Below are positions 1-41,257 of a DNA stretch of 41,257 nt, piece by piece. How positions within the stretch are numbered: the first letter of the stretch is position 1; each line of letters opens with the position of its first letter. The notes below the pieces were generated by a model. It searched no databases, had not been told where the DNA came from, and saw only the letters and a program-made list of their open reading frames with translations. The stretch lies in the NCBI GenBank assembly GCA_021796115.1, contig JAJYOP010000015.1, forward strand, positions 1-41,257, given 5' to 3'. Source of the stretch: a bacterium. GTDB lineage: Bacteria; Omnitrophota; Gorgyraeia; Duberdicusellales; 4484-171. The translations under genes and the position numbers were made by a program.

Positions 1-45
1 CTTCCTGGAGTTAAGTTTATGCGGTAAACCAGCTATCCGGGGCCA

Positions 46-109
46 GGTAATCCGGTTATCCGGGTATCCCGATCTCCTGATCTCTTGATACCCGGATTAC
101 CGGATAAAC
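46..109. repeat. Imperfect inverted repeat (TATCCGG-rich) upstream of first gene
   Basis: Arms at 46-68 and 87-109 match as reverse complements with three mismatches over 23 bases, separated by 18 bases. The arms are built from TATCCGG/TAATCCGG units, and a further unit lies at 34-40. There is no T-run after it, so it is unlikely to be a terminator. It looks like an intergenic palindromic repeat. Nothing else is recognisable in bases 1-118. Confidence 0.6.
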
Positions 110-118
110 TATTTATAT

Positions 119-808
119 ATGATGAACCAAAAAACAAAAAATATTTCAGGGGTTTTCCTGAAGGCAGCTATCTTTATTGCCTTTATTTGTGTCTCTGTTT
201 GGCTGGGCGGCAGACTCTCGGCTAATATGGAGAAACTAAATTTGACTTTAAAGAATATCCCGCATCTTTATGCCGCAATTGCTTTTATCGTGTTTTATAT
301 TCTGGCTAATTTTGTCTTTTATGCCGATGTAAAAAGCTTGCTTAAGCCAATAGGCGCGGTTATGTTTGGCGCCTATATCAGCACCCTGCTTATATACCTA
401 GCCGAAATCATAAATGCCGTAATATTCTTTAATTTAAGCCGATTTTTCGGCATGAAATTTGCCGCGCGTATATTGAAAGGAAAATTCCATAAGTTTTACG
501 AAAAAGTTTCCGATATGGATTTTCGGTGGATATTTCTCCTTCGCTTCATACCCCTAACTTCTAACAGAGTTTTGGATGTAGGCTTTGGTTTAAGCAAGGT
601 TTCTTTTAGAAAATATCTCTGCGCGGTTATTTTGGGATCACCGTTGAGGATATTCTGGATACAATTTATTCTCGCGGCAATCGGAGGTTTTTCTATGGAG
701 AAGATGCTCGCCTATTATCGCGAGAATAGTTTCATGTCTATCTTAACGCTTGTTTATTTTGGCATCGCTTTATTGACAGCTATCAGAATCAAACGAAAAC
801 TAAAATAA
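119..808 (+). CDS. TVP38/TMEM64 (VTT domain) inner-membrane protein
   Basis: This is a 229-residue integral membrane protein of the VTT/DedA-like superfamily, whose members are thought to move or scramble lipids or ions; the substrate here is unknown. Hydrophobic segments lie near residues 13-31, 48-66, 78-104, 140-150, 165-190 and 200-222. The typical VTT stretch is visible around residues 138-165: an arginine and proline in LLRFIPL, followed by a glycine-rich loop with VGFGLS. Two ATG codons stand in tandem at 119 and 122, and neither has a clear Shine-Dalgarno. The next gene follows after 9 bases, so the two are probably cotranscribed. Family call is good; function is open. Confidence 0.75.
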   Translation: MMNQKTKNISGVFLKAAIFIAFICVSVWLGGRLSANMEKLNLTLKNIPHLYAAIAFIVFYILANFVFYADVKSLLKPIGAVMFGAYISTLLIYLAEIINAVIFFNLSRFFGMKFAARILKGKFHKFYEKVSDMDFRWIFLLRFIPLTSNRVLDVGFGLSKVSFRKYLCAVILGSPLRIFWIQFILAAIGGFSMEKMLAYYRENSFMSILTLVYFGIALLTAIRIKRKLK

Positions 809-817
809 GGAGTTTTA

Positions 818-1765
818 ATGCGGGAAATATTTTTTAAACTTCCAAAAGGCTTTGTTGAAAAGTTGATGCGTATTTATCCCAACCATTTTCAGGACGTATT
901 AAACACTTTTCTCTATAAAAAACCAACATCTTTCCGAATAAATTATCTGAAGATAGACTTGGTTAGTTTAAGAAAAGCCCTTCTTAAAGAAGGGGTAAGT
1001 TTTAGAGAGCTTCCATTTCCAAAAGGCGCTTTCCTTTCAAAAGTTCCTTTACGCGAGCTGCAAAGAACCACCCTTTATCAGAACGGGATGATTTATGTAC
1101 AAAACGTTTCAAGCATGCTTGCGCCGGTTGTGCTCTCGCCCCAAAACGGTGAAAAGATACTCGATTTGTGCGCCGCTCCAGGCGCGAAAACTACGCAAAT
1201 AGCCTCGCTTGCTCAAGCAGCAGAGGTGGTTGCATTTGAAAAAGCGCATATCCGGCATTGCAAACTCGAAGCTAATTTAAAGATTCAGGGAGCAAATAAT
1301 GTTCAAACCTATGCTCAAGACGGATTTTGGGCGAGGAAAAAATTTCCCGAATACTTTGACCATGTGCTTGTAGATGCGCCATGCTCTGCAGAGGGGTTAT
1401 TTGATCTCAATAATCCCAGAAGCTATAAATACTGGAACGAGAGAAAGGTAAAGGAGCTGATGCATAAGCAAAGAACTTTGCTCCATTCGGCATTTTTCGC
1501 TCTCAAAGAAGGTGGCAGTCTTGTTTATTCTACTTGCACATTTTCTCCGGAAGAAAATGAAGAGGTGGTAGATTGGTTTATCAATAAATTCAAAGACAAA
1601 ATAGAAGTTGTACCTGTAGATATCCCGTTAAATAACGTGCTTAAAGGCATTGCGCATTATAATAACCGGAATTTATCTCCCTTTTGTAAACTTACCAGGC
1701 GAATCCTGCCGAACGAATTTATGGAGGCGTTTTATATTGCTAAATTTAAAAAAATCTCTATATAA
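818..1765 (+). CDS. RsmB/NOP2/Sun-family RNA m5C methyltransferase
   Basis: It probably methylates cytosine-5 in rRNA (or tRNA) using S-adenosylmethionine. The SAM-binding motif DLCAAPGAKTTQ is near residues 116-127, motif IV DAPCSAEG carries C189, and motif VI STCTFSPEENE carries the catalytic C240; both family cysteines are present. At 315 residues it is shorter than RsmB of E. coli and lacks the N-terminal NusB-like RNA-binding domain, so it resembles the short bacterial/archaeal Sun-type enzymes. A strong Shine-Dalgarno (AAGGAG, 807-812) precedes the ATG. Position 967 or 1407 specificity cannot be told from this sequence. Confidence 0.88.
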   Translation: MREIFFKLPKGFVEKLMRIYPNHFQDVLNTFLYKKPTSFRINYLKIDLVSLRKALLKEGVSFRELPFPKGAFLSKVPLRELQRTTLYQNGMIYVQNVSSMLAPVVLSPQNGEKILDLCAAPGAKTTQIASLAQAAEVVAFEKAHIRHCKLEANLKIQGANNVQTYAQDGFWARKKFPEYFDHVLVDAPCSAEGLFDLNNPRSYKYWNERKVKELMHKQRTLLHSAFFALKEGGSLVYSTCTFSPEENEEVVDWFINKFKDKIEVVPVDIPLNNVLKGIAHYNNRNLSPFCKLTRRILPNEFMEAFYIAKFKKISI

Positions 1766-1770
1766 TTATG

Positions 1771-1957
1771 AAATAACCAACAACCAAGGTACAAGATACA
1801 AACAAATTCCAAGCACCAAATTCCAATATTCAATAACCAAAATTCCAAACCTGAAGTGTTTTAAACATTGGACGTTTGGCCATTGGAATTTATTTGGTGC
1901 TTGGAATTTGAGATTTGGTCATTGTTTGGTTATTGTATCTTGGTTATTGATTATTTT
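1771..1957. repeat. Long palindromic intergenic repeat, ACCAAATTCCAA family, copy 1
   Basis: This is a 187-base imperfect palindrome. The outer arms AATAACCAACAACCAAG... and ...CTTGGTTATTGATTATT pair, as do inner blocks such as AAATTCCAAGCACC with GGTGCTTGGAATTT. An ORF can be read through it but it has no ribosome binding site and merely follows the repeat. A second, interrupted copy lies at 15659-15953. It carries no transposase and behaves like a non-autonomous repeat. Confidence 0.8.
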
Positions 1958-1968
1958 ATAACAGCCTC

Positions 1969-3675
1969 ATGAAAATTCTCCTTATAAATCCGCCTGTCGA
2001 AGATTTTTATTTCACGCCGCAGCGAGCTTACCCTCTCGGGCTTCTTTATCTTGCCGCGGCTCTAGAAACAGCCGGTTTTACGGCCGGGGTTTTGAATTGC
2101 CCGGTTGAAAGCGGAAAAACAACCCTAAAAATCCCGCAGGAGTTTAGGTACCTTGTGAAATACTACCAACAAAATAAATCACCATTCCGCCTTTTCTCAA
2201 ATTACTATTATTTCGGTTTAAGTTCCGAAGAAATAAGGCAGAGGATTAAGGATTTTTTTCCCGATGTTGTAGGTATATCTTCGAACTTCTTACCTTATTA
2301 TGACAGTGCAGGCAAAATTGCGCAAATTACTAAGAGTGTCGATAAGCGCATCGTAACGGTTATCGGCGGCCGCGTTCCCACCGCAATACCGGATTTTGTT
2401 TTAAAGAATAGAGAAATAGATTATCTAATCAGGGGCGAAGCCGAAGAAAGCTTTAGGGAATTGTGCGCCGCTATGCAGAACGGAAAAATAAAGAAAATCC
2501 GCGGCCTGTGTTATAGAGCAAAAGGTAAACTCATAATCGATGAAAATATCGCATTAATAGAAAAGCTGGATACTTTAAATTTTCCGCAAAGGACTCTCAT
2601 CGACAATTCGTTTTATAAATTCAAAGGTTTAACCAGCGCTTCGCTTATTTCTTCAAGGGGCTGCAGCTTGAGTTGCGGTTTCTGCGCGATAGGAGAGAAA
2701 TTCCGCACCCGCAGTGCAGAAAATGTTTTAAGGGAAATAGAAGAGATGCACAAAACCGGCATAAGGCATTTTGATTTTGAAGATGACAATATCAATTTAA
2801 ACCCGGAATTCGAAAAGATTCTGGATTTATTGATTGAGAAGTTTAACGGCAAGATAAAGATTTCCTTTATGAATGGATTATTAGCCAAAGGGTTAAATAA
2901 GAATCTGCAGGAAAAGCTGTTTTCGGCCGGCCTTACTCATATAGACCTTTCAATTATAAGTAGTGATAAGTTATTACGCAAAGAAGCCCGGCGAAAAGAA
3001 AAGCCCGGCGATATTTTTTCGCTCGTCACCCAAATGGCAGGAAAAAAAATGCCGGCAACAGTGCATTTTATCGTTTCTCTGCCGCATCAGGATGTAAAAA
3101 GCTGCCTTTCTGACCTGAAATTGCTGGCAAAAGAAAGAGTGTATCTTGGCCCCAGCATATTTTATCCGGTAATCGAGAGCAAATTCTTTAGCGCACTTAA
3201 GAAAGAATTCCCGATTACCCGCGAAGATTATAGATTTTTTCGAAGTTCCTGCGCCTGTTTTGATAAAAGTATTCCTCGCGATAAGATATTTTCTGTCTTC
3301 TACTTTGCACGAATTATAAATTTTTTAAAGGAGGTAATAGACATATTTTCTTTAAACGGCAATGGTTTTCCGGATTTTCTTAAGGAAAAGACCAGGGAAA
3401 TCAAAATAAATCCTCATGGCATCTCTTCCGATAAAAAAATTGACCGGCGCACGCTTGGGCTGATACTCATGCAAAAAATGCTTACTGAGCATACGATTTT
3501 CAGGGTAGAGGAAAAAAGTTCCGCTAAAAGTTTCACCTATTGCTTTTTTCCGGAAAAATTCGTAAATCAAAAGCTGCTTAAGAGTTTTTTTGAAGGTCTT
3601 AAAATAAGTGGAGTATACAGCGATCATTCTATAGAAATCAAGATTTTAGCGCGGGCTACAAGGAAAAGGCGATAA
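1969..3675 (+). CDS. B12-binding radical SAM protein
   Basis: This 568-residue protein has an N-terminal Rossmann-like cobalamin-binding domain (residues 1-165, opening MKILLINPPV with later VIGGRVPT) and a radical SAM core whose cluster motif CSLSCGFC gives C232, C236 and C239. A C-terminal helical region follows from about residue 430. It belongs to the large class that includes BchE-like cyclases and radical methyltransferases; the substrate cannot be inferred. The usual histidine before PT in the B12 domain (GGxHPT) is replaced by valine (GGRVPT). No Shine-Dalgarno is visible; TATAAC ends 6 bases before the ATG, compatible with a leaderless message. A strong terminator follows directly. 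Confidence 0.85.
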   Translation: MKILLINPPVEDFYFTPQRAYPLGLLYLAAALETAGFTAGVLNCPVESGKTTLKIPQEFRYLVKYYQQNKSPFRLFSNYYYFGLSSEEIRQRIKDFFPDVVGISSNFLPYYDSAGKIAQITKSVDKRIVTVIGGRVPTAIPDFVLKNREIDYLIRGEAEESFRELCAAMQNGKIKKIRGLCYRAKGKLIIDENIALIEKLDTLNFPQRTLIDNSFYKFKGLTSASLISSRGCSLSCGFCAIGEKFRTRSAENVLREIEEMHKTGIRHFDFEDDNINLNPEFEKILDLLIEKFNGKIKISFMNGLLAKGLNKNLQEKLFSAGLTHIDLSIISSDKLLRKEARRKEKPGDIFSLVTQMAGKKMPATVHFIVSLPHQDVKSCLSDLKLLAKERVYLGPSIFYPVIESKFFSALKKEFPITREDYRFFRSSCACFDKSIPRDKIFSVFYFARIINFLKEVIDIFSLNGNGFPDFLKEKTREIKINPHGISSDKKIDRRTLGLILMQKMLTEHTIFRVEEKSSAKSFTYCFFPEKFVNQKLLKSFFEGLKISGVYSDHSIEIKILARATRKRR

Positions 3676-3705
3676 AAAAGGCGCATTTTGCAATGCGCCT
3701 TTTTT
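3674..3705. terminator. Bidirectional intrinsic terminator
   Basis: A perfect 14-base-pair stem (3674-3687 with 3692-3705) with a TTGC loop is flanked by an A-tract on the left and a T-tract on the right. It sits between the convergent radical SAM gene and the HU gene and can serve both. Confidence 0.92.
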
Positions 3706-3723
3706 ATTAGATAACTTTTTAAT

Positions 3724-3990
3724 TTAAAGTATGGCTTTTAGATCCTTTGAGGCTCTGAAAGCTATTTTTTTCTTCGCAGGAATCTGAATTGATTCGCCTG
3801 TCTTTGGGTTTCTTCCCATTCTGGCCTTTGTTTCTTTTACTTTAAATGTACCGAAACCGGAAATGGCTACCGGATCTTTTTTCTTAAGAGATCCTCTAAT
3901 CGCATCAAAGACTGATTCTACTGCTGTCTGGGCTTCTTTCTTGGTGCAGGTGTTCTTTGAGACAGCTTCGATTAATTCTGCCTTGTTCAT
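3724..3990 (-). CDS. HU-family DNA-binding protein
   Basis: This is an 88-residue histone-like protein that bends and compacts DNA as a dimer. It has the full-length HU/IHF fold: N-terminal helices (MNKAELIEAVS), the GFGTFKV strand, and the DNA-binding arm with the family signature RMGRNPKTGE followed by IQIPAKK. The start is fixed by a perfect Shine-Dalgarno (AGGAGGTGA on the minus strand, 3995-4003). The gene has its own strong promoter about 200 bases upstream, so its message carries a long leader that contains the whole composite structured element at 4005-4174. It ends against a bidirectional terminator. Confidence 0.96.
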   Translation of the reverse strand: MNKAELIEAVSKNTCTKKEAQTAVESVFDAIRGSLKKKDPVAISGFGTFKVKETKARMGRNPKTGESIQIPAKKKIAFRASKDLKAIL

Positions 3991-4004
3991 CTAGTCACCT
4001 CCTA

Positions 4005-4174
4005 CTTTAATGAGCTAGCATTTTTTAAGCGAAGCGCAAAAAATGCATTAGCGAATTACCCCCACACCAATTGTAAAGCCCTATATATTTGACCCAACAA
4101 TTGGTGTGGGGGTCAAATTCAGCTACGCAACCTTTCTGCGCCTACGGCTTGAAAATTTGCTGCTTCATTTGAAA
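4005..4174 (-). promoter_or_regulatory. Composite structured leader element, complete copy A (HU leader)
   Basis: Read in the HU direction it begins TTTCAAATGA and holds a first hairpin (4121-4164), then GAATTTGACCCC entering a perfect 15-bp inverted repeat (4098-4112 with 4059-4073), then GTAATTC and a second hairpin (4038-4052 with 4014-4026, 13 pairs, two-base bulge). It ends TCATTAAA just before the Shine-Dalgarno. The first half matches copy C (31526-31703) closely. The first hairpin is also related in inverted orientation to the second hairpins of copies B and D. Role unknown: it could be an RNA leader or a palindromic DNA repeat. Seen directly; no family recognised. Confidence 0.75.
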
Positions 4175-4201
4175 AAGTTAATATTTTCAACCACTTTTAA
4201 T

Positions 4202-4229
4202 ATTGTATAGCCTAAGATTTTCTTGTCAA
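4202..4229 (-). promoter_or_regulatory. Sigma70-type promoter of HU gene
   Basis: On the minus strand, TTGACA (4224-4229) is followed after 16 bases by TACAAT (4202-4207). The same hexamers and spacing occur ahead of the hydrogenase-related operon at 22934-22961. The expected start of transcription near 4195 puts the complete structured element in the leader. The overlapping plus-strand reading TTGTCA...TATATT (4223-4250) is weaker and may be chance. Confidence 0.75.
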
Positions 4230-4333
4230 GAGATTTCAATTATCTATATTTTACAAGGGCTTTATACCAAACCCTTACCTGATCTTTCTTATTTTTAGCT
4301 TCCATAAGCCGGCAATAAGCTTATAATATCTCT

Positions 4334-5143
4334 ATGATTATAACTAAAAAAGAATGGGGTTTCGTATTAAAGCAAGAAAATAATAGCGTTTTCGAATTAA
4401 ATTTGGATTTTGGCCTGACAAAAGTTGCGGCCCAGAAAATTCAAAATAAAGTAATCCTGGGGAAAAGTGTTGTCATTTCCCTTAACGAGAAGGTGAAAGA
4501 AAATTTTTGTTATGCCATCGAAGGAGAAACCGTTACCCCCATTGCTTATTTCTCTGAAAGTACAAATAAATTCTATAAACTAACCCCCACAGATGATTGG
4601 CCAACGATTTCCATAAGTTCGGTCCCGATGCATAAATTGACTTCGCCAAAACATGATACCGAAGCAAAATTAAATCTTTTAAAACCCTACGGCATAGTTC
4701 TTGATACCTGTATGGGCCTTGGTTATAGTGCGATTATGGCGGCAAATTCAGCAAAAAAAGTTATAACTTTTGAAAAAGACGAAAATGTTTTATTGATTGC
4801 CAAAAAGAACCCTTTATCCAGCGCGCTTTTTTCCCGGGAAAATATAGAGGTAAAAACAAAAGATGTGGCGGAAGGGATAAAGGAATTTAGCGAGGGATAC
4901 TTTGACTGTATAACTCATGATCCGCCGACTTTTAAGCTTGCTCCGGAGCTTTTTAGCCTGGCGTTTTATGAAGAACTTTACCGGGTGCTTAAAAGTAAAG
5001 GCAGGCTGTTCCATTACGCGCCGCTTTATAAAGTAAGCCATGGCGTTGATTTTCCTTCAAAAATAAAGAAAAAACTTAGGGAAACCGGCTTCAGGATTAT
5101 CGAGGTTTCTAAGGATGCGGGGGGAATCCTTTGTACCAAATGA
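4334..5143 (+). CDS. Class I SAM-dependent methyltransferase (COG2521-like)
   Basis: This 269-residue protein resembles the group called predicted archaeal methyltransferase. An N-terminal domain of about 110 residues is followed by a Rossmann core with the glycine-rich SAM motif LDTCMGLGYSAI (about residues 123-134) and the acidic EKDE at the second strand. HDPPTF occupies the motif IV position, of the kind seen in N-methyltransferases that act on nucleic acids or amines. The substrate is unknown. No Shine-Dalgarno is seen; TATAAT (4322-4327) ends exactly 6 bases before the ATG, which would fit a leaderless transcript. It overlaps the next gene by ATGA or slightly more. Confidence 0.7.
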   Translation: MIITKKEWGFVLKQENNSVFELNLDFGLTKVAAQKIQNKVILGKSVVISLNEKVKENFCYAIEGETVTPIAYFSESTNKFYKLTPTDDWPTISISSVPMHKLTSPKHDTEAKLNLLKPYGIVLDTCMGLGYSAIMAANSAKKVITFEKDENVLLIAKKNPLSSALFSRENIEVKTKDVAEGIKEFSEGYFDCITHDPPTFKLAPELFSLAFYEELYRVLKSKGRLFHYAPLYKVSHGVDFPSKIKKKLRETGFRIIEVSKDAGGILCTK

Positions 5144-5727
5144 ACAAAGGGGCAGATTTTGAAAAAGAGCGGGATCTTTTAGACAGGCAGATAACTTATT
5201 TCCATTTCGAACAAGCAAAGAAAAAAGCCGCCAAATGTATCAAAGCGGCAAGAAAGGCCAACGATTATTTCTATCTTTTCTATTTCACCGCACAAAAATT
5301 CATCATCCAGGAAGAGTTTGAAAAAGCTCTGCGCTATCTTAATCTTTGCCTGAAGTTAAACCCCGGCGACGGCTATAGCTATAACGATAAGGCAGTTTGC
5401 CTTGCGGAGCTGGGCAAATACAGCCGGGCATTGGCCGCTTTTGACGAAGGCATCAGAAAAAGCCAGAACCGCGCTTCGCTTTATCATAACAAAGGCTGGC
5501 TTTTAAACACACTTGGAAAATACCGGCAATCAATCATATATTTCGAAAAAGCTCTGGAGCTTGAAAACGGCAGGGTTGAAGCGAATTTTAGCCTGGGCGA
5601 CAGTCATTGGCATCTTGGCGATAAAGTCCGGGCGAAAAAATATTTTTTGCGGGCCCTTGACCAGATTAAAGGCAAAAGTTCCTATATCTATAGGGAAATT
5701 AAAAAGCGGCTCGAAAAACAAGTTTAA
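5140..5727 (+). CDS. TPR-repeat protein
   Basis: This protein of about 195 residues has no signal peptide. At least three tetratricopeptide repeats are visible, for example ALRYLNLCLKLNPGDGYSYN, then ALAAFDEGI and SIIYFEKALELENGRVEANF, with the usual alanine/glycine and proline positions. It is likely a scaffold for protein interaction. Two starts are possible: ATG at 5140 forms a classic ATGA overlap with the methyltransferase stop, while TTG at 5131 has a G-rich ribosome binding site (5119-5124) at better spacing. I favour 5140. The pair may act together. Its stop overlaps, tail to tail, the stop of the AsmA-like gene. Confidence 0.75.
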   Translation: MNKGADFEKERDLLDRQITYFHFEQAKKKAAKCIKAARKANDYFYLFYFTAQKFIIQEEFEKALRYLNLCLKLNPGDGYSYNDKAVCLAELGKYSRALAAFDEGIRKSQNRASLYHNKGWLLNTLGKYRQSIIYFEKALELENGRVEANFSLGDSHWHLGDKVRAKKYFLRALDQIKGKSSYIYREIKKRLEKQV

Positions 5728-8219
5728 TCTTTCTTTTCCTTAAATATATCATCAAATATCTTCTCGAAGCCATTGAGGTCGGAAAATATTGCCGGCCGCA
5801 CCTTATAGGTAGGTTTTTTTACCGTTCCGTTCAGCTCAATAGAAAGAGCGGTCTGACCTAAAACAGTAGTAAAGATTTTCTGCAGGCTTTGAGAAGACGA
5901 AACAAGATTAGGGTTGAGTTCACAAATGAGAAGAAAATTTAAATCTCCCTCGAGCGAAATTCTTCCTTTCCCTTTTAAGGCCATCTGCAAAGAATTTAAT
6001 TCAATATTTTCAAAAACAACATTTTCGCCTTTAAATATCAGGTCGGCCTTGCCATCATCAAACTTTATTTTTTCAAACTCGGGGATAAAAAGAAATTTCC
6101 CCAGGCCTTGGAGAAAATTTATTTCCCAGATATTGCCGTCTTTGATGGAAATTTTGCCCGAACCGTCAAGCTTATCCCATTTTTTCAGGCCTTTATTTTC
6201 GAAATCCGCCTCAAGCGATAACATACCGCTTAATTTCTTGCTTTTCAAATCAAGCTGTTTAGCAAGCAGAGCTAAATCTATTTCATCGGCGATGAAGTTT
6301 ACGACCCGCCTCTCATTTTTTGAGTCGATTTTAATGCGCAGGTCGATTTTTCCATCACAACTTTCAAAGGCCAAAGGGCTGACAATTAATACATCCCTGT
6401 CACGATAAAATTCAATTCTCAAATTACTTACATCAACACCGTGGATTTTCATTTTATCGCTAAGCCCGGCTAATTTAACCTGCCAATCTCGAGGTTCAAG
6501 CGGCCCGCTGATTATAAATTTGGCGCTTAAAGGCCCTTCTGGATTTAATTCCGAAAGAAAGGTGGCTTTTATATTGTATTTATTTAATATGGACAATATT
6601 TCTTTACAATCTACATCAGCGGCTCCATCAAATTTCATAGCTTTTTCTTTTTTCGCATCCACGGTGCCTTTTAAAGCGATGTGCGATTTCTTTGTCTTTA
6701 TATCCAGGTTTTCTATGGCGGTTAATTCTTTTTGCTCCCGGCCGCTTAACGTCATCTCCAGAAAGCCGCTATTTAAGCGCAGGTTAAACAAGGGGTTACT
6801 AAAATTTTGAATATCAGCTTTGATATTTAACGGGGTATTTTTGTAATTTAACGAGCAAGTTTCAACGACAAGCTTATTTTTTTTGATAAAACCCTCGGCA
6901 TTTATATTATTAAAATCGCCATATTTAGCGCCGGCTATCTTATAATCCAGATAATATTCGAAAGCCTTATTTTTGAAGTTTGCCTTAAGTGAACCGCTTA
7001 AATCGATATCCCCGCCGCCTTTATAATTTAGGCCATCAAGAAAAACTAATCCTTCAATTTTTGCGTCTTTAAGGGTGTCAAGAGTATTTGCGATTGTTTG
7101 ATGGCTTGAAGCTTCCAGGTAAACTTCTGATTTATCAAAATTCACATCAGCCTTTGCGATTATGTGTATTTTCGCTTTAGTTTTCTCATCGCCGCCGGCC
7201 TCTGTTTTATAAAAATCAGCCTCAAGCTTAGGGAATTGCAGCCGGCCGTTATTGAAAACAAATCCGGCATTCATTGAATTCAAACTATCGAGATAAGAGG
7301 CAAGTTTTAGCGTGCCTTTATTGATGTTACCGGTTATGTCGTAGTCAACTCCGCCTTGCGGAAAAGAAAGTTTTATCTGCGCACCGATATTGCCTTTGAA
7401 TTGTGATTCATTCTTTATTGCGGATATATTTTCTATTTTCAGCGCACCTTTAACTAAGTAATTTTCTGTTCCCGAAATTGTAACTTCTCCCTCGCTTATT
7501 GAGCCGTCTTTAACGATTATGCCTCCTAAATAAGGCGTGAAATCATTTAAAGGTATTTGCGTCAAAAAAGCTGTCGCGTTTAATTCCTTTGTTTTAATAT
7601 CATAAATAGCCTTTACGGCGAGTTGTTTAGGGAGGTTTAATTTCAGGTTTATTTTAGATAGAGCAGTAAATTCAGCAAACAGGGAAATATCGTTAAATTT
7701 TTTCTTAAAATTTACCTTCTCGTCTTCAAAATCTATATTTAATTTCTTTATGGAAACGCTTTTGGCCAGAAAAAAATCTTCTTTTCCTTTGGCCGCCGCA
7801 GCAGGTTTTTCGCTTTTTTCCGGTATCGTTTGCCGGATCTTTCCGGGAGATATTAATTTAGGTAAATTAAAAGTATTATCAGCATGTTTTTTCAGTGAAA
7901 AATAGATACCTTCCATGCTGACGGAAAAGAATATTTTTTTATCGGTGAAAATGGAAGGGTAAAAAGGCATTAGCGAGACCTTGCTTATTTTAAGGTAAGG
8001 TGTTTTATTATCGCTTTCAAGGATTGTTATGCCATCTAAAAGCACGCCTTTTATAATATTTACTTCTATGCGCGCTATTTTTATCCTTTTGTCAGAATGG
8101 CTTGCAACAAACTCTTTAGCGGCTTTATCTATTTTTTCCGGCAGGAATATGTTTAAGAGGTAATTCGACGAGAGGTAGAGGACAAGCAATATTATTAATA
8201 CAACAAGAATTTTTTTCAT
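5724..8219 (-). CDS. AsmA-like envelope protein
   Basis: This 831-residue protein has a single N-terminal membrane anchor (residues 3-20, ILVVLIILLVLYLSSNYLL) followed by a long periplasmic region of repeated beta strands, as in the AsmA/TamB/YhdP group of bridge-like lipid-transfer proteins. The N-terminal ARIEVNIIKGVLLDGITI stretch and the C-terminal GKGRISLEGDLNFLL, then VLGQTALSIELNGTVKKPTYKVRP, are typical. It probably lies in the inner membrane, spans the periplasm and affects outer-membrane lipid content, which implies a diderm host. It is the last gene of the ispH-GH94-asmA minus-strand run (27-base gap after the GH94 gene). Confidence 0.75.
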   Translation of the reverse strand: MKKILVVLIILLVLYLSSNYLLNIFLPEKIDKAAKEFVASHSDKRIKIARIEVNIIKGVLLDGITILESDNKTPYLKISKVSLMPFYPSIFTDKKIFFSVSMEGIYFSLKKHADNTFNLPKLISPGKIRQTIPEKSEKPAAAAKGKEDFFLAKSVSIKKLNIDFEDEKVNFKKKFNDISLFAEFTALSKINLKLNLPKQLAVKAIYDIKTKELNATAFLTQIPLNDFTPYLGGIIVKDGSISEGEVTISGTENYLVKGALKIENISAIKNESQFKGNIGAQIKLSFPQGGVDYDITGNINKGTLKLASYLDSLNSMNAGFVFNNGRLQFPKLEADFYKTEAGGDEKTKAKIHIIAKADVNFDKSEVYLEASSHQTIANTLDTLKDAKIEGLVFLDGLNYKGGGDIDLSGSLKANFKNKAFEYYLDYKIAGAKYGDFNNINAEGFIKKNKLVVETCSLNYKNTPLNIKADIQNFSNPLFNLRLNSGFLEMTLSGREQKELTAIENLDIKTKKSHIALKGTVDAKKEKAMKFDGAADVDCKEILSILNKYNIKATFLSELNPEGPLSAKFIISGPLEPRDWQVKLAGLSDKMKIHGVDVSNLRIEFYRDRDVLIVSPLAFESCDGKIDLRIKIDSKNERRVVNFIADEIDLALLAKQLDLKSKKLSGMLSLEADFENKGLKKWDKLDGSGKISIKDGNIWEINFLQGLGKFLFIPEFEKIKFDDGKADLIFKGENVVFENIELNSLQMALKGKGRISLEGDLNFLLICELNPNLVSSSQSLQKIFTTVLGQTALSIELNGTVKKPTYKVRPAIFSDLNGFEKIFDDIFKEKKD

Positions 8220-8246
8220 GGTTTTAGTAAGAGAGGCCCCTGGTTT

Positions 8247-10832
8247 TTAAGAAAGGTATACTTTTATAATTTTATTTTCCTTAAGAAGGACATTTCTATT
8301 TACCAGATATTTTCCACCGGTTTTTGCTATTTCTCTGCCATTTAGCAGGCAGCATTCGTTTTTACCGGTTTTCATGAGCTGAACCTTAATTTCTTTACCG
8401 TTAAGCGTAAATTTAAATTCGATACTTTTGCCAAAGAAATTTTCCCTAATTAATTTTGGCTCAATCAGTAAATCTCCGCACTTAAATTTCATGCCGAGTA
8501 CTTCTTCAAGCAAAGTATAGATATACCAGCTTGCCGAACCGGTAAGATAAAGGTAAAGACCGCGGCCTTCGCCATTAAAATATTCGGGGATAAGCGGATA
8601 GATTTTGGCATTGTCGGAGGTTGCCATTTTATAGATAGAGTTTATTACCTCAAACCCTTCTTTGATAAGCCCGCGTTTATACAAAGCATTAGCCAGCATC
8701 ACCGACATGTGGCTGAAAAACGCACCGTTTTCCTTATCGCCGTAAGAAAACCCAAAAGCCCGGCCTAAATCAAGATAAACAGAACCAAAATCCGTATTTA
8801 ATCTGAATCCGCCATGGTTTTTATCATAAAGATATTTTTTTATTGAACTCCAAATCTTTTTTACCTGCGTATCGAGAGTAATGCCGCTCATTATGGCAAA
8901 AACCTGCGAGGCCAGCATCATCCGTATTTTGCCGTTTATTTTTCCTTCTACTCGGCATGTTTTATTGTCATAATAACCGTTAAAAAATCCTTCCTTAAGC
9001 CATTCTTTGAGTTTCAGCCATTCGGACATATGCTGCGATTTTCTTTTCAGGTCAGAAATCAAATCATCGATGCTGATCCTCATTTTTTCTCCGCTTATTG
9101 CCGCGGCTCTATCGAAATATTCTTCCAGGCATTTTTGTTTTTCCTTAAAAGAATTATAATTCACTGTTTTATCCAAAAGCAATTTTATTTCTTTAAACAA
9201 AGAAACAATTTTTGTTTTCTTTTTTAATTCTTCAAGAAGAACGCAGAGGCTATTAAGATTATGCGCATACATAAAACTAAAAGCCGCGCTTTCGCCGTTT
9301 TTTGCTGCCATATCCAGCCCGTCGTTCCAATCGGCATTTTCCAGGCGAATAATATTGTGTTTTCCGACATTAAAAAACTGGACCAGATTTTGCACAAGAA
9401 TATGCTCCAAAACGCTTCCTTTATATATATTGCCTTTTTTTGTACGCAATAATGAATCCGGTTGAGAAAAGTTAACATCGATTTCTTTCGCGCGTTTTAA
9501 CTGGCAATCCCTGAAATAAGGCAACTCTTCTAAAAGGATGCCAAAATCAGCGCTTCTGTGGATATAAGAGTTCAAAGTAAGAAGCGGCCAGACGCCGTGG
9601 TCCATCCAGACGCGGTTGATACGGTTACGGTCAGGGATAAAATCGCCCTGGCCAGTAATGACTGTCGCATTTGAGCCGTCGATGCGTATGCCTTTAAAAT
9701 TATGCAGGAGTAAATTTCTTGCTTTAGCCGGTTCGGTAAGAAGCAGCGTAAGCGTGTCCTGCCATAAATCTCTCCAGCCTCTGCCGCCCTTTCCGTAATC
9801 AAAATGAGGGAGAAAGGAGCAGCCGAAAAGTTTCCGCAAGGTTGGCTGTAATTTTACCCACTTAAGCCAACCGTTAAAATCAATATCCTTAAAATCAAAT
9901 TCAAGGTTAGAAAGAAAACTTAACCAATAATTCTTAGTTTGCGTAAAAGCTTTTTCTATTTTTTCCGCGGAATTAACTTTTGAGAAAATATTTTTGATAT
10001 TATCACGGCTATCGTCAATACCCATAATCAGGCAATAAACCGCTTCCTGCCCGGGTTTTAATGTACTTTCGGAGAATCTGAATGCGGCACAGGCTTCTTT
10101 ACCGTCAAATTCCGGTTTTTTCACAATCACCGGTTTGGTATTTTTTGTTACAGCATCCGGATTAAATAAATTTCCTTCACCGTAAAAATAGTCAAGCGTA
10201 GGAAATTGTCCAATTGGGCCTTGGCCGTTGCTTTCGAAGCCGAGCACAAAATATATGGTTTTATTTATCCGGTGGCCGCGCTCATCAAAAATCATTGTTG
10301 GCTTCACATAAATACCGTTTTTATCCAACTCAATCCGGTTTAGAAGCGAGCCGACATGCCGATGGTCGCGCAAATTTTTTTCCGCCCTGGCATACACCGG
10401 GATAAAGGATGTTGGTATAACTTTTACTTCATCTTGCGAATGATTTTTCACCTTTATCTGCATTATTTCCACGCCTAAATCATGCGGGACGAAATTTAGT
10501 ATTTCAATATGGAGCTTGCCAGTTTCTTTAGTTAATTGATGGTAGAGGAAGCCGCATTCGAGAGTATCGTTGTGTGGCTCGGAAATCCTGATTATTTCAT
10601 TGCCGGTTTTAAGAAAAAAATCCCGGCGCGACAAAAGATTGCTCCTTGAATCCTCGATACTTACCGGCGGCATAAGAAAATGTTCGTTATCTTTTTTGAT
10701 ATCCCCGGAAAGATTAGGGCTTATAGAGCTTAAGATGCGGCCTTCTCTGTCCGTAAGCGGAAAATAAAGGTTATATTTCTGCGGGTTTTTTACCGTAAAA
10801 GTTCCGTTTTGATCTTTAAAACTGTAAATCAT
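8247..10832 (-). CDS. GH94-family glycoside phosphorylase (cellobiose/chitobiose phosphorylase-like)
   Basis: At 861 residues it is full length for GH94. It has an N-terminal beta-sandwich domain (about 1-290), a helical linker, an (alpha/alpha)6 catalytic barrel (about 310-790) and a C-terminal strand-rich end. The family motifs YGKGGRGWRDLWQD (356-369) and DWNDGLD (501-507) are present, and D504 fits the general acid that phosphorolyses beta-glucosidic bonds. NRVWMDHGVW (near 415) also fits. The substrate (cellobiose, cellodextrin, chitobiose or other) cannot be read from sequence. The start has an AAGGAG ribosome binding site and overlaps the ispH stop by four bases (ATGA), so translation is coupled. 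Confidence 0.85.
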   Translation of the reverse strand: MIYSFKDQNGTFTVKNPQKYNLYFPLTDREGRILSSISPNLSGDIKKDNEHFLMPPVSIEDSRSNLLSRRDFFLKTGNEIIRISEPHNDTLECGFLYHQLTKETGKLHIEILNFVPHDLGVEIMQIKVKNHSQDEVKVIPTSFIPVYARAEKNLRDHRHVGSLLNRIELDKNGIYVKPTMIFDERGHRINKTIYFVLGFESNGQGPIGQFPTLDYFYGEGNLFNPDAVTKNTKPVIVKKPEFDGKEACAAFRFSESTLKPGQEAVYCLIMGIDDSRDNIKNIFSKVNSAEKIEKAFTQTKNYWLSFLSNLEFDFKDIDFNGWLKWVKLQPTLRKLFGCSFLPHFDYGKGGRGWRDLWQDTLTLLLTEPAKARNLLLHNFKGIRIDGSNATVITGQGDFIPDRNRINRVWMDHGVWPLLTLNSYIHRSADFGILLEELPYFRDCQLKRAKEIDVNFSQPDSLLRTKKGNIYKGSVLEHILVQNLVQFFNVGKHNIIRLENADWNDGLDMAAKNGESAAFSFMYAHNLNSLCVLLEELKKKTKIVSLFKEIKLLLDKTVNYNSFKEKQKCLEEYFDRAAAISGEKMRISIDDLISDLKRKSQHMSEWLKLKEWLKEGFFNGYYDNKTCRVEGKINGKIRMMLASQVFAIMSGITLDTQVKKIWSSIKKYLYDKNHGGFRLNTDFGSVYLDLGRAFGFSYGDKENGAFFSHMSVMLANALYKRGLIKEGFEVINSIYKMATSDNAKIYPLIPEYFNGEGRGLYLYLTGSASWYIYTLLEEVLGMKFKCGDLLIEPKLIRENFFGKSIEFKFTLNGKEIKVQLMKTGKNECCLLNGREIAKTGGKYLVNRNVLLKENKIIKVYLS

Positions 10833-11656
10833 TTCAATTTCTCCTTAAGTTTTGCGATGATTTCAACCGGCGTAGAAGCTCCGCCGATTATGCCGATAGA
10901 TTTAAATTTGCTGAAATTACGTTTACTAATCTTTGCGGAAGTTATCCAAAAAGTATTTTTATTTTTCGCTTTCGCCACTTCAAAAAGCCGTTTTGTATTT
11001 GCGCTTTTCTTTGAGCCGACAACTAAAATAGCTGCGCGCTTTTGCGCCAATGCCTCTATTTCTTTCTGTCTTAAGCGCGTCGGCCGGCAAATGGTATTTA
11101 AGAATTTTAATTCTTCCACATATTTAGATAATTCATAAAGGATAGAGGAGATATTTTTTTGGTTTTGTGTCGATTGGCAAACTACGCCAATTTTCTTTGC
11201 CAGCAGATTTTTAAACTTTTTCACTTCAGAGAAACTTTCTATTACTAGCCCCTTATCAATATTGCCTAATATGCCTTTTGTCTCTTCGTGGTTCCTGTCG
11301 CCGACGATAATAACCTGATAACCATCTTTTTCCATTTCCGCGGCTCGCCTGTGAATATCTTTTACCATTGGGCAGGTTGCATCTATAACCTTTAACTTCT
11401 TGTTTTTGAGCTCATCGTAAGTTGAGCGGCCTTCTCCGTGGGCCTTGATAATTATAGTGGAGGAAGCGGGTACCTCTTTCAGGGAAGAAACTTTTTTTAT
11501 GCCCATATTTTCAATGTCTTTACTGACCTTTTCATTATGGACAAGGTCACCTTTTATATACACATTATTGTATTTTCCGGCCTCTTCTTTAGCGATTTTT
11601 ATCGCCCTTTTTACGCCAAAACAGAAACCGGACTGTTTAGCCAAACATAATTTCAT
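10829..11656 (-). CDS. ispH: 4-hydroxy-3-methylbut-2-enyl diphosphate reductase
   Basis: This is the last enzyme of the MEP isoprenoid pathway; it reduces HMBPP to IPP and DMAPP with a [4Fe-4S] cluster. All three cluster cysteines are visible: C12 in SGFCFGV, C95 in DATCPMV and C190 in NTIC. KAHGEG and HEETKG also match the family. The 275 residues are slightly shorter than the usual 280-310. The common SSPNT motif near the C-terminal third appears as SKKSANT. No Shine-Dalgarno is visible; AT-rich TATAAT-like sequence lies directly before the ATG. It heads an operon with the GH94 and AsmA-like genes. Confidence 0.95.
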   Translation of the reverse strand: MKLCLAKQSGFCFGVKRAIKIAKEEAGKYNNVYIKGDLVHNEKVSKDIENMGIKKVSSLKEVPASSTIIIKAHGEGRSTYDELKNKKLKVIDATCPMVKDIHRRAAEMEKDGYQVIIVGDRNHEETKGILGNIDKGLVIESFSEVKKFKNLLAKKIGVVCQSTQNQKNISSILYELSKYVEELKFLNTICRPTRLRQKEIEALAQKRAAILVVGSKKSANTKRLFEVAKAKNKNTFWITSAKISKRNFSKFKSIGIIGGASTPVEIIAKLKEKLK

Positions 11657-11740
11657 AAGATTATATTTTACAATAAACTATGCTATTCACAAGTTCTACT
11701 TATATTAGGTAATATCCCCAAAATTGTATAAATTTCGCAT

Positions 11741-11913
11741 GCCAGCTGGTGTCTTGGCTGTTTACGAACAGCACGTAAAAAAACTTTTGCGGACATGGTT
11801 TGCCTGCGACCAACATTCCGGCAAGAGCAAAAGTTTTTTCCGGGCGAAGCCCGCCACCGCTTGAGGCGGGCGAGCGTTGCAGTGAGAAAACAGTCAAGAC
11901 AGGACTCGCTGGC
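11741..11913. repeat. MITE-like repeat U1, copy 1
   Basis: A 173-base element bounded by imperfect inverted ends (GCCAGC...GTCTTGGCTGTTT and AAACAGTCAAGAC...GCTGGC). An internal perfect inverted repeat AAAAAACTTTTGC/GCAAAAGTTTTTT is also present. It is about as long as, and in inverted orientation to, the copy at 37068-37239. No transposase. With U2 it fills the gene-free interval 11657-12323; ORFs that run through the interval are not credible. Confidence 0.8.
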
Positions 11914-11969
11914 ATTATTAGTTGACCTGTGCTATGCCCCGCTTGAAACAGTTCATACCCGCCGCCAAG

Positions 11970-12230
11970 AATGAACCTGACAATTTTTTCGCTCAAAGAG
12001 TCGATTTCTTAACGCCAAAGTTCTTTTGTGGCTCGGCGGCTCGGAAATGGTTCGACTCGTTTCACTCGCTCACCATCCTGAGCGAACGAAGTGAGTCGAA
12101 GGACTCTCCCCGACATTCGTCGGGGCTCGAACATCCTCGCCGTCCAAATGTTCATTCACATTTGAATACCCTCGCCACAAAAACTGCTTTGGCTAAAATC
12201 GTATTTCGCTCAAAAATTGTCAGTTTCATT
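11970..12230. repeat. MITE-like repeat U2, copy 1
   Basis: A 261-base element with terminal inverted repeats of about 19 bases (AATGAACCTGACAATTTTT and its complement, one or two mismatches). It is an imperfect long palindrome, for example GCCAAAGTTCTTTTGTGGC pairing with a block near 12172-12192. It contains the TTCGACTC...GAGTCGAA sub-repeat. A second copy in opposite orientation lies at 37259-37520. No transposase gene is present. Confidence 0.85.
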
Positions 12231-12279
12231 GAAAGAGGAGGTACGCAAATTAAGCATGCTACCGCTTGTCTTTATGGCC

Positions 12280-12307
12280 TTGTTGTTTTACATTTTAAGG
12301 GTATAAT
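12280..12307 (+). promoter_or_regulatory. Possible promoter of the thioredoxin-CcdA gene
   Basis: TTGTTG (12280-12285), 16 bases, TATAAT (12302-12307). The -10 is perfect and the -35 weak. The leader would be only about 10 bases, without a Shine-Dalgarno. Confidence 0.4.
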
Positions 12308-12323
12308 ATTATTTTAAAATTCC

Positions 12324-13544
12324 ATGAAAAAAATAATTTATATCTCCTTCTTATTATTGCTTCTATCGCTTAACGCATATTCCGGCGAAAAAACCGCTCT
12401 GCCTATTGCCAGGGGAAATACCACAGCTGTTAGCCCGGAGCCAAAGCCTGTCGCTCGAATCTCGAAAAATACAAATAAACCGGACGTAATTTTATTTTAT
12501 TCGCCGCATTGCAGGGTATGCCTCGAATTAAAAAAAGAATTTATACCTTTTGTTAAAGAAAAATATGCCGGCAAAGTTAATTGGCAAGAGCTTAATGTCC
12601 AGGAAAACAAAGAAAATCTGGCCAAGCTCATGGCGGTAAGTTTACGTTTAAGAAATATTGATGGAGTTGTCCCGACCGTTTTAATCGGAAATACTTTGCT
12701 GGTGGGCAGAATTGAGATAAAAGAGAGGCTAATTCCAGCAATCGATATTGCCATAAATTCAAAAAAGACATTTTTGGGAATAGTCAATATCGATCTTTCG
12801 CAGGTATTTAAAAAAATTTCCATACTTACGGTAATAATGAGCGGACTTATTGACGGGATAAACCCTTGTGCTTTTGCGGTTATTGTATTTTTTGTCTCGT
12901 TCCTTGCGGTATATGGCTACCGGCGCCGCGAAATAATTTATGTCGGCTCTTTTTATTGCCTCGCGGTATTCCTGACTTATCTTTTAATCGGCCTCGGGTT
13001 TTTTAATTTTCTTTATGCTCTGGCAGGTTTTTACACCATTATAAAAATATTTTATTATTTTATAGCCGGATTTTGTTTCTTGCTTTCCGGATTGGCTCTT
13101 TATGATTACTTAAGATTCAAGAAGACGAAAGAAACCGAGGGGCTTATCCTGCAGCTGCCAGCCTTTTTTAAAAAACATATCAATGAAGCAATTGGCTTGC
13201 GTTTGCGGAATAAAAAAGACGAAAGCGTAGTAAGCCTTTGCTCCAGCGCATTAGTAGTCGGTTTCCTTGTTTCTTTACTTGAGGCCGTTTGTACCGGCCA
13301 GGTTTATCTGCCAACAATAGTAATTATTTTAAAGAGCACAAATTTACGTTTAAAAGCCTTTAGCTTTCTGCTCCTTTACAACCTAATGTTTATTTTGCCG
13401 CTGATATGCGTTTTTGTGCTTTCTCTTCTTGGATTCAGTTCCCAAAAATTCAACGATTTCCTGAAGAAAAATATGTCTGGCATAAAATTGCTGATGTTTT
13501 TCCTTTTCCTGCTTTTAGGGTTTGTTTTGTTATGGCTAAGATAA
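12324..13544 (+). CDS. Thioredoxin-fold / CcdA-like (DsbD-type) membrane fusion protein
   Basis: This 406-residue protein has a signal peptide (residues 1-20), a periplasmic thioredoxin-like domain with CRVC (C63, C66), then from residue about 160 a CcdA/DsbD-like membrane domain of six or more helices. The membrane domain keeps the two buried cysteines expected for electron transfer (GINPCAF and EAVCTGQ). It likely carries reducing equivalents across the inner membrane to periplasmic thiols. The order (thioredoxin before membrane part) differs from DsbD, where thioredoxin is C-terminal. The next gene starts inside its last codons, so they are translationally coupled. Confidence 0.82.
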   Translation: MKKIIYISFLLLLLSLNAYSGEKTALPIARGNTTAVSPEPKPVARISKNTNKPDVILFYSPHCRVCLELKKEFIPFVKEKYAGKVNWQELNVQENKENLAKLMAVSLRLRNIDGVVPTVLIGNTLLVGRIEIKERLIPAIDIAINSKKTFLGIVNIDLSQVFKKISILTVIMSGLIDGINPCAFAVIVFFVSFLAVYGYRRREIIYVGSFYCLAVFLTYLLIGLGFFNFLYALAGFYTIIKIFYYFIAGFCFLLSGLALYDYLRFKKTKETEGLILQLPAFFKKHINEAIGLRLRNKKDESVVSLCSSALVVGFLVSLLEAVCTGQVYLPTIVIILKSTNLRLKAFSFLLLYNLMFILPLICVFVLSLLGFSSQKFNDFLKKNMSGIKLLMFFLFLLLGFVLLWLR

Positions 13545-13873
13545 GATTTTTACTACCCGCTTTTTTTCTCATTTATACTTCCGTCATTGCCCAAGACCAG
13601 GGAAAAATTATAGAGTATGATTTGGGGCAAGTTTCAGGGGCACAAACAATACAAAGAAAATATGAAATAAAAGAAAAAATAAAAAGCGCAGTCAGCCTCT
13701 GCGAATGCGTTAAAATAAAAGTGATACCGAAAGAAAACAGCTCTTTATTGGAAATTGAATTTGATCCCACCGAATATAACGGAGCTACCTCGCAAGAGGT
13801 GAAGCTTCTGGACGAGCACGATAACCTCATTACTTTACGGATTAAGGCCTACGTAAAAAATACAAATAAATAA
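13532..13873 (+). CDS. DUF1573-like small exported protein
   Basis: The protein starts at ATG 13532 (113 residues) rather than at a longer upstream reading, because from there it opens with a signal peptide (MAKIRFLLPAFFLIYTSVIA) and overlaps the upstream gene by 13 bases. The mature part YDLGQVSGAQ..., SLCECVKIKV and LEIEFDPTEYNG follows the plan of DUF1573 (Ig-like, with a C-x-C pair at C53/C55, approximately). Function is not known. Its coupling to a thiol-disulfide membrane protein hints that the CEC cysteines are substrates, but this is inference. Confidence 0.65.
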   Translation: MAKIRFLLPAFFLIYTSVIAQDQGKIIEYDLGQVSGAQTIQRKYEIKEKIKSAVSLCECVKIKVIPKENSSLLEIEFDPTEYNGATSQEVKLLDEHDNLITLRIKAYVKNTNK

Positions 13874-13880
13874 AATATCC

Positions 13881-15161
13881 ATGGGTCTTCCTTACCTGAT
13901 ATTTTCTGATAAAAACGGCAAAATCTATAAACATCCGCATTTGCGAATAGCCGGCGGGAGCTTGAATTTATTCAAAAAGATAGAAGCTGCAGAATTGATA
14001 AGAATACCGGAAGGAAGCAGTTTATTTTACCTTCCCTATCGCGCACCCGTAGGTTTTAACCCGGAAACCAGCGAATTTGAACCTGTTTTTAGGTTTGGAG
14101 AAAAAGAAGTATTTGCCCTTGGGGTATTTCTTCCCCCGGCTTACTTAAGATTCTATAATCCGGCAGGAATAAAAGTTAAAAATCAAAAATTACCTTTATG
14201 GGCTTATACGGCTTGCGGCATGGATAAGGGAAATATTTTTGTTTCCGCTAAAAGGATAGACCGCCGTGTGCGCCAGTCGCCCGGGTTCTATAACAATAAA
14301 GCCATAAAAGCGGCAGTAAAATTGTTTCTCAAGAAATATCCTAAAAATAGATTATATAAGCATCTTGCCAATTGCGCGCTTAACTATAATTGCCTTGCGG
14401 CAAAAAATCTTTTTTTAAAAAGATGGGAGGCTCCGCTGCCAACTTCACAATCCTGTAATGCACGCTGTATTGGTTGTCTTTCTTATCAGGATTCGGATTG
14501 TGTGGCTTCGCATAAGCGGATAAGTTTTCTGCCGGAAGTTAAAGAAATAAGCGAAGTAATCTATAACCATTTAAGCGTTGCCAAAGAAGCAATCATAAGT
14601 TTTGGCCAGGGCTGCGAAGGAGAGCCGTTACTTTGCGCAAATAATATAGGGGAAGCAATAAGCAAAGTAAGGGGGGTCACTTCGCGCGGGACGATAAATA
14701 TGAATACCAATGCCAGTGTGCCGCAAAAAATAAAGTTACTTTGCAAGGCAGGGATAGATTCTTTCCGCATAAGCTTAAACAGCCCAATAGAAAAATTTTA
14801 TAACCTTTATTTCCGGCCGGACAATTATAAGTTTAGCGACGTTTTAAAATCTATAGAGATAGCCAAAAAATACAATAAATTCGTTTCGGTAAATTTGTTT
14901 ATTTTCCCGGGGTTTTCCGATTCCCAAGGCCAAATCAGGGCTCTATCCAAATTTATAAAAACAACAAGAATTGATATGATACAACTACGCAACTTAAATA
15001 TCGACCCTGACTATTATTGCGAAACTATTGGGGATAATGATTTTCTTCCGAAAGGCATAGTTTTTCTTATAAAGACGATACAACATCAATTTCCTTATTT
15101 GAAATTCGGCTATTTCAACCTGGCCAAGGAACATTTCAAAACCTTCAAAAATATGGTATGA
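13881..15161 (+). CDS. Radical SAM protein with novel N-terminal domain
   Basis: This is a 426-residue enzyme. Residues 1-185 form an N-terminal region I do not recognise. The radical SAM cluster motif is CNARCIGC (C192, C196, C199), followed by FGQGCEGEPLL (the GGEP-like motif) and a SPASM-free C-terminal half. The motif spacing and the NMNTNAS strand resemble pyruvate formate-lyase-activating or MoaA-like cores. The substrate is unknown. It starts 7 bases after the DUF1573 gene, so the three genes form one unit (thioredoxin-CcdA, DUF1573-like, radical SAM). That suggests a maturation pathway that needs reduced periplasmic thiols, as inference. Confidence 0.78.
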   Translation: MGLPYLIFSDKNGKIYKHPHLRIAGGSLNLFKKIEAAELIRIPEGSSLFYLPYRAPVGFNPETSEFEPVFRFGEKEVFALGVFLPPAYLRFYNPAGIKVKNQKLPLWAYTACGMDKGNIFVSAKRIDRRVRQSPGFYNNKAIKAAVKLFLKKYPKNRLYKHLANCALNYNCLAAKNLFLKRWEAPLPTSQSCNARCIGCLSYQDSDCVASHKRISFLPEVKEISEVIYNHLSVAKEAIISFGQGCEGEPLLCANNIGEAISKVRGVTSRGTINMNTNASVPQKIKLLCKAGIDSFRISLNSPIEKFYNLYFRPDNYKFSDVLKSIEIAKKYNKFVSVNLFIFPGFSDSQGQIRALSKFIKTTRIDMIQLRNLNIDPDYYCETIGDNDFLPKGIVFLIKTIQHQFPYLKFGYFNLAKEHFKTFKNMV

Positions 15162-15164
15162 TAA

Positions 15165-15357
15165 ATGAGGCCAATCCCCACACCAACTTTTGTGTTGGCA
15201 GTTTGCGGGGATAAAAAAGTAATTGTTAGCAGGATGTTTTTATAAAAAAGTAAAATTGTTTCAAAAGTTGGTGTGGGGGTTGATTCGCACTAGTATTTTT
15301 TCTGCGCCATGCCTGTTCTTTGAGCTGTCTAGGCTTGAAAAAATACTGTGCTCATTA
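15165..15357 (+). promoter_or_regulatory. Composite structured element, partial copy B (NIL gene leader)
   Basis: It begins AAATGAGGCC, then a perfect 17-bp inverted repeat CCCCACACCAAC... (15176-15192 with 15262-15278), then TTGATTC and the second hairpin (15287-15302 with 15337-15351, one bulge). It ends TCATT joined to AAGGAGG. The first hairpin present in copies A and C is missing. The inverted repeat shares CCCCACACCAA with copy A. The loop holds a direct repeat ATAAAAAAGTAA (15211 and 15242). Confidence 0.7.
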
Positions 15358-15368
15358 AGGAGGCGGTT

Positions 15369-15587
15369 ATGAAATTGGAAGTCGAATTGAATATCCCCTT
15401 GGAATACAAAGATGAACCTTTCTTTTACTACATAATCAAGAATTTCAACCTCGTAGTACGCATAGTTGAGGCATCATTTTCGACAAGCATGGGCTGGGCG
15501 ATAGTAAGTTTTGAGGGCAAAGAAAAAGAAATCAACAAATTGCTCGCATTTTTTAAAGAAAAAAACATCGAAGTCACACGTAAATGA
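15369..15587 (+). CDS. Small NIL-domain (ACT-like) protein
   Basis: A 72-residue stand-alone ferredoxin-like beta-alpha-beta domain with the NIL pattern: an opening VELNIPLEYKDEPFFYYI, a central VRIVEASFSTSMGWAIVSFEG and a final EKNIEVTRK. NIL domains usually sit at the end of MetN methionine-transporter ATPases or beside ferredoxin domains, where they bind amino-acid-like ligands; here it stands alone. The start at 15369 is set by AAGGAGG (15357-15363); an in-frame GTG at 15348 lies inside the hairpin and is not favoured. It is preceded by structured element B. Confidence 0.75.
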   Translation: MKLEVELNIPLEYKDEPFFYYIIKNFNLVVRIVEASFSTSMGWAIVSFEGKEKEINKLLAFFKEKNIEVTRK

Positions 15588-15592
15588 TAAAG

Positions 15593-15642
15593 TTAACCAC
15601 AGATGAACACAGATAAAAATCGCAGATTATCACAGATAACTA
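15593..15642. repeat. CAGAT-type short repeat
   Basis: Repeated CACAGATnAACACAGATAAAAATCGCAGAT units. The 13-mer GCAGATTATCACA recurs at 40444-40456. This is a short intergenic repeat family with no coding content. Confidence 0.55.
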
Positions 15643-15658
15643 AGAGAGATAGCTGAAG

Positions 15659-15953
15659 AAATAACCAAATTCCAAGATACAATAATTTCAAAGAAGGATA
15701 GGCCTCCCTGTATACCTTTATAGGGAAGGGTCTGGCCAAACAATGACCAAATTCCAAATCCCAAGTACCAAATAAATTCCAATGTTCTAAACAAAACCCA
15801 TTTCGGTCATTTAAACATTGGAATTTGGAACTTATTTAGAATTTGTCCTTCGACAGGCTCAGGACAACCCTGAGCGAGTGAAAACGAGTCGCATGGTTGG
15901 AGTTTGGTGCTCGGAATTTGTTTGTATCTCGTCTCTTGGTTACTGGTTATTTT
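15659..15953. repeat. Palindromic repeat, ACCAAATTCCAA family, copy 2 with nested insertions
   Basis: Outer arms (AAATAACCAAATTCCAAG and CTTGGTTACTGGTTATTTT) and inner blocks match copy 1 at 1771-1957. It is interrupted by an AGGCCTCCCTG...GGGTCTGGCC hairpin (about 15701-15735) and by a CCTTCGACAGGCTCAGGA...GAGCGAG sub-repeat (about 15845-15890). The gene-free interval 15588-15983 holds this, the CAGAT repeat, and no credible gene. Confidence 0.75.
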
Positions 15954-15983
15954 GTAAACTATCCGTGCTAAGGAGGTTCAACA

Positions 15984-16145
15984 ATGTTAGATTTCAGTAA
16001 ACTGGGTGATATGGCAAAGCTTGCTAATGAAGCAAAACAAATGCAAGAAAAACAGGAACGCTGCCAGCAAGAACAGATAGAGTTGCTTAGGAGAATATCA
16101 AAACAGCTGCAGGAATTACTGGATTTGTTAAAAGAAAATAAATAA
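15984..16145 (+). CDS. 53-residue hypothetical protein, coiled-coil-like
   Basis: It reads MLDFSKLGDMAKLANEAKQM and continues Q/E-rich to end LLDLLKENK. A near-perfect Shine-Dalgarno (AGGAGG, 15971-15976) precedes the ATG. Nearly the whole chain is heptad-like amphipathic helix, with one cysteine (C27). The opening resembles the KMQ-rich start of YbaB-type nucleoid proteins, but it is far too short to be one. It lies 128 bases before bioB. Function is not known; the coding signal is convincing because of the ribosome binding site and codon pattern. Confidence 0.7.
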   Translation: MLDFSKLGDMAKLANEAKQMQEKQERCQQEQIELLRRISKQLQELLDLLKENK

Positions 16146-16215
16146 TACCTTTAACGGCGCAGCAATCACCTCAATCCGCCTTAAATTTCAGGCCAAAATC
16201 CGGCTGATGGTTAAA

Positions 16216-16248
16216 AAGGACCCGCGGGCTTTGTCCGTGCGGGTTCCA
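16216..16248. other. GC-rich hairpin ahead of bioB
   Basis: GGACCCGC pairs imperfectly with GCGGGTTCC around a GGGCTTTGTCC loop. No T-run follows. It could be a weak terminator, an RNA-processing site or an attenuator between the 53-codon gene and bioB. Confidence 0.4.
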
Positions 16249-16273
16249 GTTATAAAAACAGTTAAGCTTAAGC

Positions 16274-17191
16274 ATGGATAAAAAAGAAATAAATTCGCTT
16301 TCGGGATTGCCTATCGCTCAACTAATTTGCCTGGCCGATAAAGTAAGGCGGGAATTTGTCGGTTCAAAGATAGAACTGTGCAATATAATGAACGCGAAAA
16401 GCGGCCTTTGCGGAGAAGATTGTAAATTTTGCGCACAATCCAGCTTTCATGCAACCGGTATTTCGGCCTACCCTCTTAAAGATAAAAAAGAAATGTTCGA
16501 AGCTGCGTTGAGAGCGAAAGATATCGGAGCAAAGAGATTTGATATCGTAACCAGCGGCGATCATCTTTCCGAAAAAGAATTAAGCATAATTTGTGAAGCC
16601 ATACAGGAAATAACCAGTAAAATCGGAATTGCGATGTGCGCTTCGTTAGGTACGCTTGACGAGGTGGCATTTAAATTATTAAAGCAAGCCGGGCTTAGCC
16701 GTTATCACCACAACATCGAGACCTCGCCTTCCTATTTTGCAAAAATTATTACGACCCATAAATTCGAAGACAGAATCAATACGATTAAAGCGGCAAAAAA
16801 ATCAGGCTTAGAAGTTTGCAGCGGCGGTATAATCGGACTTGGCGAAAGCTTAGAAGATAGAATCGAAATGGCGCTTTGTTTAAAAGAATTGAACGTTGAT
16901 TCAGTGCCTTTAAACGTCTTGGTTCCGATAAAAGGTACTCCGCTGGAAAATACTAATGCAATTTCCTGCACCGAGGTTATCAGAACAATAGCCTTATTCA
17001 GGATTATTTTGCAAGATAAAATTATCAAGATAGCTGCAGGAAGGGAGTCGATGCTTAGAGATTTTCAAGCCCTGGCTTTCATGGCCGGAGCAAACGGCAT
17101 GCTTATCGGAGGCTATCTGACGATAAAGGGCAGGGCCTTAGAAGAAGATTACAAATTGCTTAAGGAAATAAACGAGTTATGGCAGAAATAG
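16274..17191 (+). CDS. bioB: Biotin synthase
   Basis: Radical SAM enzyme that inserts sulfur into dethiobiotin, the last step of biotin synthesis. At 305 residues it is near family length. The cluster motif CGEDCKFC gives C46, C50 and C53. The further family motifs CASLG, YHHNIETS, and GGIIGLGES are present, as is a late GRESM (the arginine ligand of the [2Fe-2S] cluster). It opens the biotin operon and overlaps bioF by 13 bases. No clear Shine-Dalgarno precedes it. The [4Fe-4S]/[2Fe-2S] pair fits an anaerobic host. Confidence 0.96.
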   Translation: MDKKEINSLSGLPIAQLICLADKVRREFVGSKIELCNIMNAKSGLCGEDCKFCAQSSFHATGISAYPLKDKKEMFEAALRAKDIGAKRFDIVTSGDHLSEKELSIICEAIQEITSKIGIAMCASLGTLDEVAFKLLKQAGLSRYHHNIETSPSYFAKIITTHKFEDRINTIKAAKKSGLEVCSGGIIGLGESLEDRIEMALCLKELNVDSVPLNVLVPIKGTPLENTNAISCTEVIRTIALFRIILQDKIIKIAAGRESMLRDFQALAFMAGANGMLIGGYLTIKGRALEEDYKLLKEINELWQK

Positions 17192-18330
17192 AAAAATTTT
17201 TAGAAGAAAGAAAAAAAGCCGGACTGTTGCGGCTATTAAGGCCGGCTTCATCCCGCCAATCGGGCAAAGTATTTTTTAATAATAAGGAATATATCGATTT
17301 TTCATCCAATGACTACCTTGGATTGTCAGGCCATCCCAGGCTGAAAGATGCAGCCAAAAAAGCTATAGATAAATTTGGTACCTCGGCTTATGCCTCACGC
17401 CTGCTTAGCGGGGATTTGGAATTGCATCATAAACTGGAAGAAAAAGTAGCTTCTTTTAAAAATAAAGAAGCAGCCCTGGTCTTTAATTCGGGTTATCAGG
17501 CAAATGTAGGGATTATAAATTCGCTCTGTACCAAAGGCGATTGCATATTTTCCGACAGGCTTAACCATGCCAGTATTGTTGATGGCATTATTTTATCCGG
17601 AGCAAAATTATTCCGCTTTAAGCATAATGATTGTAAACACTTGGAAGAATTGCTCGATAAAGAAAGAGGCAAATTTAAAGCAGCCTTGATTATTACCGAA
17701 ACCGTCTTTAGTATGGATGGCGATAAAGCGCCCCTGTCCGAGTTAGTACGCTTTAAAGAAAAATATAATTGTAAAATCCTTGTTGATGAGGCGCATGCGA
17801 CCGGAATATTCGGTAAAACTGGTTCCGGCATGGTTGAAGATGAAAGTCTCCAAGACAAAATAGATTTTATCATGGGCACATTCAGTAAGGCCCTTGCCTC
17901 AAGCGGCGCCTATCTTGCATCTTCCAAAAAAACAATCGATTATTTAATTAATAGCTGCCGCAGCTTCATTTATTCAAGCGCGTTGCCGCCTGTCGTTGCG
18001 GCTTCCAATCTTGCAAGTATTGATTTGATAAAAGAGGAGCCCAACCGGCGCAAAAACCTTCTGGAATCGGCGGATTATTTGCGTAACGCCTTGATAGAAA
18101 AAGGATTTAAGACCCGCGGCGCATCGCAGATAATACCCGTAATCATCGGCGATAATTTTAGGGTGCAAAAATTTGCCCAAATACTGCAGGGAAAAAATTA
18201 CTGGGTCCTGCCGATAAGGCCGCCAACCGTTCCCAGGGATGAAGCGCGGCTCAGGTTTTCATTAACCGTTTATCACGATAAAGAAATTTTACAAAAGCTC
18301 ATCGATGACATTTCCAAAATCAGAATTTAA
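17179..18330 (+). CDS. bioF: 8-amino-7-oxononanoate synthase
   Basis: PLP enzyme of the alpha-oxoamine synthase family. It condenses pimeloyl-ACP (or -CoA) with alanine to give KAPA. Its 383 residues match the family. The PLP lysine is K237 in GTFSKAL; the cofactor-binding DEAHATG (D203, H206) and the SNDYLGLS opening are typical. It overlaps bioB by 13 bases and the following esterase gene by 26 bases, so the three are tightly coupled. Confidence 0.95.
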   Translation: MAEIEKFLEERKKAGLLRLLRPASSRQSGKVFFNNKEYIDFSSNDYLGLSGHPRLKDAAKKAIDKFGTSAYASRLLSGDLELHHKLEEKVASFKNKEAALVFNSGYQANVGIINSLCTKGDCIFSDRLNHASIVDGIILSGAKLFRFKHNDCKHLEELLDKERGKFKAALIITETVFSMDGDKAPLSELVRFKEKYNCKILVDEAHATGIFGKTGSGMVEDESLQDKIDFIMGTFSKALASSGAYLASSKKTIDYLINSCRSFIYSSALPPVVAASNLASIDLIKEEPNRRKNLLESADYLRNALIEKGFKTRGASQIIPVIIGDNFRVQKFAQILQGKNYWVLPIRPPTVPRDEARLRFSLTVYHDKEILQKLIDDISKIRI

Positions 18331-19000
18331 ATTTATCGACAGAGGTTTTAAGGATCTTTTGGTTTTAATTCCCGGCTGGGCGACTGACTCGAGGATCTTT
18401 TCAGGCCTCAACCTTGATTATAACTACTTATTAACGACTTCGCTTTATCCTTTTGATTTCAAAAAGGCGCTCTTTGATAAAATAGAAAAAACGGAAAAAG
18501 TTTCTTTATTCGGCTGGTCTTTAGGCGGGTTTTTAGCGGCTGAATTTGCGCAAGATTATCCGCAAAAAATAAATGAGCTTATTCTGTTAAGCATCCGCGA
18601 GAAGTTTGAAGCGAAGGGCCTCGAAGATATCAAATTGAAACTTAATAAAAATAAAAACACTTATCTTTATAAATTCTATCGCGAATGTTTTTATGGTAAC
18701 GGGGAAGAAGCCTTTAACTGGTTTAAAGAAAATCTTTTAAACGAGTATCTTGAAAAAATCGAACTCAAAGAATTAATTTTCGGGCTCAATTATTTTGCGA
18801 GCACGGCCATTTGCCCCGCAGATTTAATGAGCTTAGCAAAGATAAAAATATTTCATGGAAAAGAAGACCAGATAGTTTCGCTTGAAGAAGCAATCAAAAT
18901 AAAATCTAAAATTCCTCATGCCGAGTTTATTTGCTTGGAAGATGCGGGGCACCTCCCTTTTTTAAGTACGCAATTTAGAAAGTGGTTTTACCATGGATAA
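18305..19000 (+). CDS. Alpha/beta hydrolase, BioH/BioG-type pimeloyl-ACP methyl ester esterase
   Basis: This 231-residue hydrolase has the nucleophile elbow GWSLGG (S72) and the triad partners D188 (GKEDQIV) and H216 (DAGHLPF). PGWATDSRIF near residue 23 fits the oxyanion region of BioH. Its place between bioF and bioC argues that it removes the methyl group that BioC adds, releasing pimeloyl-ACP. Sequence resembles BioH more than BioG but it is shorter than E. coli BioH (256), so no gene symbol is given. Overlap with bioF is 26 bases and with bioC 8 bases. Confidence 0.82.
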   Translation: MTFPKSEFKFIDRGFKDLLVLIPGWATDSRIFSGLNLDYNYLLTTSLYPFDFKKALFDKIEKTEKVSLFGWSLGGFLAAEFAQDYPQKINELILLSIREKFEAKGLEDIKLKLNKNKNTYLYKFYRECFYGNGEEAFNWFKENLLNEYLEKIELKELIFGLNYFASTAICPADLMSLAKIKIFHGKEDQIVSLEEAIKIKSKIPHAEFICLEDAGHLPFLSTQFRKWFYHG

Positions 19001-19757
19001 AAAAGCAATTATCAGAAACTTTTCACGATGTGCTTCGGTCTATGATAAGTACGCGGATATTCAAGAAAATGCTGCGCAGGTACTTCTTGGCCAGATAGGG
19101 GAAGGCAAGATAAATAGAATTTTAGAAATCGGCTGCGGCACAGGAAACTACACCAGGCTTTTAGGCGCCAAGTTTAAAAAAGCAAAAATTAAAGCCGTAG
19201 ACATATCCGCAAGGATGGTTGAAGCCGCCGAAAAAAAATTAAACAATAAACAGATAGAATTTGTCATCGCAGACGCAGAGGCAATGCTTCTCTCGGAGAA
19301 AGCCGATCTTATTACCTCTAACGCTTGTTTCCAGTGGTTTAGCGATTTAGAGAAAGCTCTCAAAGTTTATTACGATTTACTTAATAAAAACGGTATTATT
19401 TCTTTTTCTATCTTTGGGCCAAACACCTTCCGTGAATTGAATACGGCATTAAACTGCGTGCTAAAAGGCGCAAACGTTACCGCCAAAGGATTTTTAACCA
19501 AAGAGGAAATAAATTTTATGATGAAAAAGTTTTTCCGGGATATATCTATAAAAGAAATTGAATATAAACAAACTCATAATTGCCTTAAAGATTTGCTGAA
19601 AAAAATAAAATATACCGGCGCGCAAAGCAATTCTTTTAACGGAAAAAAATATTTTACCCATCGAACATTAAAAAAAATAGAGGACGCTTATTTAGACAAA
19701 TTTAAGCGGATTAAAGCAACCTATCAAATTTTATTCGTTAGCGGTAAAAAAATATGA
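18993..19757 (+). CDS. bioC: Malonyl-ACP O-methyltransferase
   Basis: SAM-dependent methyltransferase that caps malonyl-ACP so fatty-acid synthase can extend it to a pimeloyl chain. 254 residues. The BioC-type N-terminus (FSRCASVYDKYADIQ) is followed by the SAM motif EIGCGTGNYT and by SNACFQWF, a hallmark stretch of BioC. It overlaps the esterase gene by 8 bases and its stop codon lies in the left end of the hairpin element before bioD. Confidence 0.92.
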   Translation: MDKKAIIRNFSRCASVYDKYADIQENAAQVLLGQIGEGKINRILEIGCGTGNYTRLLGAKFKKAKIKAVDISARMVEAAEKKLNNKQIEFVIADAEAMLLSEKADLITSNACFQWFSDLEKALKVYYDLLNKNGIISFSIFGPNTFRELNTALNCVLKGANVTAKGFLTKEEINFMMKKFFRDISIKEIEYKQTHNCLKDLLKKIKYTGAQSNSFNGKKYFTHRTLKKIEDAYLDKFKRIKATYQILFVSGKKI

Positions 19758-19862
19758 ACCCCGTCTTTCCAAAACAAACTATGCTTATCAGTAAGATATG
19801 GAAAGGTTGGGGTAAAACAAAGGTTTACTAGAAAAATGTTTAAAAAAGGAAGGGCGGGGTGA
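19755..19862 (+). repeat. Operon-internal palindromic element supplying the bioD start region
   Basis: TGAACCCCGTCTTTCC (19755-19770) is mirrored by GGAAGGGCGGGGTGA (19848-19862), and partly by GGAAAGGTTGGGGT (19800-19813). The right end contains the bioD ribosome binding site and its GTG start. The ends resemble the GACCCCGTTCTTTTAC core of structured element C, and a similar design precedes mlaF. Confidence 0.6.
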
Positions 19863-20554
19863 AGGCTATATTTGTTACCGGGACAGACACCAATACCGGC
19901 AAAACCGTAATTACCGGGCTCTTGGCACGGTATATTTCTGAAAAAAATAAACGCGTTGTAACCCAAAAATGGATAGAAACAGGCTCAAGGAATGGTTATT
20001 CCTGCGATGCTGGAAGGCACCTTAAGATTATGAAAAAAAACCGGCCGTATCTTGAAAAATACTTGCCTCTGATTGCGCCTTACGTTTTTAGAAATGCCTG
20101 TTCGCCGCACCTGTCATCGAGGATGGAAAATAAAAAAATCAGTGCCGGAAAAATAAAAAAAAGTTTTAAATTGTTATCCGGGAAATTTGATTTTGTAATC
20201 GTAGAAGGAACCGGAGGACTCCTCGTCCCTTTTGATGAGAAAAAATTAATCGTCGAGATTGTAAAAGATTTAAAATTACCGGTATTGGTAGTGGCGCAAA
20301 ATAAATTAGGAACGATTAACCACACTTTGCTTACTATCGAAGCGCTTAAACAAAGAAAAATAAAAATTTTAGGTATAGTATTTAACGGTTCGCCCGATAG
20401 CCAGGGGATAGTTATTAAAGATAATCCAAGAATAATAAAAAAATTTACTAATACGGAAATCTTTGGTACGCTGCCCTGGTCAAATGACGATAAAAAGCTC
20501 GATAAAAGTTTTTCCCTCATTGGCAATAAAATATGGAAAAAAATAGCAAAATAA
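19859..20554 (+). CDS. bioD: Dethiobiotin synthetase
   Basis: ATP-dependent carboxylase that closes the ureido ring of dethiobiotin. 231 residues. The P-loop GTDTNTGKT (residues 7-15), the catalytic lysine in TQKWIETG and EGTGGLLVP match the family. Start is GTG at 19859 with AAGGAAGG upstream; the start lies inside the right arm of a palindrome, which could expose or hide it. It overlaps bioA by 22 bases. Confidence 0.93.
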   Translation: MKAIFVTGTDTNTGKTVITGLLARYISEKNKRVVTQKWIETGSRNGYSCDAGRHLKIMKKNRPYLEKYLPLIAPYVFRNACSPHLSSRMENKKISAGKIKKSFKLLSGKFDFVIVEGTGGLLVPFDEKKLIVEIVKDLKLPVLVVAQNKLGTINHTLLTIEALKQRKIKILGIVFNGSPDSQGIVIKDNPRIIKKFTNTEIFGTLPWSNDDKKLDKSFSLIGNKIWKKIAK

Positions 20555-21891
20555 AGAACTGGATTGACAGGGATTTGAAATATATCTGGCATCCGTTTAC
20601 GCAGATGAAAGATTGCCTTGCTCTGCCTCCAATTTTTCTTGAGCGGGCAAAAGGAATTAAGCTTTATGACGCAAAAGGCAGGTTTTATTACGATACTATT
20701 TCAAGCTGGTGGTCGAATGTCCATGGGCATAACCATCCTAAAATAAAAAAAGCGATAACTGGACAACTTTCCCGTCTCGAACACGTTTTATTTGCCGGCT
20801 TTACCCACAAAAGCGCGATTTTGACAGCGGAAAAACTGATTGCCATAACTCCGAAGCACCTTACGAAGATATTTTTTTCTGATAATGGCTCAACCGCTGT
20901 GGAGGTAGCGCTTAAAATGTCTTTCCAGTATTGGAAAAATACCGGTAAGAGCGCGAAACATAAATTTATCTCGCTGGATGCCGGCTATCATGGCGATACG
21001 GTTGGCGCGATGAGTGTCAGCGGGCTGAATCTCTTTAACAGAGTGTTTGCGCCTTTGTTTTTTAAAACCTTTAAAGTTCCCACGCCATATTGCTACCGGT
21101 GCCCGATGAAAAAACAGCGAGCTACGTGTAAACTAGAGTGCACAAAGCCGCTGGAAGATATATTAAGCAACAAGAAAGACGAAATCAGCGCGATGATTAT
21201 CGAGCCGCTAGTTCTTGCCGCCGGCGGAATGATTATCTACCCTCCTGAGTATTTAAAACGGGTTGATGAATTAACCAAAAAATATAATGTTCATTTAATC
21301 CTTGATGAGGTTGCTACCGGTTTTGGCCGGACCGGCAAGATGTTTGCGTCCGAATACACAAACATAAAGGCGGATTTTATGTGCCTTTCCAAAGGCATAA
21401 CCTCCGGTTATCTTCCTTTAGGGGCTACGCTTACAACCGATAAAATATACAAGGCTTTTTACGCCGACTATGCCCAAAAGAAAACCTTTTATCACGGCCA
21501 CACTTATACCGCCAACCCGCTTTCCTGCCAGGCCGCGCTGGCAAGTTTAGAAATCTTTGAAGAAGAACAGACTTTGAAAAAAATAAAAAAATTAATCCCG
21601 GTATTCCATAAAGAAATGGAAAAATTCAGAAATTTGAAAATAGTAGGTGATGTCAGGTATATTGGTTTGATTGGAGTGGTAGAATTGGTTAAGGACAGGA
21701 AAAGCAAGGCGCCGTTTGACGAAAAAGAACGCATCGGGCTTAAAATTTATCAAGAAGGGTTGAAACGTAATTTAATCCTCAGGCCTTTAGGCAACATAAT
21801 ATATTTTTATCTGCCGTTGTGCATAAAAAAAGGCGAGGTTATTGATATTTTGGGCCGCGCCTATAAAATTATCCAAAAAACAACTATTTAA
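20533..21891 (+). CDS. bioA: Adenosylmethionine-8-amino-7-oxononanoate aminotransferase
   Basis: Class III PLP aminotransferase that makes DAPA from KAPA using SAM as amino donor. 452 residues. WHPFTQM (19-25), SSWWSNVHGH, the cofactor LDEVATGFGRTG and the PLP lysine K287 in LSKGITSGYLPLG identify it as BioA rather than another class III enzyme. A four-cysteine insert (C187-x2-C190-x8-C199-x3-C203) could bind a metal. It overlaps bioD by 22 bases and is the last clear biotin gene. Confidence 0.95.
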   Translation: MEKNSKIKNWIDRDLKYIWHPFTQMKDCLALPPIFLERAKGIKLYDAKGRFYYDTISSWWSNVHGHNHPKIKKAITGQLSRLEHVLFAGFTHKSAILTAEKLIAITPKHLTKIFFSDNGSTAVEVALKMSFQYWKNTGKSAKHKFISLDAGYHGDTVGAMSVSGLNLFNRVFAPLFFKTFKVPTPYCYRCPMKKQRATCKLECTKPLEDILSNKKDEISAMIIEPLVLAAGGMIIYPPEYLKRVDELTKKYNVHLILDEVATGFGRTGKMFASEYTNIKADFMCLSKGITSGYLPLGATLTTDKIYKAFYADYAQKKTFYHGHTYTANPLSCQAALASLEIFEEEQTLKKIKKLIPVFHKEMEKFRNLKIVGDVRYIGLIGVVELVKDRKSKAPFDEKERIGLKIYQEGLKRNLILRPLGNIIYFYLPLCIKKGEVIDILGRAYKIIQKTTI

Positions 21892-21912
21892 GGCAACAAG
21901 AAAATCTCAAGA

Positions 21913-22917
21913 ATGGAAAAAATTAAAGCAGTAGCGCTTTTATCCGGCGGCCTTGACAGCACCCTGGCGGCGAATTTAATCAAAGAACAGGGTATTGAGA
22001 TCGTTGTTCTTAACATTAAAACTTCTTTTTGCCTCTGCGACCGGCATTCATCAACCGGTTGCAGCAACGAAGCCTTTAAAGTGGCTCGCGATTTAGGCTT
22101 GGAAATAAAGATAATTAATGCAACTGCGGAAATTTTAGAAATCATAAAAAACCCCAAACACGGGTTCGGCTCTCATATGAATCCCTGTATAGATTGCCGG
22201 ATTCTCACTTTCCGTAAGGCCAAAGAATTAATGCAGGAAATCGGCGCAAAATTTGTTATAACCGGCGAGGTTCTTGGTCAGCGTCCGATGTCACAACGAA
22301 AAGATGCGATAATAGCAATCGAGAAAGAATCGGGCCTTCTAGGTTTGGTTTTGCGGCCTTTGTCGGCAAAACTTCTTCCCGAGACAATACCGGAAAAAAA
22401 TGGCTGGGTTTCACGCGCTAAGTTATTGGATTTTAGCGGCCGCAGCCGCAGCCCGCAGATAGCTTTAGCAAAATTGTTTGAAATCAAAGATTATCCCTGT
22501 TCTGCCGGAGGTTGTCTTTTAACCGATGCCGGGTTTTCAAGAAGAATCAATGATCTTCTCTGGCACTCTGAATTGGAGATGAAAAATATCGAGTTATTAA
22601 AAATAGGCAGACATTTCAGGATTTCCAAAAAAACAAAATTGATCGTGGCAAGAAACGAAAAAGAGGGCGAAAGGCTTATTGGCCTTGCCAGAGCAGGAGA
22701 TGCTATCTTTGAGCCAAAAGAATTACCCGGGCCCACTGCAATTCTAAGAGGCAACTTCGAAGAGAAAGTAAAATTAATCTCGGCTCAAATTGTTGCAAAA
22801 TATACCAATCCCACCCAAGAAGTTAAAATCGCAATAAAAACCATGCCTCAACTCAAGGAAGAAGTAATTTCCGTTAAAGCTAGCAACGAAGAAGAACTAA
22901 AAGAATATCTCATCTAA
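21913..22917 (+). CDS. PP-loop ATPase, MnmA/ThiI-like tRNA thiolation type with NFACT-R-like C-terminus
   Basis: This 334-residue protein carries the PP-loop SGGLDS (11-16), NPCIDC (C92, C95) as in MnmA, and YPCSAGGCLL (C196, C201). The last third (IGRHFRISKKTKLIVARNEKE..., then PGPTAILRG) resembles the NFACT-R/DUF814 domain that follows such PP-loops in some anaerobes. It probably adenylates an RNA base or another substrate for sulfur transfer. It starts 21 bases after bioA, so it may belong to the biotin transcript; a link to BioB sulfur supply is only a guess. Confidence 0.72.
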   Translation: MEKIKAVALLSGGLDSTLAANLIKEQGIEIVVLNIKTSFCLCDRHSSTGCSNEAFKVARDLGLEIKIINATAEILEIIKNPKHGFGSHMNPCIDCRILTFRKAKELMQEIGAKFVITGEVLGQRPMSQRKDAIIAIEKESGLLGLVLRPLSAKLLPETIPEKNGWVSRAKLLDFSGRSRSPQIALAKLFEIKDYPCSAGGCLLTDAGFSRRINDLLWHSELEMKNIELLKIGRHFRISKKTKLIVARNEKEGERLIGLARAGDAIFEPKELPGPTAILRGNFEEKVKLISAQIVAKYTNPTQEVKIAIKTMPQLKEEVISVKASNEEELKEYLI

Positions 22918-22933
22918 TTTTTTTCAATTACCC

Positions 22934-22961
22934 TTGACATCCCTTTTATAAGGTATACAAT
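22934..22961 (+). promoter_or_regulatory. Sigma70-type promoter of the Ehr operon
   Basis: TTGACA (22934-22939), 16 bases, TACAAT (22956-22961). This is nearly the same layout as the HU promoter. The transcript leader (about 145 bases) holds two hairpins: 22978-23026 and 23068-23088. Confidence 0.75.
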
Positions 22962-22977
22962 ATTTCAATTTTTTATC

Positions 22978-23026
22978 CGCCTTCGCCCTTCGTTAGGCTA
23001 TTGATAGCCACGATGGGCTTCGGCGG
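22978..23026. repeat. CCGCCTTCGCC-type hairpin repeat in the Ehr leader
   Basis: CCGCCTTCGCCC and GGGCTTCGGCGG pair around an inner GGCTAT-TG-ATAGCC hairpin. A further AAAGCCT/AGGCTTT hairpin lies at 23068-23088. It resembles dispersed intergenic repeats; regulation is possible but not shown. Confidence 0.5.
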
Positions 23027-23112
23027 GATGTTACTGTATGGATAACTGGTGTTCCATTGGACCGCAAAAAGCCTCGATTTAAGGCTTTAAATATATAATC
23101 CATAAAAAACCG

Positions 23113-24948
23113 ATGTTAAATTTATTCAATACCAGTATAGCTTTTTTGCTTGACCCTTTATCTTTTTTTTTCGTATTTACTATCCTTTTGATTTCTCTTG
23201 CCTCGGCGATTTATTCCGTCGGTTATTTGCAAGGCGAATATTCATTAAGAAAGAGGCTGTACGGGTGGGTACTGTTTGCGGCTTTCATTGTTTCTATGCT
23301 TTTTGTCGTAACCGTTAACAACGCGCTTATTTTTCTTATTTCCTGGGAAGCGATGTCGCTTCTCTCGTATTTTCTGGTTATCTTTGATCAGAAAAACGAG
23401 AAATCAATTTCTGCAGGAATAATTTACCTGGTCATGACCCACATCGGAACGGCTTTTATCATCGCCAGCTTTTTAATCATGTATAAATATTCCGGATCTT
23501 TTGATTTTGCAGCAATAAAAGCTGCTTGCCAGAACATACCGGTTTTTACGAAAAATTTAGTTTTCATATTTTTACTGATTGGCTTTGGCACCAAGGCCGG
23601 CATTGTGCCATTGCACATCTGGCTTCCTTACGCGCATCCGCAGGCGCCAAGCCACATTTCAAGCTTAATGAGCGGCGTAATGATTAAAACCGCAATTTAC
23701 GGCATTATCAGGTTTATTATTTTTATTTTGGGCATCGAAAGTTTATGGTGGGGGAATTTAATCCTCATCATTGCGATTATTTCCTGCCTGGTTGGAGTCA
23801 TTTACGCGCTCATGGAGCATGATTTAAAAAAACTGCTTGCCTACCACAGTGTAGAAAATATAGGAATAATTCTTTTGGGTATCGGCGCTTCAATGGTTTT
23901 TATAAAACTTAAACTCACTGTTTTAGCCGTGCTTGCACTTTCTGTGGGGCTTTATCATTTGATTAATCACGCGATTTTTAAAGGCCTGTTATTTTTATGC
24001 GCCGGCAGTGTCTACAAAGCAACTGGGACAGGCGATATGGAAAAGTTTGGAGGCTTAATTAAAAAAATGCCCCAAACAGCCTTGGCCTTTCTTTTCGGCG
24101 CCATGGCGATATCTGCGCTTCCGCCGCTAAACGGTTTTGTCAGCGAATGGCTGACACTTCAGGTATTTTTTATCGGCGCCTTCAGCGTTTCCAGCGGGCT
24201 TAAAATTTTCTTTGCGATCTGCGCTTCGTTGCTTGCTTTAACCGGCGGCCTTGCCGCAAGCTGCTTCGTCAAGGCCTTTGGCATAACTTTTCTTGCTATG
24301 CCCCGGAGTGCCAAAGCCAAAGAGGCTGTGGAAGCCGGCCTTTCGATGAAGATTGGGATGTTTTTCTTAGCCTTTTTTACTGTAGTGTTTGGCTTAGGCG
24401 CGGCAGTAGTTTTTAAAATACTGGCGAAAGTCAGCCAAAGCGTTTTGGCCGGGGAATTGGCGCCGATAAATTTCAGTCTTAACAATTTTACCATCAATAT
24501 CCAGGAAGGTAATTTTGTTTATCTTTCCGTGCCGCAAATCGCTTTAATCCTTGCAATAATATTGCTGATTACGGCAACATTGATTTATCTTTTCACCGGC
24601 AAGGTAAAAAAATACGGCACTTGGAATTGCGGATATTATAAGTTAACCCCGCGCAATGAATATACGGCTACAGCATTTTCCAAACCTTTCCGGATTGCTT
24701 TTGGATTTTTCCTTAAACCGTACCGCAAGACCGAAAAATTGAGGGAATCTTTTTACCATGTTAAAACTTTTAAATACGAAACGCACACCACCTCGATATT
24801 CCAGGAATATATCTATAAGCCGATATTAGCGTTTACTTTTGGTTCAGCACGGTTTATACGCAAGATTCAGCCGGGGAGCATTCATTTGTATATTGCCTAT
24901 ATTTTCGCAACCATAGTTGCATTGATCGTTTTGATCAAAATATTTTAA
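23113..24948 (+). CDS. HyfB-like proton-antiporter subunit (NuoL/MrpA family)
   Basis: This 611-residue membrane protein of about 14 to 16 helices belongs to the proton-pumping antiporter-like family. WEAMSLLSYF (conserved TM5 glutamate), GFGTKAGIVPLHIWLPYAHP and the HIGTAF and HSVENIGII histidines/lysines match HyfB. It is the first gene of a six-gene unit (HyfB-C-E-F-G-I order) and is expected to couple electron transfer to ion movement. A HyfD-like subunit is absent. Because the large subunit lacks NiFe ligands, it is better called an Ehr-type subunit. Confidence 0.88.
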   Translation: MLNLFNTSIAFLLDPLSFFFVFTILLISLASAIYSVGYLQGEYSLRKRLYGWVLFAAFIVSMLFVVTVNNALIFLISWEAMSLLSYFLVIFDQKNEKSISAGIIYLVMTHIGTAFIIASFLIMYKYSGSFDFAAIKAACQNIPVFTKNLVFIFLLIGFGTKAGIVPLHIWLPYAHPQAPSHISSLMSGVMIKTAIYGIIRFIIFILGIESLWWGNLILIIAIISCLVGVIYALMEHDLKKLLAYHSVENIGIILLGIGASMVFIKLKLTVLAVLALSVGLYHLINHAIFKGLLFLCAGSVYKATGTGDMEKFGGLIKKMPQTALAFLFGAMAISALPPLNGFVSEWLTLQVFFIGAFSVSSGLKIFFAICASLLALTGGLAASCFVKAFGITFLAMPRSAKAKEAVEAGLSMKIGMFFLAFFTVVFGLGAAVVFKILAKVSQSVLAGELAPINFSLNNFTINIQEGNFVYLSVPQIALILAIILLITATLIYLFTGKVKKYGTWNCGYYKLTPRNEYTATAFSKPFRIAFGFFLKPYRKTEKLRESFYHVKTFKYETHTTSIFQEYIYKPILAFTFGSARFIRKIQPGSIHLYIAYIFATIVALIVLIKIF

Positions 24949-24963
24949 CCTTAAAGAGACAAA

Positions 24964-25878
24964 ATGATTTTTATTATTTTACAAATAATTTTTCTTATCA
25001 GCCTTGCCCCTTTGGTAAGCGGCATAATTACCAAAATAAAAAATAATTTACGCCTGCGCCGCGGCCAAAGTGTATGGCAGCCTTATTATAATTTAGCAAA
25101 ACTCTTCTCTAAAGACGAAGTTTGTTCTGAGCATTCTTCCTGGGTTTTTAAAATTACACCTTTTATAGTTTTTGCCTCAAGCTTACTAGCATTATTTCTG
25201 GTCCCGGCCTTTATTGCTAAAAGCCCAGCGCAATATTTAGGCGATTTGCTTCTTTTAGTTTTTATTTTCTCTTTGGGCCGTTTCTTTTTGGCTTTAGCCG
25301 GGCTTGATACCGGTAGTTCTTTCGGCGGCATGGGTTCATCAAGAGAAATGTTTATTTCAAGCTTTGCCGAACCGGCAATCGTCATGGCTTTTTTTGCGGT
25401 ATCATTTAATTTCGGTACAACAAACCTGGCGGCGACCTGCGGCCCGGGAGCTTTAAAATTTTCTTCTCTTATTGCGGGGATTGCGCTTCTAATAGTTACT
25501 TTGGCGGAAACGTCACGCATACCAATTGACAACCAGGAAACACACCTGGAACTTACCATGATTCATGAAGCGATGGCGCTTGAGTATTCCGGTCCGTCGC
25601 TGGCGTTGATTGAATTAGCTTCGTATTTGAAGCAAATTGTTTTTTTCACTTTAATTTCCGCAACAGTTTATCCGGTTGTTTTTTGTGCGCAGATAACCCC
25701 AATACAAGCTTTAACCGGTATTATCATTTATTTGGCAAAAATTTCTTTTATTGCAGTATTAATTGCTTTTACCGAAGTATTTTTGGCAAAAATGCGCTTG
25801 TTTCGCGCAGTTGATTTTCTTTATTTCTCTTTTGTACTGGCGCTGCTGGCGCTTATTGCCGCAACATTAGGAGCCTGA
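24964..25878 (+). CDS. HyfC-like membrane subunit (NuoH family)
   Basis: 304 residues, eight or so helices. It matches the NuoH/HyfC anchor that holds the peripheral arm: RRGQSVWQPYYNLAKLFSK (near 37-55), the GSSREMFISSFAEPA loop, and RIPIDNQETHLELTMIHEAM with its conserved acidic residues. It stops in the TGATG overlap with the next gene. Assigned by family and by gene order. Confidence 0.88.
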   Translation: MIFIILQIIFLISLAPLVSGIITKIKNNLRLRRGQSVWQPYYNLAKLFSKDEVCSEHSSWVFKITPFIVFASSLLALFLVPAFIAKSPAQYLGDLLLLVFIFSLGRFFLALAGLDTGSSFGGMGSSREMFISSFAEPAIVMAFFAVSFNFGTTNLAATCGPGALKFSSLIAGIALLIVTLAETSRIPIDNQETHLELTMIHEAMALEYSGPSLALIELASYLKQIVFFTLISATVYPVVFCAQITPIQALTGIIIYLAKISFIAVLIAFTEVFLAKMRLFRAVDFLYFSFVLALLALIAATLGA

Positions 25879-26516
25879 TGCATACTTACGTATTTCTTTC
25901 CGGAATATTGATAATGACTTATTTTATGGTGATAGCCAAAAGGCTGCCGCCTTTAATAAGTAGTTTCCGCCTGCAATCGCTATTTTTATTTTTATTCACG
26001 GTTTCTTTAGCCATTAGCGGGGGAGAGCCTTCGCTTTATGTTGTTGCCGGCCTGATTTTAATTTTAAAAGTTATCCTTATCCCCACTTTATTACTGCGCA
26101 TTATAAAAAAAATAAAAGTGAACGAAAACCTGGGATTTTTTATGAATCCCCAGCTTTCCCTTTTTACGGCTCTTCTACTCACCTATCTTTCGTATCTTTT
26201 TACTTTTAGAGTAATGAACCTTATCGACAGAATGCAAGCGGCTTCGTTCGCCCTTGCACTTTGCGTAACTTTGCTTGGGCTTTTTATCATGGTTTTCAGG
26301 ATAAAAGCTCTTTCACAAATTGTCGGGCTCCTGGTAATGGAAAATGGTTTGTTCCTGACCGCGGTCACCATGTGCCGGGGCTTACCTTTTATCGTAGAGT
26401 TCTCCACTTTTCTGGATATTTTTATCAGCGTGATAATTCTGGGAGTTTTTGTTTACCGGATAAACACGCTCTTTACCCACATTGACGTAAATAAGCTGGA
26501 TAATCTAAAAGGTTAA
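25878..26516 (+). CDS. HyfE-like membrane subunit (NuoK-related)
   Basis: 212 residues with about six or seven hydrophobic helices. The C-terminal half (FRIKALSQIVGLLVMENGLF, then FLDIFISVIILGVFVYRIN) has the NuoK-like glutamate of HyfE proteins. Its start overlaps the HyfC-like stop by one base. No soluble domain or signal peptide is evident. Confidence 0.85.
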   Translation: MHTYVFLSGILIMTYFMVIAKRLPPLISSFRLQSLFLFLFTVSLAISGGEPSLYVVAGLILILKVILIPTLLLRIIKKIKVNENLGFFMNPQLSLFTALLLTYLSYLFTFRVMNLIDRMQAASFALALCVTLLGLFIMVFRIKALSQIVGLLVMENGLFLTAVTMCRGLPFIVEFSTFLDIFISVIILGVFVYRINTLFTHIDVNKLDNLKG

Positions 26517-26524
26517 ATTTAGCC

Positions 26525-27976
26525 ATGCAAATAATTTACTTTTTCGCTATCCCCTTAATTATTATGGCTGCCTCTTTCAGTGTTAATAACAGCAAAGTAC
26601 TTGGTAGGCTGAATGCCCTGGCATATTTTGCCATACTCTTATCTACCTTTGGCCTTTCCATCAATTTTAAAGAGCCTTTAAGTTTCTTTAATTTCTTCTA
26701 TGTCGATGCCTTAAGCATACTTTTCCTTTTTACAATTTCGGTTGTGGCCTTTGCCGCTGCACTTTTTTCCATTGATTACATTTCAAAAGATGTTCTATCC
26801 GGGGCTATCTCAGAAAAGAAAGCCAAGACGTATTATTTGCTTTTTAATCTTTTTTCCTTGTCCATGTTCTTTGTGCCGGTGGCAAATAATTTAGGTATGG
26901 TCTGGATTGGTATCGAATTAACTACGCTTGCTTCGGCGTTTCTTGTCGGATTTTACAATAAAAAAGCTTCGCTTGAGGCGGCCTGGAAATACATCATCAT
27001 CTGTTCTGTCGGCATAATTCTTGCTTTGTTTGGAACGATTATTTTTTATTATACCGCCTCAACCCATGCTGGTATCCGTAGCCTTAATTGGACAGAAATT
27101 GTGAGTTCGGCAAAATCTTTAAATGTAAATATCGTAAAAGTTGCGTTTTTATTTATCCTGGTTGGATACGGCACCAAGGCCGGTATTGCGCCGATGCACA
27201 CTTGGCTTCCTGACGCGCACAGCCAGGCGATTTCGCCGGTCTCGGCAATGCTTTCCGGCGTACTTCTTAAAACTGCAATCTACGCCATATTACGTTTTTA
27301 TGTCATCACAAACATTTGCGTGGGAGCCCAATTCTCATCAAAACTTTTTATTTTATTCGGATTAATTTCTCTTGGTATCGCCTGTGGTTTTCTCCTGGTA
27401 CAGAAGCATATCAAAAGATTTCTTGCCTACAGCAGCATCGAACATATCGGTGTGATTATTTTAGGTTTTGGCTTGGGCTCCGGATTTGCTTTATACGGCG
27501 CGTTTTTGCACATTTTTAACCACGCAGTTACCAAATCGCTGATGTTTTTTGGCGCGGCTAATGTCGTAAAGAAATACAAAAAAGATAATATGCACGCTAT
27601 ACGCGGAATAGCAAGCGCTATGCCTTTTACCGGGCTCATGCTTATATTGGGCATGTTTGCTATTGCCGGCATGCCTCCTTTTTCGATATTTTTTAGCGAA
27701 ATTTTTATCGCCATCGGAGGATTTGTCAAAGGTTCTTATCTTGTGACGGCGTTTTATCTGTTTTTTATTGTCGTGATTTTCGGCGCCATAATTTATCATC
27801 TTAGCCGTATTCTATTTGGCAAAAAACCTCAAGGATTGGCAGTAAGTCATGAAGCGCTAAGTACAAAAATGGCATTTATATTTCTGTTTATTTTTATTTG
27901 CACGGTTGGCATCAAGGTGCCAGCTTTTTTAAATACCTTGATTATGGGTGCGGTAAAAATTGTTACAAACAACTGA
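26525..27976 (+). CDS. HyfF-like proton-antiporter subunit (NuoN/NuoL family)
   Basis: 483 residues, about 13 or 14 helices. WIGIELTTLASAFLVG (TM5 glutamate), GYGTKAGIAPMHTWLPDAHS, SSIEHIGVI and HIFNHAVTKSLMF are standard antiporter-subunit motifs. It is a second ion-translocating subunit beside the HyfB-like one. The next gene starts one base after its stop. Confidence 0.87.
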   Translation: MQIIYFFAIPLIIMAASFSVNNSKVLGRLNALAYFAILLSTFGLSINFKEPLSFFNFFYVDALSILFLFTISVVAFAAALFSIDYISKDVLSGAISEKKAKTYYLLFNLFSLSMFFVPVANNLGMVWIGIELTTLASAFLVGFYNKKASLEAAWKYIIICSVGIILALFGTIIFYYTASTHAGIRSLNWTEIVSSAKSLNVNIVKVAFLFILVGYGTKAGIAPMHTWLPDAHSQAISPVSAMLSGVLLKTAIYAILRFYVITNICVGAQFSSKLFILFGLISLGIACGFLLVQKHIKRFLAYSSIEHIGVIILGFGLGSGFALYGAFLHIFNHAVTKSLMFFGAANVVKKYKKDNMHAIRGIASAMPFTGLMLILGMFAIAGMPPFSIFFSEIFIAIGGFVKGSYLVTAFYLFFIVVIFGAIIYHLSRILFGKKPQGLAVSHEALSTKMAFIFLFIFICTVGIKVPAFLNTLIMGAVKIVTNN

Positions 27977-27977
27977 T

Positions 27978-29561
27978 ATGGATTATAAAACATTTTTACA
28001 AGAACTGCAGGATAGACACGCGCTGATATTTTTAAGCGTGGCGGAAAATTACAATGACGAAATTTACCTTTCCGTTAGGAGTGATGATTTCAAGAAAACC
28101 TGTGTTTGTTTGCATAAGTTATTGCATTCGCCAGTTGCAGTATTCTTTGCGCAAGATAGCCGTCGCGAAAAAAACGCTTTTGTAATTTATTGCACGTTTA
28201 TGAGTGCAAAATATAAAAAATGGTTTTTCGTTTCTACGGAAATCGCGGCAGATAAAGCAATCCTTGATTCTTTAGCCAGAGAAATTTATTCAAGCTCCTT
28301 ATTCGAAAGGGAAGTCAGGGAAATGTTCGGTATAGAATTTTCTGGCAGCCCTGATGCGCGGAGCCTGCGTTTGCATGAGGAAGTTTGGCCGCGCCGGAGC
28401 TTTCCCTTAAGGAAAGATTTTCAAAATAAACCCACAAAAGATATAGAAAAGGCTGAATATAACTTCAATAAAGTTGATGGCGAAGGTATTCTTGAGGTTC
28501 CGGTAGGGCCAGTGCATGCCGGAATTATTGCTCCCGGGCATTTCCGCTTCAGCGTGGCTGGTGAGCCGATTATAAATTTAGAAATTCGATTGGGGTTCAA
28601 GCATAAAGGTATTGAGAAACTTTTCGAAGGTAAGAATGTTTTTGAAGCGATAAAGATTTCCGAACGCATTTCCGGTGATTCTTCTTTTGCGCATAGCTTG
28701 GCATATACTCAGGCAATTGAAAAAATCTGTGGAATTATCGTAACGGAATCCCTTTCCGCACAACGCGCAATTTGTTTAGAGCTCGAAAGGATGTATAATC
28801 ACGCCAACGACATGGGGGGAATCGCCCTAGATGTTGGTTTCAGTTTTCCTGCAGCGCTCGCCTCTTTAATTAAGGAAGAAATATTACAATTAAACGAAAA
28901 ACTTACCGGAAGCCGCTTTTTAAGAGGGGTTAACGAAGTAGGTACTACGCGCTTAAAGTTAGACGAAGGAAAAAAGAAAGTACTTTTGGCGGCACTAAAG
29001 AAAATATCCAAAGATTTTGGCGAGATAAAAAAAATATTACTTTCCAGCGCATCTTTTATGGACCGAGTGGATGGGACCGGAGTGCTGAAGAAAAAAACTG
29101 CCGAAGATTTTGGCGTGGTCGGATTAGCTGCCAGAGCCTCAGGCATCGCGGCAGATTTAAGAAAGGATTTTTCAGGTATATATACCCAATTTAACTTTAA
29201 TCCGGCCAAAGAAGCAACCGGCGATGTTTTGGCCAGGCTTAACATTAGGATTTTCGAAGTCGAGGAGTCCATACGGTTAATTGAAGAATTTATTAATATT
29301 CACCATACTGCCAGCGACAAGAGGTTAACGCAACCTGAACTTAAGGAGGGGTTTGCTTTAGGGTATGTAGAAGCTTGGCGCGGTCCGGTGCTTTACTGGA
29401 TTAAAATCGACGAAAACGGTTTAATCGAAAGATGCAAAGTGGTTGATCCATCGTTTCATAACTGGCAAGGGCTTTCCTATTGTGTGCTGGGAGACATTAT
29501 CCCAGATTTTCCACTTTGTAATAAAAGTTTTGATTTATCATATTCAGGTAACGACCTTTAA
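27978..29561 (+). CDS. HyfG-like fused NuoC-NuoD subunit lacking NiFe ligands (Ehr type)
   Basis: From ATG 27978 this is 527 residues: a NuoC-like part (1-130, including LFEREVREMFGIEF) fused to a NuoD/large-subunit part that begins VPVGPVHAGIIAPGHFRF. In [NiFe] hydrogenases the first ligand motif is RxCGxC; here it is ERISGDSSFAHS (229-240), with serine at both positions 232 and 235. The last motif, DPCxxC in hydrogenases, is DPSFHNW near 490. All four ligands are thus missing and there is no processed C-terminal tail. This fits energy-converting hydrogenase-related (Ehr) complexes, not a hydrogenase. An upstream in-frame TTG at 27960 is unlikely. Confidence 0.88.
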   Translation: MDYKTFLQELQDRHALIFLSVAENYNDEIYLSVRSDDFKKTCVCLHKLLHSPVAVFFAQDSRREKNAFVIYCTFMSAKYKKWFFVSTEIAADKAILDSLAREIYSSSLFEREVREMFGIEFSGSPDARSLRLHEEVWPRRSFPLRKDFQNKPTKDIEKAEYNFNKVDGEGILEVPVGPVHAGIIAPGHFRFSVAGEPIINLEIRLGFKHKGIEKLFEGKNVFEAIKISERISGDSSFAHSLAYTQAIEKICGIIVTESLSAQRAICLELERMYNHANDMGGIALDVGFSFPAALASLIKEEILQLNEKLTGSRFLRGVNEVGTTRLKLDEGKKKVLLAALKKISKDFGEIKKILLSSASFMDRVDGTGVLKKKTAEDFGVVGLAARASGIAADLRKDFSGIYTQFNFNPAKEATGDVLARLNIRIFEVEESIRLIEEFINIHHTASDKRLTQPELKEGFALGYVEAWRGPVLYWIKIDENGLIERCKVVDPSFHNWQGLSYCVLGDIIPDFPLCNKSFDLSYSGNDL

Positions 29562-29567
29562 ACAACT

Positions 29568-30101
29568 ATGCTGCATATAATTAAAAACCGATTATTAAAA
29601 GGAATAGTGACAACGCCAATTGATTTAAAGTCTTTAGGTAAAGAAAACCTAGTTGACTGGCGAGTTGAGACAGTGGGATTGGAGCTAAAAAAAATAATCC
29701 GCAAAAAATTCTGCCGTTCTTTGCATATTCGCGAAGTAGATACCGGCTCCTGTGGCGCCTGTGAATCGGAAATAATTGCCACAACAAACCCGTTCTATGA
29801 TATCCAACGATTCGGAATAAATTTCGTTGCTTCACCCCGCCATGCAGATGCTCTTCTTGTTACTGGCCCGGTTTCCAAGAACATGGCCCTCGCTCTTAAG
29901 AAAACTTACGATGCGATGCCGGAGCCAAAATTTGTCATTACCCTCGGAGACTGTGCATTAAATGGAGGAATTTTTAAAGACGCATATTATGTCGAAAAAG
30001 GCGTAAAAAATATTCTGCCGGTTGCCTGCCACGTGCCCGGCTGTCCGCCAGAGCCATTTGAGATAATCCAAGCCCTGTTGGCTTTCCTAAAAAAATCATA
30101 A
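29568..30101 (+). CDS. HyfI-like small subunit (NuoB family, [4Fe-4S])
   Basis: 177 residues. The proximal [4Fe-4S] cluster ligands are C62 and C65 in GSCGAC, C129 in GDCALNGG and C159 in VPGCPP. The C-x2-C pair is as in hydrogenases, not the CC of complex I. The N-terminal 50 residues are an unusual extension with one more cysteine (C49). It follows the HyfG-like gene by 6 bases and ends the operon. No NuoI/HyfH-type two-cluster ferredoxin subunit is present next to it. Confidence 0.88.
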   Translation: MLHIIKNRLLKGIVTTPIDLKSLGKENLVDWRVETVGLELKKIIRKKFCRSLHIREVDTGSCGACESEIIATTNPFYDIQRFGINFVASPRHADALLVTGPVSKNMALALKKTYDAMPEPKFVITLGDCALNGGIFKDAYYVEKGVKNILPVACHVPGCPPEPFEIIQALLAFLKKS

Positions 30102-30206
30102 AACGTCCGATAAGGTCAAATAAAAATTTAGTTGAAATTTATCCTTTTAGAGAGTATAAATATTTAAATTAAATAGCCTGGCCGAGCGCTAGGCAGGGAG
30201 GTTTAC

Positions 30207-30752
30207 GTGCTAAAAAATATATTCATTACTCTTGTTTCCGGGCTATTTATCGCCGCATTTTACGGGGAGGTATTTTCTATGGACCAGACAGTTGTACTTG
30301 AAACAAACAAAGGGAAGATTGAAATCAAACTTATGCCGGATGTGGCGCCAAAGGCTTGTGAAAATTTTACCAAGCTCGTTGAAAAAGGTTATTATGACGG
30401 AACCATCTTTCATAGGGTAATAAAAGGTTTTATGATTCAAGGTGGCGACCCGACAGGTACAGGAAGAGGTGGAGAATCGATTTGGGGTAAACCTTTTAAT
30501 GATGAATTCAGTCCTAACGTGCAATTCGATAAACCTGGATTGCTTGCCATGGCTAACGCCGGCCCGAATACCAATGGCAGCCAGTTTTTTATTACCACCG
30601 TCCCGACGCCCTGGCTTAATATGAAACATACGATTTTTGGCGAAGTTACTTCCGGCTACGACATCGTGCAGAAAATAGAAAATTCAGAAACCGACGCGAT
30701 GGATAAACCGGTTAAGGAAGTGAAGATAATCAAAGCGTATATTAAAAAGTAA
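30207..30752 (+). CDS. Cyclophilin-type peptidyl-prolyl isomerase
   Basis: 181 residues from a GTG with GGGAGG (30196-30201) upstream. The cyclophilin core is intact: [48 protein letters not shown] and the HTIFGEV end. The first 24 residues form a signal peptide-like segment ([20 protein letters not shown]), so the protein would be exported to the periplasm. A second ATG in frame at 30279 has its own GGGGAGG (30264-30270) and begins exactly where a cytosolic cyclophilin does ([12 protein letters not shown]). Both forms may be made. Confidence 0.92.
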
Positions 30753-30829
30753 CGTATAGCGGATAGAGTAAATAGTTTAAATTATACGCTAAACGCTATC
30801 CACCAGGCACTAGTAATTGGAGGATGCAT

Positions 30830-31408
30830 ATGCCTAAAACGATTAAGGGCACTCAAACCGAAAAAAATCTCTTAGCGGCTTTTGCCGGAGAATCACAGGC
30901 AAGAAACAGGTACACTTATTTCGCAAGTGCGGCACGCAAAGAAGGTTTTGAACAGATAGCAAATATTTTTACGGAAACCGCAGAAAACGAAAAAGAACAC
31001 GCGAAAGTGTTCTTTAAGTATCTTGAGGGTTCTGATGTAGAAATTACAGCCAGTTATCCCGCAGGGATGATTAAGGATACGAAAGCAAACCTTGAGGCGG
31101 CAGCTGCGGGCGAAAACCTGGAGTGGACAACGCTTTATGCAAATTTTGCTAAGACCGCAAAAGATGAGGGTTTTACCGAAATTGCGAATTCATTCGAACA
31201 GATTTCTAAGGTAGAGATGTTTCACGAAGCGCGGTACAGAAAATTAATTAATAATCTTAACAACGGCGAAGTTTTTAAGAAGAAAAAACCCATAAAATGG
31301 CATTGCATAAATTGCGGATATGTTGTTGAATCGGATAAGGCTCCGGCGCAGTGCCCGGCCTGCAAGCACCCGCAAAGTTTTTACGAAGTCCTGGCAGAGA
31401 ACTTTTAA
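30830..31408 (+). CDS. Rubrerythrin
   Basis: Non-haem diiron peroxidase that removes hydrogen peroxide in anaerobes. The start at ATG 30830 has GGAGG (30819-30823) at six bases; the ATG at 30824 is too close. 192 residues: a four-helix bundle with metal-binding glutamates (GESQARNRY, ENEKEHAK, VEMFHEAR) and a C-terminal rubredoxin domain with two C-x2-C pairs (CINC, CPAC). It is followed by a strong terminator, so it is a separate unit from the Hcp genes downstream. Confidence 0.96.
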   Translation: MPKTIKGTQTEKNLLAAFAGESQARNRYTYFASAARKEGFEQIANIFTETAENEKEHAKVFFKYLEGSDVEITASYPAGMIKDTKANLEAAAAGENLEWTTLYANFAKTAKDEGFTEIANSFEQISKVEMFHEARYRKLINNLNNGEVFKKKKPIKWHCINCGYVVESDKAPAQCPACKHPQSFYEVLAENF

Positions 31409-31412
31409 ATAA

Positions 31413-31492
31413 AGATTACAGAGATTTTGGGATGATTCCAGGGACTTTTATTAAAATCCCCGGAATCTTTTCCTAATCACTGTAATTTTTTT
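31413..31492 (+). terminator. Long intrinsic terminator after rubrerythrin
   Basis: Outer arms AGATTACAGAGATT (31413-31426) and AATCACTGTAAT (31475-31486) pair, with an inner GATTCCaGGGA/TCCCcGGAATC stem, followed by seven T (31486-31492). The Hcp-unit promoter starts three bases later. Confidence 0.88.
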
Positions 31493-31494
31493 AT

Positions 31495-31523
31495 TTGACA
31501 AAATGATACTAATATGGTATCAT
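31495..31523 (+). promoter_or_regulatory. Sigma70 promoter with embedded palindromic operator for the microprotein-Rrf2-Hcp unit
   Basis: TTGACA (31495-31500), 17 bases, TATCAT (31518-31523). A perfect 9-base inverted repeat AAATGATAC/GTATCATTT (31501-31509 and 31517-31525, 7-base spacer) fills the region between and over the -10. This is the right place and shape for a repressor site; the Rrf2-type regulator encoded 380 bases downstream is the natural candidate. The transcript would begin near 31530, at the first base of the structured leader. Confidence 0.75.
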
Positions 31524-31525
31524 TT

Positions 31526-31703
31526 CAAATGAGGCAACAGCTTTTCAAACCTCTAGTGGTGCAGAAAAGCTGTGTAGCCGAATTTGACCCCGTTCTTTTA
31601 CTTCTAATAATTTATTAAGGTAAAAGAGCGGGGTTCAATTCCGACAAACAATTTATGATCGTCACGACGGGCGTCGTGACTCCATAAATTGTGTCGTCAT
31701 TGA
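31526..31703 (+). promoter_or_regulatory. Composite structured leader element, complete copy C
   Basis: In order: CAAATGAGG; first hairpin (31537-31546 with 31564-31573, 10 perfect pairs); GAATTTGACCCC and core inverted repeat (31584-31603 with 31617-31638); CAATTC; second hairpin (31643-31657 with 31683-31695, topped by an 8-bp GTCACGAC/GTCGTGAC stem, GGGC loop); TCATT next to GAAGGAGG. It occupies the whole leader from the likely transcription start to the ribosome binding site. Sequence and order match copy A. Confidence 0.78.
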
Positions 31704-31714
31704 AGGAGGTGCCT

Positions 31715-31795
31715 ATGGCAAGGAATATAATTCGTTGGCTAATTCGTCCAGTCGTGCATTGCAAGGAAGGCTGCCAAAGAGTGTCCTTGGCATGA
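31715..31795 (+). CDS. 26-residue cysteine-containing microprotein
   Basis: Reads MARNIIRWLIRPVVH then CKEGCQRVSLA and stop. A perfect Shine-Dalgarno (AAGGAGGTG, 31703-31711) precedes the ATG. It carries two cysteines (C16, C20) spaced C-x3-C, a basic amphipathic N-terminus and no transmembrane span long enough to be sure. It lies between the promoter/leader and the Rrf2 regulator, in the position of a leader peptide or of a small metal/NO-sensing partner. I do not recognise a family. Confidence 0.6.
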   Translation: MARNIIRWLIRPVVHCKEGCQRVSLA

Positions 31796-31897
31796 CATTA
31801 AACTGCCTTATTAAATGCAGGTTCCAGGCCGCGAAATAACAGCTTAGGAAAAGATTTGTGTCTGGTCCTGCAGTCCTTATTTATATCATAAACTATA

Positions 31898-32296
31898 ATG
31901 AAGCTGGTTACCCGCGAAACCGATTATGCCCTGCGAGCCATCTGTTTTATAGCCAAAAACAAATGCAAAAGAATCCGTACGCTTCAAATTGAGAAAGAAT
32001 TAGGCATACCGCGGTCATTTCTGCGCAAAATTCTTCAAATATTAAACAAAAAAAAGATATTAATTTCCTGCAAAGGCATCGGGGGCGGATTTAGCCTCTC
32101 CGATTCCGCCAAAAATCTTACTCTTGCCGAGTTGATGGAGGTATTCCAGGGGCCTTTGCATTTAAACGAATGCCTTTTTAAAAAAACTAAATGCCCCGAT
32201 ATCAGTAAATGCCCTTTACGCAAAAAAATAGCTAATATCGAAAAATATATAATAAAAGAGTTAAATTCCATAACTCTTTCGTCTCTATTGAAGTAA
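31898..32296 (+). CDS. Rrf2-family Fe-S transcriptional regulator (NsrR/IscR type)
   Basis: 132 residues: an N-terminal winged helix (TRETDYALRAICFIA, then GIPRSFLRKILQIL as recognition helix and KGIGGGFSLS wing) and a cysteine triad C-x6-C-x5-C (ECLFKKTKCPDISKC), the [2Fe-2S]/[4Fe-4S] ligand pattern of NsrR and IscR. It sits 16 bases before hcp, a known NsrR target in other bacteria, so a role in sensing nitric oxide or redox state is likely. No Shine-Dalgarno; TATCAT ends 8 bases before the ATG, so it may also have a leaderless start. The palindrome at 31501-31525 is a plausible operator. Confidence 0.87.
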   Translation: MKLVTRETDYALRAICFIAKNKCKRIRTLQIEKELGIPRSFLRKILQILNKKKILISCKGIGGGFSLSDSAKNLTLAELMEVFQGPLHLNECLFKKTKCPDISKCPLRKKIANIEKYIIKELNSITLSSLLK

Positions 32297-32312
32297 AAAG
32301 GAGGATGCAACA

Positions 32313-33974
32313 ATGTTTTGTAGACAATGTGAACAGGCAGCAAGAGGTGAGGGGTGTACGATAAGCGGAGTGTGCGGCAAGATTAACGATGTGGCAGCCT
32401 TGCAAGATTTTCTTATCTATGCTTTAAAAGGAATATCTGTCTACGCGGATTTGGCGAGAAAATTAAGTATAAAAGATAGAGAAACGGATTTATTCGTAAT
32501 CGAAGGCCTTTTTACGACAGTGACTAATGTAAATTTTTCTGCTCCTGCCATCGTCGAAAGAATTTATAAAGCTTACGAAATAAAAGAAAAAATAAAGAAA
32601 TTATTTCTTGAAGCTTATCGCCGAAAAAACGGCAAGCCGTTTGCGGGTAATTTAGCGCCAAATGCCGATTTTAAACCGCAGGAGAGCCTAGATACTCTTC
32701 TTGATGAAGCGCGTAAACATGGCATAGTGGAACAAAATTTAGATAAAGATGTGCAGAGTTTGCGCGAAATCCTTCTTTATGGGTTAAAAGGTATGGCGGC
32801 TTATGCTGACCATGCCTTTATTCTTGGCGAAGAGGATGAAGAGGTAGAGGCATTTTTTCATAAAGGCTTAAGCTCGTTAGTTGACGATAAATTGGCAGAC
32901 GGAGATTATATTTCGTTAATCATGGAATTCGGCAAAGTAAATCTTAAGTGCCTTGAATTGCTGGACCGGGCTAATACAAAACATTACGGAAATCCCGTTC
33001 CTACAAAAGTAGCCCTTGGCGTAAAGAAAGGCCCGGCAATTATCGTTTCAGGTCATGACCTCATGGATTTAGAACAATTACTTGAGCAAACCAAAAATAC
33101 CGGAATAAATGTCTATACTCACAGCGAAATGCTCCCGGCGCACGGCTATCCTGAGCTTAAAAAATATAAACATCTTACCGGCCACTTCGGAAGTGCCTGG
33201 CAAAATCAGCGAAAAGAGTTCGCTAATATACCGGCAGCAATACTCATGACGACAAATTGTATCCAGGAGCCAAAAGCTTCATATAAAGACAGGATCTTTA
33301 CAACCAGCCTTGTCAGATGGCCCAATGCCCAGCACATTGAGGGCGTTAATGATAAAAAAGATTTCAGCGCGATAATAAAGAAGGCAAAAGAGCTTGGCGG
33401 TTTTAAAGAGGATGCAATAGAAAAAGAAATCGTTGTTGGATTCGGCCATCATACAGTTCTTAGCCTGGCAGGAAAAATTATCGAGGCGGTTAAAGCAAAA
33501 ACTATCCGCCATTTCTTCCTCATCGGCGGCTGTGACGGCGCAAAACCAGGCAGGAATTATTATACGGAATTCGCGCAAAAAGTTCCGGCTGACTGCCTTA
33601 TGCTTACTCTTGCTTGCGGAAAATTCAGGTTCAATAAACTGGACTTCGGTTATATCGGAGATTTTCCAAGGTTACTTGATTGCGGCCAGTGCAATGACAG
33701 CTATTCAGCGATAAAAATAGCTTTGGCTCTTGCCGAAGCGTTTAAATGCAGCGTAAATAGTCTGCCGCTATCGCTCATCCTTTCCTGGTATGAGCAAAAA
33801 GCGGTGTGCATTCTTCTGACATTGCTTTCTCTGGGTATAAAAAATATAAGGCTTGGGCCGACGCTGCCGGCGTTCATAAGCCCAAATGTTCTGAAAGTGC
33901 TGGTTGATAAATTCAACATCAGGCCGATTAAGACACCGGAAGAAGATTTGCAGGAAATACTGCACACCTCATAA
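32313..33974 (+). CDS. hcp: Hydroxylamine reductase / hybrid-cluster protein
   Basis: 553 residues. Hcp carries a cubane and a hybrid Fe-S-O cluster and acts as NO or hydroxylamine reductase and in S-nitrosation control. The N-terminal cluster motif C3-x2-C6-x8-C15-x5-C21 is the [4Fe-4S] form of strict anaerobes. Later hybrid-cluster motifs include HSEMLPAHGYP, AILMTTNCIQEP, and FLIGGCDGAKPGRNYYTEFA, LTLACGKFRFN and LLDCGQCNDSYSA. Strong AAGGAGG at 32299-32305. Cotranscribed with the Rrf2 regulator. No Hcr reductase is adjacent. Confidence 0.97.
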   Translation: MFCRQCEQAARGEGCTISGVCGKINDVAALQDFLIYALKGISVYADLARKLSIKDRETDLFVIEGLFTTVTNVNFSAPAIVERIYKAYEIKEKIKKLFLEAYRRKNGKPFAGNLAPNADFKPQESLDTLLDEARKHGIVEQNLDKDVQSLREILLYGLKGMAAYADHAFILGEEDEEVEAFFHKGLSSLVDDKLADGDYISLIMEFGKVNLKCLELLDRANTKHYGNPVPTKVALGVKKGPAIIVSGHDLMDLEQLLEQTKNTGINVYTHSEMLPAHGYPELKKYKHLTGHFGSAWQNQRKEFANIPAAILMTTNCIQEPKASYKDRIFTTSLVRWPNAQHIEGVNDKKDFSAIIKKAKELGGFKEDAIEKEIVVGFGHHTVLSLAGKIIEAVKAKTIRHFFLIGGCDGAKPGRNYYTEFAQKVPADCLMLTLACGKFRFNKLDFGYIGDFPRLLDCGQCNDSYSAIKIALALAEAFKCSVNSLPLSLILSWYEQKAVCILLTLLSLGIKNIRLGPTLPAFISPNVLKVLVDKFNIRPIKTPEEDLQEILHTS

Positions 33975-34053
33975 GTATTGCCTAAAGCCTTCATAGTGGT
34001 AAAATAAAAACAATTATCAGGTATAATAATAACAGTTTTAAGGGGAGGCCTAT

Positions 34054-34392
34054 ATGATATTCAAACCATTTTTACGGGTATTTGCATTGATTCCTTTTTC
34101 GATACTTCTCGCGATTAGCTTTTTTATTCTGGTTGTGCTTACTAATGTTAAAAATAAGCTCATCAAAATATTTGGATATCTTGTCATTCTGATTATTTGG
34201 GTATCAGCTTCCATAATTGGCTACACTGTGATTTTTAGCCCATCAATTCAATGCCCTAATATGTTTATGCATCGCGGTATGCTTGAGAAGGGCAAGGGCA
34301 TGATTAAGGGCAGCGGCATGCTTGAGAAAAGTAGAGGAGAGTTATCGGAATCTCAAACACCTCTTTGTCCGGACGGTAGGAAAGTAAAATAA
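34054..34392 (+). CDS. Small membrane protein, unknown
   Basis: 112 residues with GGGGAGG (34041-34047) at good distance. Two hydrophobic helices (about 10-31 and 36-60) are followed by a hydrophilic tail with a near-repeat: RGMLEKGKGMIKGSGMLEKS. One cysteine lies in the loop (QCPN) and one near the end (LCPDGR). A TATAAT at 34022-34027 may be its -10. I do not recognise a family; the C-terminal PDG is close to endings seen in pilin-like accessory proteins but that is weak. Confidence 0.6.
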   Translation: MIFKPFLRVFALIPFSILLAISFFILVVLTNVKNKLIKIFGYLVILIIWVSASIIGYTVIFSPSIQCPNMFMHRGMLEKGKGMIKGSGMLEKSRGELSESQTPLCPDGRKVK

Positions 34393-34420
34393 ATCCAATT
34401 GAGCCATTAGTTTAAAAATA

Positions 34421-34792
34421 ATGCGGCTTGAAGGTTTTAAGATACACGAAAAAGACATAAGCGAAAAATTCATAAAAGCAAAAGGCCCGGGCGGGCAGCA
34501 TACGAATAAAACTTCAAGTTGTGTATATCTTCGACACATACCAACCGGCATCGAGGTAAAGTGCCAGAAAGAACGCTCTCAGATGCTTAACCGTTATATC
34601 GCCAGAAAAATTCTCATCGAAAAAATAATTGCCTATAAATCCGCAGAGCTTTTAAAGAAAAAAAGCGCAGAAGAAAAAATTAAACGCCGGTTTCGCCGGA
34701 GACCTAAGAGAATTAAAATAAAAATTCTTGAAAATAAGCGGAGGCATGCGGAGAAAAAAAGATTCAGGTTTAAAAAAATAAATTTAGAATAA
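34421..34792 (+). CDS. Release-factor-like GGQ protein (ArfB/YaeJ-like)
   Basis: 123 residues. It carries the peptidyl-tRNA hydrolysis motif GPGGQHTNKT (GGQ at about residues 25-27) in an RF-1 domain and ends in a strongly basic tail (KRRFRRRPKRIKIKIL), as ArfB uses to enter the empty mRNA channel. It lacks the codon-recognition domain of RF1/RF2. It is therefore expected to rescue stalled ribosomes. No clear Shine-Dalgarno precedes the ATG. It could alternatively be an RF-H-like peptide release protein. Confidence 0.8.
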   Translation: MRLEGFKIHEKDISEKFIKAKGPGGQHTNKTSSCVYLRHIPTGIEVKCQKERSQMLNRYIARKILIEKIIAYKSAELLKKKSAEEKIKRRFRRRPKRIKIKILENKRRHAEKKRFRFKKINLE

Positions 34793-34948
34793 AAACCCCA
34801 CTCGCTCACTTTGTTCGTCCCAAGCTAAAGCTTGGGACAATGCGACCAAGTCTTTTTACTTCGCAAAAAGACAGTCTCATTGCTTGGAGTAATTCACACT
34901 ATCGTTTTTTCTGCGCGCGGTGCGCTTGAAAAAATGATGTGTTCATCG
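34793..34948 (+). promoter_or_regulatory. Composite structured element, partial copy D (DUF4190 leader)
   Basis: After a 10-bp perfect palindrome GTCCCAAGCT/AGCTTGGGAC (34827-34848) comes a diverged core (CCAAG...AAAAAGAC...CTTGG), then AGTAATTC and the second hairpin (34895-34911 with 34928-34941). The hairpin carries TTTTTTCTGCGC and GCGCTTGAAAAAA, as in copy B. It ends TTCAT next to GGGAGG. The first hairpin is not recognisable. Confidence 0.6.
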
Positions 34949-34959
34949 GGAGGTGGATT

Positions 34960-35592
34960 ATGGGTGATTTAGCGCAGCGCAAAACGCACGGTTTGGCGAT
35001 AGCCAGTTTGGTGCTCGGATGTTTTTTTATAATTCCCCTGTTGGGTTTTGTTTTGGGCCTTATCGCAGCCATTCTTGGCATAATCGCTCTGGTGTCAATT
35101 TCCAATAAAAAAGATACTTATAAAGGCAACGCCATGGCCATTACCGGCATAGTGCTTGGAGTTATAGGAACAATAATCATGCCTTTCATCGCGCTTTTGG
35201 CGGCGATAGCCATACCCAATCTTTTAAGAGCACGCATTTCGGCGCAAGAATCAGCAACAGCTGCTGCTATGCAAACAATAGTTAGTGCTGAAATATCATA
35301 TCGCGCAGCTCACTCTTCATACGCCAGTTTAAACACTTTAGCTAACGAAGTCCCTCCTTATATAGACCAACAACTTGGTAGCGGTTCAAGGGATGGTTAT
35401 AATTTTTCACTGAAAGATTTTAGCGATTCAGGTTTTTATGTTGTTGCCACTCCTATTGAAAACCAATACGTTGGACGTACATTTTATATTGACGAAAAGG
35501 GTGTATTGTGCCGCACAGACAGCCACGAAACTCAAAGTGTAAGCGGCCGCCAAACCGAAGGTTGTCCGGCTGGGTTTTCAGAAGTAAAATAA
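34960..35592 (+). CDS. DUF4190 / pseudopilin-like fusion membrane protein
   Basis: 210 residues from ATG 34960 (GGGAGG at 34948-34953). Residues about 10-75 follow the DUF4190 pattern (LAIASLVLGCFFIIPLLGFV, a second hydrophobic helix, GNAMAITGIVLGVIG). The second part reads LLAAIAIPNLLRARISAQES, then AAMQTIVSAEISYRAAHSSY, the helix-to-loop pattern of type IV pilins and pseudopilins. It has no prepilin peptidase site (GF[ST]LIE), so the pilin helix is an internal membrane segment. A C-terminal globular part has two cysteines. Fusion seen in sequence; role unknown. Confidence 0.72.
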   Translation: MGDLAQRKTHGLAIASLVLGCFFIIPLLGFVLGLIAAILGIIALVSISNKKDTYKGNAMAITGIVLGVIGTIIMPFIALLAAIAIPNLLRARISAQESATAAAMQTIVSAEISYRAAHSSYASLNTLANEVPPYIDQQLGSGSRDGYNFSLKDFSDSGFYVVATPIENQYVGRTFYIDEKGVLCRTDSHETQSVSGRQTEGCPAGFSEVK

Positions 35593-35711
35593 CTTAAATC
35601 GCGTATCACATAAGTTATACTTTTGTAAAAAAATTTTTATCCCGAAAACGTTTAACACCAAAACACTATATTTTTCAAGCATTTTTTGCACTTAAAATTT
35701 TTGGGCAATTC

Positions 35712-35740
35712 TTGTAAATTGTGCAAAAATATGGTATATC
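35712..35740 (+). promoter_or_regulatory. Possible promoter for the c-di-GMP riboswitch unit
   Basis: TTGTAA (35712-35717), 17 bases, TATATC (35735-35740). Each hexamer matches consensus in four of six positions. The transcript would start shortly before the aptamer. Confidence 0.4.
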
Positions 35741-35782
35741 CAAATTGGAAAAGGGTAAAAATGACAATTTGGTAAAAGCACC

Positions 35783-35901
35783 TTACCCGGATTAACTTCC
35801 GGATAACCTGCTGAAAAAGGCAAACTCCGAGTAATCGGAGGACGCAAAGCTAAAGGGTCCAGATAAACCTGGACAGCCTGGCCGCCAGATGAGGTGGGTA
35901 A
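35783..35901 (+). promoter_or_regulatory. Cyclic di-GMP-I (GEMM-I) riboswitch
   Basis: Conserved core blocks of the class are present in order: GGCAAAC (35819-35825), P2 stem CTCCGA/TCGGAG closed by the GNRA tetraloop GTAA (35831-35834), GACGCAAAGC (35841-35850), AAAGGGTCC, a P3 stem GTCCAG/CTGGAC (35857-35874), then ACAGCCTGGCCGCC. P1 is ACCTGCTG with CAGATGAGGT, extended by TTACCC/GGGTAA. The base that selects c-di-GMP over cGAMP appears to be G, but I place it by alignment from memory. Two terminators follow, so it most likely controls transcription of the RHH-like and TIGR04073-type genes. Confidence 0.9.
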
Positions 35902-35903
35902 AG

Positions 35904-35935
35904 ACCTTGAGTTTGCCTCAAGGTTTTTGTTTTTT
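35904..35935 (+). terminator. Intrinsic terminator, riboswitch expression platform
   Basis: ACCTTGAG (35904-35911), loop TTTGC, CTCAAGGT (35917-35924), then TTTTGTTTTTT. CCTCA of its right arm (35916-35920) could instead pair with TGAGG of the P1 right strand (35890-35894), giving a possible antiterminator. Confidence 0.88.
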
Positions 35936-35937
35936 AG

Positions 35938-35967
35938 ACCCCAAGCTTGGCTTGGGGTTTTGTTTTT
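35938..35967 (+). terminator. Second tandem intrinsic terminator
   Basis: ACCCCAAG (35938-35945), loop CTTGG, CTTGGGGT (35951-35958), then TTTGTTTTT. It backs up the first terminator. Confidence 0.85.
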
Positions 35968-36075
35968 CGTCTTTAAATAAGACAAAAAACAACTGCTGCA
36001 AAGCCCGACCGGCGATTAATCATGAAGGGCGAAGCAGAGTATGAGAAAATTATTTGTGGTGGTGGAGGAGGCGAC

Positions 36076-36339
36076 ATGAATCTGAAGGATACGCAAAATC
36101 AAGCTCATCTTAAACATCGTGTAATAACGATGCTTGACAGAGAGGAGCTCGAATTTCTTGATAAGTTGGGTAAGGACGCGCTCTTTTCCACAGGACATAA
36201 ACTTTCCTATAACGAAATCTTGCGTGCCCTTATCGATTTTTCAAGGGAGGTCGGGCTTTCGGCAGACAACGTTGATTCGGATATGGCTTTAAAGGAAAAG
36301 TTATTCAGACAAATCCGCGAAGGATTGAAGAAGAAATAA
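36076..36339 (+). CDS. Small RHH-like protein downstream of the c-di-GMP riboswitch
   Basis: 87 residues from ATG 36076, set by GGAGGAGG (36064-36071); an ATG at 36022 has no ribosome binding site. The segment RVITMLDREELEFLDKLGKD, then KLSYNEILRALIDFS has the strand-helix-helix plan of ribbon-helix-helix DNA-binding proteins. No partner toxin is present. It lies 108 bases after the terminators and 13 bases before the secreted-protein gene, so both should be under riboswitch control. RHH assignment is by pattern only. Confidence 0.62.
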   Translation: MNLKDTQNQAHLKHRVITMLDREELEFLDKLGKDALFSTGHKLSYNEILRALIDFSREVGLSADNVDSDMALKEKLFRQIREGLKKK

Positions 36340-36352
36340 CGGGAGGTGCACA

Positions 36353-36820
36353 ATGAAAAAATTCGTGGCAGCCGTAATCATAACACTGGCTTTGACAACG
36401 CAGGGTTATCCACTAAATACGGAGATTACCCCTCCTTCGGCTATTTCGTTAACCGAAGTAAACCCATATCGCATAGAAGCGGCTGAATCGTCTCATCCCA
36501 CAACAAAAGCTGCGCAGGCGATGGAAACTTCTTACGAGGGGACGCCGGTTGAAAAAATCAGCGATGGCGTAACAAATATGGCGACATCATGGGCAGATGT
36601 ACCTGCCAAAATCGCGGAAGTTTCAGAAAAAGATAATCTTTTTCTGGGAGTTACGCTAGGGCTTGGCGAGGGCTTGGTTTCCGGAGTAGCCAGAGGCGTT
36701 TCCGGAGCAGCTGACACGGCAACATTTGCCGCGCCACCTTATAATAAGCCTTTGATGAAACCGGAATATAAAGTGGAAAATCCTGACCAAGGTTTTAAAG
36801 TCGATATTCTTAAATGGTAA
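36353..36820 (+). CDS. TIGR04073-type exosortase-associated secreted protein
   Basis: 155 residues with GGGAGGTG upstream. A signal peptide (1-18, ending about QGYP) precedes a spacer of 45 residues and the TIGR04073-like core: EKISDGVTNMATSWADVPAK, then GVTLGLGEGLVSGVARGVSG, ADTATFAAP and MKPEY. Proteins of this type accompany exosortase/exopolysaccharide systems in environmental bacteria; their exact role is unknown. Control by a c-di-GMP riboswitch fits an envelope or matrix role. No exosortase gene is in the window. Confidence 0.78.
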   Translation: MKKFVAAVIITLALTTQGYPLNTEITPPSAISLTEVNPYRIEAAESSHPTTKAAQAMETSYEGTPVEKISDGVTNMATSWADVPAKIAEVSEKDNLFLGVTLGLGEGLVSGVARGVSGAADTATFAAPPYNKPLMKPEYKVENPDQGFKVDILKW

Positions 36821-36885
36821 AGGGGAGGCGCGGGGCCAGATACCTTTATCGTATTTGGTCCTGTCTTTATCCCGTTTTCGTAAAG

Positions 36886-36932
36886 ATGGTTACGGTGATT
36901 TTGTCAAAATCGCTGTAGCCATTTTATTTTTT
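36886..36932 (+). terminator. Intrinsic terminator after the TIGR04073-type gene
   Basis: A 17-base stem with three G-T pairs (36886-36902 with 36906-36922), loop GTC, then TTTTATTTTTT. A further hairpin GGGCCAGATAC/GTATTTGGTCC lies just before it (36834-36862). Confidence 0.88.
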
Positions 36933-37067
36933 AATTCCTCATTCCCGCCGTCAGCATCTTTTTGTTAACTAGACAACTAATATAAGACGGTATGTTAAAT
37001 CTTATATAAATTCTACAAATCCAACAGGCCATGTCTTGTCCTGTTTCTCGCAGGGACGTACTATTTT

Positions 37068-37239
37068 CCCAGCGTGTCCTGTCTTATCTGTTTTCTCACA
37101 GCAACGCTTGCCTCGCCCCGGCGTGGAGGGGCTGCGCTCGGAAAAAAACTTTTGCTCTTGCCGGAATGTTGGTCGCAGACAAACCATGTCCGCAAAAGTT
37201 TTTTACGTGCTGTTCGAAAACAGCCAAGCCACCCACTGG
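37068..37239. repeat. MITE-like repeat U1, copy 2
   Basis: Reverse-complement copy of 11741-11913, highly similar across AAACTTTTGCTCTTGCCGG and CAGACAAACCATGTCCGC. A partial direct duplication of its first 30 bases precedes it at 37026-37057. ORFs through it are not credible. Together with U2 it fills the interval 36933-37520. Confidence 0.8.
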
Positions 37240-37258
37240 TTTAATAGAAGATAGGGAT

Positions 37259-37520
37259 AATGAAACTGACAATTTTTGAGCGAAATACGATTTTAGCCAA
37301 AGCAGGCTTTTGTGGCGAGGGCATCCAAACGTGGATAAACATTTGGACGGCGAGGATGTCCGAGCCCCGCCAAAAGTCGGGGCGAGTCCTTCGACTCACT
37401 TCGTTCGCTCAGGATGGTGAGCGAGTAAAACGAGTCGAACCATTTCCGAGCCGCCGAGACACAAAAGAACTTTGGCGTTAAGAAATCGACTCTTTGAGCG
37501 AAAAAATTGTTAGTTTTATT
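37259..37520. repeat. MITE-like repeat U2, copy 2
   Basis: Opposite-orientation copy of 11970-12230, 262 bases, with terminal inverted repeats AATGAAACTGACAATTTTT and AAAAATTGTTAGTTTTATT. It carries the same TTCGACTC...GAGTCGAA core. No coding content. Confidence 0.85.
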
Positions 37521-37567
37521 AGATACGGGATTTTCACGGTTTCGTGGCACTACCCTAATGTAATTTT

Positions 37568-37597
37568 TTGTGCAAAATTTCTTTAAAGTGGTATAAT
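37568..37597 (+). promoter_or_regulatory. Promoter of the OsmC-RsbW-STAS-Mla operon
   Basis: TTGTGC (37568-37573), 18 bases, TATAAT (37592-37597), 14 bases before the ATG. The leader would be very short and lacks a Shine-Dalgarno. Confidence 0.55.
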
Positions 37598-37611
37598 TCA
37601 AATACGTCATT

Positions 37612-38013
37612 ATGGAAATAAAGGTAAATATTCAATCAAAACATAACGGGAAATTCGCCGTTAATTGTGCCTCTTCGAATAAAACTTTTAACGTAGACGT
37701 AAGTAAAGATACGTCTTTGTTGGAAGGGCCTAACCCGTTAGAGGTTTTTTTAAGCGCATTAGGCAGTTGCATCAGTGTCTATGCTGAAAAATATTTAACC
37801 CAGCACTCGATAGAATTTAAAAATCTAAAAGCGGAGGCAACCGCTGAATTTTCTACGGAATCTCCAAGCAGGCTGATCAATATAAAAGTCAAGGTTTCTA
37901 CTGACGCTAAACTTAATAAGGAAGCTAAAGAAATTTTCTTTAGGTTTATGAAAAACTGTCCGGTCCACAACACAATTATTTATACTAAAGAAATAGATAT
38001 CAGCGTAGAATAA
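37612..38013 (+). CDS. OsmC-family protein
   Basis: 133 residues. OsmC/Ohr proteins reduce organic hydroperoxides with two cysteines. Here these are in LGSCISVYAEKY (about C53) and KNCPVHNTI (about C119), the correct family places. NPLEVFLSALGSC is the standard helix. It is more like the OsmC/YhfA branch than Ohr. First gene of a tight operon; the next ATG directly follows its stop codon. Confidence 0.9.
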   Translation: MEIKVNIQSKHNGKFAVNCASSNKTFNVDVSKDTSLLEGPNPLEVFLSALGSCISVYAEKYLTQHSIEFKNLKAEATAEFSTESPSRLINIKVKVSTDAKLNKEAKEIFFRFMKNCPVHNTIIYTKEIDISVE

Positions 38014-38430
38014 ATGGTTATAAGTTTAACACTGCCTTCGGAGTTGAAAATTGTACCGGAAACAACCCTCGGCATTATCAAAAAAATAAAGTCAAAAAAT
38101 ATAAACGACGATACTCTTTTCAACCTCCGCTTAGCCCTGGAGGAAGCTTTGGTTAATGCAATCAAACATGGCAACAAACAAAATAAAGAGAGAAAAGTTA
38201 TCGTAAAAATAGCCGTTAGCTTAAACAAAATAACCATGGAAATTAAAGACGAAGGCCAGGGATTTAACCATAACAAACTTTCGTCTCCCATCGAAGCAAA
38301 AAATCTCAAAAAGCCTTATGGCAGGGGCGTATTTCTCATAAAAAAGCTTATGGATAAGGTGGAATTCTTTGATGGCGGTAGCAGGATAAAGATGGTAAAA
38401 TCGCTTACAAGGCGCAAGGAGGGGCAATAA
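38014..38430 (+). CDS. RsbW-like anti-sigma factor/serine kinase (HATPase_c_2)
   Basis: 138 residues, a single GHKL ATP-binding domain. N box LRLALEEALVNAIKHGN, G1 box KDEGQGFN and G2 box YGRGVFLIKKLMD are intact. It likely phosphorylates the STAS protein encoded next (start overlaps by one base) and may bind a sigma factor. No sigma factor gene or PP2C phosphatase lies in the window. Confidence 0.9.
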   Translation: MVISLTLPSELKIVPETTLGIIKKIKSKNINDDTLFNLRLALEEALVNAIKHGNKQNKERKVIVKIAVSLNKITMEIKDEGQGFNHNKLSSPIEAKNLKKPYGRGVFLIKKLMDKVEFFDGGSRIKMVKSLTRRKEGQ

Positions 38431-38762
38431 TGAATATAAACACAGAGAAAAAAAATGAAGTAATTATTTGCCACATCGATGGCGATATCAATATCAATAC
38501 TTCTCCGCAGTTACGCAAGGCCTTCGAGGAGTTTGTAGAGAAGGACATGAAAAAGATAATTGTAGATTTCTCTTCGGTTTCTTATATAGACAGCTCAGGC
38601 CTAGCTACATTTATAGAGTTGCTCCAGCGCCTCAAAAAATCAGGAGGGAGTTTCCGCATCTGCAGCATGAACCAGAAAGTGAAAAATATTTTTGAAGTTA
38701 CCAAACTTCATAAGATTTTTGAAATTTTTGATACACAATCATCCGCCGAAAATAATTTTTAA
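38430..38762 (+). CDS. STAS-domain anti-anti-sigma factor / MlaB-like protein
   Basis: 110 residues, a stand-alone STAS domain. The phosphorylation site IDSSGL (S55) is present, preceded by IIVDFSSVSY. AGGAGGGGC (38417-38425) gives a ribosome binding site. Gene order puts it both beside a kinase of the RsbW type and directly ahead of mlaE (TAAATG junction). It could serve as an anti-anti-sigma factor or as the MlaB-like subunit that supports MlaF; both are possible. Confidence 0.9.
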   Translation: MNINTEKKNEVIICHIDGDININTSPQLRKAFEEFVEKDMKKIIVDFSSVSYIDSSGLATFIELLQRLKKSGGSFRICSMNQKVKNIFEVTKLHKIFEIFDTQSSAENNF

Positions 38763-39551
38763 ATGATAACTAAAATCGGGAAAACCGCCATTGAACTTGC
38801 GAAAAACATAACAGGGGTATTTAGCCTTTTAGTAAGCATACTCTATTGGGCTGTTGTCGGGCCTTTTAAGGGCAAAGCTGCCGCGCGCCAGAGTATCTTT
38901 TCCCAAATGATTTTTGCCGGTCTCTCGTCAGGTCTCATCGTATTTTTCGTAACGATATTTACCGGAATAGTTTTAGCAATGCAATCAGCCTATCAACTGC
39001 AAAAAATGGGCGCAGTTTTGTATGTGGCATCGCTGGTCGCGATTTCTTTATGCCGCGAGCTTAGCCCGGTCCTGACCGCTCTCGTTGTTGCCGGACGTGT
39101 CGGCTCGGCTATAGCTGCAGAGCTTGGTACGATGAAGGTCAGCGAACAAATCGAAGCGCTTGAAACTATGGCGATTAACCCGGTGAGATTCCTGGCTGTA
39201 CCACGCTTCCTGGCTTTATTTTTCATGTTACCCTGCCTTACTATAATAGGTAATATCTCCGGTATGCTCGGCGGTTATCTCGTTGGCGTCTATAGCTTAA
39301 AAATAAATCCCGATTTATACATCCAGACAACCTTTAAATATTTGGAAATAAAAGATATTTATACAGGAATTACAAAATCATTTGTCTTCGCGGTAATAAT
39401 CGCGCTTATCGGGTGCTTTGAAGGATTAAATACCAAAGGCGGAGCCGAGGGGGTTGGCAGAGCGACAACCAGAAGCGTTGTCATAAGTTTTATCCTGATA
39501 ATTCTGGCCGATTGTGTCGTTACCGCCATATTCTATTTTTCTAAAATATAA
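38763..39551 (+). CDS. mlaE: MlaE-family ABC transporter permease
   Basis: 262 residues with about five membrane helices. The MlaE motifs GKAAARQSIFSQM, LCRELSPVLTALVVAGRVG and AAELGTMKVSEQIEALETMA are clear. It is the inner-membrane core of a phospholipid transporter that works with MlaF and an MCE protein across the periplasm. Start follows the STAS stop with no gap. Confidence 0.95.
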   Translation: MITKIGKTAIELAKNITGVFSLLVSILYWAVVGPFKGKAAARQSIFSQMIFAGLSSGLIVFFVTIFTGIVLAMQSAYQLQKMGAVLYVASLVAISLCRELSPVLTALVVAGRVGSAIAAELGTMKVSEQIEALETMAINPVRFLAVPRFLALFFMLPCLTIIGNISGMLGGYLVGVYSLKINPDLYIQTTFKYLEIKDIYTGITKSFVFAVIIALIGCFEGLNTKGGAEGVGRATTRSVVISFILIILADCVVTAIFYFSKI

Positions 39552-39555
39552 TTAT

Positions 39556-39623
39556 GAGTCCAGTCCTTCCAAAAATTGAAGGGCTGGAATGGAAATAAAA
39601 AGATTCAAGAAGGAAGAGTTGGA
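39556..39623 (+). repeat. Operon-internal hairpin between mlaE and mlaF
   Basis: CCAGTCCTTC (39560-39569) pairs with GAAGGGCTGG (39578-39587), 10 base pairs, 8-base loop. A third related block, GGAAGAGTTGGATGA (39612-39626), overlaps the mlaF ribosome binding site and start. Layout is like the element before bioD. Confidence 0.55.
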
Positions 39624-40435
39624 TGAGCGAAAACGTCTCTAAAGAAGAACCGATAATTTCCCTGAAAAATGTTTCTAAATATTTTCAGGACAAAAAAACT
39701 ATCGATAACGTCAGCCTGGATATTTATCGCGGAGAAACTTTTGTTATCATGGGCTGCTCCGGCTCGGGCAAAAGCACTATGGTAAGGCTTATGACCGGAA
39801 TCCTTAAGCCCGATGAAGGCAGTATCTTTATCAAAGGAAAAGATATAGCAAAAATTTCGAGCGAGGAGCTTGATGAGGTAAGAAAAACTTTCGGCATGCT
39901 TTTTCAGTATTCCGCGCTTCTCGATTCTTTAACCGTCGAGGAGAATGTTGCTCTCCCTATAAAAGAACATGCTAAACTTGCCGATGAAATCATAGATATA
40001 ATTATAAAGATGAAACTTTCGTTAGTCGGACTTCGCGGCTATGAAAAATATTATCCTTCGCAGATTTCCGGCGGCATGCGCAAGCGCGTGGGTTTAGCCC
40101 GGGCCATAGCCCTTGATCCGGATATTGTCTTTTATGACGAACCAACCTCAGGGCTTGATCCGGTTGTTGGCGGCGCGATTGACAAATTAATCAAAGAACT
40201 GAGCGAAAAACTTCTTATTACTTCAGTGGTAATCACTCACGATATGCAAAGTGTTTTTAATATTGCCGACAGAGTAGCAATGATTCATAAAGGAAGAATT
40301 GTCGATGTGATGCCGGCTAAAGTGCTTAATAATTCATCTAACCCTTATATCCAGCAATTTATAAATGGTAGGCCGAATGGCCCGATAGATTTCTTTAAAG
40401 AAGATATTAATATAGAAGAGATATTTGGTTTATGA
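39623..40435 (+). CDS. mlaF: MlaF-family ABC transporter ATPase
   Basis: 270 residues. Walker A GCSGSGKST (44-52), signature SGGMRKRVGLARA, Walker B DIVFYDEPTSGLDP and the switch histidine in VVITHDM are all intact. The ATPase drives MlaE-mediated phospholipid movement. The C-terminal tail after residue 230 (INGRPNGPIDFF) is typical of MlaF. Confidence 0.95.
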   Translation: MSENVSKEEPIISLKNVSKYFQDKKTIDNVSLDIYRGETFVIMGCSGSGKSTMVRLMTGILKPDEGSIFIKGKDIAKISSEELDEVRKTFGMLFQYSALLDSLTVEENVALPIKEHAKLADEIIDIIIKMKLSLVGLRGYEKYYPSQISGGMRKRVGLARAIALDPDIVFYDEPTSGLDPVVGGAIDKLIKELSEKLLITSVVITHDMQSVFNIADRVAMIHKGRIVDVMPAKVLNNSSNPYIQQFINGRPNGPIDFFKEDINIEEIFGL

Positions 40436-40440
40436 TTAAA

Positions 40441-40525
40441 CGCAGATTATCACAAAACTGACGCAGATAGTCGCAGATAAATCATCTGCGGAAATCTGCG
40501 TTTTTGCGCGGGAATCCGCGTTAAA
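40441..40525. repeat. CAGAT/CTGCG palindromic repeat between mlaF and mlaD
   Basis: Multiple GCAGAT and ATCTGCG units form an imperfect palindrome (AACGCAGATTATC... to ...AATCCGCGTTAA). It shares GCAGATTATCACA with the repeat at 15593-15642. It lies inside the operon and separates mlaD from mlaF. Confidence 0.65.
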
Positions 40526-40545
40526 CAAAAAAAGGAGTAAATATC

Positions 40546-41154
40546 ATGAAAAAATACGGCAGTGAATTTAAGGTGGGATTGTTTATAATTCTTTGCGTGA
40601 TCGGCCTTTTGATTATAACTTTTCAAACCGGAAAGGTGAATATCAAAAAAGAAGGTTACAATCTCTATGTTACCTTTGATGAGATTGCCGGACTGACAAA
40701 AAAAGCCCCGGTCATGCTTAATGGTTTTGAAGTCGGCAAGGTAGAGGATATTCAGGTTTTTGACACCGACAACAATACAAAAATCACTTTAAAATTATGG
40801 CTTGATAAAAAAGCGCGAGTCAGGGACAACGCAGAAGTTTCCATAAAAACAATGGGCCTCATGGGTGAAAAATATATCCAAATCGCCTCTCACAGTGGAA
40901 ATTTTATCAAACCTGGCTCAACTATAGCCGGTAAGCCCTATATGGATTTAGATTCAGTGATGGACCAGACAAAAATTCTGGCTGAAGAAGCGGAGAAATT
41001 ATCGGCAAATCTTAACAATACCGTCGAAGGAAATAAAGACCAAATCGCAAGCATTATTAAGAACCTGGAAGAGACTTCTAAAAACGTCGAAGAGCTTACA
41101 GCTGATTTAAAAGCACATCCCTGGAAACTTTTGGTTAAACCGAAAGGCAAATAA
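40546..41154 (+). CDS. mlaD: MlaD-family MCE-domain protein
   Basis: 202 residues. One N-terminal membrane anchor (about 10-28) is followed by an MCE domain (about 36-115: LYVTFDEIAGLTKKAPVMLN, GFEVGKVEDI, TMGLMGEKYIQI). The C-terminal part is helical and ends DLKAHPWKLLVKPKGK. MlaD forms a hexameric ring that passes lipids between MlaE and the periplasm. AAGGAG lies upstream. It ends the operon. Confidence 0.93.
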   Translation: MKKYGSEFKVGLFIILCVIGLLIITFQTGKVNIKKEGYNLYVTFDEIAGLTKKAPVMLNGFEVGKVEDIQVFDTDNNTKITLKLWLDKKARVRDNAEVSIKTMGLMGEKYIQIASHSGNFIKPGSTIAGKPYMDLDSVMDQTKILAEEAEKLSANLNNTVEGNKDQIASIIKNLEETSKNVEELTADLKAHPWKLLVKPKGK

Positions 41155-41165
41155 AATAAAACTCT

Positions 41166-41257
41166 AAACTCGCCCGTCACCGTAATATTTTATTTGGGCG
41201 GGTCAGCCTTTGGCTGAAAACCCTAAACTCTAAATGGTTCGACTCGCCTAAAGGCTC
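41166..41257. other. Distal interval with hairpin and start of a repeat
   Basis: ACTCGCCCGTC pairs partly with GGGCGGGT (to about 41201). The last bases, AATGGTTCGACTCG, are the same string as inside U2 (12047 onward), so another dispersed repeat probably starts here and runs out of the window. Confidence 0.45.

Follow-up and report, generated by a model that had tools for sequence, protein, structure and literature searches.

The element in the window

The window, that is, the whole stretch of 41,257 nucleotides analysed here, comes from a 1.7-Mb genome of the Omnitrophota (G000). It contains four copies of a palindromic element, all of which precede a Shine-Dalgarno (SD) sequence: copy A lies upstream of the HU gene, copy B upstream of a gene starting at 15369, copy C upstream of the gene of a 26-codon microprotein, and copy D upstream of a DUF4190 gene starting at 34960. 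Copies A and C have in common a layout of three hairpins between promoter and SD. This composite layout, which the original prediction described for these two units, is indeed present at both places, and R2, a covariance model for the end hairpin that leaves out the flanking bases, has five matches in the window: two in A (left and right end), one at the left end of C, and one each in B and D. Note that the training set of R2 took in the left ends of C and A, and that the other three matches are independent finds.

The microprotein (MARNIIRWLIRPVVHCKEGCQRVSLA; 31715-31795, + strand) is encoded between the genes of rubrerythrin and an Rrf2 regulator and is conserved in two genomes of the same genus, G001 and G002 (MARNFIYRLIRPVVHCKEGC...). 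Its sigma-70-like host promoter, TTGACA...TATGGT (31495-31520, +), with the palindrome ATGATAC...GTATCAT, is conserved in relatives. This palindrome, ATGATACTAATATGGTATCAT, recurs in many of them and may be an Rrf2 operator.

Copy C as a whole (31528-31701, +) is a non-autonomous insert of 174 nt running from AATGAG to GTCATT, its boundaries being set by R2 and by analogy with the empty site of another copy, C12, described below. It is preceded by the host dinucleotide CA (31526-31527, +), which is complementary to the inner TG at 31585-31586, in keeping with a covariation between flank and inner bases found over 171 ends. The left-end hairpin, called hairpin 1 originally, occupies 31528-31584 (+; R2 73.5 bits, E-value 1.2e-15; -27.6 kcal/mol with its flank). 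In the fold, the core left arm CCCCGTTCTTTTAC (31588-31601, +) pairs with the core right arm GTAAAAGAGCGGGG (31620-31633, +); such arms surround a GIY-YIG gene in full-length copies. The right-end hairpin (31637-31701, +; originally hairpin 2; -28.8 kcal/mol), which is inverted relative to the left end, was assigned from sequence and fold, R2 making no call on it as it is too diverged. The host SD GAAGGAGG and the ATG of the microprotein (31702-31717, +) follow, and are kept in G001 and G002, which do not have the element. When the segment 31524-31710 is folded, the predicted structure consists of three separate hairpins and leaves the SD free (-85.3 kcal/mol).

Copy A (4009-4169, - strand; 161 nt), upstream of the HU start codon at 3990, is delimited by relatives without the element and by R2 matches at both ends. 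Its left-end hairpin lies at 4116-4169 (-; matched as 4169-4116, 67.1 bits, E-value 4.5e-14) and its right-end hairpin at 4009-4057 (-; 44.0 bits, 2.3e-8); the latter is inverted, so that the R2 match is on the + strand. Between them (4059-4112, -) are the core arms CCCCCACACCAATTG and CAATTGGTGTGGGGG. The segment 4000-4175 (-) contains the same three modules as copy C; the unconstrained minimum-energy fold nests them, and modules folded singly are like those of copy C.

Copy B (15164-15356, +), as read from the sequence, has core arms (CCCCACACCAACTTTTG...) and a deleted left-end hairpin. Its right-end hairpin (15282-15356, +; R2 43.6 bits, E-value 2.9e-8) is followed by the SD AAGGAGG (15357-15363, +) and the ATG at 15369. 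In copy D, a right-end hairpin recognised by sequence and R2 (34891-34947, +; 38.1 bits, 6.7e-7) is directly followed by the SD GGGAGG (34948-34953, +) and then by the ATG at 34960 of the gene assigned to DUF4190 by Pfam.

Read from the outside inward, both ends have the form AATGA-stem-loop-stem-GAATT and are mutually inverted. Hairpins 1 and 2 are therefore the same kind of structure, namely the left and right ends of an element in inverted orientation, whose limits are AATGA and TCATT; the promoter and the SD belong to the host. The symmetry is plainest in a further copy of the same genome, C22, where AATGAGGCAGC...GTAGCCGAATT on the left is mirrored on the right by AATGAGCACAACATT...AATGTTAGTGCGAATT. 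Among 33 ends, 87.8% of pairs are standard and 15 of 22 pairs show double-sided changes, with a covariation score of 0.315 against 0.126 for shuffled sets and at most 0.082 for slid registers, although part of the excess over the shuffles may reflect kinship among the copies. The original statement that the stems are kept where the sequence changes is borne out by these counts.

The original prediction recognised no known family in the element, and this agrees with Rfam: a scan of the window gave no leader family over threshold at the element, and a permissive scan of eight copies likewise gave only below-threshold matches there. The only match in the window is an unrelated c-di-GMP-I-GGC riboswitch (35810-35890, +; over the Rfam threshold), which is located upstream of small genes without Pfam match.

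Dispersal and empty sites

As a DNA query, copy C gives 21 matches in the genome, of which the weakest is no better than chance. The covariance-model search of this genome and its relatives that the original prediction had proposed detects at least 53 end hairpins in G000, where every candidate scored was a match, so the element is dispersed and not a product of chance. The same model finds 48 ends in G001, 33 in G027, and 31 each in G014 and G033, and at least one end in 59 of the 97 relatives searched. Solo ends or short forms account for many of the copies, and these are linked to the gene-carrying form described below by structure only. In a scan of 84,980 species genomes, the exact left-end pattern occurs on ten contigs, all from Candidatus Omnitrophota and none from other groups. 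Carriage by phages or plasmids was considered and rejected, since phage and plasmid records gave no DNA match to the element.

The orthologous loci of close relatives were compared. The HU orthologues of G001 (97% identical) and G002 (95%) have the same promoter, CTTGACAAG...TATACAATATTGAAAGTGGTTGAAAATATTAAC, and an SD, without the element. Of the remaining family members read, nearly all likewise show a promoter and an SD upstream of HU and no element. The exception is G017, from another genus, where this position upstream of HU is taken by a different copy, a solo end (L093). At the microprotein locus, G001 and G002 keep the promoter, the SD and the microprotein, and the element is again absent; G002 has another palindrome at this locus. 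This comparison shows that copies A and C are lineage-specific insertions between a conserved promoter and a conserved SD.

For base-level boundaries, the joined flanks of six G000 insertions were used as queries. Straight-through matches were obtained in G001 at the C12 and C13 loci and in G002 at the C22 (PEP carboxykinase) locus. At C12, the joined flanks of G000, GTCA followed by AAAGGAGG, are equal in length to GCGAAAAGGAGG of G001; similarly, the junction of AACAAGTCA with AAAGGAGG equals AACAGGCGAAAAGGAGG of G001 in length. The equal lengths set the insert at this locus as AATGA...TCATT, with no target duplication, a boundary derived from this one clean empty site of a capped copy (i.e., one whose end hairpins are recognisable by the model or by eye), the other sites aligning too loosely for base-level reading. 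In particular, the C22 junction aligns with gaps, and the pfkA and C11 response regulator loci match on one side only at the junction; all three indicate absence at best.

An outer end is followed within a few bases by an SD, a start codon and an open frame in 30 of 169 ends, compared with 23 of 1690 control positions (1.4%); the control positions include coding sequence, so that the excess over intergenic DNA is smaller than thirteenfold. This adjacency is found for 9 of 36 right-type ends and 5 of 64 left-type ends (Fisher p 0.03), 69 ends being untypable. As had been predicted, the element is a structured unit found repeatedly between a promoter and a ribosome binding site, although most copies lie away from an SD. 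Copies situated mainly away from ribosome binding sites, in the manner of a dispersed palindrome, had been named in advance as evidence against a regulatory leader, and this is largely what is found.

The GIY-YIG gene of full-length copies

In relatives, GIY-YIG genes are located within the core inverted repeats. Capped copies with an intact GIY-YIG gene occur in G027, G059, G074, G008, G089 and G065, with ends called by the model in G027, G074, G065 and G008. The protein of the G027 copy has a GIY-YIG domain (PF01541; 3.7e-15, 56.4 bits against a Pfam cut-off of 22.6), which places it in the GIY-YIG superfamily, and its nearest solved structure is the UPF0213 protein BH0048 (1ZG2, 1.4e-7), followed by 1YWL (0.0027). 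In full-length copies, the two arms of the core inverted repeat lie on either side of this gene. For example, nearly the same arms as in copy A surround intact genes in G059 and G089, where the copy A arm CCCCCACACCAATT recurs. Moreover, ATATATAGGGCTTTAC in the loop of copy A resembles the LYIGFT-coding stretch of the C22 gene in a by-eye comparison with L026, made without a significance test. Since nearly the same arms enclose intact genes and copy A has this putative remnant in its loop, A and C are most plausibly derivatives without the gene.

In G000 itself, the core arms of C22 and C42 surround a GIY-YIG frame with in-frame stops, i.e., pseudogenes. These are the only known capped GIY-YIG copies of this genome; any mobilisation in it would therefore be old or would act in trans. 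Both GIY-YIG copies of G000 (L038 and L039) share the same in-frame TAA (AGT TAA AAA GAC), which suggests either spread after inactivation or a common dead parent.

A second form has the core arms and the gene but not the hairpins. In many genomes, such genes are found at start codons, where ATGAA or GTGAA flanks them on either side (C13 in G000; L155, L160, L163, L164, L165, L168, L170 and L180). At several of these loci the first ATGAA/GTGAA opens the GIY-YIG frame, and the displaced host gene restarts at the second, behind the purine-rich right arm, with a new GTG or ATG; from the sequence, the hairpin-less gene apparently uses the SD and start codon of the host gene. At the empty site of C13, G001 has plain TTTTATGAAAATAGC, so the hairpin-less form repeats its target, which the capped form at C12 does not, and they may differ in how they move. 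Related GIY-YIG genes are also found in or beside tRNA genes (L167, L169, L175 and L178), in some cases with pieces of the tRNA repeated on both sides.

Proposed mobilisation and comparison with known systems

The foot of the end hairpin provides a further regularity. In 156 of 171 ends (85 in shuffled sets, z 13.7), the host base beside AAT is complementary to the one that follows the inner ATT, and the second host base pairs with its inner partner in 135 of 171 (90 in shuffled sets, z 10.4). These ends were mostly fetched with a model, R1, that includes three flank pairs and hence has a slight bias to pairing; a first set of 36 ends was collected with patterns blind to the flank. The third position is weakly above the shuffles (57 versus 44, z 3.0), position 6 is slightly so (z 3.1) and is taken as noise, and other registers are not raised. 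The excess is much smaller, but still present, when near-identical ends are compared within their groups (z 2.9 and 3.6). Furthermore, 32 of 160 pairs of near-identical ends carry different yet matched dinucleotides, so the matching is not simply inherited. Correction of quasi-palindromes by template switching is disfavoured as the cause, given that the same stem keeps its conserved GA/GA and A/GTA mismatches uncorrected. The matched dinucleotides may reflect guide-directed choice of the target or inward copying of the flank, which are indistinguishable here.

Taking these observations together, we consider that A and C are probably gene-less and non-autonomous representatives of a mobile element that has palindromic ends and, when complete, a GIY-YIG gene whose product presumably mobilises it. 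The complete element would consist of a left terminal hairpin, a core arm, the GIY-YIG gene, a second core arm and a right terminal hairpin, with AATGA and TCATT as its termini. The small GIY-YIG protein would nick or cut at the feet of the hairpins, both in the copy that encodes it and, in trans, in copies without the gene. Pairing would serve to read the foot (host NN-AAT-GA / GA-ATT-N'N'), and target choice or end recognition would depend on it. Insertion 5' of an SD would be tolerated if the hairpins fold away from the SD and translation goes on. The expression of HU or the microprotein may be affected secondarily, but such regulation would be incidental. A more specific proposal, which we put forward only tentatively, is that the element represents a minimal class in which a GIY-YIG protein of ~85 residues takes the place of an HUH or DDE transposase and moves the palindrome-ended element via single-stranded DNA. 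At each end, the host dinucleotide would pair with a copy-variable dinucleotide of the element, and the insertions would be aimed at translation-initiation sites (immediately 5' of SDs for the capped form, at the start codon for the hairpin-less form).

Numbers of end hairpins follow numbers of related GIY-YIG genes, with rho 0.63 within the family (p 3e-5) and 0.32 over the 97 genomes, in genomes that are related and incomplete, with GIY-YIG counts that include hairpin-less forms and end counts that stop at 53 per genome. Nearly all the genomes compared are draft MAGs. This correlation is supportive, not proof. It also bears on an alternative that we regard as unlikely, in which GIY-YIG homing elements of start codons (core arms plus gene) invaded pre-existing terminal palindromes that had spread otherwise. 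The hairpin-less elements at start codons in many genomes, the empty site of C13 and the presence of the core arm CCCCCACACCAATT both with and without end hairpins would suit such two layers; apart from the correlation, they are opposed by the co-occurrence of ends and core arms, in register, in capped copies of several genera.

It is improbable, too, that copies A and C, having arrived as mobile copies, now regulate the genes downstream. The SD left free behind a stable hairpin in copy C and the enrichment of ends at SDs could be so understood, but the enrichment is equally explained by targeting or tolerance, and orthologous retention is seen in no relative examined, giving no sign of selection.

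Mobilisation in trans of REP- or MITE-like palindromes by an HUH (Y1) transposase, after the manner of IS200/IS605 and TnpA-REP, with the GIY-YIG genes as later passengers, appears quite improbable. The hairpin ends, the lack of target duplication at the clean site, the guide-like pairing, a GTAGC motif at the hairpin foot and the single Y1 gene of G000 are all compatible with it. However, we rejected it as end counts do not track Y1 counts (rho -0.15 and 0.10 for the same two sets, not significant): genomes with 4-7 Y1 genes have no ends, and no Y1 was detected in G001, G033, G017, G002 and G091 (48, 31, 15, 14 and 12 ends), within the limits set by MAG incompleteness. In addition, no element read has a Y1 gene inside. 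Finally, a conserved cis-regulatory RNA controlling HU and the microprotein (a riboswitch, thermosensor or protein-binding leader), the original interpretation, draws on the position between promoter and SD, the strong fold and covariation, the SDs behind all four window copies and the solo copy upstream of HU in G017, but is very improbable given orthologous HU and microprotein loci without the element in the closest relatives, dozens of copies per genome beside unrelated genes and mostly away from SDs, the lack of an Rfam match at threshold and the nuclease gene within full copies.

If the reading as a GIY-YIG mobile element is right, small stand-alone GIY-YIG proteins, which are common in these uncultured bacteria, drive a large family of mobile palindromes, and their gene-less copies give rise to "structured leaders", which can be taken for riboswitches in computational screens. 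Insertion before SDs or at start codons would then be an elegant means of spreading through genomes dense with genes while leaving these functional. The covariation between flank and inner bases makes the mechanism of target recognition directly testable with one small protein and oligonucleotides.

Several known systems resemble the element in part. A group I intron with a GIY-YIG endonuclease was rejected: Rfam gave no group I intron match in the window or in eight copies, and the inserts measure no more than 161 nt (A) and 174 nt (C). GA-cis (RF02987) has a similar two-hairpin layout, but its best match among several short copies is 31.9 bits against a threshold of 34.7, the search also matches in 4 of 14 control genomes, and Rfam lists it as an sRNA; with scores below threshold, it was rejected as the family of the element. 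These sub-threshold matches coincide with short copies (L005 797-884 and others), and GA-cis may itself be a dispersed mobile palindrome. A literature search on Ssn, GA-cis and GIY-YIG elements in Omnitrophota found nothing relevant among the papers accessible to it.

Among GIY-YIG proteins, the closest solved relatives (1ZG2 and 1YWL, UPF0213) were deposited as hypothetical, under entry names without a hint of mobile elements. Free-standing homing endonucleases of the T4 Seg/MobE type resemble the present case in that a small GIY-YIG nuclease is the only gene and positions are intergenic. To our knowledge, they have no terminal hairpins, core inverted repeats or multi-copy gene-less derivatives, all of which the present element has. 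The Ssn family of Neisseria, small GIY-YIG single-strand nucleases linked to the dispersed NTS repeats, likewise combines a stand-alone small protein with a dispersed repeat, with single-stranded DNA as the substrate of Ssn; we know of no description of NTS repeats as ends of a nuclease-carrying element.

The IS200/IS605 elements and the TnpA-REP/REP system share with the present element small size, hairpin ends (15 of 22 pairs covary here) and high-copy gene-less derivatives. IS200/IS605 elements insert without target duplication, as does the present element at one site (C12). In IS608, guide tetranucleotides pair with the cleavage site (PMC5934647, PMC8266576). A short sequence of the present element pairs with the flank, over 2-3 nt and in a statistical sense, but the geometry differs: the IS608 guide lies 5' of the hairpin, whereas here the pairing continues the stem through a conserved GA/GA step, and the paired bases vary between copies along with the flank. 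Membership of IS200/IS605 fails on the enzyme, which is an HUH Y1 protein there and a GIY-YIG protein here, while there may still be a resemblance in the mode of action. The element is best classed as a variant of the small palindromic mobile elements, with GIY-YIG as the probable mobilising enzyme.
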